This document shows, one piece after another, positions 1 to 64,000 of a DNA stretch of 64,000 nt. The notes below the pieces were generated by a model. It was not told the DNA's origin. It saw only the letters and a program-made list of their open reading frames with translations, and made no database searches. The stretch spans positions 868,001 to 932,000 of the forward strand of contig NZ_VFQE01000002.1 in the NCBI RefSeq assembly GCF_006717095.1, written 5' to 3'. Position 1 is the first letter of the stretch, and every line of letters begins with the position of its first letter. Source of the stretch: Blastococcus colisei (GTDB lineage Bacteria; Actinomycetota; Actinomycetes; Mycobacteriales; Geodermatophilaceae). The position numbers were made by a program, and so were the translations under genes.

Positions 1-1048
1 CAAGCTGCTGCCGGCGCTGGCCAGGACCTACGCGCTGCACTTCGCGCAGAACACGCTGGTCGAGACGATGCACGACGTCCAGACCGCCGTCCACGTGCAC
101 GGCGAGCAGATCGACGAGGAGGCCCAGCGGGAGCTGGAGTCGCGGGCCGCCGGGCTCAAGGTGGCCCAGACCGCGCACGCGACGGCGACCATCCAGATGT
201 GCCGCGAGGCCTGCGGCGGGGCCGGCTACCTGCAGGAGAACCGGCTGCCGCACCTCAAGGCCGACACCGACGTCTTCACCACCTTCGAGGGCGACAACAC
301 CGTCCTGCTGCAGCTGGTCGCCAAGGGGCTGCTCACCGGCTACCGCGACGCGTTCGGCTCCCTGGAGGGCTGGGGCAAGGTCGGGTTCATCGCCGACATG
401 GTGCGGGAGACCGTGCTGGAGCGGACGGCGGCGCGTGCGCTGATCGCCCGGCTGGTCGACGCGGTGCCCGGGGTGGACGACGTCCCGATGCTCGAGCGCG
501 GGTGGCAGCTGAAGATGTTCGAGTTCCGCGAGAAGCACGCCCTCGAGGGCGCGATCCGGCGGCTGCGGAAGAACTCGACCACCGACGGCATGGCGCCGTT
601 CGACATGTTCAACGACGTCCAGGACCACGTGCTGAAGACGGCGCAGACGCACATCGACCGCGTCGTCCTCGAGGCCTTCGTCGCCGGCGTCGACCGCACC
701 GAGGACCCCGCGGCCAAGGTGCTGCTGGACACGGTCTGCGACCTCTACGCGCTGTCGACGATCGAGGCGGACAAGGCCTGGTTCCTCGAGCACGGGCAGC
801 TCACCGCCGCCCGCGCCAAGCTGCTGACCGCCACGGTCAACCAGCTGCTCAAGGAGCTGCGGCCGCACCTGATCACCCTGGTCGACGGGTTCGCCATCCC
901 GGCCGAGTGGAAGGCCGCGCGGATCCTCGAGGAGGAGGCCGACCGCCAGGAGGCGATGGCCGCCCGCGACGCCGAGCTGCGGACGCAGAACGGAGAGGAC
1001 ACCCCGCAGGGCACCGCCACCGACCTGGAGGTCGCCCCCGCCCAGTAG
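1..1048 (+). CDS. acyl-CoA oxidase/dehydrogenase, C-terminal part (5' truncated by window edge)
   Basis: The reading frame is already open at base 2, so the gene starts upstream of the window; about 348 residues are visible. The visible part carries the C-terminal alpha-helical domain of acyl-CoA oxidases/dehydrogenases. The best marks are MCREACGGAGY, followed by a D-T-D-V-F-x-T-F-E-G-D-N-T-V segment, the FEGDN region that holds the catalytic glutamate in the oxidase-like branch of this flavoprotein family. The expected reaction is alpha,beta-dehydrogenation of a fatty acyl-CoA in beta-oxidation, in the cytosol. The tail (from about position 920) is charged and Ala/Glu-rich. Whether O2 or an electron-transfer flavoprotein is the acceptor cannot be decided from this fragment. 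Confidence 0.85.
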   Translation, partial: KLLPALARTYALHFAQNTLVETMHDVQTAVHVHGEQIDEEAQRELESRAAGLKVAQTAHATATIQMCREACGGAGYLQENRLPHLKADTDVFTTFEGDNTVLLQLVAKGLLTGYRDAFGSLEGWGKVGFIADMVRETVLERTAARALIARLVDAVPGVDDVPMLERGWQLKMFEFREKHALEGAIRRLRKNSTTDGMAPFDMFNDVQDHVLKTAQTHIDRVVLEAFVAGVDRTEDPAAKVLLDTVCDLYALSTIEADKAWFLEHGQLTAARAKLLTATVNQLLKELRPHLITLVDGFAIPAEWKAARILEEEADRQEAMAARDAELRTQNGEDTPQGTATDLEVAPAQ

Positions 1049-1439
1049 CAAGAGGGCCAGCACGCCACACCTCGCACGCTCGGCGCGGGGCCCTGAACGG
1101 TGGCCGTTCCAGCACGTCACCGCCCGAGCGGGCGGCTTTCCCGCACAGTGGTGCCCTGCCCGCTGAGCGACCCTGTTGGCCTATTGCTGTGCGTGTTGCC
1201 GTACACGCCGCCGCGTGGCCACGATCGCGCACAGCAGGAGCGCCGGCGCCGGGCAACAACGGCACGTCAAGCCGCCTGAACGGCCGTTAGGCCGCGCCAT
1301 GACCCGGCTCAACGTCAGGGCGGGCGGCTCAACCCGCACGACGTCGGCACCGCTGCCGGCGGCGACAGGGTCCTGAGCGGGGCAGAGCACGACTGTGCGA
1401 GATGAGGGCCCGTGACCGACGGCGTCCTCGGCCGCCCGG
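1049..1439. other. 391-bp gene-free stretch between two convergent genes
   Basis: Apart from the hairpin at 1120-1135, I see no open frame with coding character and no RNA gene. It contains AACGGCCGTT at about 1277 (a perfect 10-bp palindrome) and several short GC-rich inverted repeats. It separates the end of the acyl-CoA oxidase gene from the end of the SpoIIE-type phosphatase gene. Confidence 0.5.
1120..1135 (+). terminator. hairpin after the acyl-CoA oxidase gene
   Basis: CCGCCC and GGGCGG form a 6-bp GC stem with a GAGC tetraloop, followed by CTTTCC. It lies about 70 bases after the stop codon of the upstream gene. The T-tract is weak, as is usual for high-GC actinobacterial terminators. 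Confidence 0.4.
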
Positions 1440-4277
1440 TCAGGCCTCGGTACCGGCCCCGGGGAGAACGTCGGGCACCGGCTCGATGCTCGCCGGGACC
1501 TGCTGGGGGCCGGCCTCCGCCGGGCGCGGCCGGTCCTGCGGGTGCAGCCGGATGGCGAGGATGGCCACGTCGTCCTCCGCGTCGGGCAGGAAGAGCCGCT
1601 CGAGCACCTCGTCGCAGAGGTCGTCGAGGGACATGCCGGCACACATCTCGAGCACGGCGACCAGCTCGGCGGTACCGGCATCGACGTCCCGGTCCCGCCG
1701 CTCCACGAGCCCGTCGGTGTACAGGAACACCGTCGCACCGGCCTCGAGGGCCGTGGTGTGCTCGTGGCGCTGCTGGTCCGGGGACACGCCCAGCAGCAGG
1801 TCGGGGTGCTCGTCGAGCAGGTGGGCCTTCCCGTCGGCGGTCAGCACGGCCGCCGGCGGGTGCCCCGCACTCGACCACCGGAGCACGGCGCGGCGGGCCC
1901 GGAGGTCGTCCTGCTCCTGTTCGAGGCGGGCGACCAGCGCCGTCGCCATCGTGTCCAGCGCCAGGCCCTCGACGGCGCGGTCGAGGCCGGCCAGCACGTC
2001 GGCCGGCCCGTGGCCGCTGGAGTACGCGATGCCGCGGAGCAGGCCGCGCACCTGACCCATCGCCGCAGCCGCTCGGGTGTCGTGGCCGACGACGTCGCCG
2101 ATCGCCAGCACCGTCGCGCCGTCGGACTGCAGGAACGCGTCGTACCAGTCGCCGCCGATCTCAGCGCCCTCGGCGGCCGGCACGTAGCGGACGGCGATCT
2201 CGCTGTGGTCGGGCTCCGGGGGCGCGGTGAGCATGCTGCGCTGCAGCGCGACGGCGAGGTCGCGCTGCTGGAGGTAGAGCTGCGCCTGGTGCAGGGCGAG
2301 GCCGGCCCGCCGGCCGATCTCCAGCGCGGTCTCGATCTCGTCGGCGGTGTGCGGCCCCCGCTCGGCACCATTGAGCAGGCACAGCACGCCCAGCGTCTCG
2401 CCGCGCGTGACCAGGGGCACGGCTGCGACCGCGGTCGGGGCCAGCGACCGCAGCGCCTCACGGGCGGCGGGATCGGACAGCGACCGGGCGATGCGCTCCG
2501 GCCGCAGCTCGGGGATGACCAGCGGCTGACCGGTGCGATGGACGATCCGCGGTGCGCTCTCGTCGGTGGCCGTCGCGGTCATCAGCGCGACGTAGGCGGC
2601 CACCTCGTCCGCCCGGGACGGGTCGCGGTGCGCCGACGCGGTCTCACGCATCTGGCCGTGGTCGTCGCCGGTGACGATCCAGCACCAGTCGCCGAGGGAG
2701 GGGACGACGAGGGAGGCCAGGCGCGCCAGCTGCTCGGAGACGTCCAGGGTGTTCGACAGCAGGCGGCCGGCATCGGCCAGTAGCTGCAGGCGCTGGTTGG
2801 CCGCGGTCATCGCCGCGACGGCGGCCGTGCGCTCGGCGGCGGCCTGCAGACGTGAGGCGGTGAGCGCGATCTGCGCGGTCAGGGCCTCGAGCACCTCGAT
2901 GTCGTCGGCGGTGAACTCATGGGCGGTGCTCCACACGGCGACGAAGCTGCCGAGCAGCCGGCCCTCGACGCGCAGCGGCAGCGCCGCCAGGGCCTCGACG
3001 CCGAGCAGCGTCGCACCCTCCTCGCTGTCGGGGAACCGGTCGACCAGCGCCCGGCGGTCGGTGAAGAGCAGCCGCGTCCCCCGCCGGGCCACGTACTGGG
3101 TGGGTCCGGCGTCGTCGAGCGCAACCTCCACCCCGTGCGGCGTCAGCTCGACGTCGGACGCCACCGTGCGCACGGCCTGGGCCAGCTCGCTCGACAGGTG
3201 CATGCGCAGCACGCCGTCGGACTCGAGCACGGCCAGGCCGCTGGAGGAAGCACCCAGGACCTGCGCCCCCCGCAGCGTGACCCCGGCCAGCTGGTCGATC
3301 CGGTTGGCGTTGGCCAGCTCCGCCGCGACCTCGGCGATCGCCGCCGCCCGCTGCACCGCCGACAGCCGCTGAGCTGCCTGCCGGCGAGCATCGGTGACGT
3401 CGAGCATCGTGCCGAGCATCCGCACCGGCTCGCCGCGCGCATCGGTGATGATGCGCCCGCGGGCCACCATCCACCGTTCGGCACCGTCGGCGCGGAGCGC
3501 GCGCAGCTCGCTGGTGTACTGGCCGCCTTCGGCGTGTGCGGTCTCCATGGGCGCGACGACGGCGGCCCGGTCGTCGGGATGGACGTAGCCCTCCAGCAGC
3601 TCGTCCAGCGTCGCGAACTGGGTCGCGCCGTGGAGCCCGAAGAGCGCGGCGCAGCGCTCGTCCCAGATGACGGCGCCGGTCTTCAGGTCGCTCTCCCAGA
3701 TGCCGATCGAGCTGGCCTCCAGCGCCACCTCCAGCCGGGCCAGCGACGTGCCGATCGCGGACCGGGCGGCCGAGAGCTCGAGCTCGGCGGTCACCGACGT
3801 GGCCAGCTGCATGAGCAGCTCCGCGTCGTCGTCGGTCCACGGCCGCGGCACGGGGTCGTAGACGGCCAGGGCGCCGATGAGGTGCCCGGACGCCGCCACG
3901 AGCGGTGAGCCCAGGTAGGCGCGCACCTGGCCCGATGTCACGGCCGGCAGGTGGGCGATGCGCAGGTCCGACCCCGCGTCGGGCAGGTTCAGCGGACTGC
4001 CCTGCTGGACGACGATGGCGGAGAGGGCGCCGGTCAGCAGCGCCGGCCCCCCGATGACGCCGGGCGGCAGCCCGTAGCCACCGATGACGGTGTCCTCGTC
4101 GGTGAAGATCGTGACCTTGGCGTGGCCGGCACCGACCAGCCGGGCGGCCAGGCGGGAGAGCCGGTCGAACGCTGCCGCCCCCGGCACCTCCACGAGCAGC
4201 CGGCGCGCGGCCGCCACCCGGTGCGGGTCGTGCAGCACGCCGTCCTCAGGTGGCAGCAGAGCATCCTGAGCGGACAC
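1440..4277 (-). CDS. multi-sensor PP2C-type (SpoIIE) serine/threonine phosphatase
   Basis: A 945-residue cytosolic signalling protein. Domain order by eye: GAF at about 30-170, PAS at about 185-305 (its end reads R-M-L-G-T-M-L-D-V-T-D), GAF at about 315-475, GAF at about 500-680, and a SpoIIE/PP2C phosphatase domain at about 700-915. The metal-binding aspartates of the PP2C fold are visible in GGDWYDAF (about 706), IGDVVGHD (about 723) and YTDGLVE (about 851). Such proteins usually dephosphorylate anti-anti-sigma factors in partner-switching stress pathways; no partner gene is adjacent here. I chose the GTG at 4277 because GGGGAAGGGGGG lies just upstream and the longer frame to 4382 is low-complexity. 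The gene is divergent from the EAL gene at 4448. Confidence 0.88.
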   Translation of the reverse strand: MSAQDALLPPEDGVLHDPHRVAAARRLLVEVPGAAAFDRLSRLAARLVGAGHAKVTIFTDEDTVIGGYGLPPGVIGGPALLTGALSAIVVQQGSPLNLPDAGSDLRIAHLPAVTSGQVRAYLGSPLVAASGHLIGALAVYDPVPRPWTDDDAELLMQLATSVTAELELSAARSAIGTSLARLEVALEASSIGIWESDLKTGAVIWDERCAALFGLHGATQFATLDELLEGYVHPDDRAAVVAPMETAHAEGGQYTSELRALRADGAERWMVARGRIITDARGEPVRMLGTMLDVTDARRQAAQRLSAVQRAAAIAEVAAELANANRIDQLAGVTLRGAQVLGASSSGLAVLESDGVLRMHLSSELAQAVRTVASDVELTPHGVEVALDDAGPTQYVARRGTRLLFTDRRALVDRFPDSEEGATLLGVEALAALPLRVEGRLLGSFVAVWSTAHEFTADDIEVLEALTAQIALTASRLQAAAERTAAVAAMTAANQRLQLLADAGRLLSNTLDVSEQLARLASLVVPSLGDWCWIVTGDDHGQMRETASAHRDPSRADEVAAYVALMTATATDESAPRIVHRTGQPLVIPELRPERIARSLSDPAAREALRSLAPTAVAAVPLVTRGETLGVLCLLNGAERGPHTADEIETALEIGRRAGLALHQAQLYLQQRDLAVALQRSMLTAPPEPDHSEIAVRYVPAAEGAEIGGDWYDAFLQSDGATVLAIGDVVGHDTRAAAAMGQVRGLLRGIAYSSGHGPADVLAGLDRAVEGLALDTMATALVARLEQEQDDLRARRAVLRWSSAGHPPAAVLTADGKAHLLDEHPDLLLGVSPDQQRHEHTTALEAGATVFLYTDGLVERRDRDVDAGTAELVAVLEMCAGMSLDDLCDEVLERLFLPDAEDDVAILAIRLHPQDRPRPAEAGPQQVPASIEPVPDVLPGAGTEA

Positions 4278-4447
4278 ACGCCCCCCTTCCCCGACTCCTG
4301 GCGGCGTCCTGAGCGGACTTCCGGCGGCCACATGCTTCCACGGCGGCGCGCCGGAACCGACAGCCGCGCCCGCACCACGCACCCCTCGGGGTCAGACACC
4401 GCGCCGCGGCACTCAAGAGATCATCCGCAACGACCGATGTCGAGGAC

Positions 4448-5545
4448 ATGTTGCGTACGCGCACGCGGGGCCTGCCGGACTGCCGTCCGCTGCTCGCCGA
4501 CCCCGACGACATGACGCTGGTCTTCCAGCCGATCGTCGACCTCGCCGGCGCCACGGTCGCCGGCTACGAGGTGCTGGCCCGCTTCCCGGGCGCCTCCGGA
4601 CCCGACGTCTGGTTCGCCGCCGCCGCCGAGGCCGGAATCGCCGCCGAGCTCGAGGCCCTGGCCATCCACAAGGCGCTGGCCACCGTCGACTCGCTGCCTC
4701 CGGACACCTTCCTCACCGTCAACGTCAGCCCCCACATCCTCGGCTCGGAGCCGGTGCAGCACGCCCTCGCCGCGCGGCCGGACCTGCGCCGCGTCGTCGT
4801 CGAGCTCACCGAGCACACACCCGTCCACGACCTGGCCGCCCTGCGCCGCCAGTGCGACGACCTGCGCAACCGCGGCGCGCTCATCGCCCTCGACGACGCC
4901 GGCAGCGGGTACTCGGGCCTGCAGCAGCTCGCCGCGCTGCGACCGCAGGTCGTGAAGCTCGACCGTGCGCTGGTGAGCGACGCCGACACCGACCCGGTAC
5001 GCGTCGCCCTCGCCGAGATGCTCGGGGAGTTCGCGGGACGGATCGACGCCTGGCTGCTCGCCGAGGGGATCGAGACGCCCGCCGAGCTCGCCGCGTTCGC
5101 CCAGCTCGGCGTCCCGCTGGCCCAGGGGTGGCTGCTCGGCCGGCCCGGCCCGGGTTTCGCGCCGCTGTCTGCCGAGGCCACCGACCTGGTCCGGGCCCAG
5201 GTGGCGCGGGCGCGGCTCACCGACAGCGTGGCCGGTCTCGTCCGCCCCGTCCGCCAGCACACTCCGGACGACGAGATGCCCGTCGTCCCGCCGGTGGTGC
5301 TGCTCGGATCGCAGGGCGAGCCGACCGGCCTCGTGCTGCACGACCCGCGCACGGGCGAGATCTACCAGGCCCCGGTCTCCCTGCGCGTCCACCCCACGAC
5401 CGACGTCACCGAGGCGCTGCAGCGGGCGCTCACCCGGTCGCCCGCCGTCCGCTTCGACCCGGTCCTCTGCACCGACCCCTCGGGCCACGTGCTCGGCCTG
5501 CTGCGCATCGAGGACCTCGCAGCCGCGGCCCGGAAGAGCCGCTGA
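4448..5545 (+). CDS. EAL-domain cyclic-di-GMP phosphodiesterase
   Basis: A 365-residue protein with an EAL domain at about 20-240. The catalytic set can be followed: EVLAR (about 41, the EAL signature itself with V for A), NVSPH (about 92), ELTEH (about 118), DDAGSGYS (about 148), KLDRALV (about 171), EGIET (about 206) and QGWLLGRP (about 226). All metal and base positions of active EAL enzymes therefore look intact, and it should hydrolyse c-di-GMP to pGpG. The C-terminal 110 residues resemble the CBS-like tail seen on some EAL proteins. No membrane segment is visible. It is encoded next to the divergent multi-sensor phosphatase. Two GGDEF proteins are encoded 22 kb downstream. Confidence 0.88.
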   Translation: MLRTRTRGLPDCRPLLADPDDMTLVFQPIVDLAGATVAGYEVLARFPGASGPDVWFAAAAEAGIAAELEALAIHKALATVDSLPPDTFLTVNVSPHILGSEPVQHALAARPDLRRVVVELTEHTPVHDLAALRRQCDDLRNRGALIALDDAGSGYSGLQQLAALRPQVVKLDRALVSDADTDPVRVALAEMLGEFAGRIDAWLLAEGIETPAELAAFAQLGVPLAQGWLLGRPGPGFAPLSAEATDLVRAQVARARLTDSVAGLVRPVRQHTPDDEMPVVPPVVLLGSQGEPTGLVLHDPRTGEIYQAPVSLRVHPTTDVTEALQRALTRSPAVRFDPVLCTDPSGHVLGLLRIEDLAAAARKSR

Positions 5546-5609
5546 CCAGAGCCCCCGGCCGCCCCGGCCGGACGCACCACCCCCGCCACGACGACAAGGA
5601 GTCCACCCC

Positions 5610-5783
5610 ATGAAGACCTTCGCCTGCGGAGACGTCATCCCCGGCTGCGGCGCCCGCTTCTCGGCCGCCGACGAGGACGGCATCTTCAGCCAGGTCGCCG
5701 GCCACGCGGCCGCCGACCACGGCGTCACCGACATCACCCCGGAGCTGGTCCAGGCCGTCCGGGACCGCATCGTCAGCGTCTGA
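5610..5783 (+). CDS. small DUF1059 protein
   Basis: A 57-residue protein beginning MKTFACGDVIPGCGARF, typical of the DUF1059 family: short proteins with two N-terminal cysteines (C6 and C13 here) and an acidic/histidine middle (residues H33 and H38). AAGGAG at 5596-5601 is a good ribosome-binding site for the ATG. The family has no established function; the Cys/His spacing would suit metal or redox binding, but that is inference. It follows the EAL gene by 64 bases and may be co-transcribed with it. Confidence 0.85.
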   Translation: MKTFACGDVIPGCGARFSAADEDGIFSQVAGHAAADHGVTDITPELVQAVRDRIVSV

Positions 5784-5788
5784 CGCGC

Positions 5789-5821
5789 CGGGTGGGGGCG
5801 GCTCCCGGCCGTCCCCACCCG
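5789..5821. terminator. bidirectional hairpin between DUF1059 and aldo/keto reductase genes
   Basis: CGGGTGGGG at 5789-5797 pairs perfectly with CCCCACCCG at 5813-5821 (9 bp), with a further short inner stem. It lies exactly between the two convergent stop codons. Confidence 0.65.
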
Positions 5822-5822
5822 C

Positions 5823-6746
5823 TCAGGCCGACGCCTCGTCGAGGAGCGCCCGCTGCTCGTCGGTGAGCACCATGTCCTGCATCGGCAGCAGATCGGCCAA
5901 CTGCTCGACGCTCCGGCCGCTGGCGATCGGCGCCACGACCGCCGGCTGATCGGCCAGCCAGCGCAGCGCGACCGCCGGCACCGGCATCCCCTGGGCGTCG
6001 GCCACCTGCGCCAGCGCTGCCAGCACCCGGTCGCCCCGCTCCCCCACGTAGGCCGACGCCTTCGTGGCCCGTGGTGAATCGACCTGCTCGCCGGCGCGGT
6101 ACTTGCCGGTCAGGAAACCCTTGGCCAGGCCGTAGTACGGCAGCACGCCCAGGCCCCGGTCGACCGCGACGTCGCGGAGCTCGTCCTCGAAGACGGGCCG
6201 CTCCATCAGGTTGTAGTGCGTCTGCAGCGCCGCGTACCGGGCCTTCCCGATCTTCTCCGCCGTCTCCAGCGCCTCCACCAACCGCGCCGCCGAGTAGTTC
6301 GACGCCGCCACGTACCGGACCTTGCCCGACTGCACCAGCTCGTCGAAGGCGGTGACGGTCTCCTCCAGCGGCGTCGTCTCGTCGTCGTAGTGCGCGTAGT
6401 AGACGTCGATGACGTCGGTCTGCAGGTTGCGCAGCGACCGCTCGGCGGCGCTCCGGATCTCCGCTGCCGCCAGCGGGTGCTCCTTCGTGCCCCGGGAGGC
6501 CTTGGTGGCGACGACGACGCGGTCACGGGTGCCGCGGGCGGCCATCCACGCCCCCAGGATCCGCTCCGACGTGCCGTCGCCGTAGCTCTCGGCGGTGTCG
6601 ACGAACGGGGCCTCGGTGCTCGGCGTCGCGTCGAGGTAGCGGTCCAGCAGCGCGAAGGACGTCGGCTCGTCCGCCGTCCAGCCGAAGACGTTGGCGCCCA
6701 GGCAGAGGGCGCTCACGGTCAGGTCCGTCCCAGGCAGCTGCGGCAT
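5823..6746 (-). CDS. aldo/keto reductase
   Basis: A 307-residue cytosolic NAD(P)H-dependent oxidoreductase with the TIM-barrel AKR pattern. The catalytic tetrad is visible: D50 and Y55 in DTAESYGDG, K82 in VVVATK, H119 in VYYAHYDD. An AS-N-Y-S segment (cofactor side) and a C-terminal A-S-G-R-S motif that contacts the cofactor phosphate also fit. Length is normal for the family. It probably reduces aldehydes or ketones; the substrate cannot be read from sequence. There is no convincing ribosome-binding site before the ATG; instead TAGCGT lies 6 nt upstream, so the transcript may be leaderless. Confidence 0.9.
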   Translation of the reverse strand: MPQLPGTDLTVSALCLGANVFGWTADEPTSFALLDRYLDATPSTEAPFVDTAESYGDGTSERILGAWMAARGTRDRVVVATKASRGTKEHPLAAAEIRSAAERSLRNLQTDVIDVYYAHYDDETTPLEETVTAFDELVQSGKVRYVAASNYSAARLVEALETAEKIGKARYAALQTHYNLMERPVFEDELRDVAVDRGLGVLPYYGLAKGFLTGKYRAGEQVDSPRATKASAYVGERGDRVLAALAQVADAQGMPVPAVALRWLADQPAVVAPIASGRSVEQLADLLPMQDMVLTDEQRALLDEASA

Positions 6747-6752
6747 GTCCCC

Positions 6753-6758
6753 ACGCTA
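6753..6758 (-). promoter_or_regulatory. -10 hexamer TAGCGT, leaderless start of aldo/keto reductase
   Basis: Reads TAGCGT, then 6 nt, then the ATG at 6746. It fits the actinobacterial TANNNT -10 box with transcription starting at or next to the start codon. Confidence 0.5.
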
Positions 6759-6913
6759 GGCGGGGACGCCGCTGCCCGCCGTCCGCACGAGTGGTGCGGA
6801 TGTGGTCAACGGTTCATCCGCGGCCGTTTTGGGGACCCCTGGGTGGCCAGACGCCGGGGCGACATGGCACGGTGCGCGGGGTCCGCCTTCCCGGAAGTCC
6901 CGGATTCCCGGGT

Positions 6914-6936
6914 CATCCGCGCTCCGAGCGCGGATG
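6914..6936 (+). promoter_or_regulatory. perfect hairpin in the region upstream of HU
   Basis: CATCCGCGCT (6914-6923) and AGCGCGGATG (6927-6936) form a perfect 10-bp stem with a 3-nt loop, about 80 bases before the HU start. It could be a leader hairpin or the terminator of an upstream transcript. No gene is seen in the 270-bp gap 6747-7016 that contains it. Confidence 0.4.
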
Positions 6937-7016
6937 CGGGAAGGTCCCCACCGGGGGACGGAGCCGGCCGCGTGCCGAGCCCTGGCACCTGCCACCGCAC
7001 ACACGAGAGGAACCTC

Positions 7017-7301
7017 ATGAACAAGGCCGAACTGGTCTCCGCCATCGCCAAGCGCGCCGACGTCCCGGCCTCCACCGTGGACTCGGTCCTCGCCGGGCTG
7101 CAGGACGAGCTCGTCGAGGCGATCACCCGCGGCGAGAAGGTCGCCGTCTCCGGCCTGCTGACCGTCGAGCGCACGCAGCGCTCGGCGCGCACCGGCCGCA
7201 ACCCGCAGACCGGTGAGTCGATCGACATCCCCGCCGCCAACACCGTCAAGGTGACCGCCGGCTCGAACCTCAAGAAGGCCGCCAGCTCCGTTCCGGTCTG
7301 A
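7017..7301 (+). CDS. HU family DNA-binding protein
   Basis: A 94-residue nucleoid protein beginning MNKAELVSAIAKRAD, with the HU/IHF alpha-helical dimer part (1-45) and the DNA-binding beta-arm region containing ARTGRNPQTGESIDIP (about 57-72). Length is that of the bare HU fold. The long Lys/Ala-rich C-terminal tail of mycobacterial and streptomycete HupB/HupS is absent, so this is the short, HupA-like form. AGAGGAA precedes the ATG as ribosome-binding site. It should bind and bend DNA as a dimer. Confidence 0.95.
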   Translation: MNKAELVSAIAKRADVPASTVDSVLAGLQDELVEAITRGEKVAVSGLLTVERTQRSARTGRNPQTGESIDIPAANTVKVTAGSNLKKAASSVPV

Positions 7302-7324
7302 GCCGGACGTCTTCCTGCGCCACC

Positions 7325-7413
7325 TCCGCCGTCGGGCGGCTGCCTGACCCCGTGTGGTCCGGCCCACAACGTCGTGGGTCAGGATGCGGGTACAGGCGCC
7401 GCCCGACGGCGGA
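7325..7413. terminator. long nested inverted repeat after HU
   Basis: Three nested stems share one axis. TCCGCCGTCGGGCGGC (7325-7340) pairs perfectly with 7398-7413 (16 bp). CCTGACCC (7343-7350) pairs with GGGTCAGG (7376-7383). TGTGG (7353-7357) pairs with CCACA (7364-7368). It ends 26 bases before the next gene's start. A terminator for HU is the simplest reading; a structured 5' leader of the downstream gene is possible. Confidence 0.6.
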
Positions 7414-7439
7414 CGGCGTTCGGGCCACCGGAGGTTCAT

Positions 7440-8696
7440 GTGGGCAGTGATCTGACCGTCAGCACCGATCCGGCCGAGGTGGGCTTCGACCCGGCCCGGC
7501 TCGGGCGGATCGACCGGCGGCTGGCCCGCTGGGTCGACGACGGGCAGCTGCCCGGATTCCTCGTCACGGTGGCCCGGCACGGCAGGCTCGTGCACGTCGG
7601 CCGCCAGGGGCTGCGCGATGTCGAGGACGGCCTGCCGGTGGAGGAGGACACCCGCTGGCGGATCTTCTCGATGACCAAGCCGGTCACCTCCGTCGCGGCG
7701 ATGATGCTGTACGAGGAGGGCGCGTTCGAGCTGGGCGACCCGATCGCGAAGTGGCTGCCCGAGTTCGCCGAGACCCGCGTCTACGTGGCCGGTTCGTCCC
7801 AGCGGCCGGTCACCGTGCCGCAGGTGGAGCCGATCCGCGTCCGGCACCTGCTCACCCACACGTCCGGGCTCACCTACGGCTTCCACAACACGCACCCGGT
7901 CGACGCGATGTACCGGGCGATGGGCCACGACTGGGGCAGCCCGCCGGGCGCCGACACCGCCGAGGTGTGCCGCCAGTGGGCGTCGGTCCCGCTGCTCTTC
8001 CAGCCGGGCAGCGAGTGGAACTACGGCGTCTCCACCGACGTCCTCGGCCGGCTGGTCGAGGTGCTCTCCGGTCAGCCCCTCGACGAGTTCTTCGAGCAGC
8101 GGATCTTCGCGCCCCTGGGCATGCGGGACACGTCCTTCGGTCTGCGCGAGGGGGATGACCTCGAGACGCTGGCCCGCCTGTACGCCGCCGTCCCCGGGCA
8201 GCCGGGGGGCGCTGCCACCGGTTTCGCGCCGATCGACGCCATGGGCCAGGCCGCGCACAGCAAGCCCGCGTTCCTCTCCGGCGGTGGCGGGCTGGTCTCC
8301 ACGGCAGGTGACTACCTGCGGTTCGTCGAGCTGCTCCGCCGTGGGGGCTCCTACGACGGCGGGCGGCTGCTGGGATCGCGCACGATCGCCTACATGACCC
8401 GCAACCACCTGCCGGGCAACGCCGACATCGAGGCCTTCGGCCGGCCCGTGTTCGCCGAGACGCCGCTGCGCGGGGTGGGCTTCGGCCTCGGTTTCTCGAT
8501 GGTGATCGACCCCGCGAAGTACGGCGTCGTCTCCAGCCTCGGCGACTACAGCTGGGGCGGCGCGGCGTCCACGGCGTTCTACGTCGACCCGGTCGAGGAC
8601 ATCACCGTCAGCTTCTACACGCAGCTCCTGCCCTCGAGCACCCTGCCGATCCGCAACTACCTGCGCGCCCTGGTCAACCAGGCCCTCGTCGACTGA
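7440..8696 (+). CDS. beta-lactamase-fold serine hydrolase
   Basis: A 418-residue member of the class C beta-lactamase/esterase family. SMTK (S at about 76) gives the catalytic Ser-x-x-Lys. WNYGVSTDVLG (about 193) carries the expected tyrosine. A glycine-rich YSWGGAAS near the C-terminus stands where penicillin-binding relatives have HxG/KTG. No signal peptide is visible, so a cytosolic esterase or beta-lactone/ester hydrolase is more likely than a secreted beta-lactamase. The GTG at 7440 is chosen because GGAGG ends 5 nt before it; an upstream GTG at 7374 lies inside the long inverted repeat and is rejected. Confidence 0.87.
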   Translation: MGSDLTVSTDPAEVGFDPARLGRIDRRLARWVDDGQLPGFLVTVARHGRLVHVGRQGLRDVEDGLPVEEDTRWRIFSMTKPVTSVAAMMLYEEGAFELGDPIAKWLPEFAETRVYVAGSSQRPVTVPQVEPIRVRHLLTHTSGLTYGFHNTHPVDAMYRAMGHDWGSPPGADTAEVCRQWASVPLLFQPGSEWNYGVSTDVLGRLVEVLSGQPLDEFFEQRIFAPLGMRDTSFGLREGDDLETLARLYAAVPGQPGGAATGFAPIDAMGQAAHSKPAFLSGGGGLVSTAGDYLRFVELLRRGGSYDGGRLLGSRTIAYMTRNHLPGNADIEAFGRPVFAETPLRGVGFGLGFSMVIDPAKYGVVSSLGDYSWGGAASTAFYVDPVEDITVSFYTQLLPSSTLPIRNYLRALVNQALVD

Positions 8697-8714
8697 TCCG
8701 CTCCACCGGGCACC

Positions 8715-8775
8715 AGGCATAGGAACCTATACATGCGTATTCGGGCCCGAAACGCATGTATAGGTTCCTATGCCT
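8715..8775. repeat. palindromic repeat family 1, intact copy
   Basis: A 61-base palindrome. The outer arms (8715-8737 and 8753-8775) are perfect 23-nt inverted copies that begin AGGCATAGGAACCTATA, and the centre TTCGGGCCCGAA (8740-8751) is itself palindromic. It sits between the convergent serine hydrolase and MaoC genes, as a bidirectional terminator would. Other copies lie at 23122-23182 and, split by an IS, at 40812-40844 plus 42171-42203. Confidence 0.9.
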
Positions 8776-8785
8776 CAGGCGGGCG

Positions 8786-9247
8786 TCAGAGGTAGCGGCG
8801 GTAGACGACGGTGGCGACCATCGCCGGCTTGGTGCCGCCGTCGATCTCCATCGTGACGCCGAGGTTCATGGCGATGCCGCCCTCGAACGGAGTGGCCGCC
8901 TCGAGGGTGGCGCCGGCCCGCACGCGCGCGCCCACGGGCACCGGCGAGGGGAAGCGCACCTTCTCCGTGCCGTAGTTGACACCCATCCGGAAGCCCGTGA
9001 TCTCGATGATCTGCGGCATCAACGAGGGGATGAGCGACAGTGTCAGGTAGCCGTGCGCGATGGGGCCGCCGAACGGGCTCTCCTTCTTCGCGCGCTCAGG
9101 GTCGACGTGGATCCACTGGTGGTCGCCGGTGGCCTCCGCGAACCGGTTCACCTGCCCCTGGGTGATCTCCACCCAGTCGCTGTAGCCCAGGTGCTGGCCG
9201 ACCAGTCCCTGCACGCCCTCGATGCCCTCGACGGTCGTCTGCGCCAT
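8786..9247 (-). CDS. MaoC-family (R)-specific enoyl-CoA hydratase
   Basis: A 153-residue single hot-dog protein. The hydratase motif is complete: D42 and H47 in ATGDHQWIHVDPERA, then FGGPIAHGYLTLSL. This family hydrates trans-2-enoyl-CoA to (R)-3-hydroxyacyl-CoA in the cytosol. It starts at the ATG at 9247, after GGAGGGGG. It is divergent from the FolP2-like gene, 68 bases away. The exact chain-length preference cannot be read. Confidence 0.92.
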   Translation of the reverse strand: MAQTTVEGIEGVQGLVGQHLGYSDWVEITQGQVNRFAEATGDHQWIHVDPERAKKESPFGGPIAHGYLTLSLIPSLMPQIIEITGFRMGVNYGTEKVRFPSPVPVGARVRAGATLEAATPFEGGIAMNLGVTMEIDGGTKPAMVATVVYRRYL

Positions 9248-9315
9248 GGAAGCCCCCTCCCGCTCGATCTGATTGGCTGACTCCACCACACCGGCGTCGT
9301 CGAGGAGGGAACGGG

Positions 9316-10176
9316 TTGCTCCGGATCGGTGCGCTGGATGTGCCAGACGGTGACTTCGTCCTGATGGCGATCGTGAACCGGACACCCGACTCGTTCTACG
9401 ACCGCGGCGCGACCTACGCCATGGCCGCGGCGATGGAACGGGTGGATCGCGTCGTCGCCGAGGGCGCGGACATGGTGGACGTCGGTGGTGTGAAGGCCGC
9501 CCCCGGCGAGGACGTCGACGCCGCGGAGGAGATCCGCCGCACCGTCGACCTGGTCGCCGCCATCCGCACGGCGCACCCGGCACTGCCGATCTCCATCGAC
9601 ACCTGGCGGGCGGAGGTCGCGCGCGAGGCCCTGGCCGCCGGCGCCGACGTCGTCAACGACGCCTGGGGCGGGGTGGACCCGTCGCTCGCGGGGGTGGCGG
9701 CGGCCGCCGGGGCCGGCATCGTCTGCACGCACGCCGGCGGGCTGCCGCCGCGGACCCGCCCGCACCGGGTGCAGTACGACGACGTCGTGGCCGACATCGT
9801 CATGCGGACGACGGCGCTGGCCGAGGCCGCCGTCGCGGCGGGCGTGGACCGCGACCGGGTGCTGGTCGACCCCGGGCACGACTTCGGCAAGAACACCCGG
9901 CACTCGCTGGAGGCCACCCGCCGGCTGGATGAGCTCGTCGCGACGGGCTGGCCGGTGCTGGTGGCGCTGTCGAACAAGGATTTCGTGGGCGAGACCCTCG
10001 ACGTCCCCTTGGCGGAGCGGCTGACCGGCACCCTGGCCGCGACCGCCGTCAGCGCCTGGCTCGGGGCGCGGGTGTTCCGCGCGCACGATGTCGCCGCCAC
10101 CCGGCAGACGCTGGACATGGTGGCCTCGATCCGCGGCGACCGGCCGCCCGCGCGAACGGTCCGCGGCCTCGCGTGA
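9316..10176 (+). CDS. folP2: dihydropteroate synthase homologue, FolP2 type
   Basis: A 286-residue TIM-barrel protein of the DHPS family. The N-terminus (VLMAIVNRTPDSFYDRGATY) matches the actinobacterial FolP2 branch rather than true DHPS, which reads NVTxDSFSDGG. The usual pterin-binding segment with S-T-R-P-G is replaced by GVKAAPGEDVD. The second marker, SNKDFVGETL, is also FolP2-like. In mycobacteria FolP2 is known not to replace FolP1, so folate synthesis should not be assumed. TTG at 9316 is used as start because GAGGAGGGA precedes it by about 5 nt. No other folate gene is nearby. Confidence 0.85.
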   Translation: MLRIGALDVPDGDFVLMAIVNRTPDSFYDRGATYAMAAAMERVDRVVAEGADMVDVGGVKAAPGEDVDAAEEIRRTVDLVAAIRTAHPALPISIDTWRAEVAREALAAGADVVNDAWGGVDPSLAGVAAAAGAGIVCTHAGGLPPRTRPHRVQYDDVVADIVMRTTALAEAAVAAGVDRDRVLVDPGHDFGKNTRHSLEATRRLDELVATGWPVLVALSNKDFVGETLDVPLAERLTGTLAATAVSAWLGARVFRAHDVAATRQTLDMVASIRGDRPPARTVRGLA

Positions 10177-10181
10177 GCTGC

Positions 10182-10242
10182 GTGGTGATCAGGGTCCCTG
10201 ATCACCACGGGTCCTACCTCGCGGTCGACCGTGCGGGAGGAC
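10182..10242. repeat. palindromic repeat family 2, copy A (divergent)
   Basis: GTGGTGATCAGGG (10182-10194) and its exact inverse (10196-10208) form a 13-bp hairpin with a 1-nt centre. A second, imperfect palindrome follows at 10211-10242, centred on GGTCGACC. The gap 10177-10356 otherwise holds only a TAGCCT -10-like box at 10311. Related copies lie at 10747, 52477 and 57611. Confidence 0.75.
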
Positions 10243-10356
10243 GCCACACGGTGAGGGAGGACGCCGCCTGATCGCCTCCCGTGGCACTTCCACGGTTGCA
10301 CCAGCGGGTCTAGCCTCCGCCGCGTCGGATCCGGACCACACCCCGAGGAGGCCGCC

Positions 10357-10739
10357 ATGAGCGGTCGGGTCGTGCACTTCGAGGTTCCCTACGACGACGG
10401 GGACCGAGCGCGGAGCTTCTACAAGGAGGCGTTCGACTGGCAGCTCATGGAGATGCCGGAGATGGGCTACACGATCGTGATGTCAGGCCCCAGCGGCGAC
10501 AGCGGCCCGACCGAATCGGGCTTCATCAACGGCGGCATGCTGTCGCGCGAGCAGGCGGCGACCCGCGGACCTGTCCTCGTCGTCGAGTGGACAGCATCGA
10601 GGACTCGCTGAGGAGGATCGGCGAGCTCGGCGGCTCCACCGTCGTCGGGAAGACGCCGGTCGGCGAGATGGGCTTCGCGGCCTACTTCACCGACCCGGAA
10701 GGCAACGTCATGGGTCTGTGGGAGACCGCCCGCACCTGA
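10357..10739 (+). pseudogene. VOC (glyoxalase/bleomycin resistance) protein gene with a 1-base frameshift
   Basis: The first frame encodes MSGRVVHFEVPYDDGDRARS and runs about 76 residues in the VOC fold, then leaves the family pattern at about base 10586 and stops at 10611. A second frame continues exactly where the fold requires (SIEDSLRRIGELGGS, then YFTDPEGNVMGLWE) and stops at 10739. The total of 383 bases is one short of a 128-codon gene. Inserting one base inside GAGTGGAC would restore V-V-x-V-D-S-I-E-D. Either a real loss-of-function mutation or a sequencing error would explain this. GAGGAG precedes the ATG. The intact protein would be a small single-VOC-domain enzyme of unknown substrate. 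Confidence 0.8.
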
Positions 10740-10746
10740 GCTCCGC

Positions 10747-10835
10747 GATGATCAGCTGAGGCTGATCATCAGGGGTCCTACCTCACCGTCGACGGTGAGG
10801 TAGGACCCCTGACGACCAGGTGACCTGATCGTTCT
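10747..10835. repeat. palindromic repeat family 2, copy B (best preserved)
   Basis: GATGATCAGC (10747-10756) pairs with GCTGATCATC (10761-10770). It is followed directly by a perfect 40-base palindrome (10771-10810) centred on CCGTCGACGG, with arms beginning AGGGGTCCTACCTC. A degenerate ACCAGGTGACCTGATCGTT tail follows. It lies between the VOC pseudogene and the thioesterase gene. Confidence 0.9.
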
Positions 10836-10849
10836 CGTACCGCCCTCGC

Positions 10850-10855
10850 TAGGTT
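10850..10855 (+). promoter_or_regulatory. -10 hexamer TAGGTT, leaderless start of thioesterase gene
   Basis: TAGGTT is followed by 7 nt and the ATG at 10863; there is no Shine-Dalgarno sequence between them. Confidence 0.5.
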
Positions 10856-10862
10856 GCCGGGC

Positions 10863-11288
10863 ATGGCCGCCACCGGGTTCCTGACCGTCGACGAGCTCAA
10901 CGCCCTCCTCCCGGGCACCTTCCCCGGGCTCCTGGGCATCGTCATCGACACGCACGAGCGCGGGCGGCTCACCAGCCATCTCGACATCCGGCCCGAGCTG
11001 CTGGCGCCCAACGGCTACCTGCACGCCGGCACCGTCGTCACGCTCGCCGACACCAGTTGCGGACTGCCCACGCGGGCGCTGCTGCCCGAGGGGTCGACCG
11101 GCTTCACCACCATCGAGCTGAAGAGCAACCACCTCGGCACCGCGCGCGAGGGACGGATCGCCTGCACGGCGACGAACGTCCACGCCGGCCGGACGACGCA
11201 GGTCTGGGACGCCGTCGTGTCGAACGCCGGGACGGGTAAGACCATCGCGCTGTTCCGCTGCACGCAGTCGGTGCTCTGGCCCCGGTGA
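10863..11288 (+). CDS. PaaI-type hot-dog thioesterase
   Basis: A 141-residue single hot-dog domain. The active-site stretch NGYLHAGTVVTLADTSCG (about 50-67) matches the PaaI/YbgC-like acyl-CoA thioesterases, where the N/H-x-G pair and the aspartate/glutamate on the long helix act on the thioester. It is likely to hydrolyse small or aromatic acyl-CoA thioesters in the cytosol. It lies 95 bases before an acyl-CoA ligase gene on the same strand, which suits a shared acyl-CoA role. ATG at 10863 is preferred to TTG at 10854 because of the TAGGTT box. Confidence 0.85.
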   Translation: MAATGFLTVDELNALLPGTFPGLLGIVIDTHERGRLTSHLDIRPELLAPNGYLHAGTVVTLADTSCGLPTRALLPEGSTGFTTIELKSNHLGTAREGRIACTATNVHAGRTTQVWDAVVSNAGTGKTIALFRCTQSVLWPR

Positions 11289-11383
11289 ACGGATCGATGG
11301 GGCGAACCCGCGGGTAACCCCCTTGTGGCGCCCGACACGCCAGGTGTGAGACTGGCGCCACACCAGCACTGAGGAGGAGCCCC

Positions 11384-12979
11384 GTGGCCCTGGCCAGCCC
11401 GTATCCCGATGTCGAGATCCCGAACCTGTCGGTGCCCGAGTTCGTCCTGGCCGCCGGCAAGGAGCGCCCGGACGCACCCGCACTGATCGACGGCCTCAAG
11501 GGCGACGTGATCACGCACGGTCAGTTGGCCGCGTACGTCGACCGGGTCGCCGCGAACCTGCACGCCCGTGGGCTGCGCAAGGGCGACGTCGTCGCCGTCT
11601 TCTGCCCGAACACGCCCTGGTTCCCGGTGGTCTTCCACGGCATCGCCGCCGCCGGCTGCGTGATGAGCCCGATCAACTCGCTCTACACGCCCGACGAGAT
11701 CGCCTTCCAGCTGAAGGACTCCGGCGCGAAGATCCTGATCACGATCTCGCTGTTCCTGGACCGCGCCGCCGCGGCCGCCGAGAAGTCGCCGGTCGACGAG
11801 ATCGTCGTGCTCGACGGCGCCGAGGGTCACGCCAACCTGTTCGACCTGCTCGGCGCCGACGCGCCGTCGGTCCAGGTGGACATCGACCCGGCCAACGACC
11901 TGGTCACCCTGCCCTACTCCAGCGGCACGACCGGCCTGCCCAAGGGCGTCATGCTCACCCACCGCAACCTGGTGGCGAACGTGGCGCAGTGCCGGCCACT
12001 GATCAGCCTCGGCGAGGACGAGCGGATCATCGCCGTCCTGCCGTTCTTCCACATCTACGGCCTCACGGTGCTCATGAACCAGGGCCTGGCGTGGGGCGGC
12101 GCGGTGGTGACGCTCCCCCGCTTCGACCTCGAGGACTTCCTGCGCACCATCCAGGACCACAAGATCACCCGAGCGTTCGTCGCGCCCCCGATCCTGCTGG
12201 CCATGGCGAAGCACCCGGTGGTCGACAAGTACGACCTGTCGTCGCTGACCTCGATCCTCTCCGGCGCCGCTCCGCTGGACGAGCAGCTGGCCCTGGCCGC
12301 CCAGAGCCGGCTCCGCAAGGGCGCCGAGGACGGCGTCACCGTGGGCCAGGGCTACGGCATGACGGAGCTGTCGCCGGTCTCGCACACGACCCCCGACCCG
12401 GGCTGCGAGCCTCCGGGCGCGCAGACCGACGTCCCCAAGGGCTCGGTCGGCTACGCGATCCCCAACACCGAGTGCCGGCTCATCGACCCGGGCACCGGCG
12501 AGGACGCGGCGCCCGGGGCCAGCGGCGAGCTGTGGATCCGCGGTCCGCAGGTCATGAAGGGCTACCTCAACAACGCCGAGGCGACGGCGAACACCGTCGA
12601 CTCCGACGGCTGGCTGCACACCGGTGACGTCGCGATCGTCGACGACGAGGGTCGCTACACCGTGGTCGACCGCGTCAAGGAACTGATCAAGTACAAGGGC
12701 TACCAGGTGGCGCCGGCCGAGCTCGAGGCCGTGCTGATCGGCCACCCGGAGATCGCCGACGCCGCCGTGATCGGGGTGCCGGACAAGGAGAGCGGCGAGG
12801 AGCTGCCCAAGGCGTTCGTCGTCCGCGCGGCCGGCTCGGAGCTCTCCGAGGAGGCGGTCATGGAGTACATGGCCGGCAAGGTCGCGCCGCACAAGAAGGT
12901 GCGCTTCGTCGAATTCATCGACGCGGTGCCGAAGTCGGCGGCCGGCAAGATCCTGCGCAAGGACCTCAAGGCCCGCTGA
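11384..12979 (+). CDS. 4-coumarate/fatty acyl-CoA ligase (AMP-forming)
   Basis: A 531-residue ANL-superfamily enzyme. Motifs in order: phosphate loop YSSGTTGLPKGVM (about 178), HIYG in the acyl pocket region, GYGMTE (about 323), WLHTGDV (about 412), DRVKELIKYKGYQV (hinge and A8), and PKSAAGKILRKDL (about 516) with the adenylation lysine. It activates a carboxylic acid with ATP and transfers it to CoA. Overall similarity is to 4-coumarate:CoA-ligase-like proteins of actinobacteria; the substrate is not certain. GTG start with GAGGAGGAG just upstream. Confidence 0.92.
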   Translation: MALASPYPDVEIPNLSVPEFVLAAGKERPDAPALIDGLKGDVITHGQLAAYVDRVAANLHARGLRKGDVVAVFCPNTPWFPVVFHGIAAAGCVMSPINSLYTPDEIAFQLKDSGAKILITISLFLDRAAAAAEKSPVDEIVVLDGAEGHANLFDLLGADAPSVQVDIDPANDLVTLPYSSGTTGLPKGVMLTHRNLVANVAQCRPLISLGEDERIIAVLPFFHIYGLTVLMNQGLAWGGAVVTLPRFDLEDFLRTIQDHKITRAFVAPPILLAMAKHPVVDKYDLSSLTSILSGAAPLDEQLALAAQSRLRKGAEDGVTVGQGYGMTELSPVSHTTPDPGCEPPGAQTDVPKGSVGYAIPNTECRLIDPGTGEDAAPGASGELWIRGPQVMKGYLNNAEATANTVDSDGWLHTGDVAIVDDEGRYTVVDRVKELIKYKGYQVAPAELEAVLIGHPEIADAAVIGVPDKESGEELPKAFVVRAAGSELSEEAVMEYMAGKVAPHKKVRFVEFIDAVPKSAAGKILRKDLKAR

Positions 12980-12990
12980 GCAGCGACCCG

Positions 12991-13036
12991 CGGCGTCGGG
13001 ACCTCGGGACGACGTCGTCCGGAGGTCCCGACGCCG
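12991..13036 (+). terminator. strong hairpin after acyl-CoA ligase
   Basis: CGGCGTCGGGACCTC (12991-13005) pairs perfectly with 13022-13036. The interior GGACGACGTCGTCC (13007-13020) is a perfect palindrome, so the whole 46-base unit folds with a single G-G mismatch. It starts 12 bases after the stop codon. Confidence 0.75.
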
Positions 13037-13057
13037 TCGTCGTCCCGCCCTTCGTAG

Positions 13058-13116
13058 AAGGACCCCCTCCTCCCCGCCCCTCGCAGGCTCGGGAACGGTG
13101 CCCTGGAGGGGGCCTT
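13058..13116 (+). repeat. AAGGACCCCCTCC hairpin before quinone oxidoreductase
   Basis: AAGGACCCCCTCC (13058-13070) pairs, with one bulge, with GGAGGGGGCCTT (13105-13116). The loop is about 34 bases. It ends in the -10 hexamer of the next gene. It could be an attenuating leader, an upstream terminator or a repeat; only one copy was noticed here. Confidence 0.45.
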
Positions 13117-13121
13117 AGGGT
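13116..13121 (+). promoter_or_regulatory. -10 hexamer TAGGGT, leaderless start of quinone oxidoreductase
   Basis: TAGGGT, 6 nt, then the ATG at 13128; no ribosome-binding site. Confidence 0.5.
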
Positions 13122-13127
13122 CGGGCC

Positions 13128-14120
13128 ATGCGTGCGGTGACGGTGACCGAGCCCGGCGGACCCGAGGTGCTCACCTGGGCGGAGGTGCCCGACCCGGTCT
13201 GCGGGCCCGGGGAGGTGGTCGTCGACGTCGCGGCGACCGCCGTGAACCGGGCGGACCTCCTCCAGCGGCAGGGCTTCTATCCCCCGCCCAAGGGTGCGAG
13301 TGACGTGCTCGGCCTCGAGTGCAGCGGCGTGATCTCCGAGGTCGGCGAGGGCGTCAGCGGCTGGTCGGTCGGCGACGAAGTGTGCGCGCTGCTGTCCGGC
13401 GGCGGCTACGCCGAGCGGGTCGCCGTCCCGGTCGGGCAGCTCCTCCCCCGCCCCTCCGGGGTGGAGCTGGCCACCGCGGCCGCCCTCCCGGAGGTCACCT
13501 GCACGGTCTGGTCCAACGTCTTCCTCCTCGCCGGCCTCCGGCGGGGGGAGAGCTTCCTCGTGCACGGCGGGTCCAGCGGCATCGGGACGATGGCGATCCA
13601 GCTGGCCGCCCGCGCCGGCGCGCGCGTGTTCACGACCGCGGGGACGGCGGCCAAGCTCGACGTGTGCCGCGAGCTCGGCGCGGAGGTCGGCATCAACTAC
13701 CGCGACGAGGACTTCGTCGAGCGGGTCCGCGAGGCGACCGACGGCCGCGGAGTCGACGTCGTCCTCGACAACATGGGCGGCAAGTACCTGGGCCGCAACG
13801 TCGATGCGCTCGCCGTGGGCGGTCGGCTGGTGATCATCGGGATGCAGGGCGGCACGAAGGCCGAGCTGGACATCAGGAAGCTGCTGGGCAAGCGCGCCTC
13901 GGTGCACGCCACCGCGCTGCGCTCGCGGCCGGCCACCGGCCGGGGCGGCAAGGCAGAGATCGTGGCGGCGGTCCGGCACGACGTGTGGCCCGACGTCGAG
14001 CGTGGCGTCGTCCGCCCGATCGTCGACCGCCGGCTGCCGATGTCCCGCGCTGCCGAGGCGCACCGCGTCGTGGAGGCCAGCGAGCACATCGGCAAGGTGC
14101 TGCTGCTGCCCGAGGACTGA
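13128..14120 (+). CDS. NAD(P)H-quinone oxidoreductase (zinc-free MDR family, PIG3-like)
   Basis: A 330-residue medium-chain dehydrogenase/reductase without the zinc ligands. N-terminal catalytic domain with AVNRADLLQRQGFYPPP (typical of the TIGR02824/PIG3 quinone reductases), then the Rossmann motif HGGSSGIGTMAIQLA (about 147-161). It should reduce quinones or enones with NADPH in the cytosol. Length and both domains are complete. It is convergent with the anti-sigma factor gene, with 5 bases between the stop codons. Confidence 0.9.
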   Translation: MRAVTVTEPGGPEVLTWAEVPDPVCGPGEVVVDVAATAVNRADLLQRQGFYPPPKGASDVLGLECSGVISEVGEGVSGWSVGDEVCALLSGGGYAERVAVPVGQLLPRPSGVELATAAALPEVTCTVWSNVFLLAGLRRGESFLVHGGSSGIGTMAIQLAARAGARVFTTAGTAAKLDVCRELGAEVGINYRDEDFVERVREATDGRGVDVVLDNMGGKYLGRNVDALAVGGRLVIIGMQGGTKAELDIRKLLGKRASVHATALRSRPATGRGGKAEIVAAVRHDVWPDVERGVVRPIVDRRLPMSRAAEAHRVVEASEHIGKVLLLPED

Positions 14121-14125
14121 TGCCC

Positions 14126-14743
14126 TCAGAGGTCGACCCGCACCAGTTCCCGCCCGCCGTCGCCGAGGAGCACCACCTCGTCGACGGCGTCCGGCTCCAC
14201 GGGAGCCCACCCGACCCAGCGGCCGTCCCCGTCGGGCGACGCCGGCCACTCCCCTGCCGGGTGCCGGTCGCCGTCGTCCTCAACCGCGACCATCGTGCAC
14301 GTCTCCCCCGCACGCAGGCCGGCGACCGTGACGTCCAGCGCGCTGCCGCCGCCCTCGGCACTCGCCGTCACGCTGGCCTCCACCGGCCCGGCCGTGGCCG
14401 AGCGGGTCCGCTGCTGCTCGCCGGTGAGCCACGCGGTCGCGCCCGCGCCGAGGACGAGCGCGGCGAGCGCGGCCGCCGCGACGAGCAGCAGGCGGACCCG
14501 GCGGCGGGGCCGCAGGGCCGCGGCGGCGACGCGCTCGTACAGCTCCGGGGACGGTGCCACCCCCACCGGCGCCAGATCGGCGCGCGGCACCCGGTCGAGC
14601 AGACCGGGCAGGGGGGCCAGCTCCGCGAGCTCGGCCGCGCACACGGGGCAGCCGGACACGTGCTGCTCGACCTGCCGGGCCTCACCGGATTCCAGGGCCC
14701 CCAGGACGTAGGCGCCCAGTTCGACGGTTCCCGGGCAGCTCAC
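14126..14743 (-). CDS. zinc-binding anti-sigma factor, membrane-anchored
   Basis: A 205-residue protein. The N-terminal zinc-associated anti-sigma motif is visible as H28-x3-C32-x2-C35 (QHVSGCPVCAAEL). One transmembrane helix (about 85-107, Leu/Ala/Val-rich) follows, then an extracytoplasmic domain of about 95 residues. It should hold the ECF sigma factor encoded just upstream at the membrane and release it on an envelope or redox signal. GTG start overlaps the sigma stop as GTGA, so the two are translationally coupled. Confidence 0.9.
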   Translation of the reverse strand: MSCPGTVELGAYVLGALESGEARQVEQHVSGCPVCAAELAELAPLPGLLDRVPRADLAPVGVAPSPELYERVAAAALRPRRRVRLLLVAAAALAALVLGAGATAWLTGEQQRTRSATAGPVEASVTASAEGGGSALDVTVAGLRAGETCTMVAVEDDGDRHPAGEWPASPDGDGRWVGWAPVEPDAVDEVVLLGDGGRELVRVDL

Positions 14744-15267
14744 GTCGTCACCCCCCGCTCGGCGAGCGCGAGCTTGAGCGCACGCAGGGCGTAGTAGCAG
14801 CGCGACTTCACCGTGCCCGGCGGGATGCCCAGGGCGCGGGCGGCCTCCGCGACACTGCGTCCCCGGTAGTAGGTCTCCACGATCACGGCCCGGTGCTCCT
14901 CCGACAGCGCGTGCAGGGCGTCGGCGACCACGATGCGGTCGAGGGCGGCGTCGATCTGGTCCAGGGCCGGCAGGACCGCGAGCGCGGCGTCCCCCACCTC
15001 GGTCGGCCGCGCACGGCGGGCCCGGTGGGCGTCGACGGCGAGGTGCTGCGCGACGGTGAACAGCCACGGGCGCAGCGACCGGTCGGGGTCGTCGTCGACC
15101 CGGTCCAGGTGACGCCAGGCCCGCAGCAGCGTCTCCTGCACGATGTCCTCCGCGCGGGCCCGGTCGCCGTCGGTCAGCCGGAGCGCGTACGCCAGCAGCA
15201 CGGGCGCGTGCGCCTCGTAGAGGGCCCGCAGGCTCTCCTCGCGCGCCGTCGCACCGCGGGCCCGCAT
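14740..15267 (-). CDS. ECF-type RNA polymerase sigma factor
   Basis: A 175-residue sigma-70 family protein of the extracytoplasmic function group. Region 2 is at about 14-80 (LLAYALRLTDGDRARAEDIV then QETLLRAWRH, the -10 contact), and region 4 at about 115-168 (LSEEHRAVIVETYYRGRSVA with helix-turn-helix IPPGTVKSRCYYALRALK). It is the middle gene of a lipoprotein - sigma - anti-sigma operon: 4 bases from the lipoprotein stop, and overlapping the anti-sigma start. It probably activates this operon among other targets. Confidence 0.93.
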   Translation of the reverse strand: MRARGATAREESLRALYEAHAPVLLAYALRLTDGDRARAEDIVQETLLRAWRHLDRVDDDPDRSLRPWLFTVAQHLAVDAHRARRARPTEVGDAALAVLPALDQIDAALDRIVVADALHALSEEHRAVIVETYYRGRSVAEAARALGIPPGTVKSRCYYALRALKLALAERGVTT

Positions 15268-15271
15268 GCGG

Positions 15272-15772
15272 TCAGTACGCCGTGTCCGCCGACGACGGCG
15301 CCGCCTCGGAGATCTTGGCCCCGTGGGGCGCCACGACCCACCAGACCCCCTGGACGCCCTGACCGGTCACGTCGCCAGCATCGGAGTCCCCGGCGTACGT
15401 GTACAGGGGCAGCCCCCCGACGGTCACCTGCCGCGTGCCGTCGTCCCGTTCGATCGTCCCCACGTCCCCGGTGACGCCGTCGACCTCGGGGGCCTCGGCC
15501 TCCGCGGTCACCGGCGGCCAGCTCTCCGCGCAGCTGTCCGCGCAGGAGCTGCTTCCCGAGCCGGGCGCGTCCCGGTCGAAGACGTAGACGGCGCGGCCCT
15601 CCCCGTCGACCACGATCTCGCCGAGCTCGCTGTCGGCCGTCGCCAGCACGGCGTCGCCGGCCGGTGCCGCCGCGCCGGCAGCGTCGTCCTCCTCCTCGCC
15701 GCCTCCGCAGCCGGCCAGCGCGAGCACCCCCAGGGCCGCTGCGGCCACCACCCGTCTCGTCGTCGCGTCCAC
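15272..15772 (-). CDS. secreted-repeat lipoprotein (COG4315 type)
   Basis: A 166-residue exported protein. Signal peptide with lipobox LALAGC (lipidated Cys22), an acidic linker, then two secreted-repeat units of the PF03640 type: VYVFDRDAPGSGSSSCADSC with E-S-W-P-P-V, and LYTYAGDSDAGDVTGQG with V-W-W-V. Such lipoproteins are frequent partners of ECF sigma/anti-sigma pairs in actinobacteria; the molecular role is unknown, with the conserved Cys pair and aromatic residues suggesting redox or heme/metal contact. First gene of the operon. GTG start after GGGAGGGAG. Confidence 0.85.
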   Translation of the reverse strand: MDATTRRVVAAAALGVLALAGCGGGEEEDDAAGAAAPAGDAVLATADSELGEIVVDGEGRAVYVFDRDAPGSGSSSCADSCAESWPPVTAEAEAPEVDGVTGDVGTIERDDGTRQVTVGGLPLYTYAGDSDAGDVTGQGVQGVWWVVAPHGAKISEAAPSSADTAY

Positions 15773-15895
15773 GGTGTGGCTCCCTCCCGGCGGATCGACC
15801 GGCCGCCGTCCCCCTCACCACGGCGCGCGGGTCCCGGCGGTTCAGCCGGCGACCCGGGCTTCCGGGCCTGGCGTTCGCCGTCCCGGCGGGCGGGG

Positions 15896-15901
15896 CAGGA
15901 T
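15896..15901 (+). promoter_or_regulatory. -10-like hexamer CAGGAT, leaderless start of bpa
   Basis: CAGGAT, 7 nt, then the ATG at 15909. It matches the CANNNT variant seen before several other genes of the window. Confidence 0.4.
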
Positions 15902-15908
15902 GGTGGCC

Positions 15909-16454
15909 ATGACTGCATCCGGGAACGGCAGCGAGCGCCCCCAGCACATCGTCGTCGTGGGCCCCGACGGGCAGCCGGTCGGCGCCCTGCCCGTGCCCCA
16001 AGGGGACGACGACGGAGACGGCCCGGCCGGCGTCGGCGAGATGGTGGAGCAGCCCGCGAAGGTCATGCGGATCGGCACCATGATCAAGCAGCTGCTGGAG
16101 GAGGTCCGGGCCGCACCCCTGGACGACGCCAGCCGCAACCGGCTCCGCGACATCCACGCCGCGTCGATCCGGGAGCTGGAGGACGGGCTGGCACCGGAGC
16201 TGCGTGAGGAGCTGGAGCGGATCACGCTGCCGTTCACCGAGGGGGAGACGCCGTCCGACGCCGAGCTTCGGATCGTCCAGGCACAGCTGGTCGGCTGGCT
16301 GGAGGGGGTGTTCCACGGCATCCAGACGGCGATCTTCGCTCAGCAGATGGCCGCACGGGCGCAGCTCGAGGAGGGCCGCCGCAAGGCCCTGCCCGGCGGT
16401 CAGGCGCCCGGCGGCCAGCAGGACTTCCGCCCCGGCGGCGGTCAGTACCTGTAG
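15909..16454 (+). CDS. bpa: bacterial proteasome activator (PafE/Bpa)
   Basis: A 181-residue protein of the former DUF2587 family. The core VEQPAKVMRIGTMIKQLLEE and the following helices to AIFAQQMAARAQLEEGRRKA are nearly identical to mycobacterial Rv3780. The protein ends G-G-Q-Y-L: the GQYL terminus is the known docking motif that opens the 20S proteasome gate, so it is intact here. Bpa is an ATP-independent ring activator that feeds unfolded proteins such as HspR to the proteasome. An in-frame ATG at 15900 is possible; 15909 is chosen because of the CAGGAT box. The divergent lipoprotein operon starts 137 bases away. No proteasome subunit gene lies in this window. Confidence 0.93.
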   Translation: MTASGNGSERPQHIVVVGPDGQPVGALPVPQGDDDGDGPAGVGEMVEQPAKVMRIGTMIKQLLEEVRAAPLDDASRNRLRDIHAASIRELEDGLAPELREELERITLPFTEGETPSDAELRIVQAQLVGWLEGVFHGIQTAIFAQQMAARAQLEEGRRKALPGGQAPGGQQDFRPGGGQYL

Positions 16455-16555
16455 GCCTTCGGCAGTTGAACGTCGGGCACCTCGCCACTCCGCCGTGGTG
16501 GCAGCGCGGGATGCGGGTGCGCCGACGATGATCGACCGATGGGAGGGGAGTGCTG

Positions 16556-16750
16556 GTGAGTCCACGCGACGGGGACATCCGTGCGTCGGACGCCGACCGC
16601 GAGGAGACCGTGCGCCAGCTCCAGCGTGGGCTCACCCAGGGTCGGCTCACCGTCCACGAGTTCGACGAGCGGGTGCAGGCGGCCTACGCCGCCCGCACCC
16701 TCGCCGAACTCACCGAACTCATCCGCGACCTGCCGCGGAGTCTGTGGTGA
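16556..16750 (+). CDS. small DUF1707 protein
   Basis: A 64-residue protein consisting only of a DUF1707 domain: IRASDADREETVRQLQRGLT, then GRLTVHEFDERV, then AAYAARTLAELTELIRDLP. In larger relatives this cytosolic SHOCT-like domain precedes membrane segments; here there is none. The GTG at 16556 is preferred to the one at 16550 because GGGAGGGGAG at 16541-16550 then has normal spacing. Its last 32 bases overlap the end of the oppositely oriented SPFH gene. Function unknown. Confidence 0.8.
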   Translation: MSPRDGDIRASDADREETVRQLQRGLTQGRLTVHEFDERVQAAYAARTLAELTELIRDLPRSLW

Positions 16751-17636
16751 TCGCCGCGGGCACGCCGTCCGCCTGACCGGCGGGCAGTTCGGCTGCCCCG
16801 CCGTCCGAGGCCGGCAGCGCTGCCGGAGACGTGGTCGACCCGGACGCCGCCCGCTCATCACCCGCCACCTCCGGAGCGCCGCCGGTGGCGTGCTCGAAGA
16901 AGCGCAGCAGCTCCACCGGGATGGGCATCACCAGCGTGCTGTTCTTGTCCGACGCGACGTCGGCGACGGTCTGCAGCAGCCGCAGTTGCAGTGCGCCCGG
17001 CGTCGCGCTCATGGCCTCGGCGGCCTGCGCCAGCTTGGACGACGCCTGCAGCTCACCTTCGGCGTCGATGACGCGCGCTCGCCTGTCCCGCTCTGCCTCG
17101 GCCTGCCGCGACATCGAGCGGCGCATCCCCTCGGGCAGCGAGATGTCCTTGACCTCGACCCGATCGATCTTGATCCCCCAGTCCTCGGTGGGAGTGTCGA
17201 TCACGGCCCGGAGCTCGCTGTTGATCTGCTCCCGGTCCGAGAGCAGGGTGTCCAGGTCGGCCCGACCGATGACCGACCGGAGCGATGTCTGGGAGACCTG
17301 CGACGTGGCGATCATGTAGTTCTCCACGTTGATGACTGCCCGGACCGGGTCGACCACGCGGAAGTAGACGACGGCGTCGACGCCGACGGTCACGTTGTCC
17401 CGGGTGATGGTTCCCTGCGACGGAACGTCGAGGACCAGGGTCTGCACCGGCACCTTCGTCATCCGGTCGACGAAGGGGATGATCAGGCGCAGCCCGGGTT
17501 CCCGGACGCTGGGCAGCAACCGGCCGAACCGCAGCACGATGCCGCGCTGGTACTGCTGGACCGCTTGGACGCTCGCACTCAGCAGCACCACTGCGAGCAC
17601 CCCGACGACGGCAAGAACGATGAGCAGAATCTCCAT
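16719..17636 (-). CDS. SPFH/band-7 (stomatin/slipin-like) membrane protein
   Basis: A 305-residue protein. One N-terminal membrane helix (about 2-24) is followed by the SPFH domain (about 25-190: VQQYQRGIVLRFGRLL ... DVTGT-like segment around TVGVDAVVYFRVVDP ... LDTLLSDREQINSEL ... WGIKIDRVEVKDISLP), then a coiled-coil rich in Ala/Glu and a C-terminal low-complexity tail. Stomatin-like proteins form membrane-bound oligomers and often pair with an NfeD protein; no NfeD gene is adjacent. ATG start preceded by GGAGGTGG. The last 32 bases are shared with the convergent DUF1707 gene. Confidence 0.9.
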   Translation of the reverse strand: MEILLIVLAVVGVLAVVLLSASVQAVQQYQRGIVLRFGRLLPSVREPGLRLIIPFVDRMTKVPVQTLVLDVPSQGTITRDNVTVGVDAVVYFRVVDPVRAVINVENYMIATSQVSQTSLRSVIGRADLDTLLSDREQINSELRAVIDTPTEDWGIKIDRVEVKDISLPEGMRRSMSRQAEAERDRRARVIDAEGELQASSKLAQAAEAMSATPGALQLRLLQTVADVASDKNSTLVMPIPVELLRFFEHATGGAPEVAGDERAASGSTTSPAALPASDGGAAELPAGQADGVPAAITTDSAAGRG

Positions 17637-17779
17637 GCGGAGCCACCTCCACGGTCGGCGCGGTGGCGTCAGGACGATCCCACGGCACCTGCGGCGCCGA
17701 CCCGTCCCGCTCCATCCTCCCAGCTCGGACGGCCGTGTGCCGTTTGCCCACGATGCGACGCCTCGGGCGGTCATCCTCA

Positions 17780-17817
17780 GCGGGTGGCTCCCCGGAACGC
17801 GCTCGGGGGCCACCCGC
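17780..17817. terminator. hairpin between HAD and SPFH genes
   Basis: GCGGGTGGC (17780-17788) pairs with GCCACCCGC (17809-17817), and inside it CCCCG with CGGGG, with one bulged T: about 14 bp. It lies in the 260-base gap 17637-17896, which holds no other recognisable feature; it is placed to end transcription of the serS-HAD-HAD operon. Confidence 0.55.
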
Positions 17818-17896
17818 CGATGACGGACCGGTCAGCGATCCCGCTCGAGAAGGCCCGGGTGACCGCTGCGGCCGGCGTCGACAACGCGATCGGGGG

Positions 17897-18700
17897 TCAG
17901 AGGGCGGCGAGGAAGGCGGCGACGCCGTCGTCCTCGTTGGTGCCGGTGACGTCCGTGGCCACGGCCATGAGGTCGGGATGCGCGTGTGCCATCGCGACGG
18001 CGCGGCCGCCGGCAGCCCGCACCCACTCGAAGGCCGCGATGTCGTTGGGCATGTCCCCGAAGACGACGACGTCCTCGGGGCCGATGCCGTGCCGGGCGGC
18101 GACCGTGGCGAGGCCCGACGCCTTCGTCACCCCGGCCGCGGAGATCTCCGCCAGGGCATCCGTCGAGGAGTTCGTGACGGTAGCCCGGCCGCCGATGACC
18201 TCCTCCACCAACGCAACGAACTCATCCCTGGGCAGGTGCTCGTGGCGGGCCAGCAGCTTCGCGACCGGCTGCACCACCATCTCCTCAAGCGTCGCCTCGG
18301 CCACCCCGGGCGCGTCGACGTCCCAGCGCGGCTTGTAGATCGGCTCGTGACGGAACTCCAGCCCGTACTCGACCGCGAACCAGGTGTCGGGCTGCCGCCG
18401 GCGCAGCTCGGCCGTCACCGACCGGAGGACGTCGGGGTGCACCGGCTCCTCGCGGAGGATCTCGAAGGTCTCCAGGTCCAGGAGCACCGCACCGTTGCAG
18501 CAGACCGCCGTGCCGTAGCCGAGCACCTCCCGGATCCGGTGCATCCAGCGCGGTGGGCGGCCGGTGGCCAGCACGACCGGGACGCCGTCGGCGCGCCAGC
18601 GCCCGAGCTCGGCCACGGTCGTCTCGCTGACGGTGTCGTCCCAGCGCAGCAGCGTGCCGTCCATGTCGCTGGCGATGAGGCGCGGCCTCCAGTCAGACAT
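17897..18700 (-). CDS. HAD-superfamily phosphatase (Cof/YidA type), second of a pair
   Basis: A 267-residue HAD hydrolase. Motif I is SDMDGTLL (D12, D14), the C2-type cap lies in the middle (about 85-190), and motif IV is FGDMPNDIAAFEW. It should dephosphorylate small phosphometabolites in the cytosol; the substrate is unknown. ATG start overlaps the end of the preceding HAD gene by 8 bases (ATGTCTGA), so the two paralogues and serS form one translationally coupled operon. The two HAD proteins share the fold but are clearly different in sequence, so the duplication is old. Confidence 0.9.
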   Translation of the reverse strand: MSDWRPRLIASDMDGTLLRWDDTVSETTVAELGRWRADGVPVVLATGRPPRWMHRIREVLGYGTAVCCNGAVLLDLETFEILREEPVHPDVLRSVTAELRRRQPDTWFAVEYGLEFRHEPIYKPRWDVDAPGVAEATLEEMVVQPVAKLLARHEHLPRDEFVALVEEVIGGRATVTNSSTDALAEISAAGVTKASGLATVAARHGIGPEDVVVFGDMPNDIAAFEWVRAAGGRAVAMAHAHPDLMAVATDVTGTNEDDGVAAFLAAL

Positions 18701-19604
18701 CGGCGAGCACCGCTTCCAGGTAACGGGCGACGCCGTCGGCGTCGTGACCACCGGTCAGGCCGGTCGTCGCCGTACGGACGGCGGGGTGCGCGTTGGCGAC
18801 CGCGATCGCGGTGCCCCCCGCCTCGGCGACCGCGGTGATCATCGGCAGGTCGTTGGGCATGTCGCCGAACACCAGCACGTCGCCGAACCCGACGCCGTAC
18901 CGCTCCAGGGCGATCGCCAGCCCGGTGGCCTTGGTGATGCCCGGCGGGAGCACCTCGATGAAGCCGAGCCCCGCGTGCGTCACCTCGGCGTCCGCCGGGT
19001 CGACGACGGCCTTGGCGCGGGCCAGCAGCTCGTCCTGCCCGAGGGCCGAGGAGCGGAGGAACGCCTTGAGCACCGGGCCCTCGGGCAGCACCTCGTGCCG
19101 CGGCAGGAGGTGGGCCGGCTCCGGGTAGGGCCAGTCGAACCCGTGCTGCACGCGGAGCGGGCCGGAGATCTCGCTCTGCTCCGAGGCGTCCTCGACGGCG
19201 ACGATCAGATCGCCGGCGACGGCCTCGATCCGCTCGATCACCGCCTGCGCCTGGTCCCGGGGCAGCCCGACCGTCCGCAGCACCTCGTCGCGCTCGAGGT
19301 CGACGACGAACCCGCCCTGCGCCAGCACGGCGATGCCGCGGCCGTCGAGCGCGCCCCGCACGCTGTCGAGCAGGCGGGGACCGCGGCCGGTGACGCCCAC
19401 GACCGGGATCCCGGCGTCCCAGCAGGCCTCCAGCGCCGCCCGCGTCCGCGGGCTGACCTCGCCCTCGCTGTTCAGCAGTGTGCCGTCGAGGTCGCTGGCG
19501 ACCAGCTTGGGCCGCCAGGGGCCCAGATCGCCGAGTGGGATCACCCGATCTCTATCGGGCACGACGCCGTAGGCCTTGAGCACCGTCGGCCGCTGACGGC
19601 TCAT
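18693..19604 (-). CDS. HAD-superfamily phosphatase (Cof/YidA type), first of a pair
   Basis: A 303-residue HAD hydrolase with an extra N-terminal arm of about 30 residues before motif I ([11 protein letters not shown]38 and D40). A conserved T of motif II (GVTGRGP), lysine of motif III (GITKATGL) and motif IV ([11 protein letters not shown]) are all present. Its ATG overlaps the serS stop as ATGA. HAD genes of this type directly after serS are common in actinobacteria; whether they act on a serine or nucleotide metabolite is not known. Confidence 0.9.
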
Positions 19605-20896
19605 GCGGGGGGCACCGCCGCCGCGAGCGTCATCCCCGGGGTGAGCTCCTCGACGCCACCGAGCCAGGGCCGCAGCGCCTTCGGCACGTACACGGCGCCG
19701 TCCGCCCGCTGGTGCACCTCGAGCAGGCAGGCGATGGTGCGGGCGATCGCGCACAGCGTGCCGTTGAGCGTGGCCGCCGTCTGCGGCTTGCCGTCGGCGT
19801 CGCGGTAGCGGATGTTCAGCCGGCGCGCCTGGAAGGTGGTGCAGTCCGACGTCGAGGTGAGCTCCCGGTAGGTGCCCTGCGTCGGGAACCAGGCCTCGAT
19901 GTCGTACTTGCGGGTGGCACTGGTGCCCAGGTCGCCGGCGGCGATGTCGACCACCCGGTAGGGCAGCTCCAGCGCCTGGAGGAACTCCTCCTCCCAGGCC
20001 AGCAGCCGCAGGTGCTCGGCCTCGGTCTCCTCGGGACGGCAGAAGGTGAACATCTCGACCTTGTCGAACCAGTGCACGCGGATGATGCCGCGGGTGTCCT
20101 TGCCGTAGGAGCCGGCCTCGCGGCGGAAGCAGGAGGACCAGCCGGCGTAGCGCTTCGGCCCGGCCGAGAGGTCGAGCACCTCCTTGGCGTGCATGCCGGC
20201 CAGGGCGACCTCGGAGGTGCCGACGAGGTACAGGTCGTCGCGCTCGATCCGGTAGACCTCCTCGTCGTGCTCGCCGAGGAACCCGGTGCCCTCCATCGCG
20301 TCGGGCTTGACCAGCGCCGGGGCGATGACGGGGGTGAAGCCGGCGGTCACGGCCCGGCTGATCGCGAGCTGGGCCAGGGCGAACTCCAGCAGCGCGCCGG
20401 GGCCGGTGAGGAAGTAGAAGCGGGCGCCGGAGACCTTCGCGCCGCGCTCCATGTCGATGGCGCCGAGCGCCTCGCCGATCTCGATGTGGTCGCGCAACGG
20501 GAAGTCGTAGGCGGGCACCTCGCCGACGGTCCGCAGCGTCACCGCGTCGTCCTCGCCGCCCGGCGGCACCTCGTCGGCGACGACGTTCGGGATCCTCAGG
20601 TGCGCCTCGCGCAGGGCGGCGTCGGCCGCCCGCTGCGCCTCCTCGGCCTCCTTGACCTCGGCGGCCAGCACCTTCGCCCGCTCGAGGACGGCGGGACGCT
20701 CCTCGGGCGTGGCCTTCTTGACCGCCTGGGAGGCGTTCTTCTGCTCGCCACGCAGGTCGTCGCCGCGCTTGACCGCCTCGCGGCGGGCGGTGTCGGCGGC
20801 CAGGAGCGCGTCGACCAGGGACTCGTCGGCACCCCGGGCGCGCTGGCTGGCACGGACGAGGTCGGGGTTCTCGCGCACGAGTCGCAGGTCGATCAC
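19601..20896 (-). CDS. serS: seryl-tRNA synthetase
   Basis: A 431-residue class II aminoacyl-tRNA synthetase. N-terminal tRNA-binding coiled coil at about 28-105 (Arg/Glu/Ala-rich), then the catalytic core with [13 protein letters not shown], motif 2 as [20 protein letters not shown], and motif 3 as [17 protein letters not shown] with H-Q. It charges tRNA-Ser with serine. GTG start (20896): TACGAT lies 6 nt upstream with no Shine-Dalgarno, so the mRNA is probably leaderless. First gene of the serS-HAD-HAD operon. It is divergent from guaB1. Confidence 0.97.
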
Positions 20897-20902
20897 GCCA
20901 CG

Positions 20903-20908
20903 ATCGTA
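20903..20908 (-). promoter_or_regulatory. -10 hexamer TACGAT, leaderless start of serS
   Basis: TACGAT, 6 nt (CGTGGC), then GTG at 20896. It matches TANNNT with no ribosome-binding site. Confidence 0.55.
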
Positions 20909-20909
20909 G

Positions 20910-22729
<1,820 letters not shown>

Positions 22730-22730
22730 A

Positions 22731-22758
22731 GGTGCGTTTATGGCCATAAATGCACCTC
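22731..22758. repeat. 28-base palindrome AGGTGC...GCACCT
   Basis: AGGTGCGTTTATGG and its inverse CCATAAATGCACCT form a palindrome with one G/T mismatch pair, 2 bases after the zincin stop codon. It includes an ATG (22740) in frame with the next gene, which I take to be part of a terminator-like repeat and not a start. Confidence 0.75.
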
Positions 22759-22770
22759 CGCCGGCGCGGG

Positions 22771-22776
22771 TAGCGT
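22771..22776 (+). promoter_or_regulatory. -10 hexamer TAGCGT, leaderless start of GroES-like gene
   Basis: TAGCGT, 8 nt, then GTG at 22785. No Shine-Dalgarno. Confidence 0.45.
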
Positions 22777-22784
22777 GGGACGAC

Positions 22785-23117
22785 GTGCCCGAGGACTCCG
22801 CCGCCGGCAAGCTGCCGATCAAGATGCTGCACGACCGGATCCTGGTGGCGCGGCGCACGGAGGACGGCGACCGTCGCTCCAGCGGCGGCATCCTCATCCC
22901 GGCGACCGCCCAGGTGGCCAAGCGGCTGGTGTGGGGCGAGGCCCGCGGCGTGGGCGCGTCGGTGCGGCAGGTGAAGGTGGGCGACCAGGTGCTGTTCTCC
23001 CCCGAGGACCAGCACGAGGTCGAGGTGCACGGCGAAGACCTGATCATCCTTCGCGAGCGCGACGTGCACGCCGTCGCCGCCGAGCGCATCGAGGAATCGA
23101 CCGGCCTCTACCTCTGA
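22785..23117 (+). CDS. GroES-like co-chaperonin family protein
   Basis: A 110-residue protein with the GroES beta-barrel pattern: KLPIKMLHDRILVARR, GGILIPATAQVAK (mobile-loop position), VGDQVLFSPEDQHEVEVHG, and ILRERDVHAV. It differs from canonical GroES in the mobile loop and ends S-T-G-L-Y-L. In actinobacteria this second GroES-like protein is usually encoded apart from groEL, and no groEL is near. The role is therefore uncertain: a specialised co-chaperonin is the usual guess. GTG at 22785 is preferred to ATG at 22740, which lies within the palindrome. Confidence 0.8.
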   Translation: MPEDSAAGKLPIKMLHDRILVARRTEDGDRRSSGGILIPATAQVAKRLVWGEARGVGASVRQVKVGDQVLFSPEDQHEVEVHGEDLIILRERDVHAVAAERIEESTGLYL

Positions 23118-23121
23118 CCCC

Positions 23122-23182
23122 AGGCATAGGTACCTATACGTGCGCCTTCGGCCCCGGAACGCATGTATAGGCACCTATGCCT
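23122..23182. repeat. palindromic repeat family 1, second copy
   Basis: Same 61-base design as the copy at 8715: arms 23122-23144 and 23160-23182, beginning AGGCATAGGTACCTATA, with two mismatches between them and a CTTCGGCCCCGGAA centre. It lies between the convergent GroES-like and MarR genes and supplies the last codons and TAG stop of the MarR gene. Confidence 0.9.
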
Positions 23183-23648
23183 CGGGCGGGGCGGCGCGGG
23201 AGTGGCGCATGACGACGCCGGTCATGTCCTCGAGCCACCGGCGGACGACGGCCAGCTCCTCGTCGCTGTAGCCCTCCATCGCCGCCGACAGGTCGCGGGC
23301 CAGCCCCCCGAAGTGCTCGGCCCCGGCCGCCATCGCCGAGTCAGACATCTCCAGCGCCACCCGCCGCCGATCGTCGGGATCGCGCACCCGCCGCACGTGG
23401 CCGGCCTTCTCCAGCCGGTCGACCAGCGCCGTCACCGAGGCCGACCGCAGCTCGACCGCCTCGCCCAACCGGCCGGCGGTGAGCGCCTCCCCGCGTCGGG
23501 CAGCGTCCATGATCGCCACCAGCGCCCGGACGTCGGTGCGGTTGAGGCCGTGCACGTCGGCGAACCGCTGGCCGACCGCATCCAGTTCGACGTTCAGCCG
23601 GCGAAGGAGAAGTGCGATCTCCTGACGCGCGTCGGCTGCTCGGTCCAC
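23175..23648 (-). CDS. MarR-family transcriptional regulator
   Basis: A 157-residue winged-helix protein. LTAGRLGEAVELRSASVTAL (recognition helix) followed by RLEKAGHVRRVRDPDDRRRV (wing with the D-x-R pair) is typical MarR. N- and C-terminal helices would form the dimer. It is divergent from the MMPL exporter gene, with a near-perfect operator between them, so it most likely represses the exporter and itself until a ligand binds. GTG start with GGAGGTG upstream. Its TAG stop lies inside the palindromic repeat at 23122-23182. Confidence 0.92.
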   Translation of the reverse strand: MDRAADARQEIALLLRRLNVELDAVGQRFADVHGLNRTDVRALVAIMDAARRGEALTAGRLGEAVELRSASVTALVDRLEKAGHVRRVRDPDDRRRVALEMSDSAMAAGAEHFGGLARDLSAAMEGYSDEELAVVRRWLEDMTGVVMRHSRAAPPEA

Positions 23649-23691
23649 CCCGCACCTCCGTCCCGCGCGTCCGGCGCACCCAACCGCTAAT

Positions 23692-23708
23692 ATCTCGACG
23701 ATCGAGAT
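23692..23708. promoter_or_regulatory. MarR operator between regulator and exporter
   Basis: ATCTCGA (23692-23698), CGA, then TCGAGAT (23702-23708): a perfect 7-bp inverted repeat with a 3-bp spacer, the size bound by MarR dimers. It is 44 bases from the regulator start and 22 from the exporter start, and overlaps TAATAT (23688-23693), a possible -10 box for the exporter. Confidence 0.75.
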
Positions 23709-23729
23709 TATCGACCATCAAGGGGAATC

Positions 23730-25838
23730 ATGCCTGGCCGACGCTCCCTCCGCTGGCTCCCCTTCGTCGTCCTCCTGGTGTGGCTGGTCGGCGCCGGACC
23801 GCTCAGCATCCTCGGCGGCAAGCTGACCGGTCTGCAGGAGAACGACGTCGCGGCGTTCCTCCCGGACAGCGCGGAATCCACGCGCGTCCAGGAGCTGCAG
23901 GACGGCTTCCAGTCCGAGGAGTCGATCCCTGCGGTGCTCCTGTGGGAGAGCGCGGACGGCGTGGACGAGGCCACCCTCGTCGAGATCGGCGACCGTGTCG
24001 CCGCGGCCCAGCGGATCGCCGAGGATGCCGGCGCGCTCGCCGGCGAGGTCTCCCCGCCCATCCCGTCGGAGGGCGCCGAGGCGGTGCAGGCCTTCCTACC
24101 GCTGAGCCCCGACCTCGGCGAGGAGCTGCTGCCGGTGGTCGAGGAGCTCCGCGCCGCGATCGAGCTGGAGGGCACCGAGTCCTACGTCACCGGCCCGGCC
24201 GGGATCTTCGCCGACTTCTCGGACGCGTTCGAGGGCATCGACGGGCTGCTGCTGCTCGCGGCGTTCGGCGTCGTCCTGGTGATCCTGCTGGTCGTCTACC
24301 GCAGCCCGCTGCTGCCCCTGCTGGTCATCGGCACCGCCGGACTGGCGCTCACCGCAGCCAACGCCGTCGCCTACCTGCTGGCCGACGGCGGCGTCATCAC
24401 GGTCAACGGCCAGAGCCAGGGCATCTCCTCCATCCTCGTCGTGGGCGCGGCCACCGACTACGGGCTGCTGCTCACCGCCCGCTACCGCGAGGAACTGCGC
24501 CGGGAACAGTCCAAGTACGACGCCATGCGCGTCGCGCTGCGCCACTCGTGGGAGCCGATCGTCGCATCGGGCGCCACCGTCGTCCTGGGCGTGCTCTGCC
24601 TGCTCTTCTCCGACCTCGGCTCCAACCGCGGGCTGGGCCCGATCTCCGCGGTGAGCGTCACCCTCGCCGTCGTCGCAGCGCTCACGTTCCTGCCGGCGGG
24701 CCTCACGCTGCTCGGCCGGGCCGCGTTCTGGCCGTTCCGGCCGATGTTCGGCTCGGAGACCAGGCGCGGGCGCGGGTGGGAACGGGTCGCCGCGCTGGTC
24801 GGCCGTCGTCCCCGCCGGGTGCTGGCCGGAAGCGTCGCGGCTCTCGTCGCCGCCGCCGTCTTCGCGCCGACCTTCGACGCCGACGGCATTCCGATCAGCG
24901 ACACCATCCAGGGCGAGTCGAACGGGATCGCCGGGCAGGAGGCCCTCGCCCGCCACTTCGAGGCCGGGGTCGGCAGCCCGACGATCATCCTTGCCCCGGA
25001 GGAGAGCTGGCGGGACGTCGCCGAGGTGGCTGCGGCCACGGACGGCGTGGCCTCGGTCGCCCCCTTCACCGCGGGTCCTCCGCTGCCGGGCGCGGAGCCG
25101 CTGGTCGTGGACGGACTGGTCCGGCTCGATGCGACCCTCGCCGTCACCCCGGACAGCGTCGCGGCGATCGAGACCGTCAAGGACCTCCGGACGGCGCTGG
25201 ACGAGGCCGACCCCGCGGCGATCGTCGGCGGGGAGACCGCCAGCAACCTCGACGCCCGCGAGAGCGGCGCCCGTGACCTCCGGGTGATCGTCCCGAGCGT
25301 CCTCGTCGTCATCACGCTCGTGCTCGCGCTGCTGCTCCGCTCCCTGGTCGCCCCGCTGCTGCTGGTGGCGACCGTGGTGCTCAGCGTGGGAGCGACGGTC
25401 GGCGTCGCGGCGCTGCTCTTCGACGACGTCTTCGGATTCCCGGGCAGCGATCCGACGATCCTGCTGATCGCCTTCGTGTTCCTCGTCGCGCTGGGGATCG
25501 ACTACAACATCTTCCTGATGACCCGCGCGCACGAGGAGTCCCAGCGGCGCGGCGCCAGGGACGGCGTCCTCCGCGCCCTGGCGGTGACCGGGGGCGTGAT
25601 CACCTCCGCCGGCCTGGTGCTGGCGGCCACCTTCGGCGCGCTGTCGGTGCTCCCGCTGCTCTTCCTCGTGCAGATGGCGTTCCTCGTCGGCTTCGGCGTC
25701 CTGCTCGACACCTTCGTCGTCCGCTCGCTGGTCGTGCCCGCCGCCGTCGCGCTGATCGGGGACACGGTGTGGTGGCCCAGCAGGTTGGCGAAGGGCCCAG
25801 CGGCCGCCGAGCCGGACCGGGAGCTCGAACGCGTCTGA
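23730..25838 (+). CDS. MMPL-family RND transporter
   Basis: A 702-residue inner-membrane protein with two halves, each with a first helix, a large outer loop and a cluster of five to six helices. The Asp-Tyr pairs that relay protons in MMPL proteins are present in both halves: GAATDYG (about 240) and ALGIDYN (about 588). It should export a lipid or hydrophobic compound using the proton gradient. AAGGGGA precedes the ATG. Control by the divergent MarR repressor is likely, which suggests a drug or toxic-lipid exporter and not a constitutive envelope lipid transporter. Confidence 0.93.
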   Translation: MPGRRSLRWLPFVVLLVWLVGAGPLSILGGKLTGLQENDVAAFLPDSAESTRVQELQDGFQSEESIPAVLLWESADGVDEATLVEIGDRVAAAQRIAEDAGALAGEVSPPIPSEGAEAVQAFLPLSPDLGEELLPVVEELRAAIELEGTESYVTGPAGIFADFSDAFEGIDGLLLLAAFGVVLVILLVVYRSPLLPLLVIGTAGLALTAANAVAYLLADGGVITVNGQSQGISSILVVGAATDYGLLLTARYREELRREQSKYDAMRVALRHSWEPIVASGATVVLGVLCLLFSDLGSNRGLGPISAVSVTLAVVAALTFLPAGLTLLGRAAFWPFRPMFGSETRRGRGWERVAALVGRRPRRVLAGSVAALVAAAVFAPTFDADGIPISDTIQGESNGIAGQEALARHFEAGVGSPTIILAPEESWRDVAEVAAATDGVASVAPFTAGPPLPGAEPLVVDGLVRLDATLAVTPDSVAAIETVKDLRTALDEADPAAIVGGETASNLDARESGARDLRVIVPSVLVVITLVLALLLRSLVAPLLLVATVVLSVGATVGVAALLFDDVFGFPGSDPTILLIAFVFLVALGIDYNIFLMTRAHEESQRRGARDGVLRALAVTGGVITSAGLVLAATFGALSVLPLLFLVQMAFLVGFGVLLDTFVVRSLVVPAAVALIGDTVWWPSRLAKGPAAAEPDRELERV

Positions 25839-25860
25839 CGGCACTCCGTCCACGGTGGGG

Positions 25861-25866
25861 CAGAGT
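25861..25866 (+). promoter_or_regulatory. -10-like hexamer CAGAGT before panE-like gene
   Basis: CAGAGT, 7 nt, then the ATG at 25874; no ribosome-binding site. CANNNT variant of the leaderless pattern. The gene lies only 35 bases after the MMPL stop, so read-through is also possible. Confidence 0.35.
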
Positions 25867-25873
25867 GACACGC

Positions 25874-26749
25874 ATGCCGCTGCGCGTCGCGATCCTGGGC
25901 CCGGGCGGGGTCGGCGGGATGCTGGGTGCACTCCTCGCCCGCGAGGGGCACGCCGTCACCTGCCTCGCCCGCCCGGAGACCGCCCAGCACATCCAGCGGC
26001 ACGGCCTGACGCTGTCCAGCGACCGGTTCGGCGAGCTCAGCGCCGCGGCCACGGGGACGACGCGGCTCGACCAGCCGGCCGACGTCTGCCTCGTCACCCC
26101 GAAGGCCACCCAGCTCGAGGCGGCCCTGGAGCGTCTCCCGGCCGACGTGCTGGGGACGGCGGTGCTGGTCCCCCTGCTGAACGGCATCGACCACCTGGAC
26201 CTGCTGCGCGAGCGCTACCCCGCTGCTCGCACGGTGGCCGGCGCGATCCAGGTGGCCGCCCACCGGACCGCTCCCGGGACGGTCCGGCACGACGGCTCGA
26301 TGGCCGCGGTGACGCTCGCACCCGGCGCAGAGCAGCTGGCCGACGCACTCCGCGTGACGGGCCTCGACGTCGCCGTCCGCCCGGACGAGCGCGGGCTGCT
26401 CTGGGCGAAGCTCAGCTTCCTGGCCCCACTGGCGCTGCTGACGACATCGCTCGCGGCTCCCGTGGGCGCGGTCCGCGAGCAGCGGTCCGAGGATCTGCGG
26501 ACGGTCGTGTCCGAGGTCGCGGCCGCCGCCCGCGCGGACGGGGCCGACCCGGACCCGGCAGCCACCCTCGCGCTCCTGGACCCGCTGCCGGCGGGCATGC
26601 GCTCCTCGATGCAGCGCGACGCCGAGGCCGGCCGGCCCACCGAGCTGGAGGCGATCGGGGGCGCCGTGCTGCGGGCGGCCGAGCGGCACGGCGTCGACGT
26701 CCCGGTCACCCGGCGGATCGTCGAGGACCTGCGCGCCCGGCTCCGCTGA
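25874..26749 (+). CDS. 2-dehydropantoate 2-reductase (ketopantoate reductase) family protein
   Basis: A 291-residue NADPH-dependent enzyme. Rossmann motif GPGGVGGMLGA at 9-19, lysine K77 in VTPKATQ, NGID (about 105) and LWAKLSF (about 178, second catalytic lysine region), with the all-alpha C-terminal domain complete. The family reduces 2-dehydropantoate to pantoate in coenzyme A synthesis, but actinobacteria often have several paralogues with other roles. No pan gene is adjacent, so the symbol is withheld. It is convergent with pheA (9 bases between stops). Confidence 0.82.
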   Translation: MPLRVAILGPGGVGGMLGALLAREGHAVTCLARPETAQHIQRHGLTLSSDRFGELSAAATGTTRLDQPADVCLVTPKATQLEAALERLPADVLGTAVLVPLLNGIDHLDLLRERYPAARTVAGAIQVAAHRTAPGTVRHDGSMAAVTLAPGAEQLADALRVTGLDVAVRPDERGLLWAKLSFLAPLALLTTSLAAPVGAVREQRSEDLRTVVSEVAAAARADGADPDPAATLALLDPLPAGMRSSMQRDAEAGRPTELEAIGGAVLRAAERHGVDVPVTRRIVEDLRARLR

Positions 26750-26758
26750 CGCGCGGGC

Positions 26759-27703
26759 TCAGTCTCCGCCGCGGATGCCCGCGAGCCACTCCTCGGCCTC
26801 GGCGAACGCCGGATCCGCGGCGGTCCCGGGAACCGGCTTGTTGTCCCGCCCGTCGGTTCGCGCGTAGGAACCGAGGAAGCGGACGTCGTCGCACACCCGG
26901 TGCAGGGCGGCCAGCGCCTCGCCCACGCGACGGTCGGCGATGTGCCCCTCGCAGTCGAGGCTGAAGGAGTAGACGCCCAGCCGCTGCCTGGTGGGGCGTG
27001 ACTCGATGCGGGTCAGCGAGATCCCGCGGACGGCGAACTCGCTGAGCAGTTCGAGCAACGCGCCGGTGCGGTCACCCACGACGGCGACCAGCGAGGTCTT
27101 GTCGTTGCCGGTGGGCGCCGGCAGCGCGCCGGCCGGCTCGACGAGCACGAAGCGGGTCACCGCCCCGGGGTTGTCGGCGAGGTCCTCGACGAGGGCCGCC
27201 AGCCCGTACCGCTCGGCGGCGATGGGCGCGCACACGGCGGCGTCGAACTCCCCCGCCGCCACCGCCGCGGCGGCCCCGGCGGTGGACGCCACCGGCAGCG
27301 GGGCGAGGCCCGGGAACAGCTCGGCCAGCCGCCCCGCGGTCTGGGCGAGGGCGTGCGGATGGCTGGCCACCGAGCGCACGCCGGCCAGGTCGGTGCCGGG
27401 GCGGACGGCGAGCACGAAGGAGACGTCGAGGAAGACCTCACGGGTGATCACGAGGGCGGGGCCGTCGGCGAGGCCGTCCATCGTCGCGGGCACCGAGCCT
27501 TCGACGGAGTTCTCCAGCGGGACCAGCGCCGCGTCGGCGTCCCCCGATCGGACGGCGGCCAGTGCCGCGGGGACACTCGGCCGGGGGTACCGGGTTCCCT
27601 CCGAGGAGGCAACAGCGGTGCGGAGCGCGGCTTCGGCGAAGGTACCCTCGGGGCCGAGATAGGCGAACCGCGTCGGAGTCGTACTGGATGGCATCCCGGG
27701 CAT
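26759..27703 (-). CDS. pheA: prephenate dehydratase
   Basis: A 314-residue monofunctional PheA. The prephenate dehydratase domain (about 10-195) shows AYLGPEGTFAEAA, PLENSVEGSV and the TRF motif in GAVTRFVLV. The ACT domain (about 205-285) shows GALLELLSEFAVRGISLTRI and ESRP, the phenylalanine-binding signature, so feedback inhibition is expected. It converts prephenate to phenylpyruvate. ATG at 27703: TACCCT lies 6 nt upstream and there is no Shine-Dalgarno. Confidence 0.95.
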   Translation of the reverse strand: MPGMPSSTTPTRFAYLGPEGTFAEAALRTAVASSEGTRYPRPSVPAALAAVRSGDADAALVPLENSVEGSVPATMDGLADGPALVITREVFLDVSFVLAVRPGTDLAGVRSVASHPHALAQTAGRLAELFPGLAPLPVASTAGAAAAVAAGEFDAAVCAPIAAERYGLAALVEDLADNPGAVTRFVLVEPAGALPAPTGNDKTSLVAVVGDRTGALLELLSEFAVRGISLTRIESRPTRQRLGVYSFSLDCEGHIADRRVGEALAALHRVCDDVRFLGSYARTDGRDNKPVPGTAADPAFAEAEEWLAGIRGGD

Positions 27704-27709
27704 CCGACG

Positions 27710-27715
27710 AGGGTA
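27710..27715 (-). promoter_or_regulatory. -10 hexamer TACCCT, leaderless start of pheA
   Basis: TACCCT, 6 nt (CGTCGG), then the ATG at 27703. Confidence 0.5.
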
Positions 27716-27815
27716 GTGCGGGCGGGTAGGGGCGTGTCCCGACCCGGGGGAACCGAGTCGTCACCGACAGACCCGGCCGCACCGGGGCTGGCCCGACCCG
27801 TCAGTGGAGGGATGC

Positions 27816-29525
27816 GTGAGTCCCAGCTCGGCCCGCGTCGCCGCCGGCGACCTCGCGGCTGTGCTGTGTCGTCTCCTGGACGCCAGCTCGCGGGAGGACT
27901 CCACCGCCTTCCTCGCCCTCCTCGACGACGTCGACGTCGTCCTCGCGGAGTCCGACGAGCCGTGCTGGTCCGCGTGGCGGCACACCCTCGCCGCCCGGCG
28001 GGCCCTGATCGAGAGCGATCCGGAGCTGGCCGTCGAGTCCGTCGCGGCCGCCCGCGAGGCGCTGGACAAGTGCCCGCCCTCGCCCGACACGGCGCTGACG
28101 CTGGCCTACCTGGCCCACGTCGAGGTGACCGCCGACCATTTCGACGCCGCGATGCTGCTCGCCGTCGACGCCAGCCTGCTCACCGAGGGTCCCAACGCCG
28201 GCGAACCCACCCGCGCCCTGCACCAGGCCCACCGCTGGCTGTCGCTGACGCTGTCGGGACTGGACCTGGAGGAGCTGGCGGTCTCCCACGCGGTCCGCGG
28301 CCACCGGATCGCCGCCGTCCTCCCTGATCTCGCCGACCAGTGGCAGCTGCTGCAGCTGTCCGCCCAGCAGCACGCCGAGCTGGCCCAGACCCTGCGCCGC
28401 CGCGGCGACTCCGAGCGCGCCCGTGCACTGGCCGCCGTCGCCATCGCACAGGCGACCGAGGCCCGGGAGATGGCGTGGGAGCCCGATCCGGCCGACGCCG
28501 ACCTGCTCGACGTCGTCCAGGCGTGGGCCATGAACAGCTCCGACGACCTCGACAGCGCGATGGGTCCGCTGCGCCGGGTCCGCCGACGCGTGCAGGAGCA
28601 CGGCGGCCTGTGGTTGCGCGGCTACACCGACCTGGTGCTGGCCCGCCTGCTCGTGCGGGTCGCCCAGCGGGACGAGGACGAGGAGTACGGCGAGGAGGCC
28701 ATCGGGCTGCTGGTCGACGCCGCCGGTGCCTTCGTGGCGTCGGGCGACCGCCGCCGCTACCGGCAGTGCCTGCTCGAGCTGGGGCAGAACTCCGCCGACC
28801 TGGGCCGGCCCGCCGAGGCGCTGCACTGGCTGGAGGCCTACCGCGCCGACACCGGCCGGGCGCACTCGCGCGGCCGGGAGATGTGGGCGGAGATGTTCGT
28901 CCGCCGCAGCCGGCTGCGGGAGGCCGAGCGGCAGGCCGCCCTGCTCCGCCGGCACGCGCTGGAGGACCCGCTCACCGGGCTCGGGAACCGGCGCAGCGCC
29001 GAGCGCCGGCTGGGCACGATGCGGCTGGGCGAGGAGCCGCTGTCGCTGGCCGTGGTCGACGTCGACCGGTTCAAGAAGGTCAACGACGAGGCCTCGCACA
29101 CCCACGGGGACGCCGTCCTCCGCCGGGTGGCCGACCTGCTGCGCGAGCACAGCCGCACCGGCGACGAGGTGTACCGCTGGGCCGGTGACGAGTTCCTCGT
29201 CGTGCTGCCGACCGCGACCGAGGCTCAGGCGGTCGTGGTGATGGAGCGGCTCCGCGCGGCCGTGGCCGATGCCGACTGGAGCGACGTCGTCCCCGATCCG
29301 GTGACGGTGAGCATCGGCGTCGCCACCGCGCCGGCCGTCGACGAGGAGCAACCATCGACGGTGGTCGGCTGGCGGGCGCTGTTCGACACCGCCGATCTGC
29401 ACCTGTTCTCCGCCAAGCGCAGCGGCCGCAACCGGGTGCGGGCCCCCGGCGGGGAGCCGGCGGCGGGATCCGCGGACGGGCCGGCGGCAGATCCGGCCGA
29501 TCCACCCACCGAGGACCCCGCGTGA
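27816..29525 (+). CDS. diguanylate cyclase with TPR-like N-terminal region
   Basis: A 569-residue cytosolic protein. Residues about 20-360 are Ala/Leu-rich helical repeats resembling TPRs. The GGDEF domain begins at DPLTGLGNRR (about 383), with VVDVDRFKKVNDE and the signature as AGDEF (about 455), which is still within the active range. An RxxD inhibitory site (RTGD) lies five residues before the signature, so product feedback inhibition is expected. It makes c-di-GMP from two GTP. GTG at 27816 is chosen because GGAGGGA precedes it by 5 nt. Its stop overlaps the next gene's GTG (GTGA). Confidence 0.9.
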   Translation: MSPSSARVAAGDLAAVLCRLLDASSREDSTAFLALLDDVDVVLAESDEPCWSAWRHTLAARRALIESDPELAVESVAAAREALDKCPPSPDTALTLAYLAHVEVTADHFDAAMLLAVDASLLTEGPNAGEPTRALHQAHRWLSLTLSGLDLEELAVSHAVRGHRIAAVLPDLADQWQLLQLSAQQHAELAQTLRRRGDSERARALAAVAIAQATEAREMAWEPDPADADLLDVVQAWAMNSSDDLDSAMGPLRRVRRRVQEHGGLWLRGYTDLVLARLLVRVAQRDEDEEYGEEAIGLLVDAAGAFVASGDRRRYRQCLLELGQNSADLGRPAEALHWLEAYRADTGRAHSRGREMWAEMFVRRSRLREAERQAALLRRHALEDPLTGLGNRRSAERRLGTMRLGEEPLSLAVVDVDRFKKVNDEASHTHGDAVLRRVADLLREHSRTGDEVYRWAGDEFLVVLPTATEAQAVVVMERLRAAVADADWSDVVPDPVTVSIGVATAPAVDEEQPSTVVGWRALFDTADLHLFSAKRSGRNRVRAPGGEPAAGSADGPAADPADPPTEDPA

Positions 29526-32413
29526 CCCGCTCCGCCTGGGACGCGTGGGACGCATCGGACGAGGGACGGCGCGTTTCCGAACATGTGCTCGACAGCGCTC
29601 CCGACGCGGTGCACAGTGCGCTCGTGCCGCCCGGAACCCTGCACCGCCGGGTGACCGCTGCCCTGGCGAACTGGCAGCTCGACGACGCCGAGGAACTCCT
29701 CGCCGACGTGGAGCAGGAGCCGTCGCCGTACGTCGCCGCGGACCCGGTGGCCGACGCTCCCGGAGACGCCCCTGTCTCGCTCGGCAAGGCCTGGGCGGAC
29801 ACCCTGCGCGCCGAGCTGCTCGTACGCCGGCTCCGGGTCGCCGGCTTCACCCTCGTCGGCGACCCGGTTCCCGCCGACGCCTCCGCGGAGGACCCCCTCG
29901 ACCTGCACGCCGGCGTCGCCGACCTCATCGAGGGCGCCGGCGGCGAGGACAGCGACCCCCGTTCGGAGTCCGCCTCCCGCGCCGCGCTCGCCATCGCGCT
30001 GGTCCGCTCGGCGAAGGCCGCCTTCGACGCCACGGACGACGACCTGCAGCGAGCCGCCGGCCTGGCCCGGCACGCGCGGATCGAGCTGCTCTCCCGGCGC
30101 ATCGACGCCGCCATGGACGAGGCCGTCGAGGCCGCCAGCCTGCTGGACCCCGTCCTGCCGCCCAGCGCGCTGCTGGTCGACACCCTCGGCACTCTCGCCG
30201 GCGTGCTCGCCGACCTCGAGCTGATGCCGCTGGCGCTGGACTACCAGCGGCGGGCCCACGAGGCGGCGATGATCGCCGCCGCGGATCCTGGCGCGCCGGA
30301 GTGGACCGGGAACGGCGACACCACAGTCGACGCCGACGTCCTGGTCGCCACCACCGCGACCTGCCTCGGTGAGCTGTGCGCCGAGCTGGGCGAGGGGCTG
30401 CTGGACGACGGCGTCCCCGAGTCCGCCGAGCCGCACTTCGCCGAGGCCCGCATGCTCGCCGAGAAGGCGCTGGCGCTGCTCCCCCCGGACAGCGCGGGCA
30501 TCGTGACCGCCCAGGTCGTGCACGGCTGGGCGCTGGTCGGGCTCGGTGAGTGCGCGGCCGCGGTCGGCCCGCTGCGCGCCGCCGTCCGCATCACGTCCGC
30601 GACCGCCGACCGCGCGCAGCTGGCCTCGGCGCAGCTGGCCCTGGGCCGTGCGCTGCGCCGCCAGAGGGACGTCGCCGGGGCCGACGAGCACCTGGTCTCG
30701 GCGCTGAACCTGGCCACCGAGCACGGCCTCCCCCGCCTGCGCCGGGCCGCGCTGCGCGAGCTGTGCACCCTGCACGCGGAGCTGGACGACGCCGGCCGGG
30801 CGCTGCCGTACCTGCAGGCCTACCTCTCCGACGAGCTGGACCGGGTCGACGAGCGGCGGACCCGCTGGGTCGAGCTGTTCGGCCGGCGCAAGAGCCTGCT
30901 GGAGACGGAGCGGGCCGCGGGCCAGCTCCGCCGGCAGGCCTACGAGGACCCGCTCACCCACCTGCCCAACCGGCGCTACGCCGAGGCCCGGCTCGACGGG
31001 CTGCTCACCACGGGCGCGGCGCCGGCGCTCGCCGTGGTCGACGTCGACCGCTTCAAGACCATCAACGACGCCTTCGGCCACCCGGCCGGCGACGCGGCCC
31101 TCCGCACCGTGGCCGACCTGCTCGTGGCCGGCGTCCGCGACACCGACGAGGTGTGCCGCTGGGCCGGCGACGAGTTCGTCATCCTGCTGCCCGACACGAC
31201 CGCGGAGCAGGGCGAGCGGGCGCTCGAACGGATCCGCCGGTCGGTGGCCACCTACGACTGGTCCTCCCTCGGCATCGACGTCCCGGTCACGATCAGCGTC
31301 GGCATCGCGTCGGCGGCCCGCGGCGACGACCGGCGGACGCTCTTCGCCGCGGCCGACGGCGTCCTCTACGACGCCAAGCGCAGCGGTCGCGACCGCGTCG
31401 TCCGGCTGTCCGGCGTGACCCAGACCCGGGCGCCCGGCGCGAGCCCGCTCGACGCCCTGTTCGGCCCCCCACCCGTGGCTCCGGAGGGCGGCACGACGAC
31501 CTCCGACATCCCGGACGACGACGCGGCCGCTCCCGTTCCCGCCGCGCCGGCCACCCCGCCGCCCGCGGGCTCCGCCGACGCCGGGTTCGCCCCGCTCCTG
31601 GTCGCGCCCCGCCCGGTCGACCCGCCACTGGGCACCGGCAGCCCGGCCGAGCCGCTGCTCGGTCCGCTGCCGAGGCCCGAGCCGGTCGCCGTCCCGGAGC
31701 CGGTCGCAGTGGCGCCGGTCGGTCCGCAGCCGATCGTGGTGGATCCGGTCGTGGAAACCGTTGCTCCGGTGCCGGCCGCGCGCCGCGCGGCCACGGTGGA
31801 GCCGGAGGTCGTCTGGGCCACCGGCCGCACCACCGAGCAGGTTCTCGCGCTGGTCCGCGAGGCCCGTCGCGAGCACCCCGACCGCCCGGCGCTGGTGCTG
31901 CGCGCCGCCGCCGAGACGCTCGTCGCGCTCGCGTCGGAGCACGACGCCTACACGACGATGGACGCCGCGGCGATGGCCGCCGCGGTCGGGCCCGTGCCCG
32001 AGCCGGTGGGCCGCGTGCACGTGCTGTGCGCCGGCGGCGCCGACGGCCCGGTCGCGGCCGAGGTCGCCTTCGTCGCCCGGGTCACCGGCACCGAGGTCGT
32101 GCGGGTGGACGACGTCGCCGGGAGCCGCGTCCGGGGCATGCTCGCCGACGGGTCCCTGTTCGCCGAGGCCGACTGCCTGGTCGTCGTCGCGGGGATGGAC
32201 GCCTCGCTCGCGGCGACGGTCGGCGCCATGGCCGACGTGCCCGTGGTGGCGGTGCCCACGTCGACCGGTTCCCCGAACGCCTTCGCGGGCCTGGGCGCGC
32301 TGATGACGATGCTGAACTCGGCCGCGCCGGGCGTCGCCGTCAGCACCATCGACAACGGCTACTCCGCCGGCGTCTTCGCCGCCCGCGTGGCGAGGAGAGC
32401 GACGACACGGTGA
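29522..32413 (+). CDS. GGDEF protein fused to a C-terminal LarB-like (PurE-fold) domain
   Basis: A 963-residue protein in one uninterrupted frame. About 30-470 is helical repeat like its upstream neighbour. The GGDEF domain is at about 476-628 (DPLTHLPNRR, VVDVDRFKTIND, AGDEF at about 548, RxxD site RDTD). A Pro/Ala-rich linker occupies about 630-750. From about 755 to the end it follows LarB, the nicotinate-adenine-dinucleotide carboxylase of nickel-pincer cofactor synthesis: PEVVWATGRTTEQ, RVHVLCAGGADGPVAAEVAF, DCLVVVAGMDASLAATVG, PVVAVPTSTGSPNAFAGL, then TIDNGYSAGVFAA. Two catalytic positions look lost: LarB proteins usually read LNSCAPG where this reads LNSAAPG, and GTSDxPVA where this reads GGADGPVA. 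The cyclase half looks active; the LarB half may only bind a nucleotide. Translationally coupled to the GGDEF gene before it. larC lies 4.5 kb downstream. Confidence 0.85.
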   Translation: MTRSAWDAWDASDEGRRVSEHVLDSAPDAVHSALVPPGTLHRRVTAALANWQLDDAEELLADVEQEPSPYVAADPVADAPGDAPVSLGKAWADTLRAELLVRRLRVAGFTLVGDPVPADASAEDPLDLHAGVADLIEGAGGEDSDPRSESASRAALAIALVRSAKAAFDATDDDLQRAAGLARHARIELLSRRIDAAMDEAVEAASLLDPVLPPSALLVDTLGTLAGVLADLELMPLALDYQRRAHEAAMIAAADPGAPEWTGNGDTTVDADVLVATTATCLGELCAELGEGLLDDGVPESAEPHFAEARMLAEKALALLPPDSAGIVTAQVVHGWALVGLGECAAAVGPLRAAVRITSATADRAQLASAQLALGRALRRQRDVAGADEHLVSALNLATEHGLPRLRRAALRELCTLHAELDDAGRALPYLQAYLSDELDRVDERRTRWVELFGRRKSLLETERAAGQLRRQAYEDPLTHLPNRRYAEARLDGLLTTGAAPALAVVDVDRFKTINDAFGHPAGDAALRTVADLLVAGVRDTDEVCRWAGDEFVILLPDTTAEQGERALERIRRSVATYDWSSLGIDVPVTISVGIASAARGDDRRTLFAAADGVLYDAKRSGRDRVVRLSGVTQTRAPGASPLDALFGPPPVAPEGGTTTSDIPDDDAAAPVPAAPATPPPAGSADAGFAPLLVAPRPVDPPLGTGSPAEPLLGPLPRPEPVAVPEPVAVAPVGPQPIVVDPVVETVAPVPAARRAATVEPEVVWATGRTTEQVLALVREARREHPDRPALVLRAAAETLVALASEHDAYTTMDAAAMAAAVGPVPEPVGRVHVLCAGGADGPVAAEVAFVARVTGTEVVRVDDVAGSRVRGMLADGSLFAEADCLVVVAGMDASLAATVGAMADVPVVAVPTSTGSPNAFAGLGALMTMLNSAAPGVAVSTIDNGYSAGVFAARVARRATTR

Positions 32414-32440
32414 TCCCCCCGCGACGGGTGCACGGCACAC

Positions 32441-33301
32441 CTACTGCGCGGCCCTGAACCGCAGGGTCTGGCCGGGGCGCAACTGCCCGCACCGGTCGAC
32501 GTCACTGCGCACCGGCTCGTCGGCCACGTAGCCGATCACGGGGTAGCCGCCGGTCACGGGATGGTCGGCCAGGAAGAGCACCGGCGTTCCCGAGGGTGGC
32601 ACCTGGAGGGCCCCCCGCACCATGCCCTCGCTGGGCAGTTCACCGTTCTGTACCCGCTCCAGCGGTACGCCGTCCAGCCGCAGACCGACCCGGTTGCTCT
32701 CGTTGGTCACCGTCCAGGCCCGCCCGGTCAGCGCCGCCCACCCCGCGTCGCCGAACCAGTCGGAGCGAGGGCCGGGCAGCACCGCCACGGTGACCTCCCC
32801 ACCGGGGATCTCGGGGACCGGCGCCAGATCGACCCCGGGCATCGGGTCGACCGGCGGCCCCACCGGCAGCACGTCGCCGTCGGCCACCACCGCCGGTCCC
32901 AGCCCCGACAGCACGTCGGTGGCCCGGGAGCCGAGCACCGGGGGGACGTCGATGCCGCCGCGGACGGCGACGTAGGTCCGCAGGCCGGTCCCGGGCGGTC
33001 CCAGCCTCAGCTCGGTGCCGCGCCGGAGCGCGGTCGGCGCGGCGTGGGGGAACGGTCCCGCGCAGCGCGCGCCCGTCGTCACCACCAGCAGGTCGGCCTC
33101 CGCACGCACCGCCAGCCCGCCGTAGGTCACCTCCAGGACCGCGAGCCCCTCCGGGTTGCCGACGAGCCGGTTGGCCTGCCGGTACACAGCCCGGTCGCAG
33201 GCACCCGAGCGGACGATGCCGAGCGCGGCCTGCCCTGGCCGGCCGGCGTCCTGCACCGTCGTCAGGGGACCGGCCGCCAGCACGGTCAGGGCGCGCGTCA
33301 T
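32441..33301 (-). CDS. pxpC: 5-oxoprolinase subunit C (biotin-dependent carboxyltransferase-like, KipA)
   Basis: A 286-residue protein. ALTVLAAGPLTTVQDAGRPG at the N-terminus, GACDRAVYRQANRLVGNPEG, TYVAVRGGI and TNESNRVGLRLDG are the family marks of PxpC/KipA. With PxpA and PxpB it forms the prokaryotic ATP-dependent 5-oxoprolinase that opens 5-oxo-L-proline to L-glutamate. Start overlaps the PxpB stop by 4 bases (ATGA). Last gene of the operon, convergent with the GGDEF-LarB gene (27 bases between stops). Confidence 0.93.
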   Translation of the reverse strand: MTRALTVLAAGPLTTVQDAGRPGQAALGIVRSGACDRAVYRQANRLVGNPEGLAVLEVTYGGLAVRAEADLLVVTTGARCAGPFPHAAPTALRRGTELRLGPPGTGLRTYVAVRGGIDVPPVLGSRATDVLSGLGPAVVADGDVLPVGPPVDPMPGVDLAPVPEIPGGEVTVAVLPGPRSDWFGDAGWAALTGRAWTVTNESNRVGLRLDGVPLERVQNGELPSEGMVRGALQVPPSGTPVLFLADHPVTGGYPVIGYVADEPVRSDVDRCGQLRPGQTLRFRAAQ

Positions 33302-33915
33302 CCCGGCGCCGTCTCGACGAAACGCACCCGTACCCCGGGGCGCAGCAGCGCCGGAGGGTTCCGGTCCAGGTCGAAGACGGCGACGTCGGTCCGGCCGATC
33401 AACTGCCAGCCTCCGGGGGACTCGCGCGGATAGACACCGCTGAACTCACCGGCGAGCGCGACCGACCCCGGCGGCACCTTGGTGCGCGGGGTCGACCGGC
33501 GCGGCACGTCCCACTGCCCGCCCGGCTGCGTGAGGTAGCCGAAGCCGGGGGCGAAGCCGCCGAAAGCAACGGTCCACTCACCTGCCGTGTGCCGTCGCAC
33601 GAGCTCCTCGGGGGCCAGGTCGAGCAGCCCTGCGAGCTCGTCGAGGTCCTCCCCGTCGTAGTGGACGGGCAACTCCACGACGTCCCCGCCGGTGCGGGTA
33701 CCCGGACGCGGCGTGGTCCGACGGACGGCGTCGCCCACCGCGGACAGCGAGGTACGGGCCGGATCGGTCACCAGCAGCACGGTCCGGGCGGCGGGGACGA
33801 TGTCGACCACGCCGTCCGGCGGCTCCTCGGCCAGCGCGGCGTAGAGCGCCAGCACCGCATCCAGGTCGTCCAGCTCCACCAGCAGCGCCGTGCTGCCGCT
33901 CGGAAGCACCCGCAT
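33298..33915 (-). CDS. pxpB: 5-oxoprolinase subunit B (KipI)
   Basis: A 205-residue protein of the allophanate hydrolase subunit 1 fold. The N-terminal RVLPSGSTALLVELDDLDAV and the cyclophilin-like domain with AFGGFAPGFGYL, then VPRRSTPRTKVPPGSVALAG (the R-x-x-P-R-x-x-V/x-P-x-G-S-V-x-x-A-G signature), identify it. Length is normal. It is the partner of PxpC and PxpA. It overlaps PxpC by 4 bases and PxpA by 1 base (TGATG), so the three subunits are made together. Confidence 0.93.
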   Translation of the reverse strand: MRVLPSGSTALLVELDDLDAVLALYAALAEEPPDGVVDIVPAARTVLLVTDPARTSLSAVGDAVRRTTPRPGTRTGGDVVELPVHYDGEDLDELAGLLDLAPEELVRRHTAGEWTVAFGGFAPGFGYLTQPGGQWDVPRRSTPRTKVPPGSVALAGEFSGVYPRESPGGWQLIGRTDVAVFDLDRNPPALLRPGVRVRFVETAPG

Positions 33916-34676
33916 CAGGGTGCGAAGGGGGCCAGGGCCACACCGGCCGCGGTGAGCGTCTCCCGCACCCGCCGGGCGATCTCCACCGCTCCGGAGGTGT
34001 CGCCGTGCACGCAGATCGAGCCCGGACGCAGGGTGAGTTCACCGCCCTCGACGTCCCGGATCGGCTTCCCGGCGGCCATCGCCACACAGCGACGGGCGAT
34101 CTCGGCCGGGTCGTGCAGCACCGCACCGGGCAGCCGCCGCGACACCAGCGTGCCCTCCGGGGTGTACGCACGATCGGCGAACGCCTCGTGCACCACCGTC
34201 AGGCCGGCCTCCCCGGCGAGGCGCAGCCACGCCGATCCCGGCAGGCCCAGGACCGGCAGCGCCCGGTCGTAGTCGACGACGGCGCGGACGACGGCGGCCG
34301 CCTGGTCCTCGTGGTGGACGATCGCGTTGTAGAGGGCGCCGTGCGGCTTGACGTAGCGAACCCGCGAGCCCGCGACACGGGCGAAGCCTTCCAGCGCACC
34401 GATCTGGTAGATGACGTCGGCGGTGAGCGCGTCGGGTTCCATGTCGATGAAGCGTCGACCGAACCCGGCGAGGTCGCGGTAGCCGACCTGGGCGCCGATC
34501 GCGACGCCGCGCTCGGACGCCCGTGCGCACACGCGGCGCATGATCGAGGGGTCACTCGCATGGAAGCCGCAGGCGACGTTGGCGCTGGTGACGAGGTCGA
34601 GCAGGGCGTCGTCGTCTCCGAGCGTCCACTGCCCGAACCCCTCGCCGAGGTCGGAGTTCAGGTCCACGCCGGACAT
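33915..34676 (-). CDS. pxpA: 5-oxoprolinase subunit A (LamB/YcsF family)
   Basis: A 253-residue protein with the YcsF signature [18 protein letters not shown] at the N-terminus, then [30 protein letters not shown], and [11 protein letters not shown]. These hold the acidic and histidine residues of the family's active site. It is the catalytic lactamase-type subunit of the ATP-dependent 5-oxoprolinase. GGTGGAGG precedes the ATG. It starts 7 bases after the stop of the NRAMP-like gene, in the same operon. Confidence 0.95.
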
Positions 34677-34683
34677 CCTCCAC

Positions 34684-35922
34684 CTACGAGAACAGGTCGA
34701 TCACCGGGCGGACGGAATTGACCGCCAGGTAGATGGTCAGCAGCCAGGCGGTCCAGCCGACGACCAGCAGCCACCGCGGGTACCGGTAGCCGTGGAAGAG
34801 GTCGGCACGCCGGGTGGCCACCCACAGCAGCACGGCGATGCCGAGCGGCAGCAGCAGCCCGTTGAAGGCGCCCGCGAACACCAGCAGGGTGGTGGGCGCT
34901 GCGCCCACCAGCACGAACGCCAGCGTGGTGACGGCGATGAAGGCGCAGACGAGGATCGTGCGTGTGCGGTCGCTGGTTCCCGTGCGGGAGGTCACGAACG
35001 ACACCGAGGTGTAGGAGGCGCCGATCACGCTGGTGATGGACGCGGCCCACAGGACGATCCCGAAGACGCGCAGGCCGATCTCGCCGGCCGCCTCCTGGAA
35101 CGCGTTCGCCGCCTGGTTCTCGGCGCCGAGGTCGGCGCCGTTCGCAACCACGCCGAGGATGGCCAGGAAGAGGATCACCCGCATGATGCCGGTGATCACG
35201 ATGCCGGTGATCGAGCCGCGGGTGATGTCCCGGACGTGCTCCGGCCCCGTGACGCCGGAGTCCAGCAGCCGGTGGGCACCCGCGTAGACGATGTAGCCGC
35301 CGATCGTGCCCCCGACCAGGGTCGTGATCGCCAGGAAGGAGACGTCCTCGGGCAGCACGACGTTCTGCAACGCCTCCCCGACCGGCGGGCCGGAGGTGAT
35401 GGCGATGTAGGTGGTCAGCGCGATCATGACCAGGCCGAGGACGACGACGATCCGGTCGACGGCGACCCCCGCCCGCCTGCTGAGGAAGATGCCGATCGCG
35501 ATGAGCGCGGACAGCGCGCCGCCGATCCTCGGGTCCAGCCCGAACATCGCGTCGGTACCGAGGCCCGCCCCGCTGACGTTGCCGACGTTGAACACCAGGC
35601 CGCCGATGAGCAGGAAGCCGGCCATCACCCAGCCGAGCCCCGGGAGGACGAGGTTGCCCAGCTCCTGGGCGCGGCGTCCGGTGACCCCGATGACCCGCCA
35701 CGCGTTCAACTGCAGTGCGATGTCGATGACGATCGAGACGGCGATCGCGAAAGCGAATGCGGCGCCCAGTTGCACCGTGAACGTCGTCGTCTGGGTGATG
35801 AAACCCGGTCCGATGGCCGAGGTGGCCATGAGGAACATGGCACCGAGCAGGGTCGAGCGGGTGCTCGAGGCGAGCCTCCCCGACGGCGCGGTGGTGGTGG
35901 GCTGCTCCGGGAGGTGCGACAT
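34684..35922 (-). CDS. NRAMP-like membrane transporter (YcsG type) lacking the metal-site motifs
   Basis: A 412-residue protein with about eleven membrane helices of the NRAMP fold. In true Mn/Fe NRAMPs, helix 1 has DPGN and helix 6 has MPH. Here helix 1 reads [10 protein letters not shown] (GPGF) and helix 6 reads [13 protein letters not shown] (no MPH), so the classic metal site is absent. The B. subtilis ycsFGI-kipIA operon has the same set of genes, with YcsG in this place. Given its neighbours it may import an organic substrate such as 5-oxoproline or a related acid; that is inference. First gene of the pxp operon; AGGAG precedes the ATG. The 149-base region 35923-36071 is shared with the divergent DUF1445 gene and shows no clear operator. 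Confidence 0.85.
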
Positions 35923-36071
35923 GGGGGCTCCTGGGAACCTGCGGTCCAGCTCGTCCTGGGTGGAGACCTGCAGCGGGTCGCGTCGGCGGCGGGCGGCGCT
36001 TTCACCTCGTCGCGGTCGACCGTAGATTCGAGCCGAACGCCCGGCAATTCGAGCCGTCCGGAGGAGCCCCC

Positions 36072-36875
36072 GTGACAGCCACCGCAGCTGCTCCAGCCAC
36101 GCTCCCGGGCCGGACCCCGGCCGATGCCCGGGCCCGCTACCGCGCCGGCCTGGCGGTTCCGACCTCCGGAGAGGCACCGGGCTTCACCCAGGCCAACCTC
36201 GTCGTGGTGCCCCAGGACTGGGCCTTCGACATGTTGCTGTTCGCGCAGCGCAATCCGCGGCCGGTGCCGCTGCTGGACGTGACCGACCCGGGTTCCTTCC
36301 GCACCGTTCTCGCACCGGACGCCGACCTCCGGTCGGACCTTCCCCGGTACCGGGTCTGGCGGCACGGTGAGCTCGCCGAGGAGCCGACCGACGTGAGCGA
36401 TCTGTGGGCCGACGACCTGGTCGCCTTCCTGATCGGCTGCAGCTTCAGCTTCGAGACCGCCCTGCTGGACGCCGGCGTGCCCGTTCGCAACATCGAGCAG
36501 GGTCGCAACGTCTCGATGTACCGCACCGACCGCGCGTGCCGGCCCGCCGGGCGGCTCTCCGGCCCCCTGGTGGTCTCGATGCGCCCGGTGCCCGCGGAGC
36601 ACGTGGTTCCCGCGGTGCAGGTGACCGGACGGATGCCCCAGGTGCACGGGGCACCGGTGCACGTCGGCTCACCGTCCTCGCTGGGCATTCCCGACCTCGG
36701 CCGGCCGGACTTCGGCGACCCGGTGGATCTCGCCGACGGGGACGTCCCGGTGTTCTGGGCCTGCGGCGTCACCCCGCAGGCGGCGCTGATGGCCTCCCGC
36801 CCACCGTTCGCGATCACGCATGCGCCAGGGCACATGTTCGTCACCGACGTCCCGGATGCGGCCTACCGGGAATGA
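36072..36875 (+). CDS. DUF1445 putative hydro-lyase / D-glutamate cyclase-like protein (YcsI)
   Basis: A 267-residue protein of the UPF0317/DUF1445 family: [49 protein letters not shown], then [13 protein letters not shown] and [15 protein letters not shown] are its conserved blocks. The mammalian homologue (DGLUCY) is a mitochondrial D-glutamate cyclase that makes 5-oxo-D-proline. Next to pxpABC this suggests a route D-glutamate to 5-oxoproline to glutamate; the stereochemical step between the D and L forms is unexplained. GTG start after GGAGGAG. Divergent from the transporter-pxp operon. Confidence 0.87.
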
Positions 36876-36938
36876 CGTCGTGACCGGCGATGATCGCCCC
36901 GGCGGAAGGGTCACCAGCCCCCGGCTGCAGGCGAGCGG

Positions 36939-36944
36939 CATGAT
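36939..36944 (+). promoter_or_regulatory. -10-like hexamer CATGAT before larC
   Basis: CATGAT, 6 nt, then GTG at 36951; no ribosome-binding site. The gene is 75 bases after the DUF1445 stop, so it can have its own promoter. Confidence 0.35.
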
Positions 36945-36950
36945 CGCCCG

Positions 36951-38162
36951 GTGACCATCGGGTGGCTGGATCTCTCCGCGGGGGCCTCCGGGGACATGCT
37001 GCTGGGGGCGCTGGTGGACGCCGGGGTGCCGCTGGACGTCCTCACCGCTGCGGTGGCTGCCCTGCCGGTCGAGCAGATCCGGCTGGTGACCGAGCAGACC
37101 TCGCGGCACGGGCTGGGCGCCACCCGCGTGCACGTGCACGCACCGCCGTCGTCCGAGCACCGCACGTGGGCGTCGGTACGGGCGCTGCTCACCGACGCGG
37201 CACTGCCCGCGACGATCCGGGACGGCGCGCTCGCCGTCTTCGAGCGGCTGGCCGCGGCCGAGGGCCGGGTGCACCGGGTGTCCCCGGACGACGTGCACTT
37301 CCACGAGGTCGGGGCGCTGGACGCACTGGCCGACGTCGTGGGCGTGGTGGCCGGGTTCGAGCACCTCGGCCTGACCCGCCTGACGGCGTCGCCGGTGACG
37401 CTGGGCAGCGGCTCGGCGCGGAGCGCGCACGGCGTCGTCCCGATCCCCGGCCCGGCGGTGCTGGAGCTGCTGGCCGGCGTCCCGGTGGTCGCGGGGCCGG
37501 TGCGCGCGGAGATGTGCACCCCGACCGGGGCGGCCCTGCTCGCCGCCCGCGTGGACGAGTGGACGGCGCTGCCGCCGATGCGGGTGGCGCGCGTCGGCAC
37601 GGGCGCGGGCGGCCGGGACCCCGTCGAGCTGCCGAACGTCGTCCGGCTGGTGCTGGGCGACCCCGCCGGGCCGCAGCCGGCCGGTCCGGTGGTGCTGGAG
37701 AGCCCCGTCGTCCTCGAGACCAATGTCGACGACCTGGACCCGCGGCTGTGGCCCGGGGTCCTGGAAGCCCTGTTCACCGCCGGCGCCTCGGACGCCTGGC
37801 TGACCCCGATCGTGATGAAGAAGGGCCGGCCGGCGCACACCCTCTCGGCGCTGTGCCGGCCGGACGCCGTCGCGGCCGTCCAGGCGGTGGTCTTCGCGAC
37901 GACGTCGAGCATCGGCCTGCGGATCGTGCCCGTGGGCAAGGTCGCGCTGGAGCGGGTGCAGTCGTCGGTCGAGGTGCTCGACGGCACCGTCGGGGTGAAG
38001 GTCGCCGTCCACGGCGGGCGGGTGGTCAACGTGAGCGTCGAGTACGAGGACGTCGCCGCACTCGCACGGGTGGTGGATCTGCCGGTGAAGGAGGTGCTGC
38101 GCGCCGCCACCGCCGCCGCGGCGGACGTCTACCCCGTCGGCCACCCGGCGGAGGACCGCTAG
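36951..38162 (+). CDS. larC: nickel insertion protein LarC (nickel-pincer cofactor synthesis)
   Basis: A 403-residue LarC in a single frame. GWLDLSAGASGDMLLGALVD at the N-terminus, DDVHFHEVGALDALADVVG (His/Glu-rich, candidate nickel ligands), PTGAALLA, ETNVDDLDPRLWPGVLEAL, MKKGRPAHTLSALC and TSSIGLRI match the family. LarC inserts Ni into the pyridinium-3,5-bisthiocarboxylic mononucleotide cofactor of lactate racemase LarA and related enzymes, using CTP. The single frame differs from L. plantarum, where LarC needs a frameshift. No larA or larE is in the window; the only LarB-like sequence is the GGDEF fusion at 29522. Confidence 0.92.
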   Translation: MTIGWLDLSAGASGDMLLGALVDAGVPLDVLTAAVAALPVEQIRLVTEQTSRHGLGATRVHVHAPPSSEHRTWASVRALLTDAALPATIRDGALAVFERLAAAEGRVHRVSPDDVHFHEVGALDALADVVGVVAGFEHLGLTRLTASPVTLGSGSARSAHGVVPIPGPAVLELLAGVPVVAGPVRAEMCTPTGAALLAARVDEWTALPPMRVARVGTGAGGRDPVELPNVVRLVLGDPAGPQPAGPVVLESPVVLETNVDDLDPRLWPGVLEALFTAGASDAWLTPIVMKKGRPAHTLSALCRPDAVAAVQAVVFATTSSIGLRIVPVGKVALERVQSSVEVLDGTVGVKVAVHGGRVVNVSVEYEDVAALARVVDLPVKEVLRAATAAAADVYPVGHPAEDR

Positions 38163-38229
38163 CACCGACCAGGCCACTTCCCGCCGGTGGCCTGCCGCCA
38201 GCGGGCCGGTCCTCCCGGAGGATGGCCGC

Positions 38230-38889
38230 GTGCTCGACGCCTCCCCCGCGACCCGGTACGGGCAGCGCCTGCCCCGCCGGCTGATCCAGCTCTACGCCGG
38301 CCTGCTGCTCTACGGCATCTCGATGGCCCTGATCATCCGGTCGGCGCTGGGGAACATGCCGTGGGACGTGCTGCACCAGGGGCTCGCCGACCGGCTCGAC
38401 CGGTCGATCGGCACCGTCGCGATCGCCGTCGGGGCCCTGGTGCTGCTGGCCTGGATCCCGCTCCGCCAGCGGCCCGGACTGGGCACCGTGAGCAACGTCG
38501 TCGTCCTCGGGCTGGCCCTGGACGCCACGCTCGCCGTCGTCCCCGCGCCGTCGTCCCTCCCGCTGCGGGTCGGGCTCCTGGTGGCCGGCGTCCTGCTGAA
38601 CGGCGTCGCCACCGCCGCCTACATCGGCGTGCACCTGGGGCCAGGGCCGCGGGACGGGCTGATGACCGGCCTGGTCCGCCGCACCGGCCGGTCGGTGCGG
38701 CTGGTGCGCACGACGATCGAGGTGGCCGTCGTCGCCTGCGGCTGGCTGCTCGGCGGCACGCTGGGTCTGGGCACCGTCCTCTACGCGGTGGCGATCGGCC
38801 CGCTGGTGCAGACCCTGCTCCCCCGGCTGTCCGTGGGCCCCGCCGTCAGCCCCGCTCCGCCGGCCGGCGCTCCGGCTCCTCCGGTCTGA
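38230..38889 (+). CDS. YczE/YitT-like integral membrane protein
   Basis: A 219-residue membrane protein with five predicted helices. The N-terminal block QLYAGLLLYGISMALIIRSA, then LGNMPWDVLHQGLA is characteristic of the YczE (COG2364) family. GPGPRDGLMTGLVRRTGRSV in the centre is its second conserved block. The function is not established; some members are encoded beside transcription regulators, which is not the case here. GTG start with GGAGG. Its last 44 bases overlap the convergent MFS gene. Confidence 0.85.
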   Translation: MLDASPATRYGQRLPRRLIQLYAGLLLYGISMALIIRSALGNMPWDVLHQGLADRLDRSIGTVAIAVGALVLLAWIPLRQRPGLGTVSNVVVLGLALDATLAVVPAPSSLPLRVGLLVAGVLLNGVATAAYIGVHLGPGPRDGLMTGLVRRTGRSVRLVRTTIEVAVVACGWLLGGTLGLGTVLYAVAIGPLVQTLLPRLSVGPAVSPAPPAGAPAPPV

Positions 38890-39988
38890 CGTCGAGCTCC
38901 CTGGTCCGCAGGCCCACCCGGACGACCGGGACGACGGCGAGCACCAGGACCGCCACCGCGACCGGCCCCGCCAGCGCCCAGGCCGCGAACACCAGCAGCG
39001 CGGCCACCTCGATGCCGAGGCCCGCGACCGACGTGATCGTCGCCCGGTGCGCGCTGGCGATCCCGTCCTGCAGCCGCGCCTCGGCCACGACGAGGACCGC
39101 GAGGTAGAGCGCGTAGAACACCGCGACGGCGCCCAGCGCCGCCGGCCGGGCCCAGACCGCGGCCACCGCCAGGCATCCGGCCGCGGCGACCAGCAGCCCG
39201 AGCAGCGCTCCGCCGGGCATGCGGCCGGCGATGCCTCCGAGCGCGGCGCCGGCGGCCCCGGCGAGGGCGATCACCAGCACCGCGAACGGGACGGCGGTGG
39301 TGGGCACCCCCCAGTCGCCGGCGAGCACGGGGAAGTACTCCTCGACCGCGTCCAGGCCGCCGATCAGCGCGACGGCGAGCACCAGCACCCGGAGAGCCGG
39401 GGAACGCAGCGCCTCGACGACGCCCTGGCGCAGCGACCCCCTCTCCGCGTCGTCCGCCGTCCGCCGTGCCTCGGGGAAGCGGAGGGCCAGCGCGGCGGCG
39501 GCCAGGCACACGGCGGCGCTCGCCCAGCCGACCAGCGGGTACCCACCGAGGGCGAACAGCGCGCTGGCGGCGAACGCCGTGGGCACCTGGACGACGAGCT
39601 CGGCGGAGGTCATCCAGCCGTTGATCCGGGCGTAGCTGTCGCTCGCGCCCACCGCGGCCAGGCCGTCGTAGACCAGCGCCTCGGTCGCCCCGGAGACCAG
39701 CGCGCCGGCGACGCCCCACAGCACGAAGCCGACCGCGAAGGCCCATGCCTGCGGCGCCGCCGTCCACACGGCGAAGCCGGCGGCCTGCAGGACGCCGGCC
39801 AGGACCACCACCCCGCGGCGGGACCAGCGGTCGGCGAGCGCACCGGCGGGGACCTCGGTGACGAAGGAGGTGACCGACCAGACGGCGAACAGCGCGGAGA
39901 TCTGCCCGCCGGAGAGCCCGGTGTCGAGGAAGAGCAGCGCGTAGAGCGGGTAGAGCGGCACCAGCTCGGACAGCGCGGCCCAGCCCAC
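38846..39988 (-). CDS. MFS transporter
   Basis: A 380-residue membrane protein with eleven to twelve helices. FVTEVPAGALADRWSRRGVV (about 43-62) is the MFS motif A loop between helices 2 and 3. The two six-helix halves are separated by the cytosolic FPEARRTADDAERGSLRQG loop. The first helix is short at the GTG start used here and no better start is available before an in-frame stop. The substrate is unknown; similarity is to small multidrug/sugar-like exporters of actinobacteria. It overlaps the end of the YczE gene by 44 bases on the opposite strand. Confidence 0.82.
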   Translation of the reverse strand: MGWAALSELVPLYPLYALLFLDTGLSGGQISALFAVWSVTSFVTEVPAGALADRWSRRGVVVLAGVLQAAGFAVWTAAPQAWAFAVGFVLWGVAGALVSGATEALVYDGLAAVGASDSYARINGWMTSAELVVQVPTAFAASALFALGGYPLVGWASAAVCLAAAALALRFPEARRTADDAERGSLRQGVVEALRSPALRVLVLAVALIGGLDAVEEYFPVLAGDWGVPTTAVPFAVLVIALAGAAGAALGGIAGRMPGGALLGLLVAAAGCLAVAAVWARPAALGAVAVFYALYLAVLVVAEARLQDGIASAHRATITSVAGLGIEVAALLVFAAWALAGPVAVAVLVLAVVPVVRVGLRTRELDVRPEEPERRPAERG

Positions 39989-40184
39989 GGCCAGGCGGGC
40001 GAGCGGCCGTGCGGCGGGCGGTAGGGCGTTCGGGGACGGGCGTCAACGGAACGGCATGTGCGGAGGCTAACGCCGGTGGCGGGCCGACGCGACGGCTTTC
40101 CCGGCCCATCCCTCGATTACCGTGGCGCCGACGAACTGAACTGTCCGAGCACCGCCCGGCAGTGCCGAGCGGAGGAGAGTTCTC

Positions 40185-40781
40185 GTGGTCCTGTCCGTCA
40201 TCGCGACGGCGTTCATCCTGGTGCTGCCCGTCGAACTGCCGGACAAGACGCTCTTCGCCAGCCTGGTGCTCGCCACCCGCTTCGCGCCGCTCCCGGTGTT
40301 CGTCGGGGTCGGTGCGGCGTTCGGGCTGCAGGTCGCGATCGCGGTCACCGCCGGATCGCTGCTCTCGCTGCTGCCCGATGCGCTGGTCAGCGGCGTGGTC
40401 GCCGTCCTGTTCCTCGTCGGGGCGATCATCCTGTGGCGCAGCGCGAACAGCGGGCCCGAGGAGGAGCACCTCGACGAGACGAAGCAGGGCACCTCGTCCT
40501 TCCGCGTGGCCGCCATCTCCTTCGGCGTCCTGTTCGCCGCCGAGTGGGGCGACCTGTCCCAGCTGGCCACCGCGGGGCTCGCCGCCCGCTACGACGAGCC
40601 GCTGTCGGTCTTCGTCGGCGCCTGGGCCGCGCTGCTCGTGGTGTCGGGCCTGGCGGTCTTCCTCGGCCGGACGCTCGCCGACCGGCTGCCCATCCCGCTG
40701 ATCCGGCGGGTGGCGGCGGGCCTGTTCGTCGTCTTCGCGGTGTTCGCCGTCATCGAGACCGTCCGCGCGCTCACCGGCTGA
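40185..40781 (+). CDS. TMEM165/GDT1-family cation transporter
   Basis: A 198-residue membrane protein with six helices in two repeats. The acidic signature motif is present twice: PVELPDKTLFAS (about 16) and AAEWGDLSQLAT (about 119). The GDT1 family exchanges Mn2+ or Ca2+ for protons; bacterial members (MneA-like) export manganese. Repeats are separated by a charged loop with EEEHLDETKQG. GTG start with GGAGGAG. A manganese export role is inference from family. Confidence 0.88.
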   Translation: MVLSVIATAFILVLPVELPDKTLFASLVLATRFAPLPVFVGVGAAFGLQVAIAVTAGSLLSLLPDALVSGVVAVLFLVGAIILWRSANSGPEEEHLDETKQGTSSFRVAAISFGVLFAAEWGDLSQLATAGLAARYDEPLSVFVGAWAALLVVSGLAVFLGRTLADRLPIPLIRRVAAGLFVVFAVFAVIETVRALTG

Positions 40782-40811
40782 CGTCGGCGGCGGGCCGCCC
40801 AGCTGCCACGC

Positions 40812-40844
40812 AGGCATAGGAACCTTTACCGGCGTTCTCAGGCG
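40812..40844 (+). repeat. palindromic repeat family 1, left half (split by IS30)
   Basis: Left arm beginning AGGCATAGGAACCTTTA (40812-40834), then TTCTCAGGCG up to the IS. It pairs with 42171-42203 on the other side of the element with two arm mismatches. GCG at 40842-40844 is the proposed target duplication. Confidence 0.85.
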
Positions 40845-42170
40845 GCGGATTCAACTGGTCGTCGCAACACCAGCTTGTTGATCTTCGGAGAGTAGCTGGG
40901 CGAAGGCTTCGGCGGGGGTCTTGAAGCCGAGGGTCTTGCGGGGTCGGCCGTTGAGTCGGGTCTCGATGGCCTCGAGGTCGGCGATGGTGTGCACCGAGAG
41001 GTCGGTGCCCTTGGGCAGGTACTGGCGGAGCAGGCCGTTGGTGTTCTCGTTGGTGCCGCGCTGCCAGGGGCTGTGCGGATCGCAGAAGTAGATCGGCAGG
41101 TCGGCCGCGATGGTGATCTCGGTGTGCCTGGCCAACTCGATGCCCTGGTCCCAGGTCAGCGAGCGGCGCAGATGTACCGGCAGCGTGGCGATTTTGGTGG
41201 TGATGGCGTCGCGGACGGCTTCGGCACCGTGATCGGCCGGCAGGTGCAGGAGCATGGTGAACCGGGTGGTGCGCTCGACCAGGGTGCCGACCGCCGAGCC
41301 GCTGTCCTTGCCGACCATCAGGTCGCCTTCGAAGTGGCCGGGTACGGCGCGGTCGTCGGCCTCGGCGGGCCGCTCGGAGATCATGACTTTGTCCTTGATC
41401 CGTTCCCGGCGGCCATCGACACGACGGCGGGGCTTACGCAGCGCCCGCCCGGTGCGCAGGTGCTTGGTCAGCTCCCGGTTCAGCCCACCGCGGCCCTGGA
41501 CGAACAGGGCCTGGTAGATCGCCTCATGTGAGATGCGCATCCGTTCATCGTCGAGGAAATCCACGACCAGACGGCCGGTGATCTGCTCGGGGCTCCAGCC
41601 CTCCTTCAACTGCCGCTGCACGTAGGCCTGCAGCTCGGGGAACTCGGCGATCTTGCTCGGCTTCGGGCGGCGGCCCCGCGCCTCGGCCTTGGCTTGCGCC
41701 GGCGCGGCCCGATAGCGCAGCCGTGGGCGCCGTCCCGGGCCCTGAGTCCCCGGCGCCGGCCCGGGGCGGTGCCGCTGGCCGACGGGCAGCGGCGGACGCC
41801 GCGGATAGCCCTCGAGTCGATTGCGGCGCAGCTCGCGGGAGACCGTCGAGGGATGCCGGCCGATCTCGCGGGCGATGTCGGCCTGCGGCCAGCCCTCGGC
41901 CCAGCACAGGTCGATCGTCTCCCGCTCGGCCACGGTCAGGAATCGGTCGCTGGGCTCGGTCAATGCCATCGGCGCCATGCCGCCACCGTCGCGGAACCAC
42001 CGCTGCCCAGTGTCGGCCGACACGCCGACCGCTTCCGCCGCCTGCTCCGTCGCCGATCCCGCAGCGATCAGCCGCCAGAACCTGCGCTCGATCTCCTTCG
42101 GCATCCGCGGACGCCCCATCGACACCACCCCACTTCACCGCGGGGTGTTGCATCGACTCCTTGAACCCAA
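40845..42170 (-). mobile_element. IS30-family insertion sequence, 1326 bp
   Basis: It holds one full transposase gene. The proposed terminal inverted repeats are 27 bp, 19 matching: left GCGGATTCAACTGG..., right (inverse) TTGGGTTCAAGGAG..., both ending GCAACACC. GCG flanks both ends (40842-40844 and 42171-42173) as a 3-bp duplication. Removing the element and one GCG gives TTCTCAGGCGCCCAGAA, the centre of a family 1 palindrome. The exact ends are inferred from the palindrome and are good to a few bases. Confidence 0.85.
40851..42128 (-). CDS. IS30-family transposase
   Basis: A 425-residue DDE transposase, or 422 if the ATG at 42119 is the start. N-terminal helix-turn-helix regions: GSATEQAAEAVGVSADTGQR and QADIAREIGRHPSTVSRELR, the second being the typical IS30 motif. 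The catalytic triad lies in HFEGDLMVG (D), LTWDQGIE (D) and NENTNGLLR (E). The frame is intact and the element may be active. It catalyses excision and insertion of the element; many IS30 members prefer palindromic targets, which agrees with the present site. Confidence 0.95.
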   Translation of the reverse strand: MVSMGRPRMPKEIERRFWRLIAAGSATEQAAEAVGVSADTGQRWFRDGGGMAPMALTEPSDRFLTVAERETIDLCWAEGWPQADIAREIGRHPSTVSRELRRNRLEGYPRRPPLPVGQRHRPGPAPGTQGPGRRPRLRYRAAPAQAKAEARGRRPKPSKIAEFPELQAYVQRQLKEGWSPEQITGRLVVDFLDDERMRISHEAIYQALFVQGRGGLNRELTKHLRTGRALRKPRRRVDGRRERIKDKVMISERPAEADDRAVPGHFEGDLMVGKDSGSAVGTLVERTTRFTMLLHLPADHGAEAVRDAITTKIATLPVHLRRSLTWDQGIELARHTEITIAADLPIYFCDPHSPWQRGTNENTNGLLRQYLPKGTDLSVHTIADLEAIETRLNGRPRKTLGFKTPAEAFAQLLSEDQQAGVATTS

Positions 42171-42203
42171 GCGCCCAGAACGCATGTAAAGGTTCCTATG
42201 CCT
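42171..42203 (+). repeat. palindromic repeat family 1, right half (split by IS30)
   Basis: GCGCCCAGAA from the centre, then the right arm CGCATGTAAAGGTTCC and C-T-A-T-G-C-C-T to 42203. It ends 19 bases from the stop of the osmoprotectant-binding protein gene. Confidence 0.85.
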
Positions 42204-42221
42204 GGGAGCGTCCCGGCCGGT

Positions 42222-43202
42222 TCAGCCGCGGGTGACCAGGCCCTCCGACACCAGCCAGTCCAGCGCCACGTCCGCGGGCTGCTCGCCGCCGACGTCTACG
42301 CGGCTGTTGAGCTCGATCATCACCTCGTCGGTGAGCAGCGGGGTGATCCGGGCGAAGACGTCGGCGATCTCCGGGTGCGCCTCGAGCGTCTCGGTCAGCA
42401 CCACCGGGGCCACGTTGTACGCCGGGAAGTACCCGCGGTCGTCCTCGAGCACCGTCAGGTCCAGGGACTCGATCCGGCCGTCGGTCGTGAACACCTCGCC
42501 GAAGTTGCAGGCCCCGTTGTCGGTCGCGGTGTAGACCGCACCGGTGTCCAGGACCCGGACGTTGTCCCGCGGCACGCCCTGCGGGTCGCCGAGCGGGATG
42601 CCGTAGGCCTCGAGCATGGGCTCGAACCCGTCGCTGCGGGTGGCGAACTCGGACTCGACGCAGAACGTCCGCTCCTCCACCGGCAGTGCCGCGATGTCGG
42701 AGAGGCTGTCGATCCCGCCGAGCTCCGGCACGGCCTCGCTGCGGACGGCGAAGGCGTAGGTGTTGTTCATCGGCGCCGGCGGCAGCCAGGTGAGCCCGTT
42801 GGCGAGGTCGGCCTCCCGGACCGCCTCGTACTGCTCCTGCTGGTCCGGGATGCCCTCGGGCATGCCCAGGTAGTTCAGCCACCCGGTGCCGGTGTACTCC
42901 CACTGCATCTCGACGTCGCCACTGAGCATCGCGGCCCGGGCCGGCGCCGCACCGGGGATGCCGCTGCGGTCGACGACGTCGAAGCCGGCGACCTGCAGGG
43001 CGATCACGGCGATCTTGCCCAGGATCAGCGCCTCGGTGAAGTTCTTGGTGCCGACCACGATCTCCGCGCCCTCGTCGGCGATCGGCTGGATCTCGCCCGG
43101 CTCCGCCTGCGGGGTGAAGGTGTTCGCGCTCTCCAGGCCGCAGCCGGCCACCAGCGCGGCGGACGTCAGCAGCGCGGCGGCGACGCCGAGCGGGGAACGC
43201 AT
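42222..43202 (-). CDS. osmoprotectant ABC transporter, substrate-binding lipoprotein
   Basis: A 326-residue exported lipoprotein (lipobox LVAGC, Cys21) of the OpuAC/OsmF family: IVVGTKNFTEALILGKIAVI (the GSKxFTE-type block), VEMQWEYTGTGWLNYLG, and PAYNVAPVV. Aromatic residues in the two lobes would form the cage for quaternary amines such as glycine betaine, carnitine or choline. Last gene of a four-gene operon (permease, ATPase, permease, binding protein). Its ATG overlaps the permease stop by one base. Confidence 0.9.
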   Translation of the reverse strand: MRSPLGVAAALLTSAALVAGCGLESANTFTPQAEPGEIQPIADEGAEIVVGTKNFTEALILGKIAVIALQVAGFDVVDRSGIPGAAPARAAMLSGDVEMQWEYTGTGWLNYLGMPEGIPDQQEQYEAVREADLANGLTWLPPAPMNNTYAFAVRSEAVPELGGIDSLSDIAALPVEERTFCVESEFATRSDGFEPMLEAYGIPLGDPQGVPRDNVRVLDTGAVYTATDNGACNFGEVFTTDGRIESLDLTVLEDDRGYFPAYNVAPVVLTETLEAHPEIADVFARITPLLTDEVMIELNSRVDVGGEQPADVALDWLVSEGLVTRG

Positions 43203-44017
43203 CACAGTCCCTTCGGTCGGGCGACGTGCTCGACGACCCGCCCCAGCCAGTCGATGGCGAGCGCGAGCAGCGCCACGAGCACCGCCCCGCTGATCAGCAG
43301 GGAGTCCAGCGAGAGGGTGATGCCCGTGTTGATCAGCACGCCGAGCCCGCCCCCGTCGATGAAGGTGGCCAGCGTCGCGGTGCCGACGAGCAGCACGAGC
43401 GCGGTGCGCACGCCGGCGAGCAGCACCGGCACAGCCAGCGGGAGCTCCACGCGCAGGAGCACCGACAGGGCGCTCATGCCCATGCCGCGGCCGGCCTCGA
43501 CCAGCCGCGGGTCGACGCCCTGGAGGCCGACCATGGTGTTGCGCAGCACCGGCAGGGCCGCGTAGACCACCAGGCCGACCACCGTCGCCCCGAAGCCGAA
43601 CCCCAGCCAGGTGGCCAGGAGGACCAGCAGCCCGATCGCGGGAGCGGCCTGTCCGGTGTTGGCGATCCCGATGACGAGGGGGCTGAACCGGCGCAGCGGG
43701 CGACGGGTCAGCGCGATGCCCAGCGGGATCGCGATCACCAGCACGGTCGCCGCGGACGCCGCGGTCAGGTACAGGTGCTCCCGGATGCTGTTCCACAGCA
43801 CGGTCCAGCCCAGCTGGCGGGCCTCGGTCTCGCTGAGCGTGGCCGTGAACCGCCACACCAGGAAGGCGAGGACGCCGAGGGCCACCAGGACCGGCTGCAG
43901 CAGCAGGGCGCGCCAGCCGCCGTCCCGGGACGCCGACGCGTCGGCCTGCCGGGCCGTCTCCTCCGGCGGCGGCCCCTGGGTCGCGTCGTCCGTGCGGGGC
44001 TCGGTGGATGCGGTCAT
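43202..44017 (-). CDS. osmoprotectant ABC transporter, permease 1
   Basis: A 271-residue membrane protein with an N-terminal cytosolic tail of about 35 residues, then six helices. GQAAPAIGLLVLLATWLGFG and ALPVLRNTMVGLQGVDPRLV followed by EAGRGMGMS form the EAA loop of ABC permeases. Its ATG overlaps the ATPase stop (ATGA). It works with the second permease (45194-45835) as a heterodimer. Confidence 0.92.
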   Translation of the reverse strand: MTASTEPRTDDATQGPPPEETARQADASASRDGGWRALLLQPVLVALGVLAFLVWRFTATLSETEARQLGWTVLWNSIREHLYLTAASAATVLVIAIPLGIALTRRPLRRFSPLVIGIANTGQAAPAIGLLVLLATWLGFGFGATVVGLVVYAALPVLRNTMVGLQGVDPRLVEAGRGMGMSALSVLLRVELPLAVPVLLAGVRTALVLLVGTATLATFIDGGGLGVLINTGITLSLDSLLISGAVLVALLALAIDWLGRVVEHVARPKGL

Positions 44018-45201
44018 CCGGCCACCTCGGCGCGGCTGCGCTGGATGGCGGCCATCACCGTCTCCACCGCCATCACCCCGGCCAGGCCGTCCCGCCGGCC
44101 GGTGACCACGACACCGCCCTGGCTGGCCGCCAGCATGGTGTCCAGCGCGTCGTTGAGGGTGGACCGGAGCCCCACGACGGGGAGCCGCTCGTCCACCGTG
44201 TCCGGGACCGTCGTCGTCCGGCCGAGCTCGGCCAGGGTGGGCCAGCTGATCGGCCGCCCCCGGCGGTCCAGCACCACGACGAAGTCGTCCCCGGCGGCCC
44301 GCGCCGCGGCCACCGCCTGCGTCGAGTCCGATCCGACGGCCGCCGTCGTCACCTGCTTGAGCTCGACGTCGCCCACCCGCGTGAGCGTGAGCTGCTTGAG
44401 CGTCGCGCCGGCGCCGACGAAGTCGGCGACGTACTCCTCGGCCGGCTCGGCCAGGATCCGCTCCGGGGTGTCGTACTGCACGACGCGCGCACCGACGTCG
44501 AAGATGACGATCTTGTCGCCGAGCTTCACCGCCTCGTCGAAGTCGTGGGTGACGAACACGATCGTCTTCCCGAGCTCGTCCTGGATGCGCAGCAGCTCGT
44601 CCTGGAGGCGCTGACGGGTGATCGGGTCGACCGCGCCGAACGGCTCGTCCATGAGCAGGACCGGCGGGTCCGCGGCCAGCGCCCGGGCGACCCCGACCCG
44701 TTGCTGCTGCCCGCCGGAGAGCTCGCGGGGATACCGGTCGCGGTAGAGGGCGGGGTCGAGGCCGACCAGTTCGAGCAGCTCGTCCACCCGCGCGGCGATG
44801 CGCTCCTTGTCCCACTTGAGCATCTTCGGGACCAGCCCGATGTTGGTGGAGACCGTCATGTGCGGGAACAGCCCGCCGGCCTGGATGACGTAACCGATCC
44901 GTCGCCGCAGCTGGTCGGCGTCCTGGTCCGTGACGTCCTCGTCGCCGAGGTGGATCCGCCCGCTGGAGGGCTCGATCAGCCGGTTGAGCATCTTCAGCAG
45001 CGTCGTCTTCCCGCAGCCGGAGGGGCCGACGAACATCACCGTGTCCCCCGCGGCGATCTCGAGGGTCACGTCGTCGACGGCGGGATGGTCCTGGCCGGGA
45101 TAGCGCTTCGTCACGCCGTCCAGGCGGATGGCCACCCCGCTGATGTGCCGGGCGCCGTCCCCCGTCGTTCCGGCCGACGGCGCCGACGTTGTCTCAGACA
45201 C
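44014..45201 (-). CDS. osmoprotectant ABC transporter, ATP-binding protein with CBS domains
   Basis: A 395-residue ATPase. Walker A GPSGCGKTT (about 59), Q-loop VIQAGGLFPHMT, signature LSGGQQQRVG (about 163), Walker B LLMDEPFGAVDP (about 185), H-loop VTHD. A CBS pair at about 265-385 is the part that senses ionic strength in OpuA-type systems. GTG start overlaps the previous permease stop by 8 bases. Confidence 0.95.
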   Translation of the reverse strand: MSETTSAPSAGTTGDGARHISGVAIRLDGVTKRYPGQDHPAVDDVTLEIAAGDTVMFVGPSGCGKTTLLKMLNRLIEPSSGRIHLGDEDVTDQDADQLRRRIGYVIQAGGLFPHMTVSTNIGLVPKMLKWDKERIAARVDELLELVGLDPALYRDRYPRELSGGQQQRVGVARALAADPPVLLMDEPFGAVDPITRQRLQDELLRIQDELGKTIVFVTHDFDEAVKLGDKIVIFDVGARVVQYDTPERILAEPAEEYVADFVGAGATLKQLTLTRVGDVELKQVTTAAVGSDSTQAVAAARAAGDDFVVVLDRRGRPISWPTLAELGRTTTVPDTVDERLPVVGLRSTLNDALDTMLAASQGGVVVTGRRDGLAGVMAVETVMAAIQRSRAEVAG

Positions 45202-45835
45202 GGATCCCCCTGGGGGTGGTGAGCCGACCCGCCACGACGAGCAGCAGGTCGAGGACGAGGGCCAGCAGGACGATGGCGATCGTCCCGGTGAGCGCGGAGT
45301 TGAGGGCGTTGGCGCCGCCGAGCCGGGAGAGGCCGGAGAAGATGAACCCGCCGAGGCCGGGCCCGAGCACGTAGGCGGCGATGGCGGCGATGCCCATGAC
45401 CATCTGGGTGGACACCCGGATGCCGGCGAGGATCACCGGCCAGGCCAGCGGGAGTTCGACGCGCAGCAGGGTGCGCATCCGGCTCATCCCGATGCCGCGG
45501 GCGGACTCCACGAGCGACCGGTCGACACCGGCCAGCCCCACGACCGCGTTGCGCAGCACCGGGAGCGCCGCGTAGAAGGTGATCGCGATGACCGCCGGCG
45601 TGATGCCGAACCCGAACGGCGCCAGCAGGATGCCCAGGAGCGCGAACGCGGGAACGGTGAGGCCGACGGCCGAGAACCCGTTGGCGGCGGCCGTCGCGGC
45701 CGGGTTCCGGTAGACCAGGACCGCCAGCGCGACCGCGATCAGCGACCCGAGGACGACGCACTGGACCACGAGGCTGACGTGCTGGAACGCCTGGAAGGCG
45801 ATGAGCCCGCGGCGATCGACCACGTACTCCCACAT
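45194..45835 (-). CDS. osmoprotectant ABC transporter, permease 2
   Basis: A 213-residue membrane protein with six helices. VGLTVPAFALLGILLAPFGF and ALPVLRNAVVGLAGVDRSLV then ESARGIGMS form the EAA loop. It is paralogous to permease 1. GGGAGAGG precedes the ATG. First gene of the operon, so its promoter should lie in the gap 45836-46161. Confidence 0.9.
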   Translation of the reverse strand: MWEYVVDRRGLIAFQAFQHVSLVVQCVVLGSLIAVALAVLVYRNPAATAAANGFSAVGLTVPAFALLGILLAPFGFGITPAVIAITFYAALPVLRNAVVGLAGVDRSLVESARGIGMSRMRTLLRVELPLAWPVILAGIRVSTQMVMGIAAIAAYVLGPGLGGFIFSGLSRLGGANALNSALTGTIAIVLLALVLDLLLVVAGRLTTPRGIRV

Positions 45836-46161
45836 GGGGCAGCGCCTCTCCCGGCCGCATGCGCGCCGCGTTCTCGTCCATGTCCCCGGCCCGGACCAGG
45901 AAGGTCCCGGGCACACGGGGTTCGACGTTGGCACATCCGGCCTCGGACCGGCGACCCGAACATGACTGCGATCGTGTGACGACCCGGTGGGTTCCCGGAA
46001 GCTGACGGACAGTGATCATTGACGGGATGGGCCGGGTGGTCGACCGTCGAGCCGGGTTACGGCCCGGCTGGACGGTCGGTCCGGCGGCTGAACCCACCCG
46101 AGAGGCGGACGTCACCCGCCGGACGGGTGCGCCCGGCCCGCCGTGACCCCATCCTGGCGCT
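45836..46161. other. 326-bp gene-free region between ABC operon and FUSC gene, with a long hairpin
   Basis: It should hold the promoters of the ABC operon (left) and the FUSC gene (right). The clearest element is a hairpin at 46041-46078: CGACCGTC pairs with GACGGTCG and, after one G-G mismatch, AGCCGGG with CCCGGCT around a TTACGG loop. A GATCATTGA stretch lies at about 46014. No coding frame is credible. Confidence 0.55.
46150..46155 (+). promoter_or_regulatory. -10-like hexamer CATCCT, leaderless start of first FUSC gene
   Basis: CATCCT, 6 nt, then the ATG at 46162; no ribosome-binding site. Confidence 0.35.
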
Positions 46162-47253
46162 ATGGGGTGGGTGATCGCACGGCTGCAGCAGCCGTGGGTG
46201 CAGCGGGCGATACGGGCGGCGCTGGCGGCCGGGCTGTCGTGGCAGGTGGCCGTCCTGCTGCCACCGCTGCTGTCGGACTACGCCTACTACGCCCCGCTGG
46301 GCGCGGTGATCGCCGTCCACCCGACGATCGCGGACTCGGCGAACGCGGCATGGCGGTCGGTCTTCGCGATGCTCATGGGGTTCGCCCTCGCCTTCGGCGT
46401 CTACGAGCTGACCCGGCAGGTCCCGAACGCCCTGACGATCGCGCTCATCGTGGCCCTGGCCGTCGGCATCGAGCAGTGGCGGCGGGTGCTGCGTGACCAG
46501 GCGAGCTGGGTCAGCTTCGCCGCGGTGCTCATGATCACCGTCGGGGCCGGCGAGCCGGGCCCCTACGTCCTCCGGTACGCAGGGCTGACCCTCCTGGGTG
46601 CGGCGATCGGCGTGCTGGTCACGGCGGTGCTGTTCCCGCCGTTGCAGCTGACCACGGCGGTGGACCGGATCTCCGCGGCCCGGGCCCTGCTCGCCGGGCA
46701 CCTGGAGACGATGGCGACCGCGCTGCGCAGCGGCCGGGTGCCCGAACCCGACCAGTGGAACGCGCGGCGGAAGGACCTCGACCGCGCTCTGGAGCGCATG
46801 CGCGCCGCCGAGGTGGTGGTCGAGCGGGCCCGGCGGGCCAATCCGCGGGCGCGCAGGTGGCAGGGCGCCGCGGCGAGCATCCGGGAGCAGTCCCGCGCCC
46901 TGGACCGCGTCGCCGTCCTGATCGACGACCTCACCACGCTGGTCGTCGAGTTCCAGCCGCATCGCCGCGGCCTGGACCGGGTGGACGACGGAACCGGCTG
47001 GGTGGTCGCCGACGCCCTCGACGGGCTGGCCGGCGTCGTCCGGATCCCGTACCACGCCACGGACACCGAGCCCGACGAACGGGACCGGGCCATCGACGCC
47101 GCCGTCTCGGCGGCCGGGCGGCTGACCGCGCTGCTGCGGGACTCCGCCATCGGCGACGACGAGGGCTTCTTCGCCCTGGGCGCCGTGGCGGTGGGGATGC
47201 ACCGGTCGCTGCACGTGCTCGAGGCGCACCTCCGCTGGCCGCAGCCGGCCTGA
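46162..47253 (+). CDS. FUSC-family membrane protein, first copy
   Basis: A 363-residue protein. Four to six membrane helices in residues about 15-155 (with DYAYYAPLGAVIAVHPTIAD and a PPLQLT exit), then a cytosolic helical domain of about 200 residues. This is half of the usual two-fold FUSC/aromatic-acid-exporter design, so it probably works as an oligomer. The segment ERARRANPRAR shared with the next gene marks them as paralogues. Export of an aromatic or organic acid is the family role; not shown here. Confidence 0.82.
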   Translation: MGWVIARLQQPWVQRAIRAALAAGLSWQVAVLLPPLLSDYAYYAPLGAVIAVHPTIADSANAAWRSVFAMLMGFALAFGVYELTRQVPNALTIALIVALAVGIEQWRRVLRDQASWVSFAAVLMITVGAGEPGPYVLRYAGLTLLGAAIGVLVTAVLFPPLQLTTAVDRISAARALLAGHLETMATALRSGRVPEPDQWNARRKDLDRALERMRAAEVVVERARRANPRARRWQGAAASIREQSRALDRVAVLIDDLTTLVVEFQPHRRGLDRVDDGTGWVVADALDGLAGVVRIPYHATDTEPDERDRAIDAAVSAAGRLTALLRDSAIGDDEGFFALGAVAVGMHRSLHVLEAHLRWPQPA

Positions 47254-47299
47254 GCCCCGCCGCGGTTGACCGACCCGCCCCAGGGAACGGTCTGACCTC

Positions 47300-48394
47300 G
47301 TGAAGAGTCTGTGGACACCGCTGCACCGCCCGGCCGTCCAGCGAGGCATCCGTGCCGCGCTCGCCGCCGGGATCGCCTGGCAGATCGCCGTCCTGCTGCC
47401 GGCTCCCTTCTCCGACTACGCCTACTACGCCCCGCTGGGCGCGATCATCGCCTGCCTGCCGACCGTCGCGGATTCCGCGAGCGTCGCCTGGCGCACGGTG
47501 CTGGCGATCCTGCTCGGCGGCGGGATCGCGGTCGGCGTCTACGAGATCGCCCGTCCGGTGCCGACCGCCCTCACCCTCGCACTGGTCGTCGCCGTCGCGA
47601 TCGGGGTGGAGCAGTGGCGGGTCCTGGGCTCGACCGCGAGCTGGGTGAGCGTCGCCGCGCTCTTCACCCTGACGCTGGGGAACGCGGACGATCCCACCGC
47701 GTACCTGCTCCCCTACGCCGCGATGGTGTTGTTCGGCAGCGCGGTCGGCGTCCTGATCACGACGTTGCTCTTCCCGCCGCTGCAGCTGACCCAGGCCCGT
47801 CAGCAGATCGACCGGGTGCGGGAACTGCTGGCCGAGCACCTCGAACAGGTGGCCGGGGAACTGCGGCGCGGGGACCTGCCGACGGCCGAGCAGGAGGAGC
47901 GACGGGTCGCGGCCCTGAGCGCGCCGCTGGACCGCATGCGGGACGCCGAGCGCACGGTCGAGCGGGCCCGGCGAGCCAATCCGCGGGCCCGGAAGTGGCA
48001 GGAGCCCGCCGCGCGGCTCCGTGCCCAGTCGCGGTCGCTGGACCGGGTCGCCGTCCTCGCCGACGACCTCACGATCCTCGTGGCGGAGTACCGGCCGCAG
48101 CACCAGGGCGGCGAGCGGCCCGAGCTGGGGACGGCGGAGCGCCTGGCCGACGCCCTCGACGGGCTCGCCGGCGTCGTCCGCACGCCGGACCACGACGTCG
48201 ACGCCGCCCGGCCCGACGACCGTGACCACCGCATCGATCTCGCCCAGCACGCGCTGGACAACCTCACCGACCGCCTCCGCCGGACGACGGTCGACGACGA
48301 CCCCGGCTTCCTCGCGCTCGCGGCCGTCGCGGTCGGCGTCCAGCGGGCACTGCTCGCCCTCGACGCCGAGCGCCGCAAAGCCTCCCCGACCTGA
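47300..48394 (+). CDS. FUSC-family membrane protein, second copy
   Basis: A 364-residue paralogue of the previous gene: QRGIRAALAAGIAWQIAVLL, DYAYYAPLGAIIACLPTVAD, and ERARRANPRARKWQ are shared almost residue for residue. It lies 46 bases after the first copy, so the two look like a tandem duplication and may form a heteromeric membrane complex. GTG start; a weak AGGGAA lies 12 bases upstream. Convergent with the methyltransferase gene (6 bases between stops). Confidence 0.82.
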   Translation: MKSLWTPLHRPAVQRGIRAALAAGIAWQIAVLLPAPFSDYAYYAPLGAIIACLPTVADSASVAWRTVLAILLGGGIAVGVYEIARPVPTALTLALVVAVAIGVEQWRVLGSTASWVSVAALFTLTLGNADDPTAYLLPYAAMVLFGSAVGVLITTLLFPPLQLTQARQQIDRVRELLAEHLEQVAGELRRGDLPTAEQEERRVAALSAPLDRMRDAERTVERARRANPRARKWQEPAARLRAQSRSLDRVAVLADDLTILVAEYRPQHQGGERPELGTAERLADALDGLAGVVRTPDHDVDAARPDDRDHRIDLAQHALDNLTDRLRRTTVDDDPGFLALAAVAVGVQRALLALDAERRKASPT

Positions 48395-48400
48395 CCGGGC

Positions 48401-49195
48401 TCAGACGCCGATCAGCAGCTCGCCGTGCAGCATGCCCAGCCAGCCGTCGTCGGACTCCGCCCACCGCAGCCAGGCGGCGGCGATCTCTCTCAGCTCCGCC
48501 GGCGTCGCCAGGCCGTAGGACAGCGCCTGGCCGGCGAACGCCGACGACGTCGCCCGCCCGGCCCACGACCGGCCCCACCACTGCCGCTCGTCGGGCGAGG
48601 CGAAGCAGTACGTGCCGGCGGTCGCGGCCGTGTCCCGCAACCCCGCGGCGTGCGCCCAGGAGAGCAGCCGGCGACCGGCATCCGGCTCGGCGCCGTTGGC
48701 CCGGGCGACCCGCTCGTAGAGCGCTAGCCAGCGGTCCAGGCCCGGGTCCGCCGGGAACCAGGTGGTCGCCGCGTAGTCGACGTCCCGGACGGCGACGATC
48801 CCGCCCGGCCGGCAGACGCGGGCCATCTCGCGCAGGGCGGCGACCGGGTCGCTCAGGTGCTGCAGGACCTGGTGGGCGTGCACGACGTCGAAGGAGTCGT
48901 CGGCGGCGGCCAGCGCGTAGACGTCCCCCACCTCGAAGGAGACGTCCACCCCGGCGGCGGCAGCCGCGTCCCGCGCCTCGGCCAGTGGCTCGGCCGAGAC
49001 GTCGATGCCCACCACCCGGCCCGGCGCGACCCGGGCGGCGAGGTCGACCGTGATCGTGCCGGGGCCGCAGCCGACGTCGAGCACGTCGAGCCCCGGCCGC
49101 AGCGCCGGGACCAGGTACGCGGCCGAGTTCTCGACGGTCCGCCAGCGGTGCGACTGCAGCACCGGGTCGGCGTGCCCGTGGGTGTACGTGTCCAC
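48401..49195 (-). CDS. SAM-dependent methyltransferase (class I)
   Basis: A 264-residue cytosolic enzyme. SAM motif I is LDVGCGPGTITVDLA (about 46-60), followed by acidic VVGIDVSAEPL (motif II) and the AHQVLQHLSDPVAALREMAR block of UbiE/MenG-like enzymes. The C-terminal part (DERQWWGRSWAGRATSSAFA) is of a common actinobacterial methyltransferase group of unknown substrate. GTG at 49195 is the only good start: no ATG is available before it and CAGACT lies 6 nt upstream. Confidence 0.88.
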   Translation of the reverse strand: MDTYTHGHADPVLQSHRWRTVENSAAYLVPALRPGLDVLDVGCGPGTITVDLAARVAPGRVVGIDVSAEPLAEARDAAAAAGVDVSFEVGDVYALAAADDSFDVVHAHQVLQHLSDPVAALREMARVCRPGGIVAVRDVDYAATTWFPADPGLDRWLALYERVARANGAEPDAGRRLLSWAHAAGLRDTAATAGTYCFASPDERQWWGRSWAGRATSSAFAGQALSYGLATPAELREIAAAWLRWAESDDGWLGMLHGELLIGV

Positions 49196-49201
49196 GGGTG
49201 C

Positions 49202-49207
49202 AGTCTG
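49202..49207 (-). promoter_or_regulatory. -10-like hexamer CAGACT, leaderless start of methyltransferase gene
   Basis: CAGACT, 6 nt (GCACCC), then GTG at 49195. Confidence 0.35.
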
Positions 49208-49235
49208 AACTGCTGGTCCTGCCTGGTGGAATGCT

Positions 49236-49254
49236 GTTCCCACGCCTTGGGAAC
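49236..49254 (-). terminator. hairpin at the end of glpD
   Basis: GTTCCCA (49236-49242) pairs with TGGGAAC (49248-49254) around CGCCT. It begins at the last base of the glpD stop codon, and ends about 30 bases before the methyltransferase -10 box. Confidence 0.5.
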
Positions 49255-50774
49255 TACGACTCCTCCGCCAGCACCTTCTCGGCCATCGGTACGGCGCGCT
49301 CGCGATCGGCGGGCACCAGTCCGATGCGGGTGCGGCGGTCCAGCAGGTCGGCGACGGTCCGCGCGCCCTCGTACCGGACGGCGAAGCGCAGCTCCCCCTC
49401 GGTCTCCGGCCGGCCCGCCACCACGGCCGCGGTGCCCAGCGCCTCGACCACCGGCGCCTCGGTGCCGTACCGGGCCACCAGCCGGCCAGGAGCGCCGACC
49501 CGCTCCAGCGCCCGCCGCGGCGCGGCCCCGACCAGCGGCAGCCGCGCGGTGAGCGACCGCGCGGCACCCCGGCCCAGCCGTCCGACCACGGCGTCCACGG
49601 TCTCCTCGGCCATCGCCCGGTAGGTGGTCAGCTTCCCCCCGACGACGGTGAGGACCGGTCCGTCCCGCTGCAGCAGGTGCCTGCGGGAGAGGTCAGCGGT
49701 CGCGCTTCCGGGCCCCATGCCCGCCGACGCGGGCAGCACCAGCGGCCGGTAGCCCGCGTAGGCGCCCACCACGTCGTCCCGGGTCAGCGGCACGGCCAGC
49801 ACCTGGTTCACCGTCGCCAGCAGCTGCGCCACCTCGACGTCGCCGGGCACCGCGTCGTCGTCGGGCACCGGGCCTCCGACCGGCTCGTCGGTGAGCCCCA
49901 GGTAGACCAGCCCGTCGGCCTGCGGCAGCGCGAAGACGTACCGCGAGCGCGAGCCGGGCAGCGGCACGGTGAGCGCGGCCGTCGGCGACCCGAGCACCGA
50001 CCCCCGCACCACCAGGTGCGATCCCCGCGAGGGGACCAGCCGGATCGACGGCGCCAGTGCCTGCGCCCACACGCCGGCGGCGTTGACCACCACCCCGGCC
50101 CGCAGGCTCACCGGTTTCCCGTCGACCACCGCGTGCACGTCGGCGCCGTCGACCGCCATTCCGGCCGCACCGGTCAGGATGCGGGCGCCGTACGCGGCCG
50201 CCGTCCGGGCCAGGGCCACGACCAGCCGGGCGTCGTCCACCAGCTGCCCGTCCCAGAAGACGACGCCGCCACGGCCGGCGCGCACACCCGGCACCAGCCG
50301 CGAGACCTCGTCGGCATCGACCCGGCGCGTCGACGGCAGCGAGCCGCGGCCGCCGGGCACCGACAGCCGGACGGCGTCCCCGAACCGCCCGCCCACCGCG
50401 GCCAGGGCGGTCACGTCCCGGCCGGCGACGTCGGGCACGAGGAACGGCAGTCGCCGCACCAGGTGCGGCGCGGTCGAGCCCATGAGGACGGCGCGCTCCC
50501 GAGCGCTCTCCCGGGCCAGGCCGATCTCGCCGTGCACCAGGTAGCGCAGGCCGCCGTGCACGAGCTTGGAGGACCACCGGCTGGTGCCCGCCGCGAGGTC
50601 GGTGCGCTCGAGCAGCACGACCGACAGGCCACGGCTCGCGGCGTCCAGCGCCACCCCGGCGCCGGTGACCCCGCCACCCACGACGACGACGTCCACGGTG
50701 GCATCGGGGAGGTCGCCGAGATCTCCGGACCGCCGGGCCGGCGACAGGGTTCCGGGCAGGAACGCGGTCACCAT
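49254..50774 (-). CDS. glpD: glycerol-3-phosphate dehydrogenase, FAD-dependent
   Basis: A 506-residue flavoprotein. FAD-binding Rossmann motif VVVVGGGVTGAGVALDAASR (about 22-41), TSRWSSKLVHGGLRYL (glpD signature), the substrate-domain PSRGSHLVV, LGLTDEP, and GGKLTTYRAMAEE near the second FAD contact. The C-terminal GlpD cap follows. It oxidises sn-glycerol-3-phosphate to dihydroxyacetone phosphate at the membrane, passing electrons to quinone. ATG at 50774; ribosome-binding site GGAG. It is divergent from the alkyl-DHAP-synthase-like gene with only 35 bases between. Confidence 0.92.
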   Translation of the reverse strand: MVTAFLPGTLSPARRSGDLGDLPDATVDVVVVGGGVTGAGVALDAASRGLSVVLLERTDLAAGTSRWSSKLVHGGLRYLVHGEIGLARESARERAVLMGSTAPHLVRRLPFLVPDVAGRDVTALAAVGGRFGDAVRLSVPGGRGSLPSTRRVDADEVSRLVPGVRAGRGGVVFWDGQLVDDARLVVALARTAAAYGARILTGAAGMAVDGADVHAVVDGKPVSLRAGVVVNAAGVWAQALAPSIRLVPSRGSHLVVRGSVLGSPTAALTVPLPGSRSRYVFALPQADGLVYLGLTDEPVGGPVPDDDAVPGDVEVAQLLATVNQVLAVPLTRDDVVGAYAGYRPLVLPASAGMGPGSATADLSRRHLLQRDGPVLTVVGGKLTTYRAMAEETVDAVVGRLGRGAARSLTARLPLVGAAPRRALERVGAPGRLVARYGTEAPVVEALGTAAVVAGRPETEGELRFAVRYEGARTVADLLDRRTRIGLVPADRERAVPMAEKVLAEES

Positions 50775-50797
50775 GATCGCTCCGGCAGCAGCACCGG

Positions 50798-50803
50798 CAG
50801 ACT
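50798..50803 (+). promoter_or_regulatory. -10-like hexamer CAGACT, leaderless start of the AGPS-like gene
   Basis: CAGACT, 6 nt (GTAGCG), then GTG at 50810. The 35-bp gap to glpD leaves little space for anything else, so promoters of both genes must overlap the coding starts. Confidence 0.4.
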
Positions 50804-50809
50804 GTAGCG

Positions 50810-52468
50810 GTGGCCACGCAGCCGGAACTGACGATCCAGGGCTGGGGACCGTCGTCCCCCGCCGAGGCACCGCGCGACGGCGACCTGAGCAGGACGCTGC
50901 CCAAGGCCGCCCGCCGCTACCTGTCCGGCGAGCTGGGCTGGACCCCGCGCGCGACCCCGCCCGTCGCCGTCGGCGAGATCCGCCTGGCGCCCTCCCGGCT
51001 GTCCGAGGAGGCGAACGCCCGGTTGGTCGACCTGCTGGGGGCCGACAACGTCCGCACCGACCGGGAGTCGCGGCTGCGGCGGGCCGGGGGCAAGAGCTAC
51101 CTGGACCTCGTCCGCCGCCGCGAGGGCGACGCCTCCGACGCCCCGGACGCCGTCGTCCTGCCCGGCACGACCGAGGAGACGGCGGCGCTGCTGGCCGCGT
51201 GCAGCGAGCTCGGCGTCGTCGTCGTCCCGTTCGGTGGGGGCACCAGCGTCGTGGGCGGGCTGGCGGGCGTGGACCCCGACGACCGGCCATCGATCGCCGT
51301 CGACCTGTCCCGGATGTCGTCGGTGCAGGCGATCGACGTGCCGTCGTCCCTGGTCACCGTCGGCCCCGGCATGCGCGGACCGGCGCTGGAGCAGGCGCTG
51401 GCCCGCGACGGGCTGACCTTCGGCCACCTTCCGCAGAGCTGGGAGTTCGCCACGCTCGGCGGATATGCCGCCACCCGCTCCGCCGGGCAGAACTCGACCG
51501 GCGTCGGGCGCTTCGACGAGCTCGTCGCGGGGGTGACGATGGTCACGCCGTCCGGCGTCCTCGAGCTCGGTCATCCCCCGGCGAGCGCGGCCGGGCCCGA
51601 CCTGCTCGGCCTCGCCCTCGGCTCGGAGGGGACGCTCGGCATCATCACCGGGCTGACGCTGCGGGTCCGCCCGACGCCGGCCGCCAGCTCCTACGAGGGC
51701 TGGTCGTTCCGCTCCTGGGCCACCGGGCTGGCCGCGCTGCAGCAGCTCTCCCGGCACGAGCTGCTGCCCGACATCGTCCGGCTATCGGACACCGACGAGA
51801 CCCGGGCGAACCTGCTCATGGCCTCCGGGGCGGGTGCCCGTGCCCTGCGCGGCAGCCTCAGGGCCCGGGGGCACGGGGACGCCTGCATGCTCGTGCTCGG
51901 CTGGGAGGGCCTGCCCCCGATCGTCCAGGCGCGGAGGAAGGCCGCCGCCTCGGTGCTGCGCGACGGCGGGGCGCTGCGGCTGGGCCGCAAGGTCGGCGAG
52001 GCCTGGAAGAAGAACCGTTTCTCCGGCCCCTACCTGCGCGACAAGCTCATGGACGGCGGCCTGCTCGTCGAGACCCTGGAGACGGCGGCCACCTGGTCGG
52101 CGCTGCCCACCGTCTACGACGCCGTCCGGCGGGCGCTGCGCGAGTCGCTGACCCGGAAGGGACGACGTCCGCTGATGATGAGCCACCTCTCGCACGCCTA
52201 CCCCACCGGCGGCTCGCTGTACGTGACCGTGCTGGCCGACCGCGACGACGAGCTGCCCATCCAGCAGTGGCTGACCGCCAAGCGGGCCGCGACCGACGCG
52301 CTGCTGGCCGCCGGCGGCACCCTCACCCACCACCACGCCGTCGGCGCCGACCACCGCCCCTGGATGGAGCGCGAGATCGGGCCGCTCGGCGTCGAGGTGC
52401 TGCGCGCGGTCAAGGAGCGCCTGGACCCCCACGGCATCTGCAACCCGGGCGTCCTCCTCCCCGAGTGA
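50810..52468 (+). CDS. FAD-binding oxidase, alkyl-dihydroxyacetonephosphate synthase-like
   Basis: A 552-residue vanillyl-alcohol-oxidase fold protein. FAD-binding motif VVVPFGGGTSVVGGL (about 140), SWEFATLGGYAATRSAGQNS, ALGSEGTLGIIT, and near the C-terminus THHHAVGADH (about 507), the His-rich active-site stretch typical of alkyl-DHAP synthases. The C-terminal GICNPGVLLP is also typical. In eukaryotes that enzyme makes ether lipids from acyl-DHAP; in actinobacteria the substrate is unknown. Divergent pairing with glpD, which makes DHAP, fits a glycerol-phosphate link, though ether lipid synthesis is inference. Confidence 0.87.
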   Translation: MATQPELTIQGWGPSSPAEAPRDGDLSRTLPKAARRYLSGELGWTPRATPPVAVGEIRLAPSRLSEEANARLVDLLGADNVRTDRESRLRRAGGKSYLDLVRRREGDASDAPDAVVLPGTTEETAALLAACSELGVVVVPFGGGTSVVGGLAGVDPDDRPSIAVDLSRMSSVQAIDVPSSLVTVGPGMRGPALEQALARDGLTFGHLPQSWEFATLGGYAATRSAGQNSTGVGRFDELVAGVTMVTPSGVLELGHPPASAAGPDLLGLALGSEGTLGIITGLTLRVRPTPAASSYEGWSFRSWATGLAALQQLSRHELLPDIVRLSDTDETRANLLMASGAGARALRGSLRARGHGDACMLVLGWEGLPPIVQARRKAAASVLRDGGALRLGRKVGEAWKKNRFSGPYLRDKLMDGGLLVETLETAATWSALPTVYDAVRRALRESLTRKGRRPLMMSHLSHAYPTGGSLYVTVLADRDDELPIQQWLTAKRAATDALLAAGGTLTHHHAVGADHRPWMEREIGPLGVEVLRAVKERLDPHGICNPGVLLPE

Positions 52469-52476
52469 GCCCCCCG

Positions 52477-52558
52477 ATGATCAGCTGACCTGATCGTTGA
52501 GGGTCCTACCTCACCGTCGACGGTGAGGTAGGACCCCGTTCGATCAGGAGACCTGATC
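52477..52558. repeat. palindromic repeat family 2, copy C
   Basis: Core: a perfect 36-base palindrome at 52501-52536, arms GGGTCCTACCTCACCG, centred on GTCGAC. It is flanked left by GATGATCAGCTGACCTGATC and right by GATCAGG-AGA-CCTGATC (52542-52558). It lies between the convergent AGPS-like and FAD-oxidase genes. Confidence 0.9.
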
Positions 52559-52574
52559 ATCAACAGCAACGAGC

Positions 52575-54014
52575 TCAGATGGCGTGGCCGAAGGAGAAGA
52601 TGCCGTCCGGGTCGACCGCGCGCTTCACCTCGCGCAGCCGCTCGATCGTCGCGGGCAGGTAGGCCGCCGCGACCTCCTCCGGGCCCGAGACCTCACCGAG
52701 GAAGTTGATCACCGTCTCCGGCGCCTTCCACGGCGCGAGGGCGGCCAGGACGCCCCTCCCCACCAGGGGCACGACCTGTGCCAGCTCCGGGATCCCGGGG
52801 CCGATCACGTAGACCGCATACGCTCCGCCCCGGCCGGGAACGGCATTCGGCACCGCCGCCTGCCGACCGAACGCGCCACCCATCAGCCGCAGCTCGATCA
52901 TGATCAGCGGGATGTCGACCTGCGGCCCGGCCGCGGCGAGCAGGGCATCGACGGTCTGCTCCGTCAGGTCGGCCAGCAGCATGCCCTTCTCCCACGCGGG
53001 CATCGGGTCCACCGGGTCCATGTGGATGGCGTCCATCTCGGTGCTGCGGATGGGGCCGATGAAGCCGAGCAGGATCCGCCCCGCGGCCTTCATCGGGGCG
53101 ACGAGGCGCTCCCCCTCCTCGAAGTCGGTACCCGAGTAGGCGTAGCGCAGGTGGACGGCGGTCTGCCCCCGCAGCGGCGGCGGCAGGAACTCCATGTCGG
53201 GCATCCGCATGATGGCGACCGAGGTGCTGACGTCGTCCGGCAGCGTCGGCACCCACTGGCGGAAGGCGTGCAGGACCGCGGCCATGTCCTCGCCGGCGAA
53301 GAAGATGCCGCCGGCGTACAGACCGGAGACGGGGAAGAGCTCGATCTCGATCGCCGTCACGATGCCGAAGTTGCCCTTGCCGCCGCGGACGGCCCAGAAG
53401 AGCTCGGGCTCGGAGCCGGCGGTGAGGCGCCGCAGCCGGCCGTCGGCGGTGACGATCTCCACTGCCTGCACGTGGTCGGCGGCGAACCCGTGTTTGCGAC
53501 CCAGCGACCCCATGCCGCCACCGAGGGTGTAGCCGACGACGCCGACGTCGGACGACGAACCGCACAGCCCCGCCAGCCCGAACTTGCCGGCCGCCTCCAG
53601 CACCCGGACCCACTTCGTGCCGGCCTCGACGCGGGCCGTGCGCCGCTCGGGGTCGATCTGCACGCCCTGCATCCGCCGCGTGGTGATCATCAGGGAGCCG
53701 GCCGCGTTGCGGACCGGCCCGTGGCCGGTGGCCTGGACGGCGACGCGCAGGTCGTGCGCGACGGCCCAGGAGACGGCGGCGGCGACGTCGGCGGCGCAGG
53801 AGGCGCCGACGGCGACGGCGGGAGTGTGCTGCACGGCGACGTTCCAGGTGGCGACCTCGGCGGCCATGCCGTCGTCGCCCGCCGCGTAGACCGGCCCGTG
53901 CACCTGGCTGCGCAGCTCGTCGACGGCGCCGGCGGGGAAGGCGGGGGCGAGGGTGTCGAGCACCGCGTCGCTCAGGACGGCGGACGGCAGCTCGGGGTTC
54001 TCGGTGAGACTCAT
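52575..54014 (-). CDS. FAD-linked oxidase of the BBE family
   Basis: A 479-residue oxidase with an FAD-binding type 4 domain and a C-terminal BBE segment (EVKRAVDPDGIFSFGHAI). The histidine that binds FAD lies in VAVQATGHGPVRNA (about 85-98). Where bicovalent enzymes have a G-x-C cysteine, this reads GSSSDVGVVGYTLGGG, so the flavin is probably linked through the histidine only, as in 6-hydroxy-D-nicotine oxidase. No signal peptide. The substrate is unknown. It is divergent from a large BTAD regulator, which may control it. AGAGGAA lies about 12 bases upstream of the ATG. Confidence 0.88.
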   Translation of the reverse strand: MSLTENPELPSAVLSDAVLDTLAPAFPAGAVDELRSQVHGPVYAAGDDGMAAEVATWNVAVQHTPAVAVGASCAADVAAAVSWAVAHDLRVAVQATGHGPVRNAAGSLMITTRRMQGVQIDPERRTARVEAGTKWVRVLEAAGKFGLAGLCGSSSDVGVVGYTLGGGMGSLGRKHGFAADHVQAVEIVTADGRLRRLTAGSEPELFWAVRGGKGNFGIVTAIEIELFPVSGLYAGGIFFAGEDMAAVLHAFRQWVPTLPDDVSTSVAIMRMPDMEFLPPPLRGQTAVHLRYAYSGTDFEEGERLVAPMKAAGRILLGFIGPIRSTEMDAIHMDPVDPMPAWEKGMLLADLTEQTVDALLAAAGPQVDIPLIMIELRLMGGAFGRQAAVPNAVPGRGGAYAVYVIGPGIPELAQVVPLVGRGVLAALAPWKAPETVINFLGEVSGPEEVAAAYLPATIERLREVKRAVDPDGIFSFGHAI

Positions 54015-54222
54015 CTGTCGTGTTTTCCTCTTCGCGGCCGCGGCGGTGGCCGCGGATCGGGGGGTGGCTCGCGGCGGTGACCGCGCAGCTCGAACGGATG
54101 CGAGGAAGAGTCCCGACGGCCCCTTGCCGGATACTTGGGCGGGACTAGGACGCCGACTTGCACCGGCCGAGCGCACGAAAAGGGGTGCCGCCCCGGCGCC
54201 GGCGCTGGGAGCATCCCGGCTC

Positions 54223-57594
<3,372 letters not shown>

Positions 57595-57610
57595 CTCCCG
57601 CCGGAGGGCG

Positions 57611-57685
57611 TCCTCCCTCACCGTCGCGCGTCCTCCCTCACCGTCGACCGTGAGGGAGGACCACCGACGATCAGGAGACCTGATC
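57611..57685. repeat. palindromic repeat family 2, copy D
   Basis: TCCTCCCTCACCGTCG occurs twice in direct orientation (57611 and 57631). The second is the left arm of a palindrome (57631-57660) with C-C/G-G mismatches next to its GTCGAC centre. GATCAGG-AGA-CCTGATC follows at 57669-57685, identical to copy C. It lies between the convergent BTAD and SDR genes. Confidence 0.8.
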
Positions 57686-57702
57686 ACCGGTGGGAGCGCG
57701 GG

Positions 57703-58470
57703 TCAGGACGTCGTGGCGATGCCGCCGTCGACGGGGATGACGGCGCCGGTCACGTACGCACCGGCCCGGCTGGCCAGGTAGACGACGACGCCGGCCATGT
57801 CATCGGGGCGGCCGATGCGGCCCAGCGGCGACTTCGCGGCGATCTCGGCCCCGAACGCGTCCAGGGTGGCGGCCATCATCTTCGACTCGAACGGCCCCGG
57901 GGCGACCGCGTTCACCGTGATCCCCTTCGGGCCCAACTCCTTGGCGAGCACGCGGGTGAGCTGGTGCAGACCTGCCTTGCTCGCGGCGTAGGAGTAGGTC
58001 GGCATCGGGTTGACGTGCAGGCCGTCGATGCTGCCGACGTTCACGATGCGGGCCGGGTCGCCGTCGGTCGCGGCCGCCTGGAGCGTGGGCAGGAACGCGC
58101 GGGTGAGGAAGAACGGCGACTTCAGGTTGAGGTCGAGCAGCTTGTCCCACGCCGACTCGGGGAAGGTCTCCAGCGGCTCGCCCCAGGTGGCGCCGGCGTT
58201 GTTCACGAGGATGTGCACCCGCTCCTCGGACCGGCCCACCTCCTCGGCGAGCCGGACGCACTCGGCCTCGGTGGAGAGGTCGGCCGGGATGGAGACGGCG
58301 GTGCCGAACTCGGCCAGCTCGGCGACGGCGGCGTCCCCGGCCTCGGCCTTGCGGGAGGAGATGTAGACGCGGGCCCCCGCCTGGAGCAGACCGCGGGCCA
58401 TCATCAGGCCGATGCCGCGGGTGCCGCCGGTGACGACGGCCACCTTGCCGGTCAGGTCGAACAGGTCCAC
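57703..58470 (-). CDS. short-chain dehydrogenase/reductase (SDR)
   Basis: A 255-residue classical [11 protein letters not shown] (about 14-21), NNAGATW (about 92), catalytic S in VGSIDG, Y-x-x-x-K in [11 protein letters not shown] (about 159), and the PG motif after the active site. ADLST and related residues suggest NAD(P) specificity is not fixed by an obvious arginine. It probably oxidises or reduces a hydroxyacyl or sterol/alcohol group. GGAGGA precedes the GTG at 58470. Confidence 0.92.
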
Positions 58471-58573
58471 GCGTTCCTCCGTGTCGCCGATGGCCCGCCT
58501 CGCTGCCGGCCGGTTCGCCACACTATCCAGCGGGTCGCCGGGCACCGACGGGCGGCACGGGCTCCCCCTGTGC

Positions 58574-58579
58574 CAGCCT
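58574..58579 (+). promoter_or_regulatory. -10-like hexamer CAGCCT, leaderless start of arcA
   Basis: CAGCCT, 6 nt, then the ATG at 58586; no ribosome-binding site. Confidence 0.35.
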
Positions 58580-58585
58580 CTGGGC

Positions 58586-59881
58586 ATGATCGAGTCCCCG
58601 TCAGAGGCGCCCCTCATGGGCGCCACCAGCGAGGTCGGCCGGCTGCGCACCGTGCTGCTGCACCGCCCCGGCGCCGAGCTGCGGCGGCTGACCCCGCGCA
58701 ACAACGACGAGCTGCTCTTCGACGGCGTCCCGTGGGTGGACCGCGCCCAGGAGGAGCACGACGCGTTCGCCCAGGCCCTGACCGACCGTGGCGTCGAGGT
58801 GCTGCACCTGGACCGGCTGCTGGCCGAGGTGCTGTCCTTCCCCTCCGCCCGGGCCGAGCTGATCGCCGCAGCGGTCGACGACCCCCGGCTGGGCGCGACC
58901 CTGCAGCGGTCGACCACCATGCACCTGACCGGCCTGGCCCCCGAGGACCTGGCCCGCACCCTGATCGCCGGCCTGGCCCACGACGAGCTCCGCGGCGGCA
59001 AGGGGCTGGCCTACGAGGTCATGGACCGCGGCGACTTCGTCGTCCCCCCGCTGCCCAACCTGCTGTTCACCCGGGACTCCTCGGTCTGGGTGGGCGACGA
59101 GGTGGCGGTGACGTCGCTGGCCATGCCCGCGCGGCACCGCGAGAGCACGATCACCGCGGCCGTCTACGCCCACCACCCACGGTTCGCCGGGGTGGAGCAG
59201 CTCTACGGCGCGCGCCTGGAGCACCTGGAGGGCGGGGACGTCCTGCTGCTGGCCGAGGGCGTCGTGGCCGTCGGGGTCGGCGAACGGACGACGCCCGGCG
59301 GGGCCGAACGCCTGGCCCGTCGGCTGTTCGCCCGGCGGCTGGCGCACACCGTGCTCGTCGTCCCCATCGCCCAGCAGCGGGCGACCATGCACCTGGACAC
59401 CATCGCCACGATGGTCGACGCCGACGCCATGGTCATGTATCCCGCGGTCGCCGACTCGCTGGTCGCCTGGACCGTCACCGCCCCGGACGGCGTGGCCGAC
59501 GATGCCGACACGGCCGAGCTCGCGGTCGCCGGCCCGCAGCCCTTCCTGACCGCCGCCGCGGCGGCGATGGGGATCGACCGGCTCCGGGTGATCGACACCG
59601 GCCTCGATCCGGTCACCGCCGAGCGCGAGCAGTGGGACGACGGGAACAACACCCTCGCGCTGGCGCCCCGCCTGGCCGTGGCCTACGAGCGGAACACGGT
59701 CACCAACGCCGCGCTCGAGGCGGCCGGCATCGAGGTCGTGCGGATCGCGGGGTCGGAGCTCGGCAGCGGCCGGGGCGGTCCCCGCTGCATGTCCTGCCCG
59801 GTGGCCCGCGACGCCCCGGCTGCCACCGACGTCCGTTCCATCGCATCGGCGACCGGGCCGGTACCCGAGGGGACCCGGTGA
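58586..59881 (+). CDS. arcA: arginine deiminase
   Basis: A 431-residue cytosolic guanidino-modifying enzyme. [56 protein letters not shown] and [11 protein letters not shown] are the conserved blocks; C404 in the last is the nucleophile. It hydrolyses L-arginine to citrulline and ammonia. arcB and arcC are not adjacent, so this may be a nitrogen-scavenging or pH-protection enzyme and not part of a complete ADI pathway. The stop codon overlaps the GTG of the M20 peptidase. Confidence 0.94.
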
Positions 59882-61311
59882 AGGGCGCTCTGCTCGCCGC
59901 GGCCTGCGGTGCCGCGGTGTCCGTGGCCGCCCGCCGGGTGGCCCGCTTCAGGCCACCCGAGACGTTCCCGGAGCCGGCCGACCTCGACGGTCTGGACGCC
60001 GACGCCGCTGCCGGGCGGCTGGCGGAGCTGGTCCGCATCCCGACGATCTCCTCGCGCGACCCGGAGGAGCGCGACGCCGCCGCGTTCGAGCAGTTCCGCC
60101 ACCGCCTGACCGAGCTCTACCCGCAGACCCACCGGGTGCTGGAGCGGGAGGTGCTGGGCGACGGCGCGCTGCTCTACCGGTGGTCGAGCGGCACCGACCT
60201 GCCACCCCTGGTGCTCATGGCGCACTACGACGTCGTCCCGGTGGCCGGGCAGGACTGGACCCGCGACCCGTTCTCCGGACTGATCGAGGACGGCGTGGTG
60301 CACGGCCGCGGCGCCATCGACGACAAGGGCGCCCTGGTCGCGATCCTGGAAGCGGTGGAGTCCCTGGTCGCCGCCGGGTTCACCCCCGCCCGCGACGTCT
60401 ACCTCTCGTTCGGCAACGACGAGGAGGTGGCCGGCGTCGGGGCGCAGCTGGCGGTCGAGGCCCTCGCCGCCCGTGGCGTCCGGCCGTGGGCTGTCATCGA
60501 CGAGGGCGGCGCCGTGGTGAGCGGGGTCTTCCCCGGCGTCCCGGGGCAGACCGCCGTCGTCGGGCTGGCGGAGAAGGGCCTGCTGGACGTCGAGCTGGTC
60601 ACGACCGACGCCGGTGGTCACGCGTCCGCACCGGTCCGCGGCGGCGCCCCCGCGCGGCTGGCCCGCGCCATCCTGCGGATCGAGGACCACCCGTTCCCCG
60701 CCCGCCTGCACGACGTCGTCCTGGGGATGGTCGACGCCCTCGGCCGGCACGCACCCCTCGGCTACCGCGCCCTCTTCGCCCATGCGGAATACCTGCGGCC
60801 GGCGCTGGCGAAGGTCCTGTCCGGAGCCAGCCGCGAGGCGAACGCGCTGGTGCGCACCACGGTCGCCATCACCCAGCTCGAGGGCAGCACGGCCCGCAAC
60901 GTGCTGGCCACGCGCGCCCGGGCGCACGCCAACATCCGGATCGCTCTGGGCGAGACGGTCGAGTCGACGGTCGACCGGCTGCGGCGGGTCATCGACGACC
61001 CGAGCGTCGAGCTGCGCGTCGTCTCGGGCAACGACCCCTCACCGGTGTCCCGGGCCGACAACGAGGCGTTCGCGCTGGTGAGCGCGGCGGTCCGGTCGGT
61101 GTACCCGGAAGCGGCGGTGGCGCCGTACGTGATGGTGCAGGCCAGCGACGCCCGGCACTTCAGCCAGGTGTGCGACAGCGTCTACCGCTTCATGCCGTTC
61201 GACCTGAGCAAGGACGAACTGGCCGCCCTGCACGCCGCCGACGAGCGCATCTCGGTCGCGGCCCTGCACCGCGGCGCCGGCTTCTTCCGGTACCTGATCC
61301 GCCACCTCTGA
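59878..61311 (+). CDS. M20-family metallopeptidase (carboxypeptidase S / PM20D1-like)
   Basis: A 477-residue protein. N-terminal Ala-rich hydrophobic stretch (about 2-20) that may be a membrane anchor or uncleaved signal. Dizinc ligands in [18 protein letters not shown] and FGNDEEVAG, with the catalytic glutamate in the last; a lid domain follows ([12 protein letters not shown] with its histidine). The length and RGAIDDKG form match carboxypeptidase S/PM20D1-like enzymes, which cleave or form N-acyl amino acids. GTGA overlap with arcA suggests that the product feeds arginine catabolism, for instance by releasing arginine from an N-acyl or peptide form. Confidence 0.87.
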
Positions 61312-61330
61312 GGGTGTTCCGCGGATGCTC

Positions 61331-61360
61331 GTGCTCTGCTTCCCCCTGTAAGCAGAGCAC
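61331..61360. terminator. bidirectional hairpin between M20 peptidase and araA
   Basis: GTGCTCTGCTT (61331-61341) pairs perfectly with AAGCAGAGCAC (61350-61360), loop CCCCCTGT. It sits between two convergent genes. Confidence 0.75.
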
Positions 61361-61398
61361 AAGCTTCCGAGGACCTGGGGCGCCTCGCGGTGTCGCTG

Positions 61399-62907
61399 CT
61401 ACAGGCGCTGGTTGAGGCGGTGGTAGGCCGCGCTCCAGCGCAGCTCCTTGGCCAGCGACCGCCGCGTGGTGTCGGCGTCGATCAGCACGAGCTCGGTCGA
61501 GAACACCTCGGCCAGGTCGGTGAGCTCGTCGGCACCGAGCTGGGTGGTCAGCACCGTGTGGTGCGGCCCGCCGGCGGTCAGCCAGCCCTCGGTCGCCGTC
61601 GCGAAGTCCGGCCGCGGCTCCCAGACGGCGCGGGCCACCGGCAGGTTGGGCAGCGGCTCGTCGGGCTCGACGACGTCGATCTCGTTGGCGACCCACCGGA
61701 ACCGGTCACCGAGATCGGACCAGCCGATGACGACGCCCGGCGCCGGGGCCGCGGTGAAGACCAGGCGGGCCGGGTCCTCGCGGCCGCCGATGCCCAGCGG
61801 GTGCACCTCCAGCCGCGGCTTCTCGCCGGAGATCGTCTGGCAGACCTCGAGCATGTGGGCGCCGAGGATCTTCTCGCTGCCCACCTCGAGGTCGTAGGTG
61901 TAGTCCTCCATGAACGACGTCCCGCCGGGCAGTCCGGCGCTGGCCACCTTGAGCACCCGGAGCAGCGCCGAGGTCTTCCAGTCGCCCTCGCCGCCGAAGC
62001 CGTAGCCGTCGGCCATCAGCCGCTGGACGGCGAGCCCCGGGAGCTGGCGCAGGCCGCCGAGGTCCTCGAAGTTCGTCGTGAACGCCCCGAAGCCGCCCTC
62101 TTCCATGAACCACCGCAGCGCGGCCTCGATCCGCGCCTGGTACCGCACCGCCTCGTGCCGGTCCCCGCCCGGGAGCACGTCGGCCGACATCTCGTAGACC
62201 TCGGCGTACTCCTCGACCAGGTCGTCGACGGCGGCCTCCTGCACCGCGTCGACCACGGCCACCAGGTCGTTCACGCCCCAGGTGTTCACCGACATGCCGA
62301 AGCGGATCTCCGCCTCGACCTTGTCCCCCTCGGTGACCGCGACGTTGCGCATGTTGTCGCCGAACCGGGCCAGTTTGAGACCACGCGCGGCGGCGGCACC
62401 CGCGGCCGCTCGGGCCCACGAGCCGACCCGCGCGCGCACCCGAGGGTTGGACACGTGCCCGGCAACCGTCGTCCGCGGCACCCGCAGCCGGGTGAGCATG
62501 AACCCGTACTCGCGGTCGCCGTGGGCGGCCTGGTTCAGGTTCATGAAGTCCATGTCGATCGTCGCCCAGGGCAGGGCGGCGTCGGCCTGGGTGTGCAGGT
62601 GCAGCAGCGGCTTGCGCAGCGCGTCCAGCCCGGGGATCCACATCTTCGCCGGGGAGAACGTGTGCATCCAGGTGATGACGCCGAGGCAGGCCGCGTCCTC
62701 GTTGGCCGCCCCCATGATCCGGCGGATGGCGGCCGCGTCCTTCAGCACCGGCTTCCAGACGACGCGAACCGGGACCTCGCCGGCCTCGTCGAGCGCGGCC
62801 GCCACGCGCTGGGACTGGGACGCGACCTGCTGGAGGGTCTCCTCGCCGTACAGCCCCTGGCTGCCGGTCAGGAACCAGACCTCGCGGCCTTCGAACGGGG
62901 CAGTCAC
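61399..62907 (-). CDS. araA: L-arabinose isomerase
   Basis: A 502-residue enzyme, the same size as E. coli AraA (500). Begins [75 protein letters not shown] and [11 protein letters not shown] follow, containing the active-site glutamates and histidines. It isomerises L-arabinose to L-ribulose. I chose the GTG at 62907 because GGAGGA lies 5 nt upstream; the ATG at 62919 overlaps the araD stop (TGATG) and would add only four residues. Third gene of araB-araD-araA. Confidence 0.95.
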
Positions 62908-62918
62908 AGGTTCCTCCA

Positions 62919-63647
62919 TCAGCGTTGTCCGTACACGTTCTGGTAGCGCGCGTAGAGCGAGTCGATGTCGGCCTGCGCGATCGGGATGGGCTCGCCCAGC
63001 TGGCGGGAGAGGTGCACGGTGCGGGCGACGTCCTCGGTCATGACCGCGGCCTTGACCGCCGCCTTCGCGCTCGCCCCGATGGTGAAGACGCCGTGGTTCT
63101 GCATGAGCACCGCCGGCGAGCGGGACCCGGAGAGCGTCGCGACGACGCCCTGGCCGATCGAGTCATCGCCGATGAGCGCGAACGGGCCCACCGGGATCGG
63201 GCCGCCGAACTCGTCGGCCATCGCCGTCAGCACGCACGGGATCTCCTCGCCGCGCGCGGCCCAGGCCGCGGCGTACGGGCTGTGCGTGTGCACCTGTCCG
63301 CCCGCCTCCGGCAGGTGCCGGTAGACGTAGGCGTGCGCGGCGGTGTCCGACGACGGCGCCTTGACCCCGTCGACCACGGTCCCGTCGAGGTCGCAGACGG
63401 TGATGCCCTCCCAGCTCAGCTCGTCGTAGGAGACGCCGCTGCCCTTGATCACGAACAGTTCCTCACCCGGCACCCGCGCGGAGACGTTGCCCGCCGTCCA
63501 GGTGACCAGCGCGTAGCGGGTCAGCTCGCCGTGCAGCGCGGCGACGTGCTCGCGCAGCTCTCGGTGGGTCCCTCGCTCGGTCGGTGCGTTCGGGGTCCCC
63601 GCGGAGACGTGGAGCGCCAGCGGAGCGTCTTCGTGGGGTGAAATCAT
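62919..63647 (-). CDS. araD: L-ribulose-5-phosphate 4-epimerase
   Basis: A 242-residue class II aldolase-fold enzyme. [36 protein letters not shown], and zinc histidines in [10 protein letters not shown] and [10 protein letters not shown]. It converts L-ribulose-5-phosphate to D-xylulose-5-phosphate. The N-terminus is about 20 residues longer than E. coli AraD; the start is supported by the ATGA overlap with araB. Confidence 0.94.
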
Positions 63648-64000
63648 GCCGGCTGCTCCTCGGTCAGGACGGCGGAGGTCGTCCCGGTGTCGTCGGTCTG
63701 CTGGTGGCCGACCCCGACGTGGTCCACGGCGGCCCGCTCGACCGGGAGCGCGGCGACGTACCGCCGCATGAACGCGTCGAAGCCCTCGACGTCGACCGGG
63801 TCGGGCAGATGATTCCGCAGGGCCGTGCCGGTGAAGACCGTGGTGTCCAGGTAGTCCGCCAGGCTCCGTTCCGACGAGCCACTGGTCGCGAAGGCGGCCA
63901 GGACGGCGATGCCCCAGGCGCCCCCCTCGCCGGCGACGTCGCCGACTGAGACCGGGGTGTCGATGGCAGCGGCCAGGAAGCGTTGCGCGACGCCCTCGGT
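63644..64000 (-). CDS. araB: ribulokinase, C-terminal part (5' end beyond window)
   Basis: The last 118 codons of a FGGY-family kinase, open through the right edge. The segment SVGDVAGEGGAWGIAVLAAF (sugar-kinase C-terminal domain) and FDAFMRRYVAALPVERAAV are typical of the actinobacterial AraB. It phosphorylates L-ribulose. It ends E-E-Q-P-A-stop, with the stop overlapping the araD start as ATGA. It is the first known gene of the operon. Confidence 0.9.
   Translation of the reverse strand, partial: TEGVAQRFLAAAIDTPVSVGDVAGEGGAWGIAVLAAFATSGSSERSLADYLDTTVFTGTALRNHLPDPVDVEGFDAFMRRYVAALPVERAAVDHVGVGHQQTDDTGTTSAVLTEEQPA

Follow-up and report, generated by a model that had tools for sequence, protein, structure and literature searches.

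LarB is an octamer with its active sites at the subunit interfaces. In the mechanism of LarB, reportedly described by Rankin in 2021, a Cys221 adduct and Glu180 are said to act in the interface sites of the octamer; the acid at position 180 presumably has a role in proton abstraction. The domain described here, named pLarB, resembles LarB (NF033503; PDB 7mj0-7mj2) in homology over the whole domain, in its fold and in its place beside larC, as in basal relatives, but it lacks Cys221, Ser127, Lys57, Tyr204 and other residues, scores below the profile cut-off and is fused to a cyclase. PurE (AIR carboxylase/mutase) also has similarity to pLarB by its PurE-like core, with a match to Pfam AIRC and PurE structures among the weaker structure matches. 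However, pLarB scores as LarB, and another, strong AIRC match in the genome (212.5 bits) was taken as its PurE.

GGDEF cyclases with accessory regulatory domains share with the cyclase part of our protein (DGC2) a complete GGDEF domain, the active-site motif and the RxxD inhibitory-site motif. In DGC2, by contrast, the accessory domain is an apparently dead cofactor-biosynthesis enzyme, which is located at the C-terminus behind a long disordered linker. Within the genomes searched this arrangement was recognised in Geodermatophilaceae alone. Signalling pseudoenzymes as a general concept have likewise lost catalytic residues while fold and selection are kept, but no pseudo-LarB was found in the literature searched. 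The same search, which took in few subscription papers, returned no paper on LarB or AIR carboxylase together with GGDEF, Geodermatophilaceae together with GGDEF, Blastococcus together with diguanylate cyclase, or LarB together with S127A. Within that literature, the statement of the original prediction that no GGDEF-LarB system had been described holds.

Gene Map and Domain Architecture

The window, a stretch of 64,000 nucleotides from Blastococcus colisei, comes from a genome (G000) of 5.16 Mb. The features of the locus are listed in Table 1. The fused gene starts with GTG inside the stop codon of DGC1 (GTGA overlap) and, as originally read, its translation runs through 963 codons with zero internal stops. 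A frameshift joining two genes was ruled out, since in-frame fusions recur across Geodermatophilaceae. DGC1 shows 39% identity to the fused protein across residues 152-660. The name PheA is our assumption from the sequence; other flanking genes are likewise taken to encode MMPL and ApbA/PanE proteins. The insert at 32441-36875, with the 5-oxoprolinase, Nramp and D-glutamate cyclase family genes, is present in some genus-mates and missing in others. The genome is rich in GGDEF proteins: the fused protein had 37 matches at E ≤1e-10, and most of those listed were GGDEF domains.

Table 1. Features of the DGC2::pLarB locus. Positions are those of the window; residue numbers are those of the fused protein.
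Feature	Position	Strand	Basis
Prephenate dehydratase (PheA-like, presumed), left flank; also adjoins unfused larB in basal relatives	26759..27703	-	sequence, synteny
DGC1, helical region + GGDEF, 573 aa, tandem paralogue of DGC2::pLarB	27804..29525	+	Pfam GGDEF, E 6.3e-30
DGC2::pLarB fused gene, 963 aa	29522..32413	+	ORF reading, Pfam and NCBIfam profile matches
Helical repeat (TPR-like) region, residues about 216-420	30167..30781	+	structure model; weak Pfam TPR_MalT
Long helix into GGDEF, residues 424-473	30791..30940	+	structure model
GGDEF domain, residues 473-625	30938..31396	+	Pfam, E 2.6e-38
Proline-rich linker, residues 631-755, predicted disordered	31412..31786	+	model pLDDT <50
pLarB, complete LarB-fold domain, residues 753-958	31778..32395	+	NCBIfam LarB profile, structure model
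R769 replacing Lys57	31826..31828	+	alignment to L. plantarum LarB
A840 replacing Ser127	32039..32041	+	alignment to L. plantarum LarB
A934 replacing adduct cysteine Cys221	32321..32323	+	alignment to L. plantarum LarB
5-oxoprolinase genes pxpC, pxpB, pxpA; between pLarB and larC here and in some relatives	32441..34676	-	profile match, synteny
Nramp-like transporter, same insert as 5-oxoprolinase genes	34684..36177	-	Pfam
D-glutamate cyclase family protein, same insert	36072..36875	+	Pfam
larC, nickel insertion protein; immediately 3' of pLarB in several relatives	36951..38162	+	profile match, synteny

The helical repeats, the intact GGDEF domain with AGDEF and RxxD, the proline-rich linker and the LarB domain, all of which had been proposed from the letters of the DNA, were recovered by Pfam, NCBIfam and the structure model. 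The Pfam TPR_MalT match (residues 306-432) was weak and under its cut-off, and model confidence falls to about 55 in part of the helix 424-473. AGDEF is located at residues 548-552 (CRWAGDEF), and the RxxD motif (RDTD, 539-542) five residues N-terminal of it. Short stretches in the linker, around residues 676-720, are conserved with the consensus GFAPLL and EPxLGP and are candidate binding motifs.

The NCBIfam LarB profile (NF033503) matched the pLarB residues over profile positions 4-208 of 209 with an E value of 3.2e-43 and 147.8 bits, which is under the curated cut-off of 175 bits; the pLarB copies of G090 and G093 were narrowly above it (177 and 179 bits). Pfam AIRC (PurE-type) matched residues 883-957 (E 3.6e-8). 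PurE was rejected as the identity of pLarB, as the purE profile gave E 3.5e-5 against the LarB value above, and the top structure matches were to LarB. Built on 45 aligned sequences, the full-length AlphaFold model had a mean pLDDT of 73 and a pTM of 0.45, with pLarB mostly at pLDDT >80; pLarB modelled alone reached pLDDT 76 and pTM 0.72. The best 27 matches of the pLarB model in the PDB were all LarB entries (TM 0.75-0.80 by query length), a fold match over the whole length.

Predicted Loss of the LarB Active Site

LarB positions are numbered as in the L. plantarum protein (chain 7mj0). The fused protein has LNSAAPG where canonical LarBs read LNSCAPG or LTACAPG, and AGGADGP in place of AGTSDxP. 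The alignment of A934 to Cys221 confirmed the loss of the catalytic cysteine that had been claimed for LNSAAPG, and the claimed change of GTSD to GGAD was confirmed as well. We collected 112 rows in which a single frame holds LarB and GGDEF, 67 from genome-handle loci and 45 from named loci, duplicates included. None had Cys at position 221 (Ala 77, Ser 15, Thr 10, Gly 6, Pro 3 and one gap) and none had Ser at position 127 (Ala 56, Gly 49, Pro 4, Val 3); D128 was kept in 109. Where GGDEF was not in frame (73 rows), position 221 was C in 62, A in 10 and a gap in 1. The ten Ala221 rows are pLarB copies: eight lie at contig ends, and in L180 and L224 the frame is split; among the genuine LarB rows Cys221 was present in 62 of 63, and the remaining one has a gap.

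We also compared 59 canonical with 85 pLarB domains after removal of duplicates and short pieces. Since the classes were set by residue 221, they are split there by construction, and the independent test is the grouping of the 112 rows by fusion. Nineteen positions with ≥93% conservation in canonical LarBs are lost in pLarBs (Y53, K57, L69, T79, T126, S127, V154, A155, G156, H158, R159, G181, position 184, V202, Y204, G205, position 206, C221 and G235), far more than the two motifs named in the original prediction; a further 26 show partial relaxation, and 41 are retained, including D128, E134, D151, G178, P199, T200, S201, G210 and D231. S127, K57 and Y204 were found in 0 of the 85 distinct pLarBs, H158 in 11% and R159 in 1%. 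The changes of K57 to Arg and of G181 to Ala have a frequency of 1.00. An acid is retained at position 180 (Asp in the fused protein; 77 Asp, 7 Glu and 1 Gly among the 85). C885 is invariant in the 85, but its alignment partner is Lp172, a position where 59% of canonical LarBs have Cys as well. No other conserved Cys aligns to position 221, which rules out a substitute cysteine at the adduct position. The copies of G107, L130 and L158 are strongly diverged.

Nineteen pLarB positions were fixed to a new residue. The N-terminal subdomain holds 16 of them, out of 56 eligible columns, and the PurE-like rest 3, out of 60 (Fisher p 0.0008; only columns eligible to count as new were included). Judged from alignments and models, pLarB has lost the catalytic cysteine together with its environment, retains the predicted core fold and has acquired new conserved residues in the N-terminal subdomain. 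The loss of catalytic residues agrees with the original reading of the domain as a probable pseudoenzyme.

Distribution of the Fusion

The fusion was inferred in 102 of 112 Geodermatophilaceae genomes, so that other GGDEF-LarB fusions, the existence of which had been left as a check on the original prediction, are frequent in the family. pLarB DNA was read for 72 genomes (73 loci, two in G010), and the others were called by profile score and frame length. At 1e-40 the pLarB profile matched 107 of the 112 genomes; in seven (G066, G067, G070-G074) the match was a canonical LarB, and the total of 102 also includes G107, with a weaker match, and G097, where the fusion is split over two contigs. 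The ten genomes without an inferred fusion are nine basal ones (G066-G074) and G080. Among the matches listed, the basal genomes showed weak GGDEF-type matches and LarB alone; five of the nine are <90% complete. In G080 the cyclase part was present and pLarB absent, near a contig end. Within the genus, each of the 16 genomes had one LarB-like copy in addition to a canonical LarB; a weaker match, taken as PurE, was also present in 14.

The best 80 loci of 532 relatives comprised 49 pLarB loci, 45 with GGDEF in the same frame and 4 truncated by a contig end, and 31 canonical LarB loci without in-frame GGDEF, all with Cys and most from Nocardioidaceae. The named genera with the fusion in this set were Blastococcus, Modestobacter, Geodermatophilus, Klenkia and Trujillonella. 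The frame is broken between GGDEF and pLarB in G091 (L180) and G046 (L224), and in G008 (L046) a stop codon interrupts it immediately before GGDEF; each may be a sequencing error or a real change.

The TPR part gave matches in 51 of 298 genomes of the order, every one from Geodermatophilaceae. In 298 genomes of the order, pLarB-profile matches outside the family did not exceed 220 bits and 590 aa of frame, with the exception of G353 (882 aa); in 396 genomes of the phylum they did not exceed 140 bits and 564 aa. The pLarB score alone cannot separate the classes, since a few pLarBs of the family go down to 211 bits. An independent fusion of GGDEF to a canonical LarB may exist outside Geodermatophilaceae. 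A plasmid search gave no record covering 80% of the fused gene in one place; the matches listed were short and at the GGDEF part.

Origin of the Fusion

In the uncut fusion loci that were laid out, the order was pheA, DGC1, DGC2::pLarB and then larC. Oxoprolinase and Nramp genes precede larC in the window and in the genus-mates G001, G003, G006 and G014, and no larC was seen at the fusion locus of G047 (L170). The basal genus g7 (L161-L163) has a canonical larB between pheA and larC, with no cyclase match there.

A thinned tree was built from 75 LarB domains, and all 36 pLarBs in it formed one clade (support 100/100) on a stem of 0.76 changes per site. This clade groups, with support 87/96, with nine canonical LarBs, namely three from g6/g7, two from extra lar loci of G047 and G109 and four from other actinobacteria; the closest sister is not resolved. 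The larE-adjacent canonical LarBs, including that of the window genome itself, form a separate clade with g5 (support 100/99). The simplest history would be that the larC-side larB was captured and inactivated once. It is the synteny, more than the partly resolved tree, that points to such a single origin. G047 (L169) and G109 (L173) each have a separate locus with larE, larB and larC away from pLarB, which is set apart from the usual larE-adjacent copies in the tree and is possibly a re-acquired pathway.

Selection on pLarB and Integrity of the Cyclase

Within the genus, the median pairwise dN/dS was 0.24 for pLarB (136 pairs), 0.14 for GGDEF (105), 0.19 for TPR (105) and 0.12 for canonical LarB (120). 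These values indicate that pLarB is under purifying selection within the genus. In the 28 genomes without nickel-pincer (NPN) genes (see below) the medians were 0.42 for pLarB, 0.40 for TPR and 0.27 for GGDEF, in cross-genus comparisons with synonymous sites taken as saturated. The ratio of the pLarB distance to the TPR + GGDEF distance was 1.51 in these 28 genomes versus 1.30 in 32 genomes with NPN genes. Some relaxation of selection on pLarB is possible.

The cyclase was followed in 115 GGDEF rows (best GGDEF per locus, >60% identical to that of the window, duplicates included). AGDEF or AGDEY and the RxxD inhibitory-site motif were present in all 115, and the metal-site motif (V/I)D(V/I)DxFK in 112. 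DGC2 looks like a cyclase with intact catalytic motifs and is predicted to synthesise c-di-GMP.

Nickel-Pincer Genes in Genomes with the Fusion

Besides pLarB, the window genome has a separate canonical LarB adjoining LarE. We take TIGR00268 to be LarE and Lar_N to be LarA. Sixty-three of the 102 fusion genomes had matches to LarB (>200 bits), LarC and LarE, one had LarB and LarC, and ten had LarC alone, four of these being assemblies of 67-80% completeness. In the other 28 genomes, which are 95-100% complete, the profile search gave no match to canonical LarB, LarC or LarE; the LarB profile at 1e-20 had a single match in each, which was pLarB. On the tree of the TPR + GGDEF part (68 loci) the state without NPN genes requires at least 8 changes, gains or losses alike, with 8 forced by the starred branches and G080 among the 29 rows without the genes. 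The occurrence of the fusion with larB, larC and larE, which would mark it as a member of the NPN pathway, was not constant. The link between c-di-GMP and nickel-pincer metabolism put forward in the original prediction was not borne out by these data, and the 28 genomes disfavour a connection to NPN biosynthesis.

A LarA (Lar_N) match was found in 35 of the 112 family genomes, and there was none in the window genome. At 1e-10 Lar_N was absent from 14 of 16 genomes of the genus, leaving an orphan nickel-pincer pathway, with matches to canonical larB, larC and larE, in the window genome and most genus-mates. The combination of larB, larC and larE without larA is known in about 15% of genomes (PMC11796402).

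In G017, G026, G028, G030 and G033 (L251-L255) the larC near pLarB scored 312-362 bits, versus about 400-446 bits for most full-length matches elsewhere, and neither canonical LarB nor LarE was matched in these genomes. After loss of the pathway, LarC may be undergoing decay or a change of role there.

Discussion

We favour, with moderate confidence, that DGC2::pLarB combines an intact-looking cyclase with a repurposed pseudoenzyme module for assembly, tethering or partner docking, which is perhaps tuned by a nucleotide. The data support a history in which, in an ancestor of most Geodermatophilaceae, the larB of the pheA-larC interval was joined in frame to the end of a TPR-GGDEF gene that had arisen by tandem duplication with DGC1. 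After fusion this larB lost the residues for pyridine carboxylation and stayed under selection, even in genomes where no NPN genes were found, while canonical LarBs elsewhere in many genomes retain the enzyme residues. With the LarB/PurE fold kept, pLarB could serve as a module for assembly, tethering or partner docking. On its flexible linker of ~125 residues it may gather cyclase chains or anchor the cyclase at a target, and c-di-GMP synthesis would thereby be raised or localised. The N-terminal subdomain, with its newly gained family-specific conserved residues, may be the face that makes the new contacts. Assembly could also be tuned by a common nucleotide, of adenine or pyridine type, bound in the former pocket between subunits; an NPN intermediate is unlikely to play this part.

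The strongest rival is a ligand sensor, in which pLarB binds NaAD, NAD, NaMN or AMP without turnover and its occupancy gates the cyclase. We consider this possible but doubtful. The LarB fold and many core residues are kept, and D128, P199-T200-S201 and D231 among them would also be compatible with ligand binding. NAD precursors are universal to our knowledge, which would fit the retention of pLarB in genomes without NPN genes. Moreover, 105 of the 112 rows have Ala or Gly in place of Ser127, and an engineered S127A LarB was solved in complexes, judging by the entry titles (PDB 8soq, 8stc, 8std). On the other hand, K57, T126, H158, R159, Y204 and G205 are among the 19 near-invariant positions that were lost. 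Residues 126, 127, 205 and 221 vary among the copies, which would be odd for a fixed ligand site, and the predicted disordered linker makes direct conformational gating unlikely. It is because of this long linker and the variable former catalytic positions that docking or assembly is favoured over gating. A more specific proposal, that the dead LarB is a sensor of pyridine nucleotides (NaAD, NAD, NaMN) and that nucleotide-controlled assembly of the oligomer sets cyclase activity, appears rather unlikely to us. If it were true, c-di-GMP signalling in Geodermatophilaceae would read the state of NAD metabolism.

An accidental fusion that left an idle and decaying remnant is improbable. pLarB changes faster than the cyclase part, may have been lost once (G080) and is preceded by a broken frame in two genomes; nevertheless, the fusion was inferred in most of the family with a single probable origin, its dN/dS within the genus is low, the fold is well predicted and new residues were fixed in the N-terminal subdomain. 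A regulator of NPN synthesis, with pLarB in mixed oligomers with canonical LarB or in contact with LarC and so coupling c-di-GMP to NPN supply, is slightly more improbable still. The fused gene is located directly upstream of larC in several genomes and LarB, LarC and LarE matches accompany it in the 63 genomes mentioned, but an inherited, old larB-larC pair accounts for the adjacency to larC, and the 28 fusion genomes with none of the three genes and the at least 8 changes of state argue against such coupling. That pLarB is still an active LarB, or another carboxylase with a different nucleophile, is very improbable: the acid at position 180 in 84 of 85 distinct pLarBs and the retained D128 would fit, but position 221 has no conserved nucleophile (A, S, T, G or P), S127, K57 and Y204 are gone from every distinct copy and H158 and R159 from nearly all, and the host genome has a canonical LarB adjoining LarE.

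The fusion is a well-resolved natural case of an enzyme that was captured and retired into a signalling protein. The likely state before is pheA and larB-larC, the state after is pheA, DGC1, DGC2::pLarB and larC, with one origin, and the domain is retained where the parent pathway was not found. Fused genes of this kind should not be annotated as LarB. pLarB would represent a new accessory domain for cyclases, and through it a connection of c-di-GMP to the binding of nucleotides or to protein assembly can be put to the test in actinobacteria.
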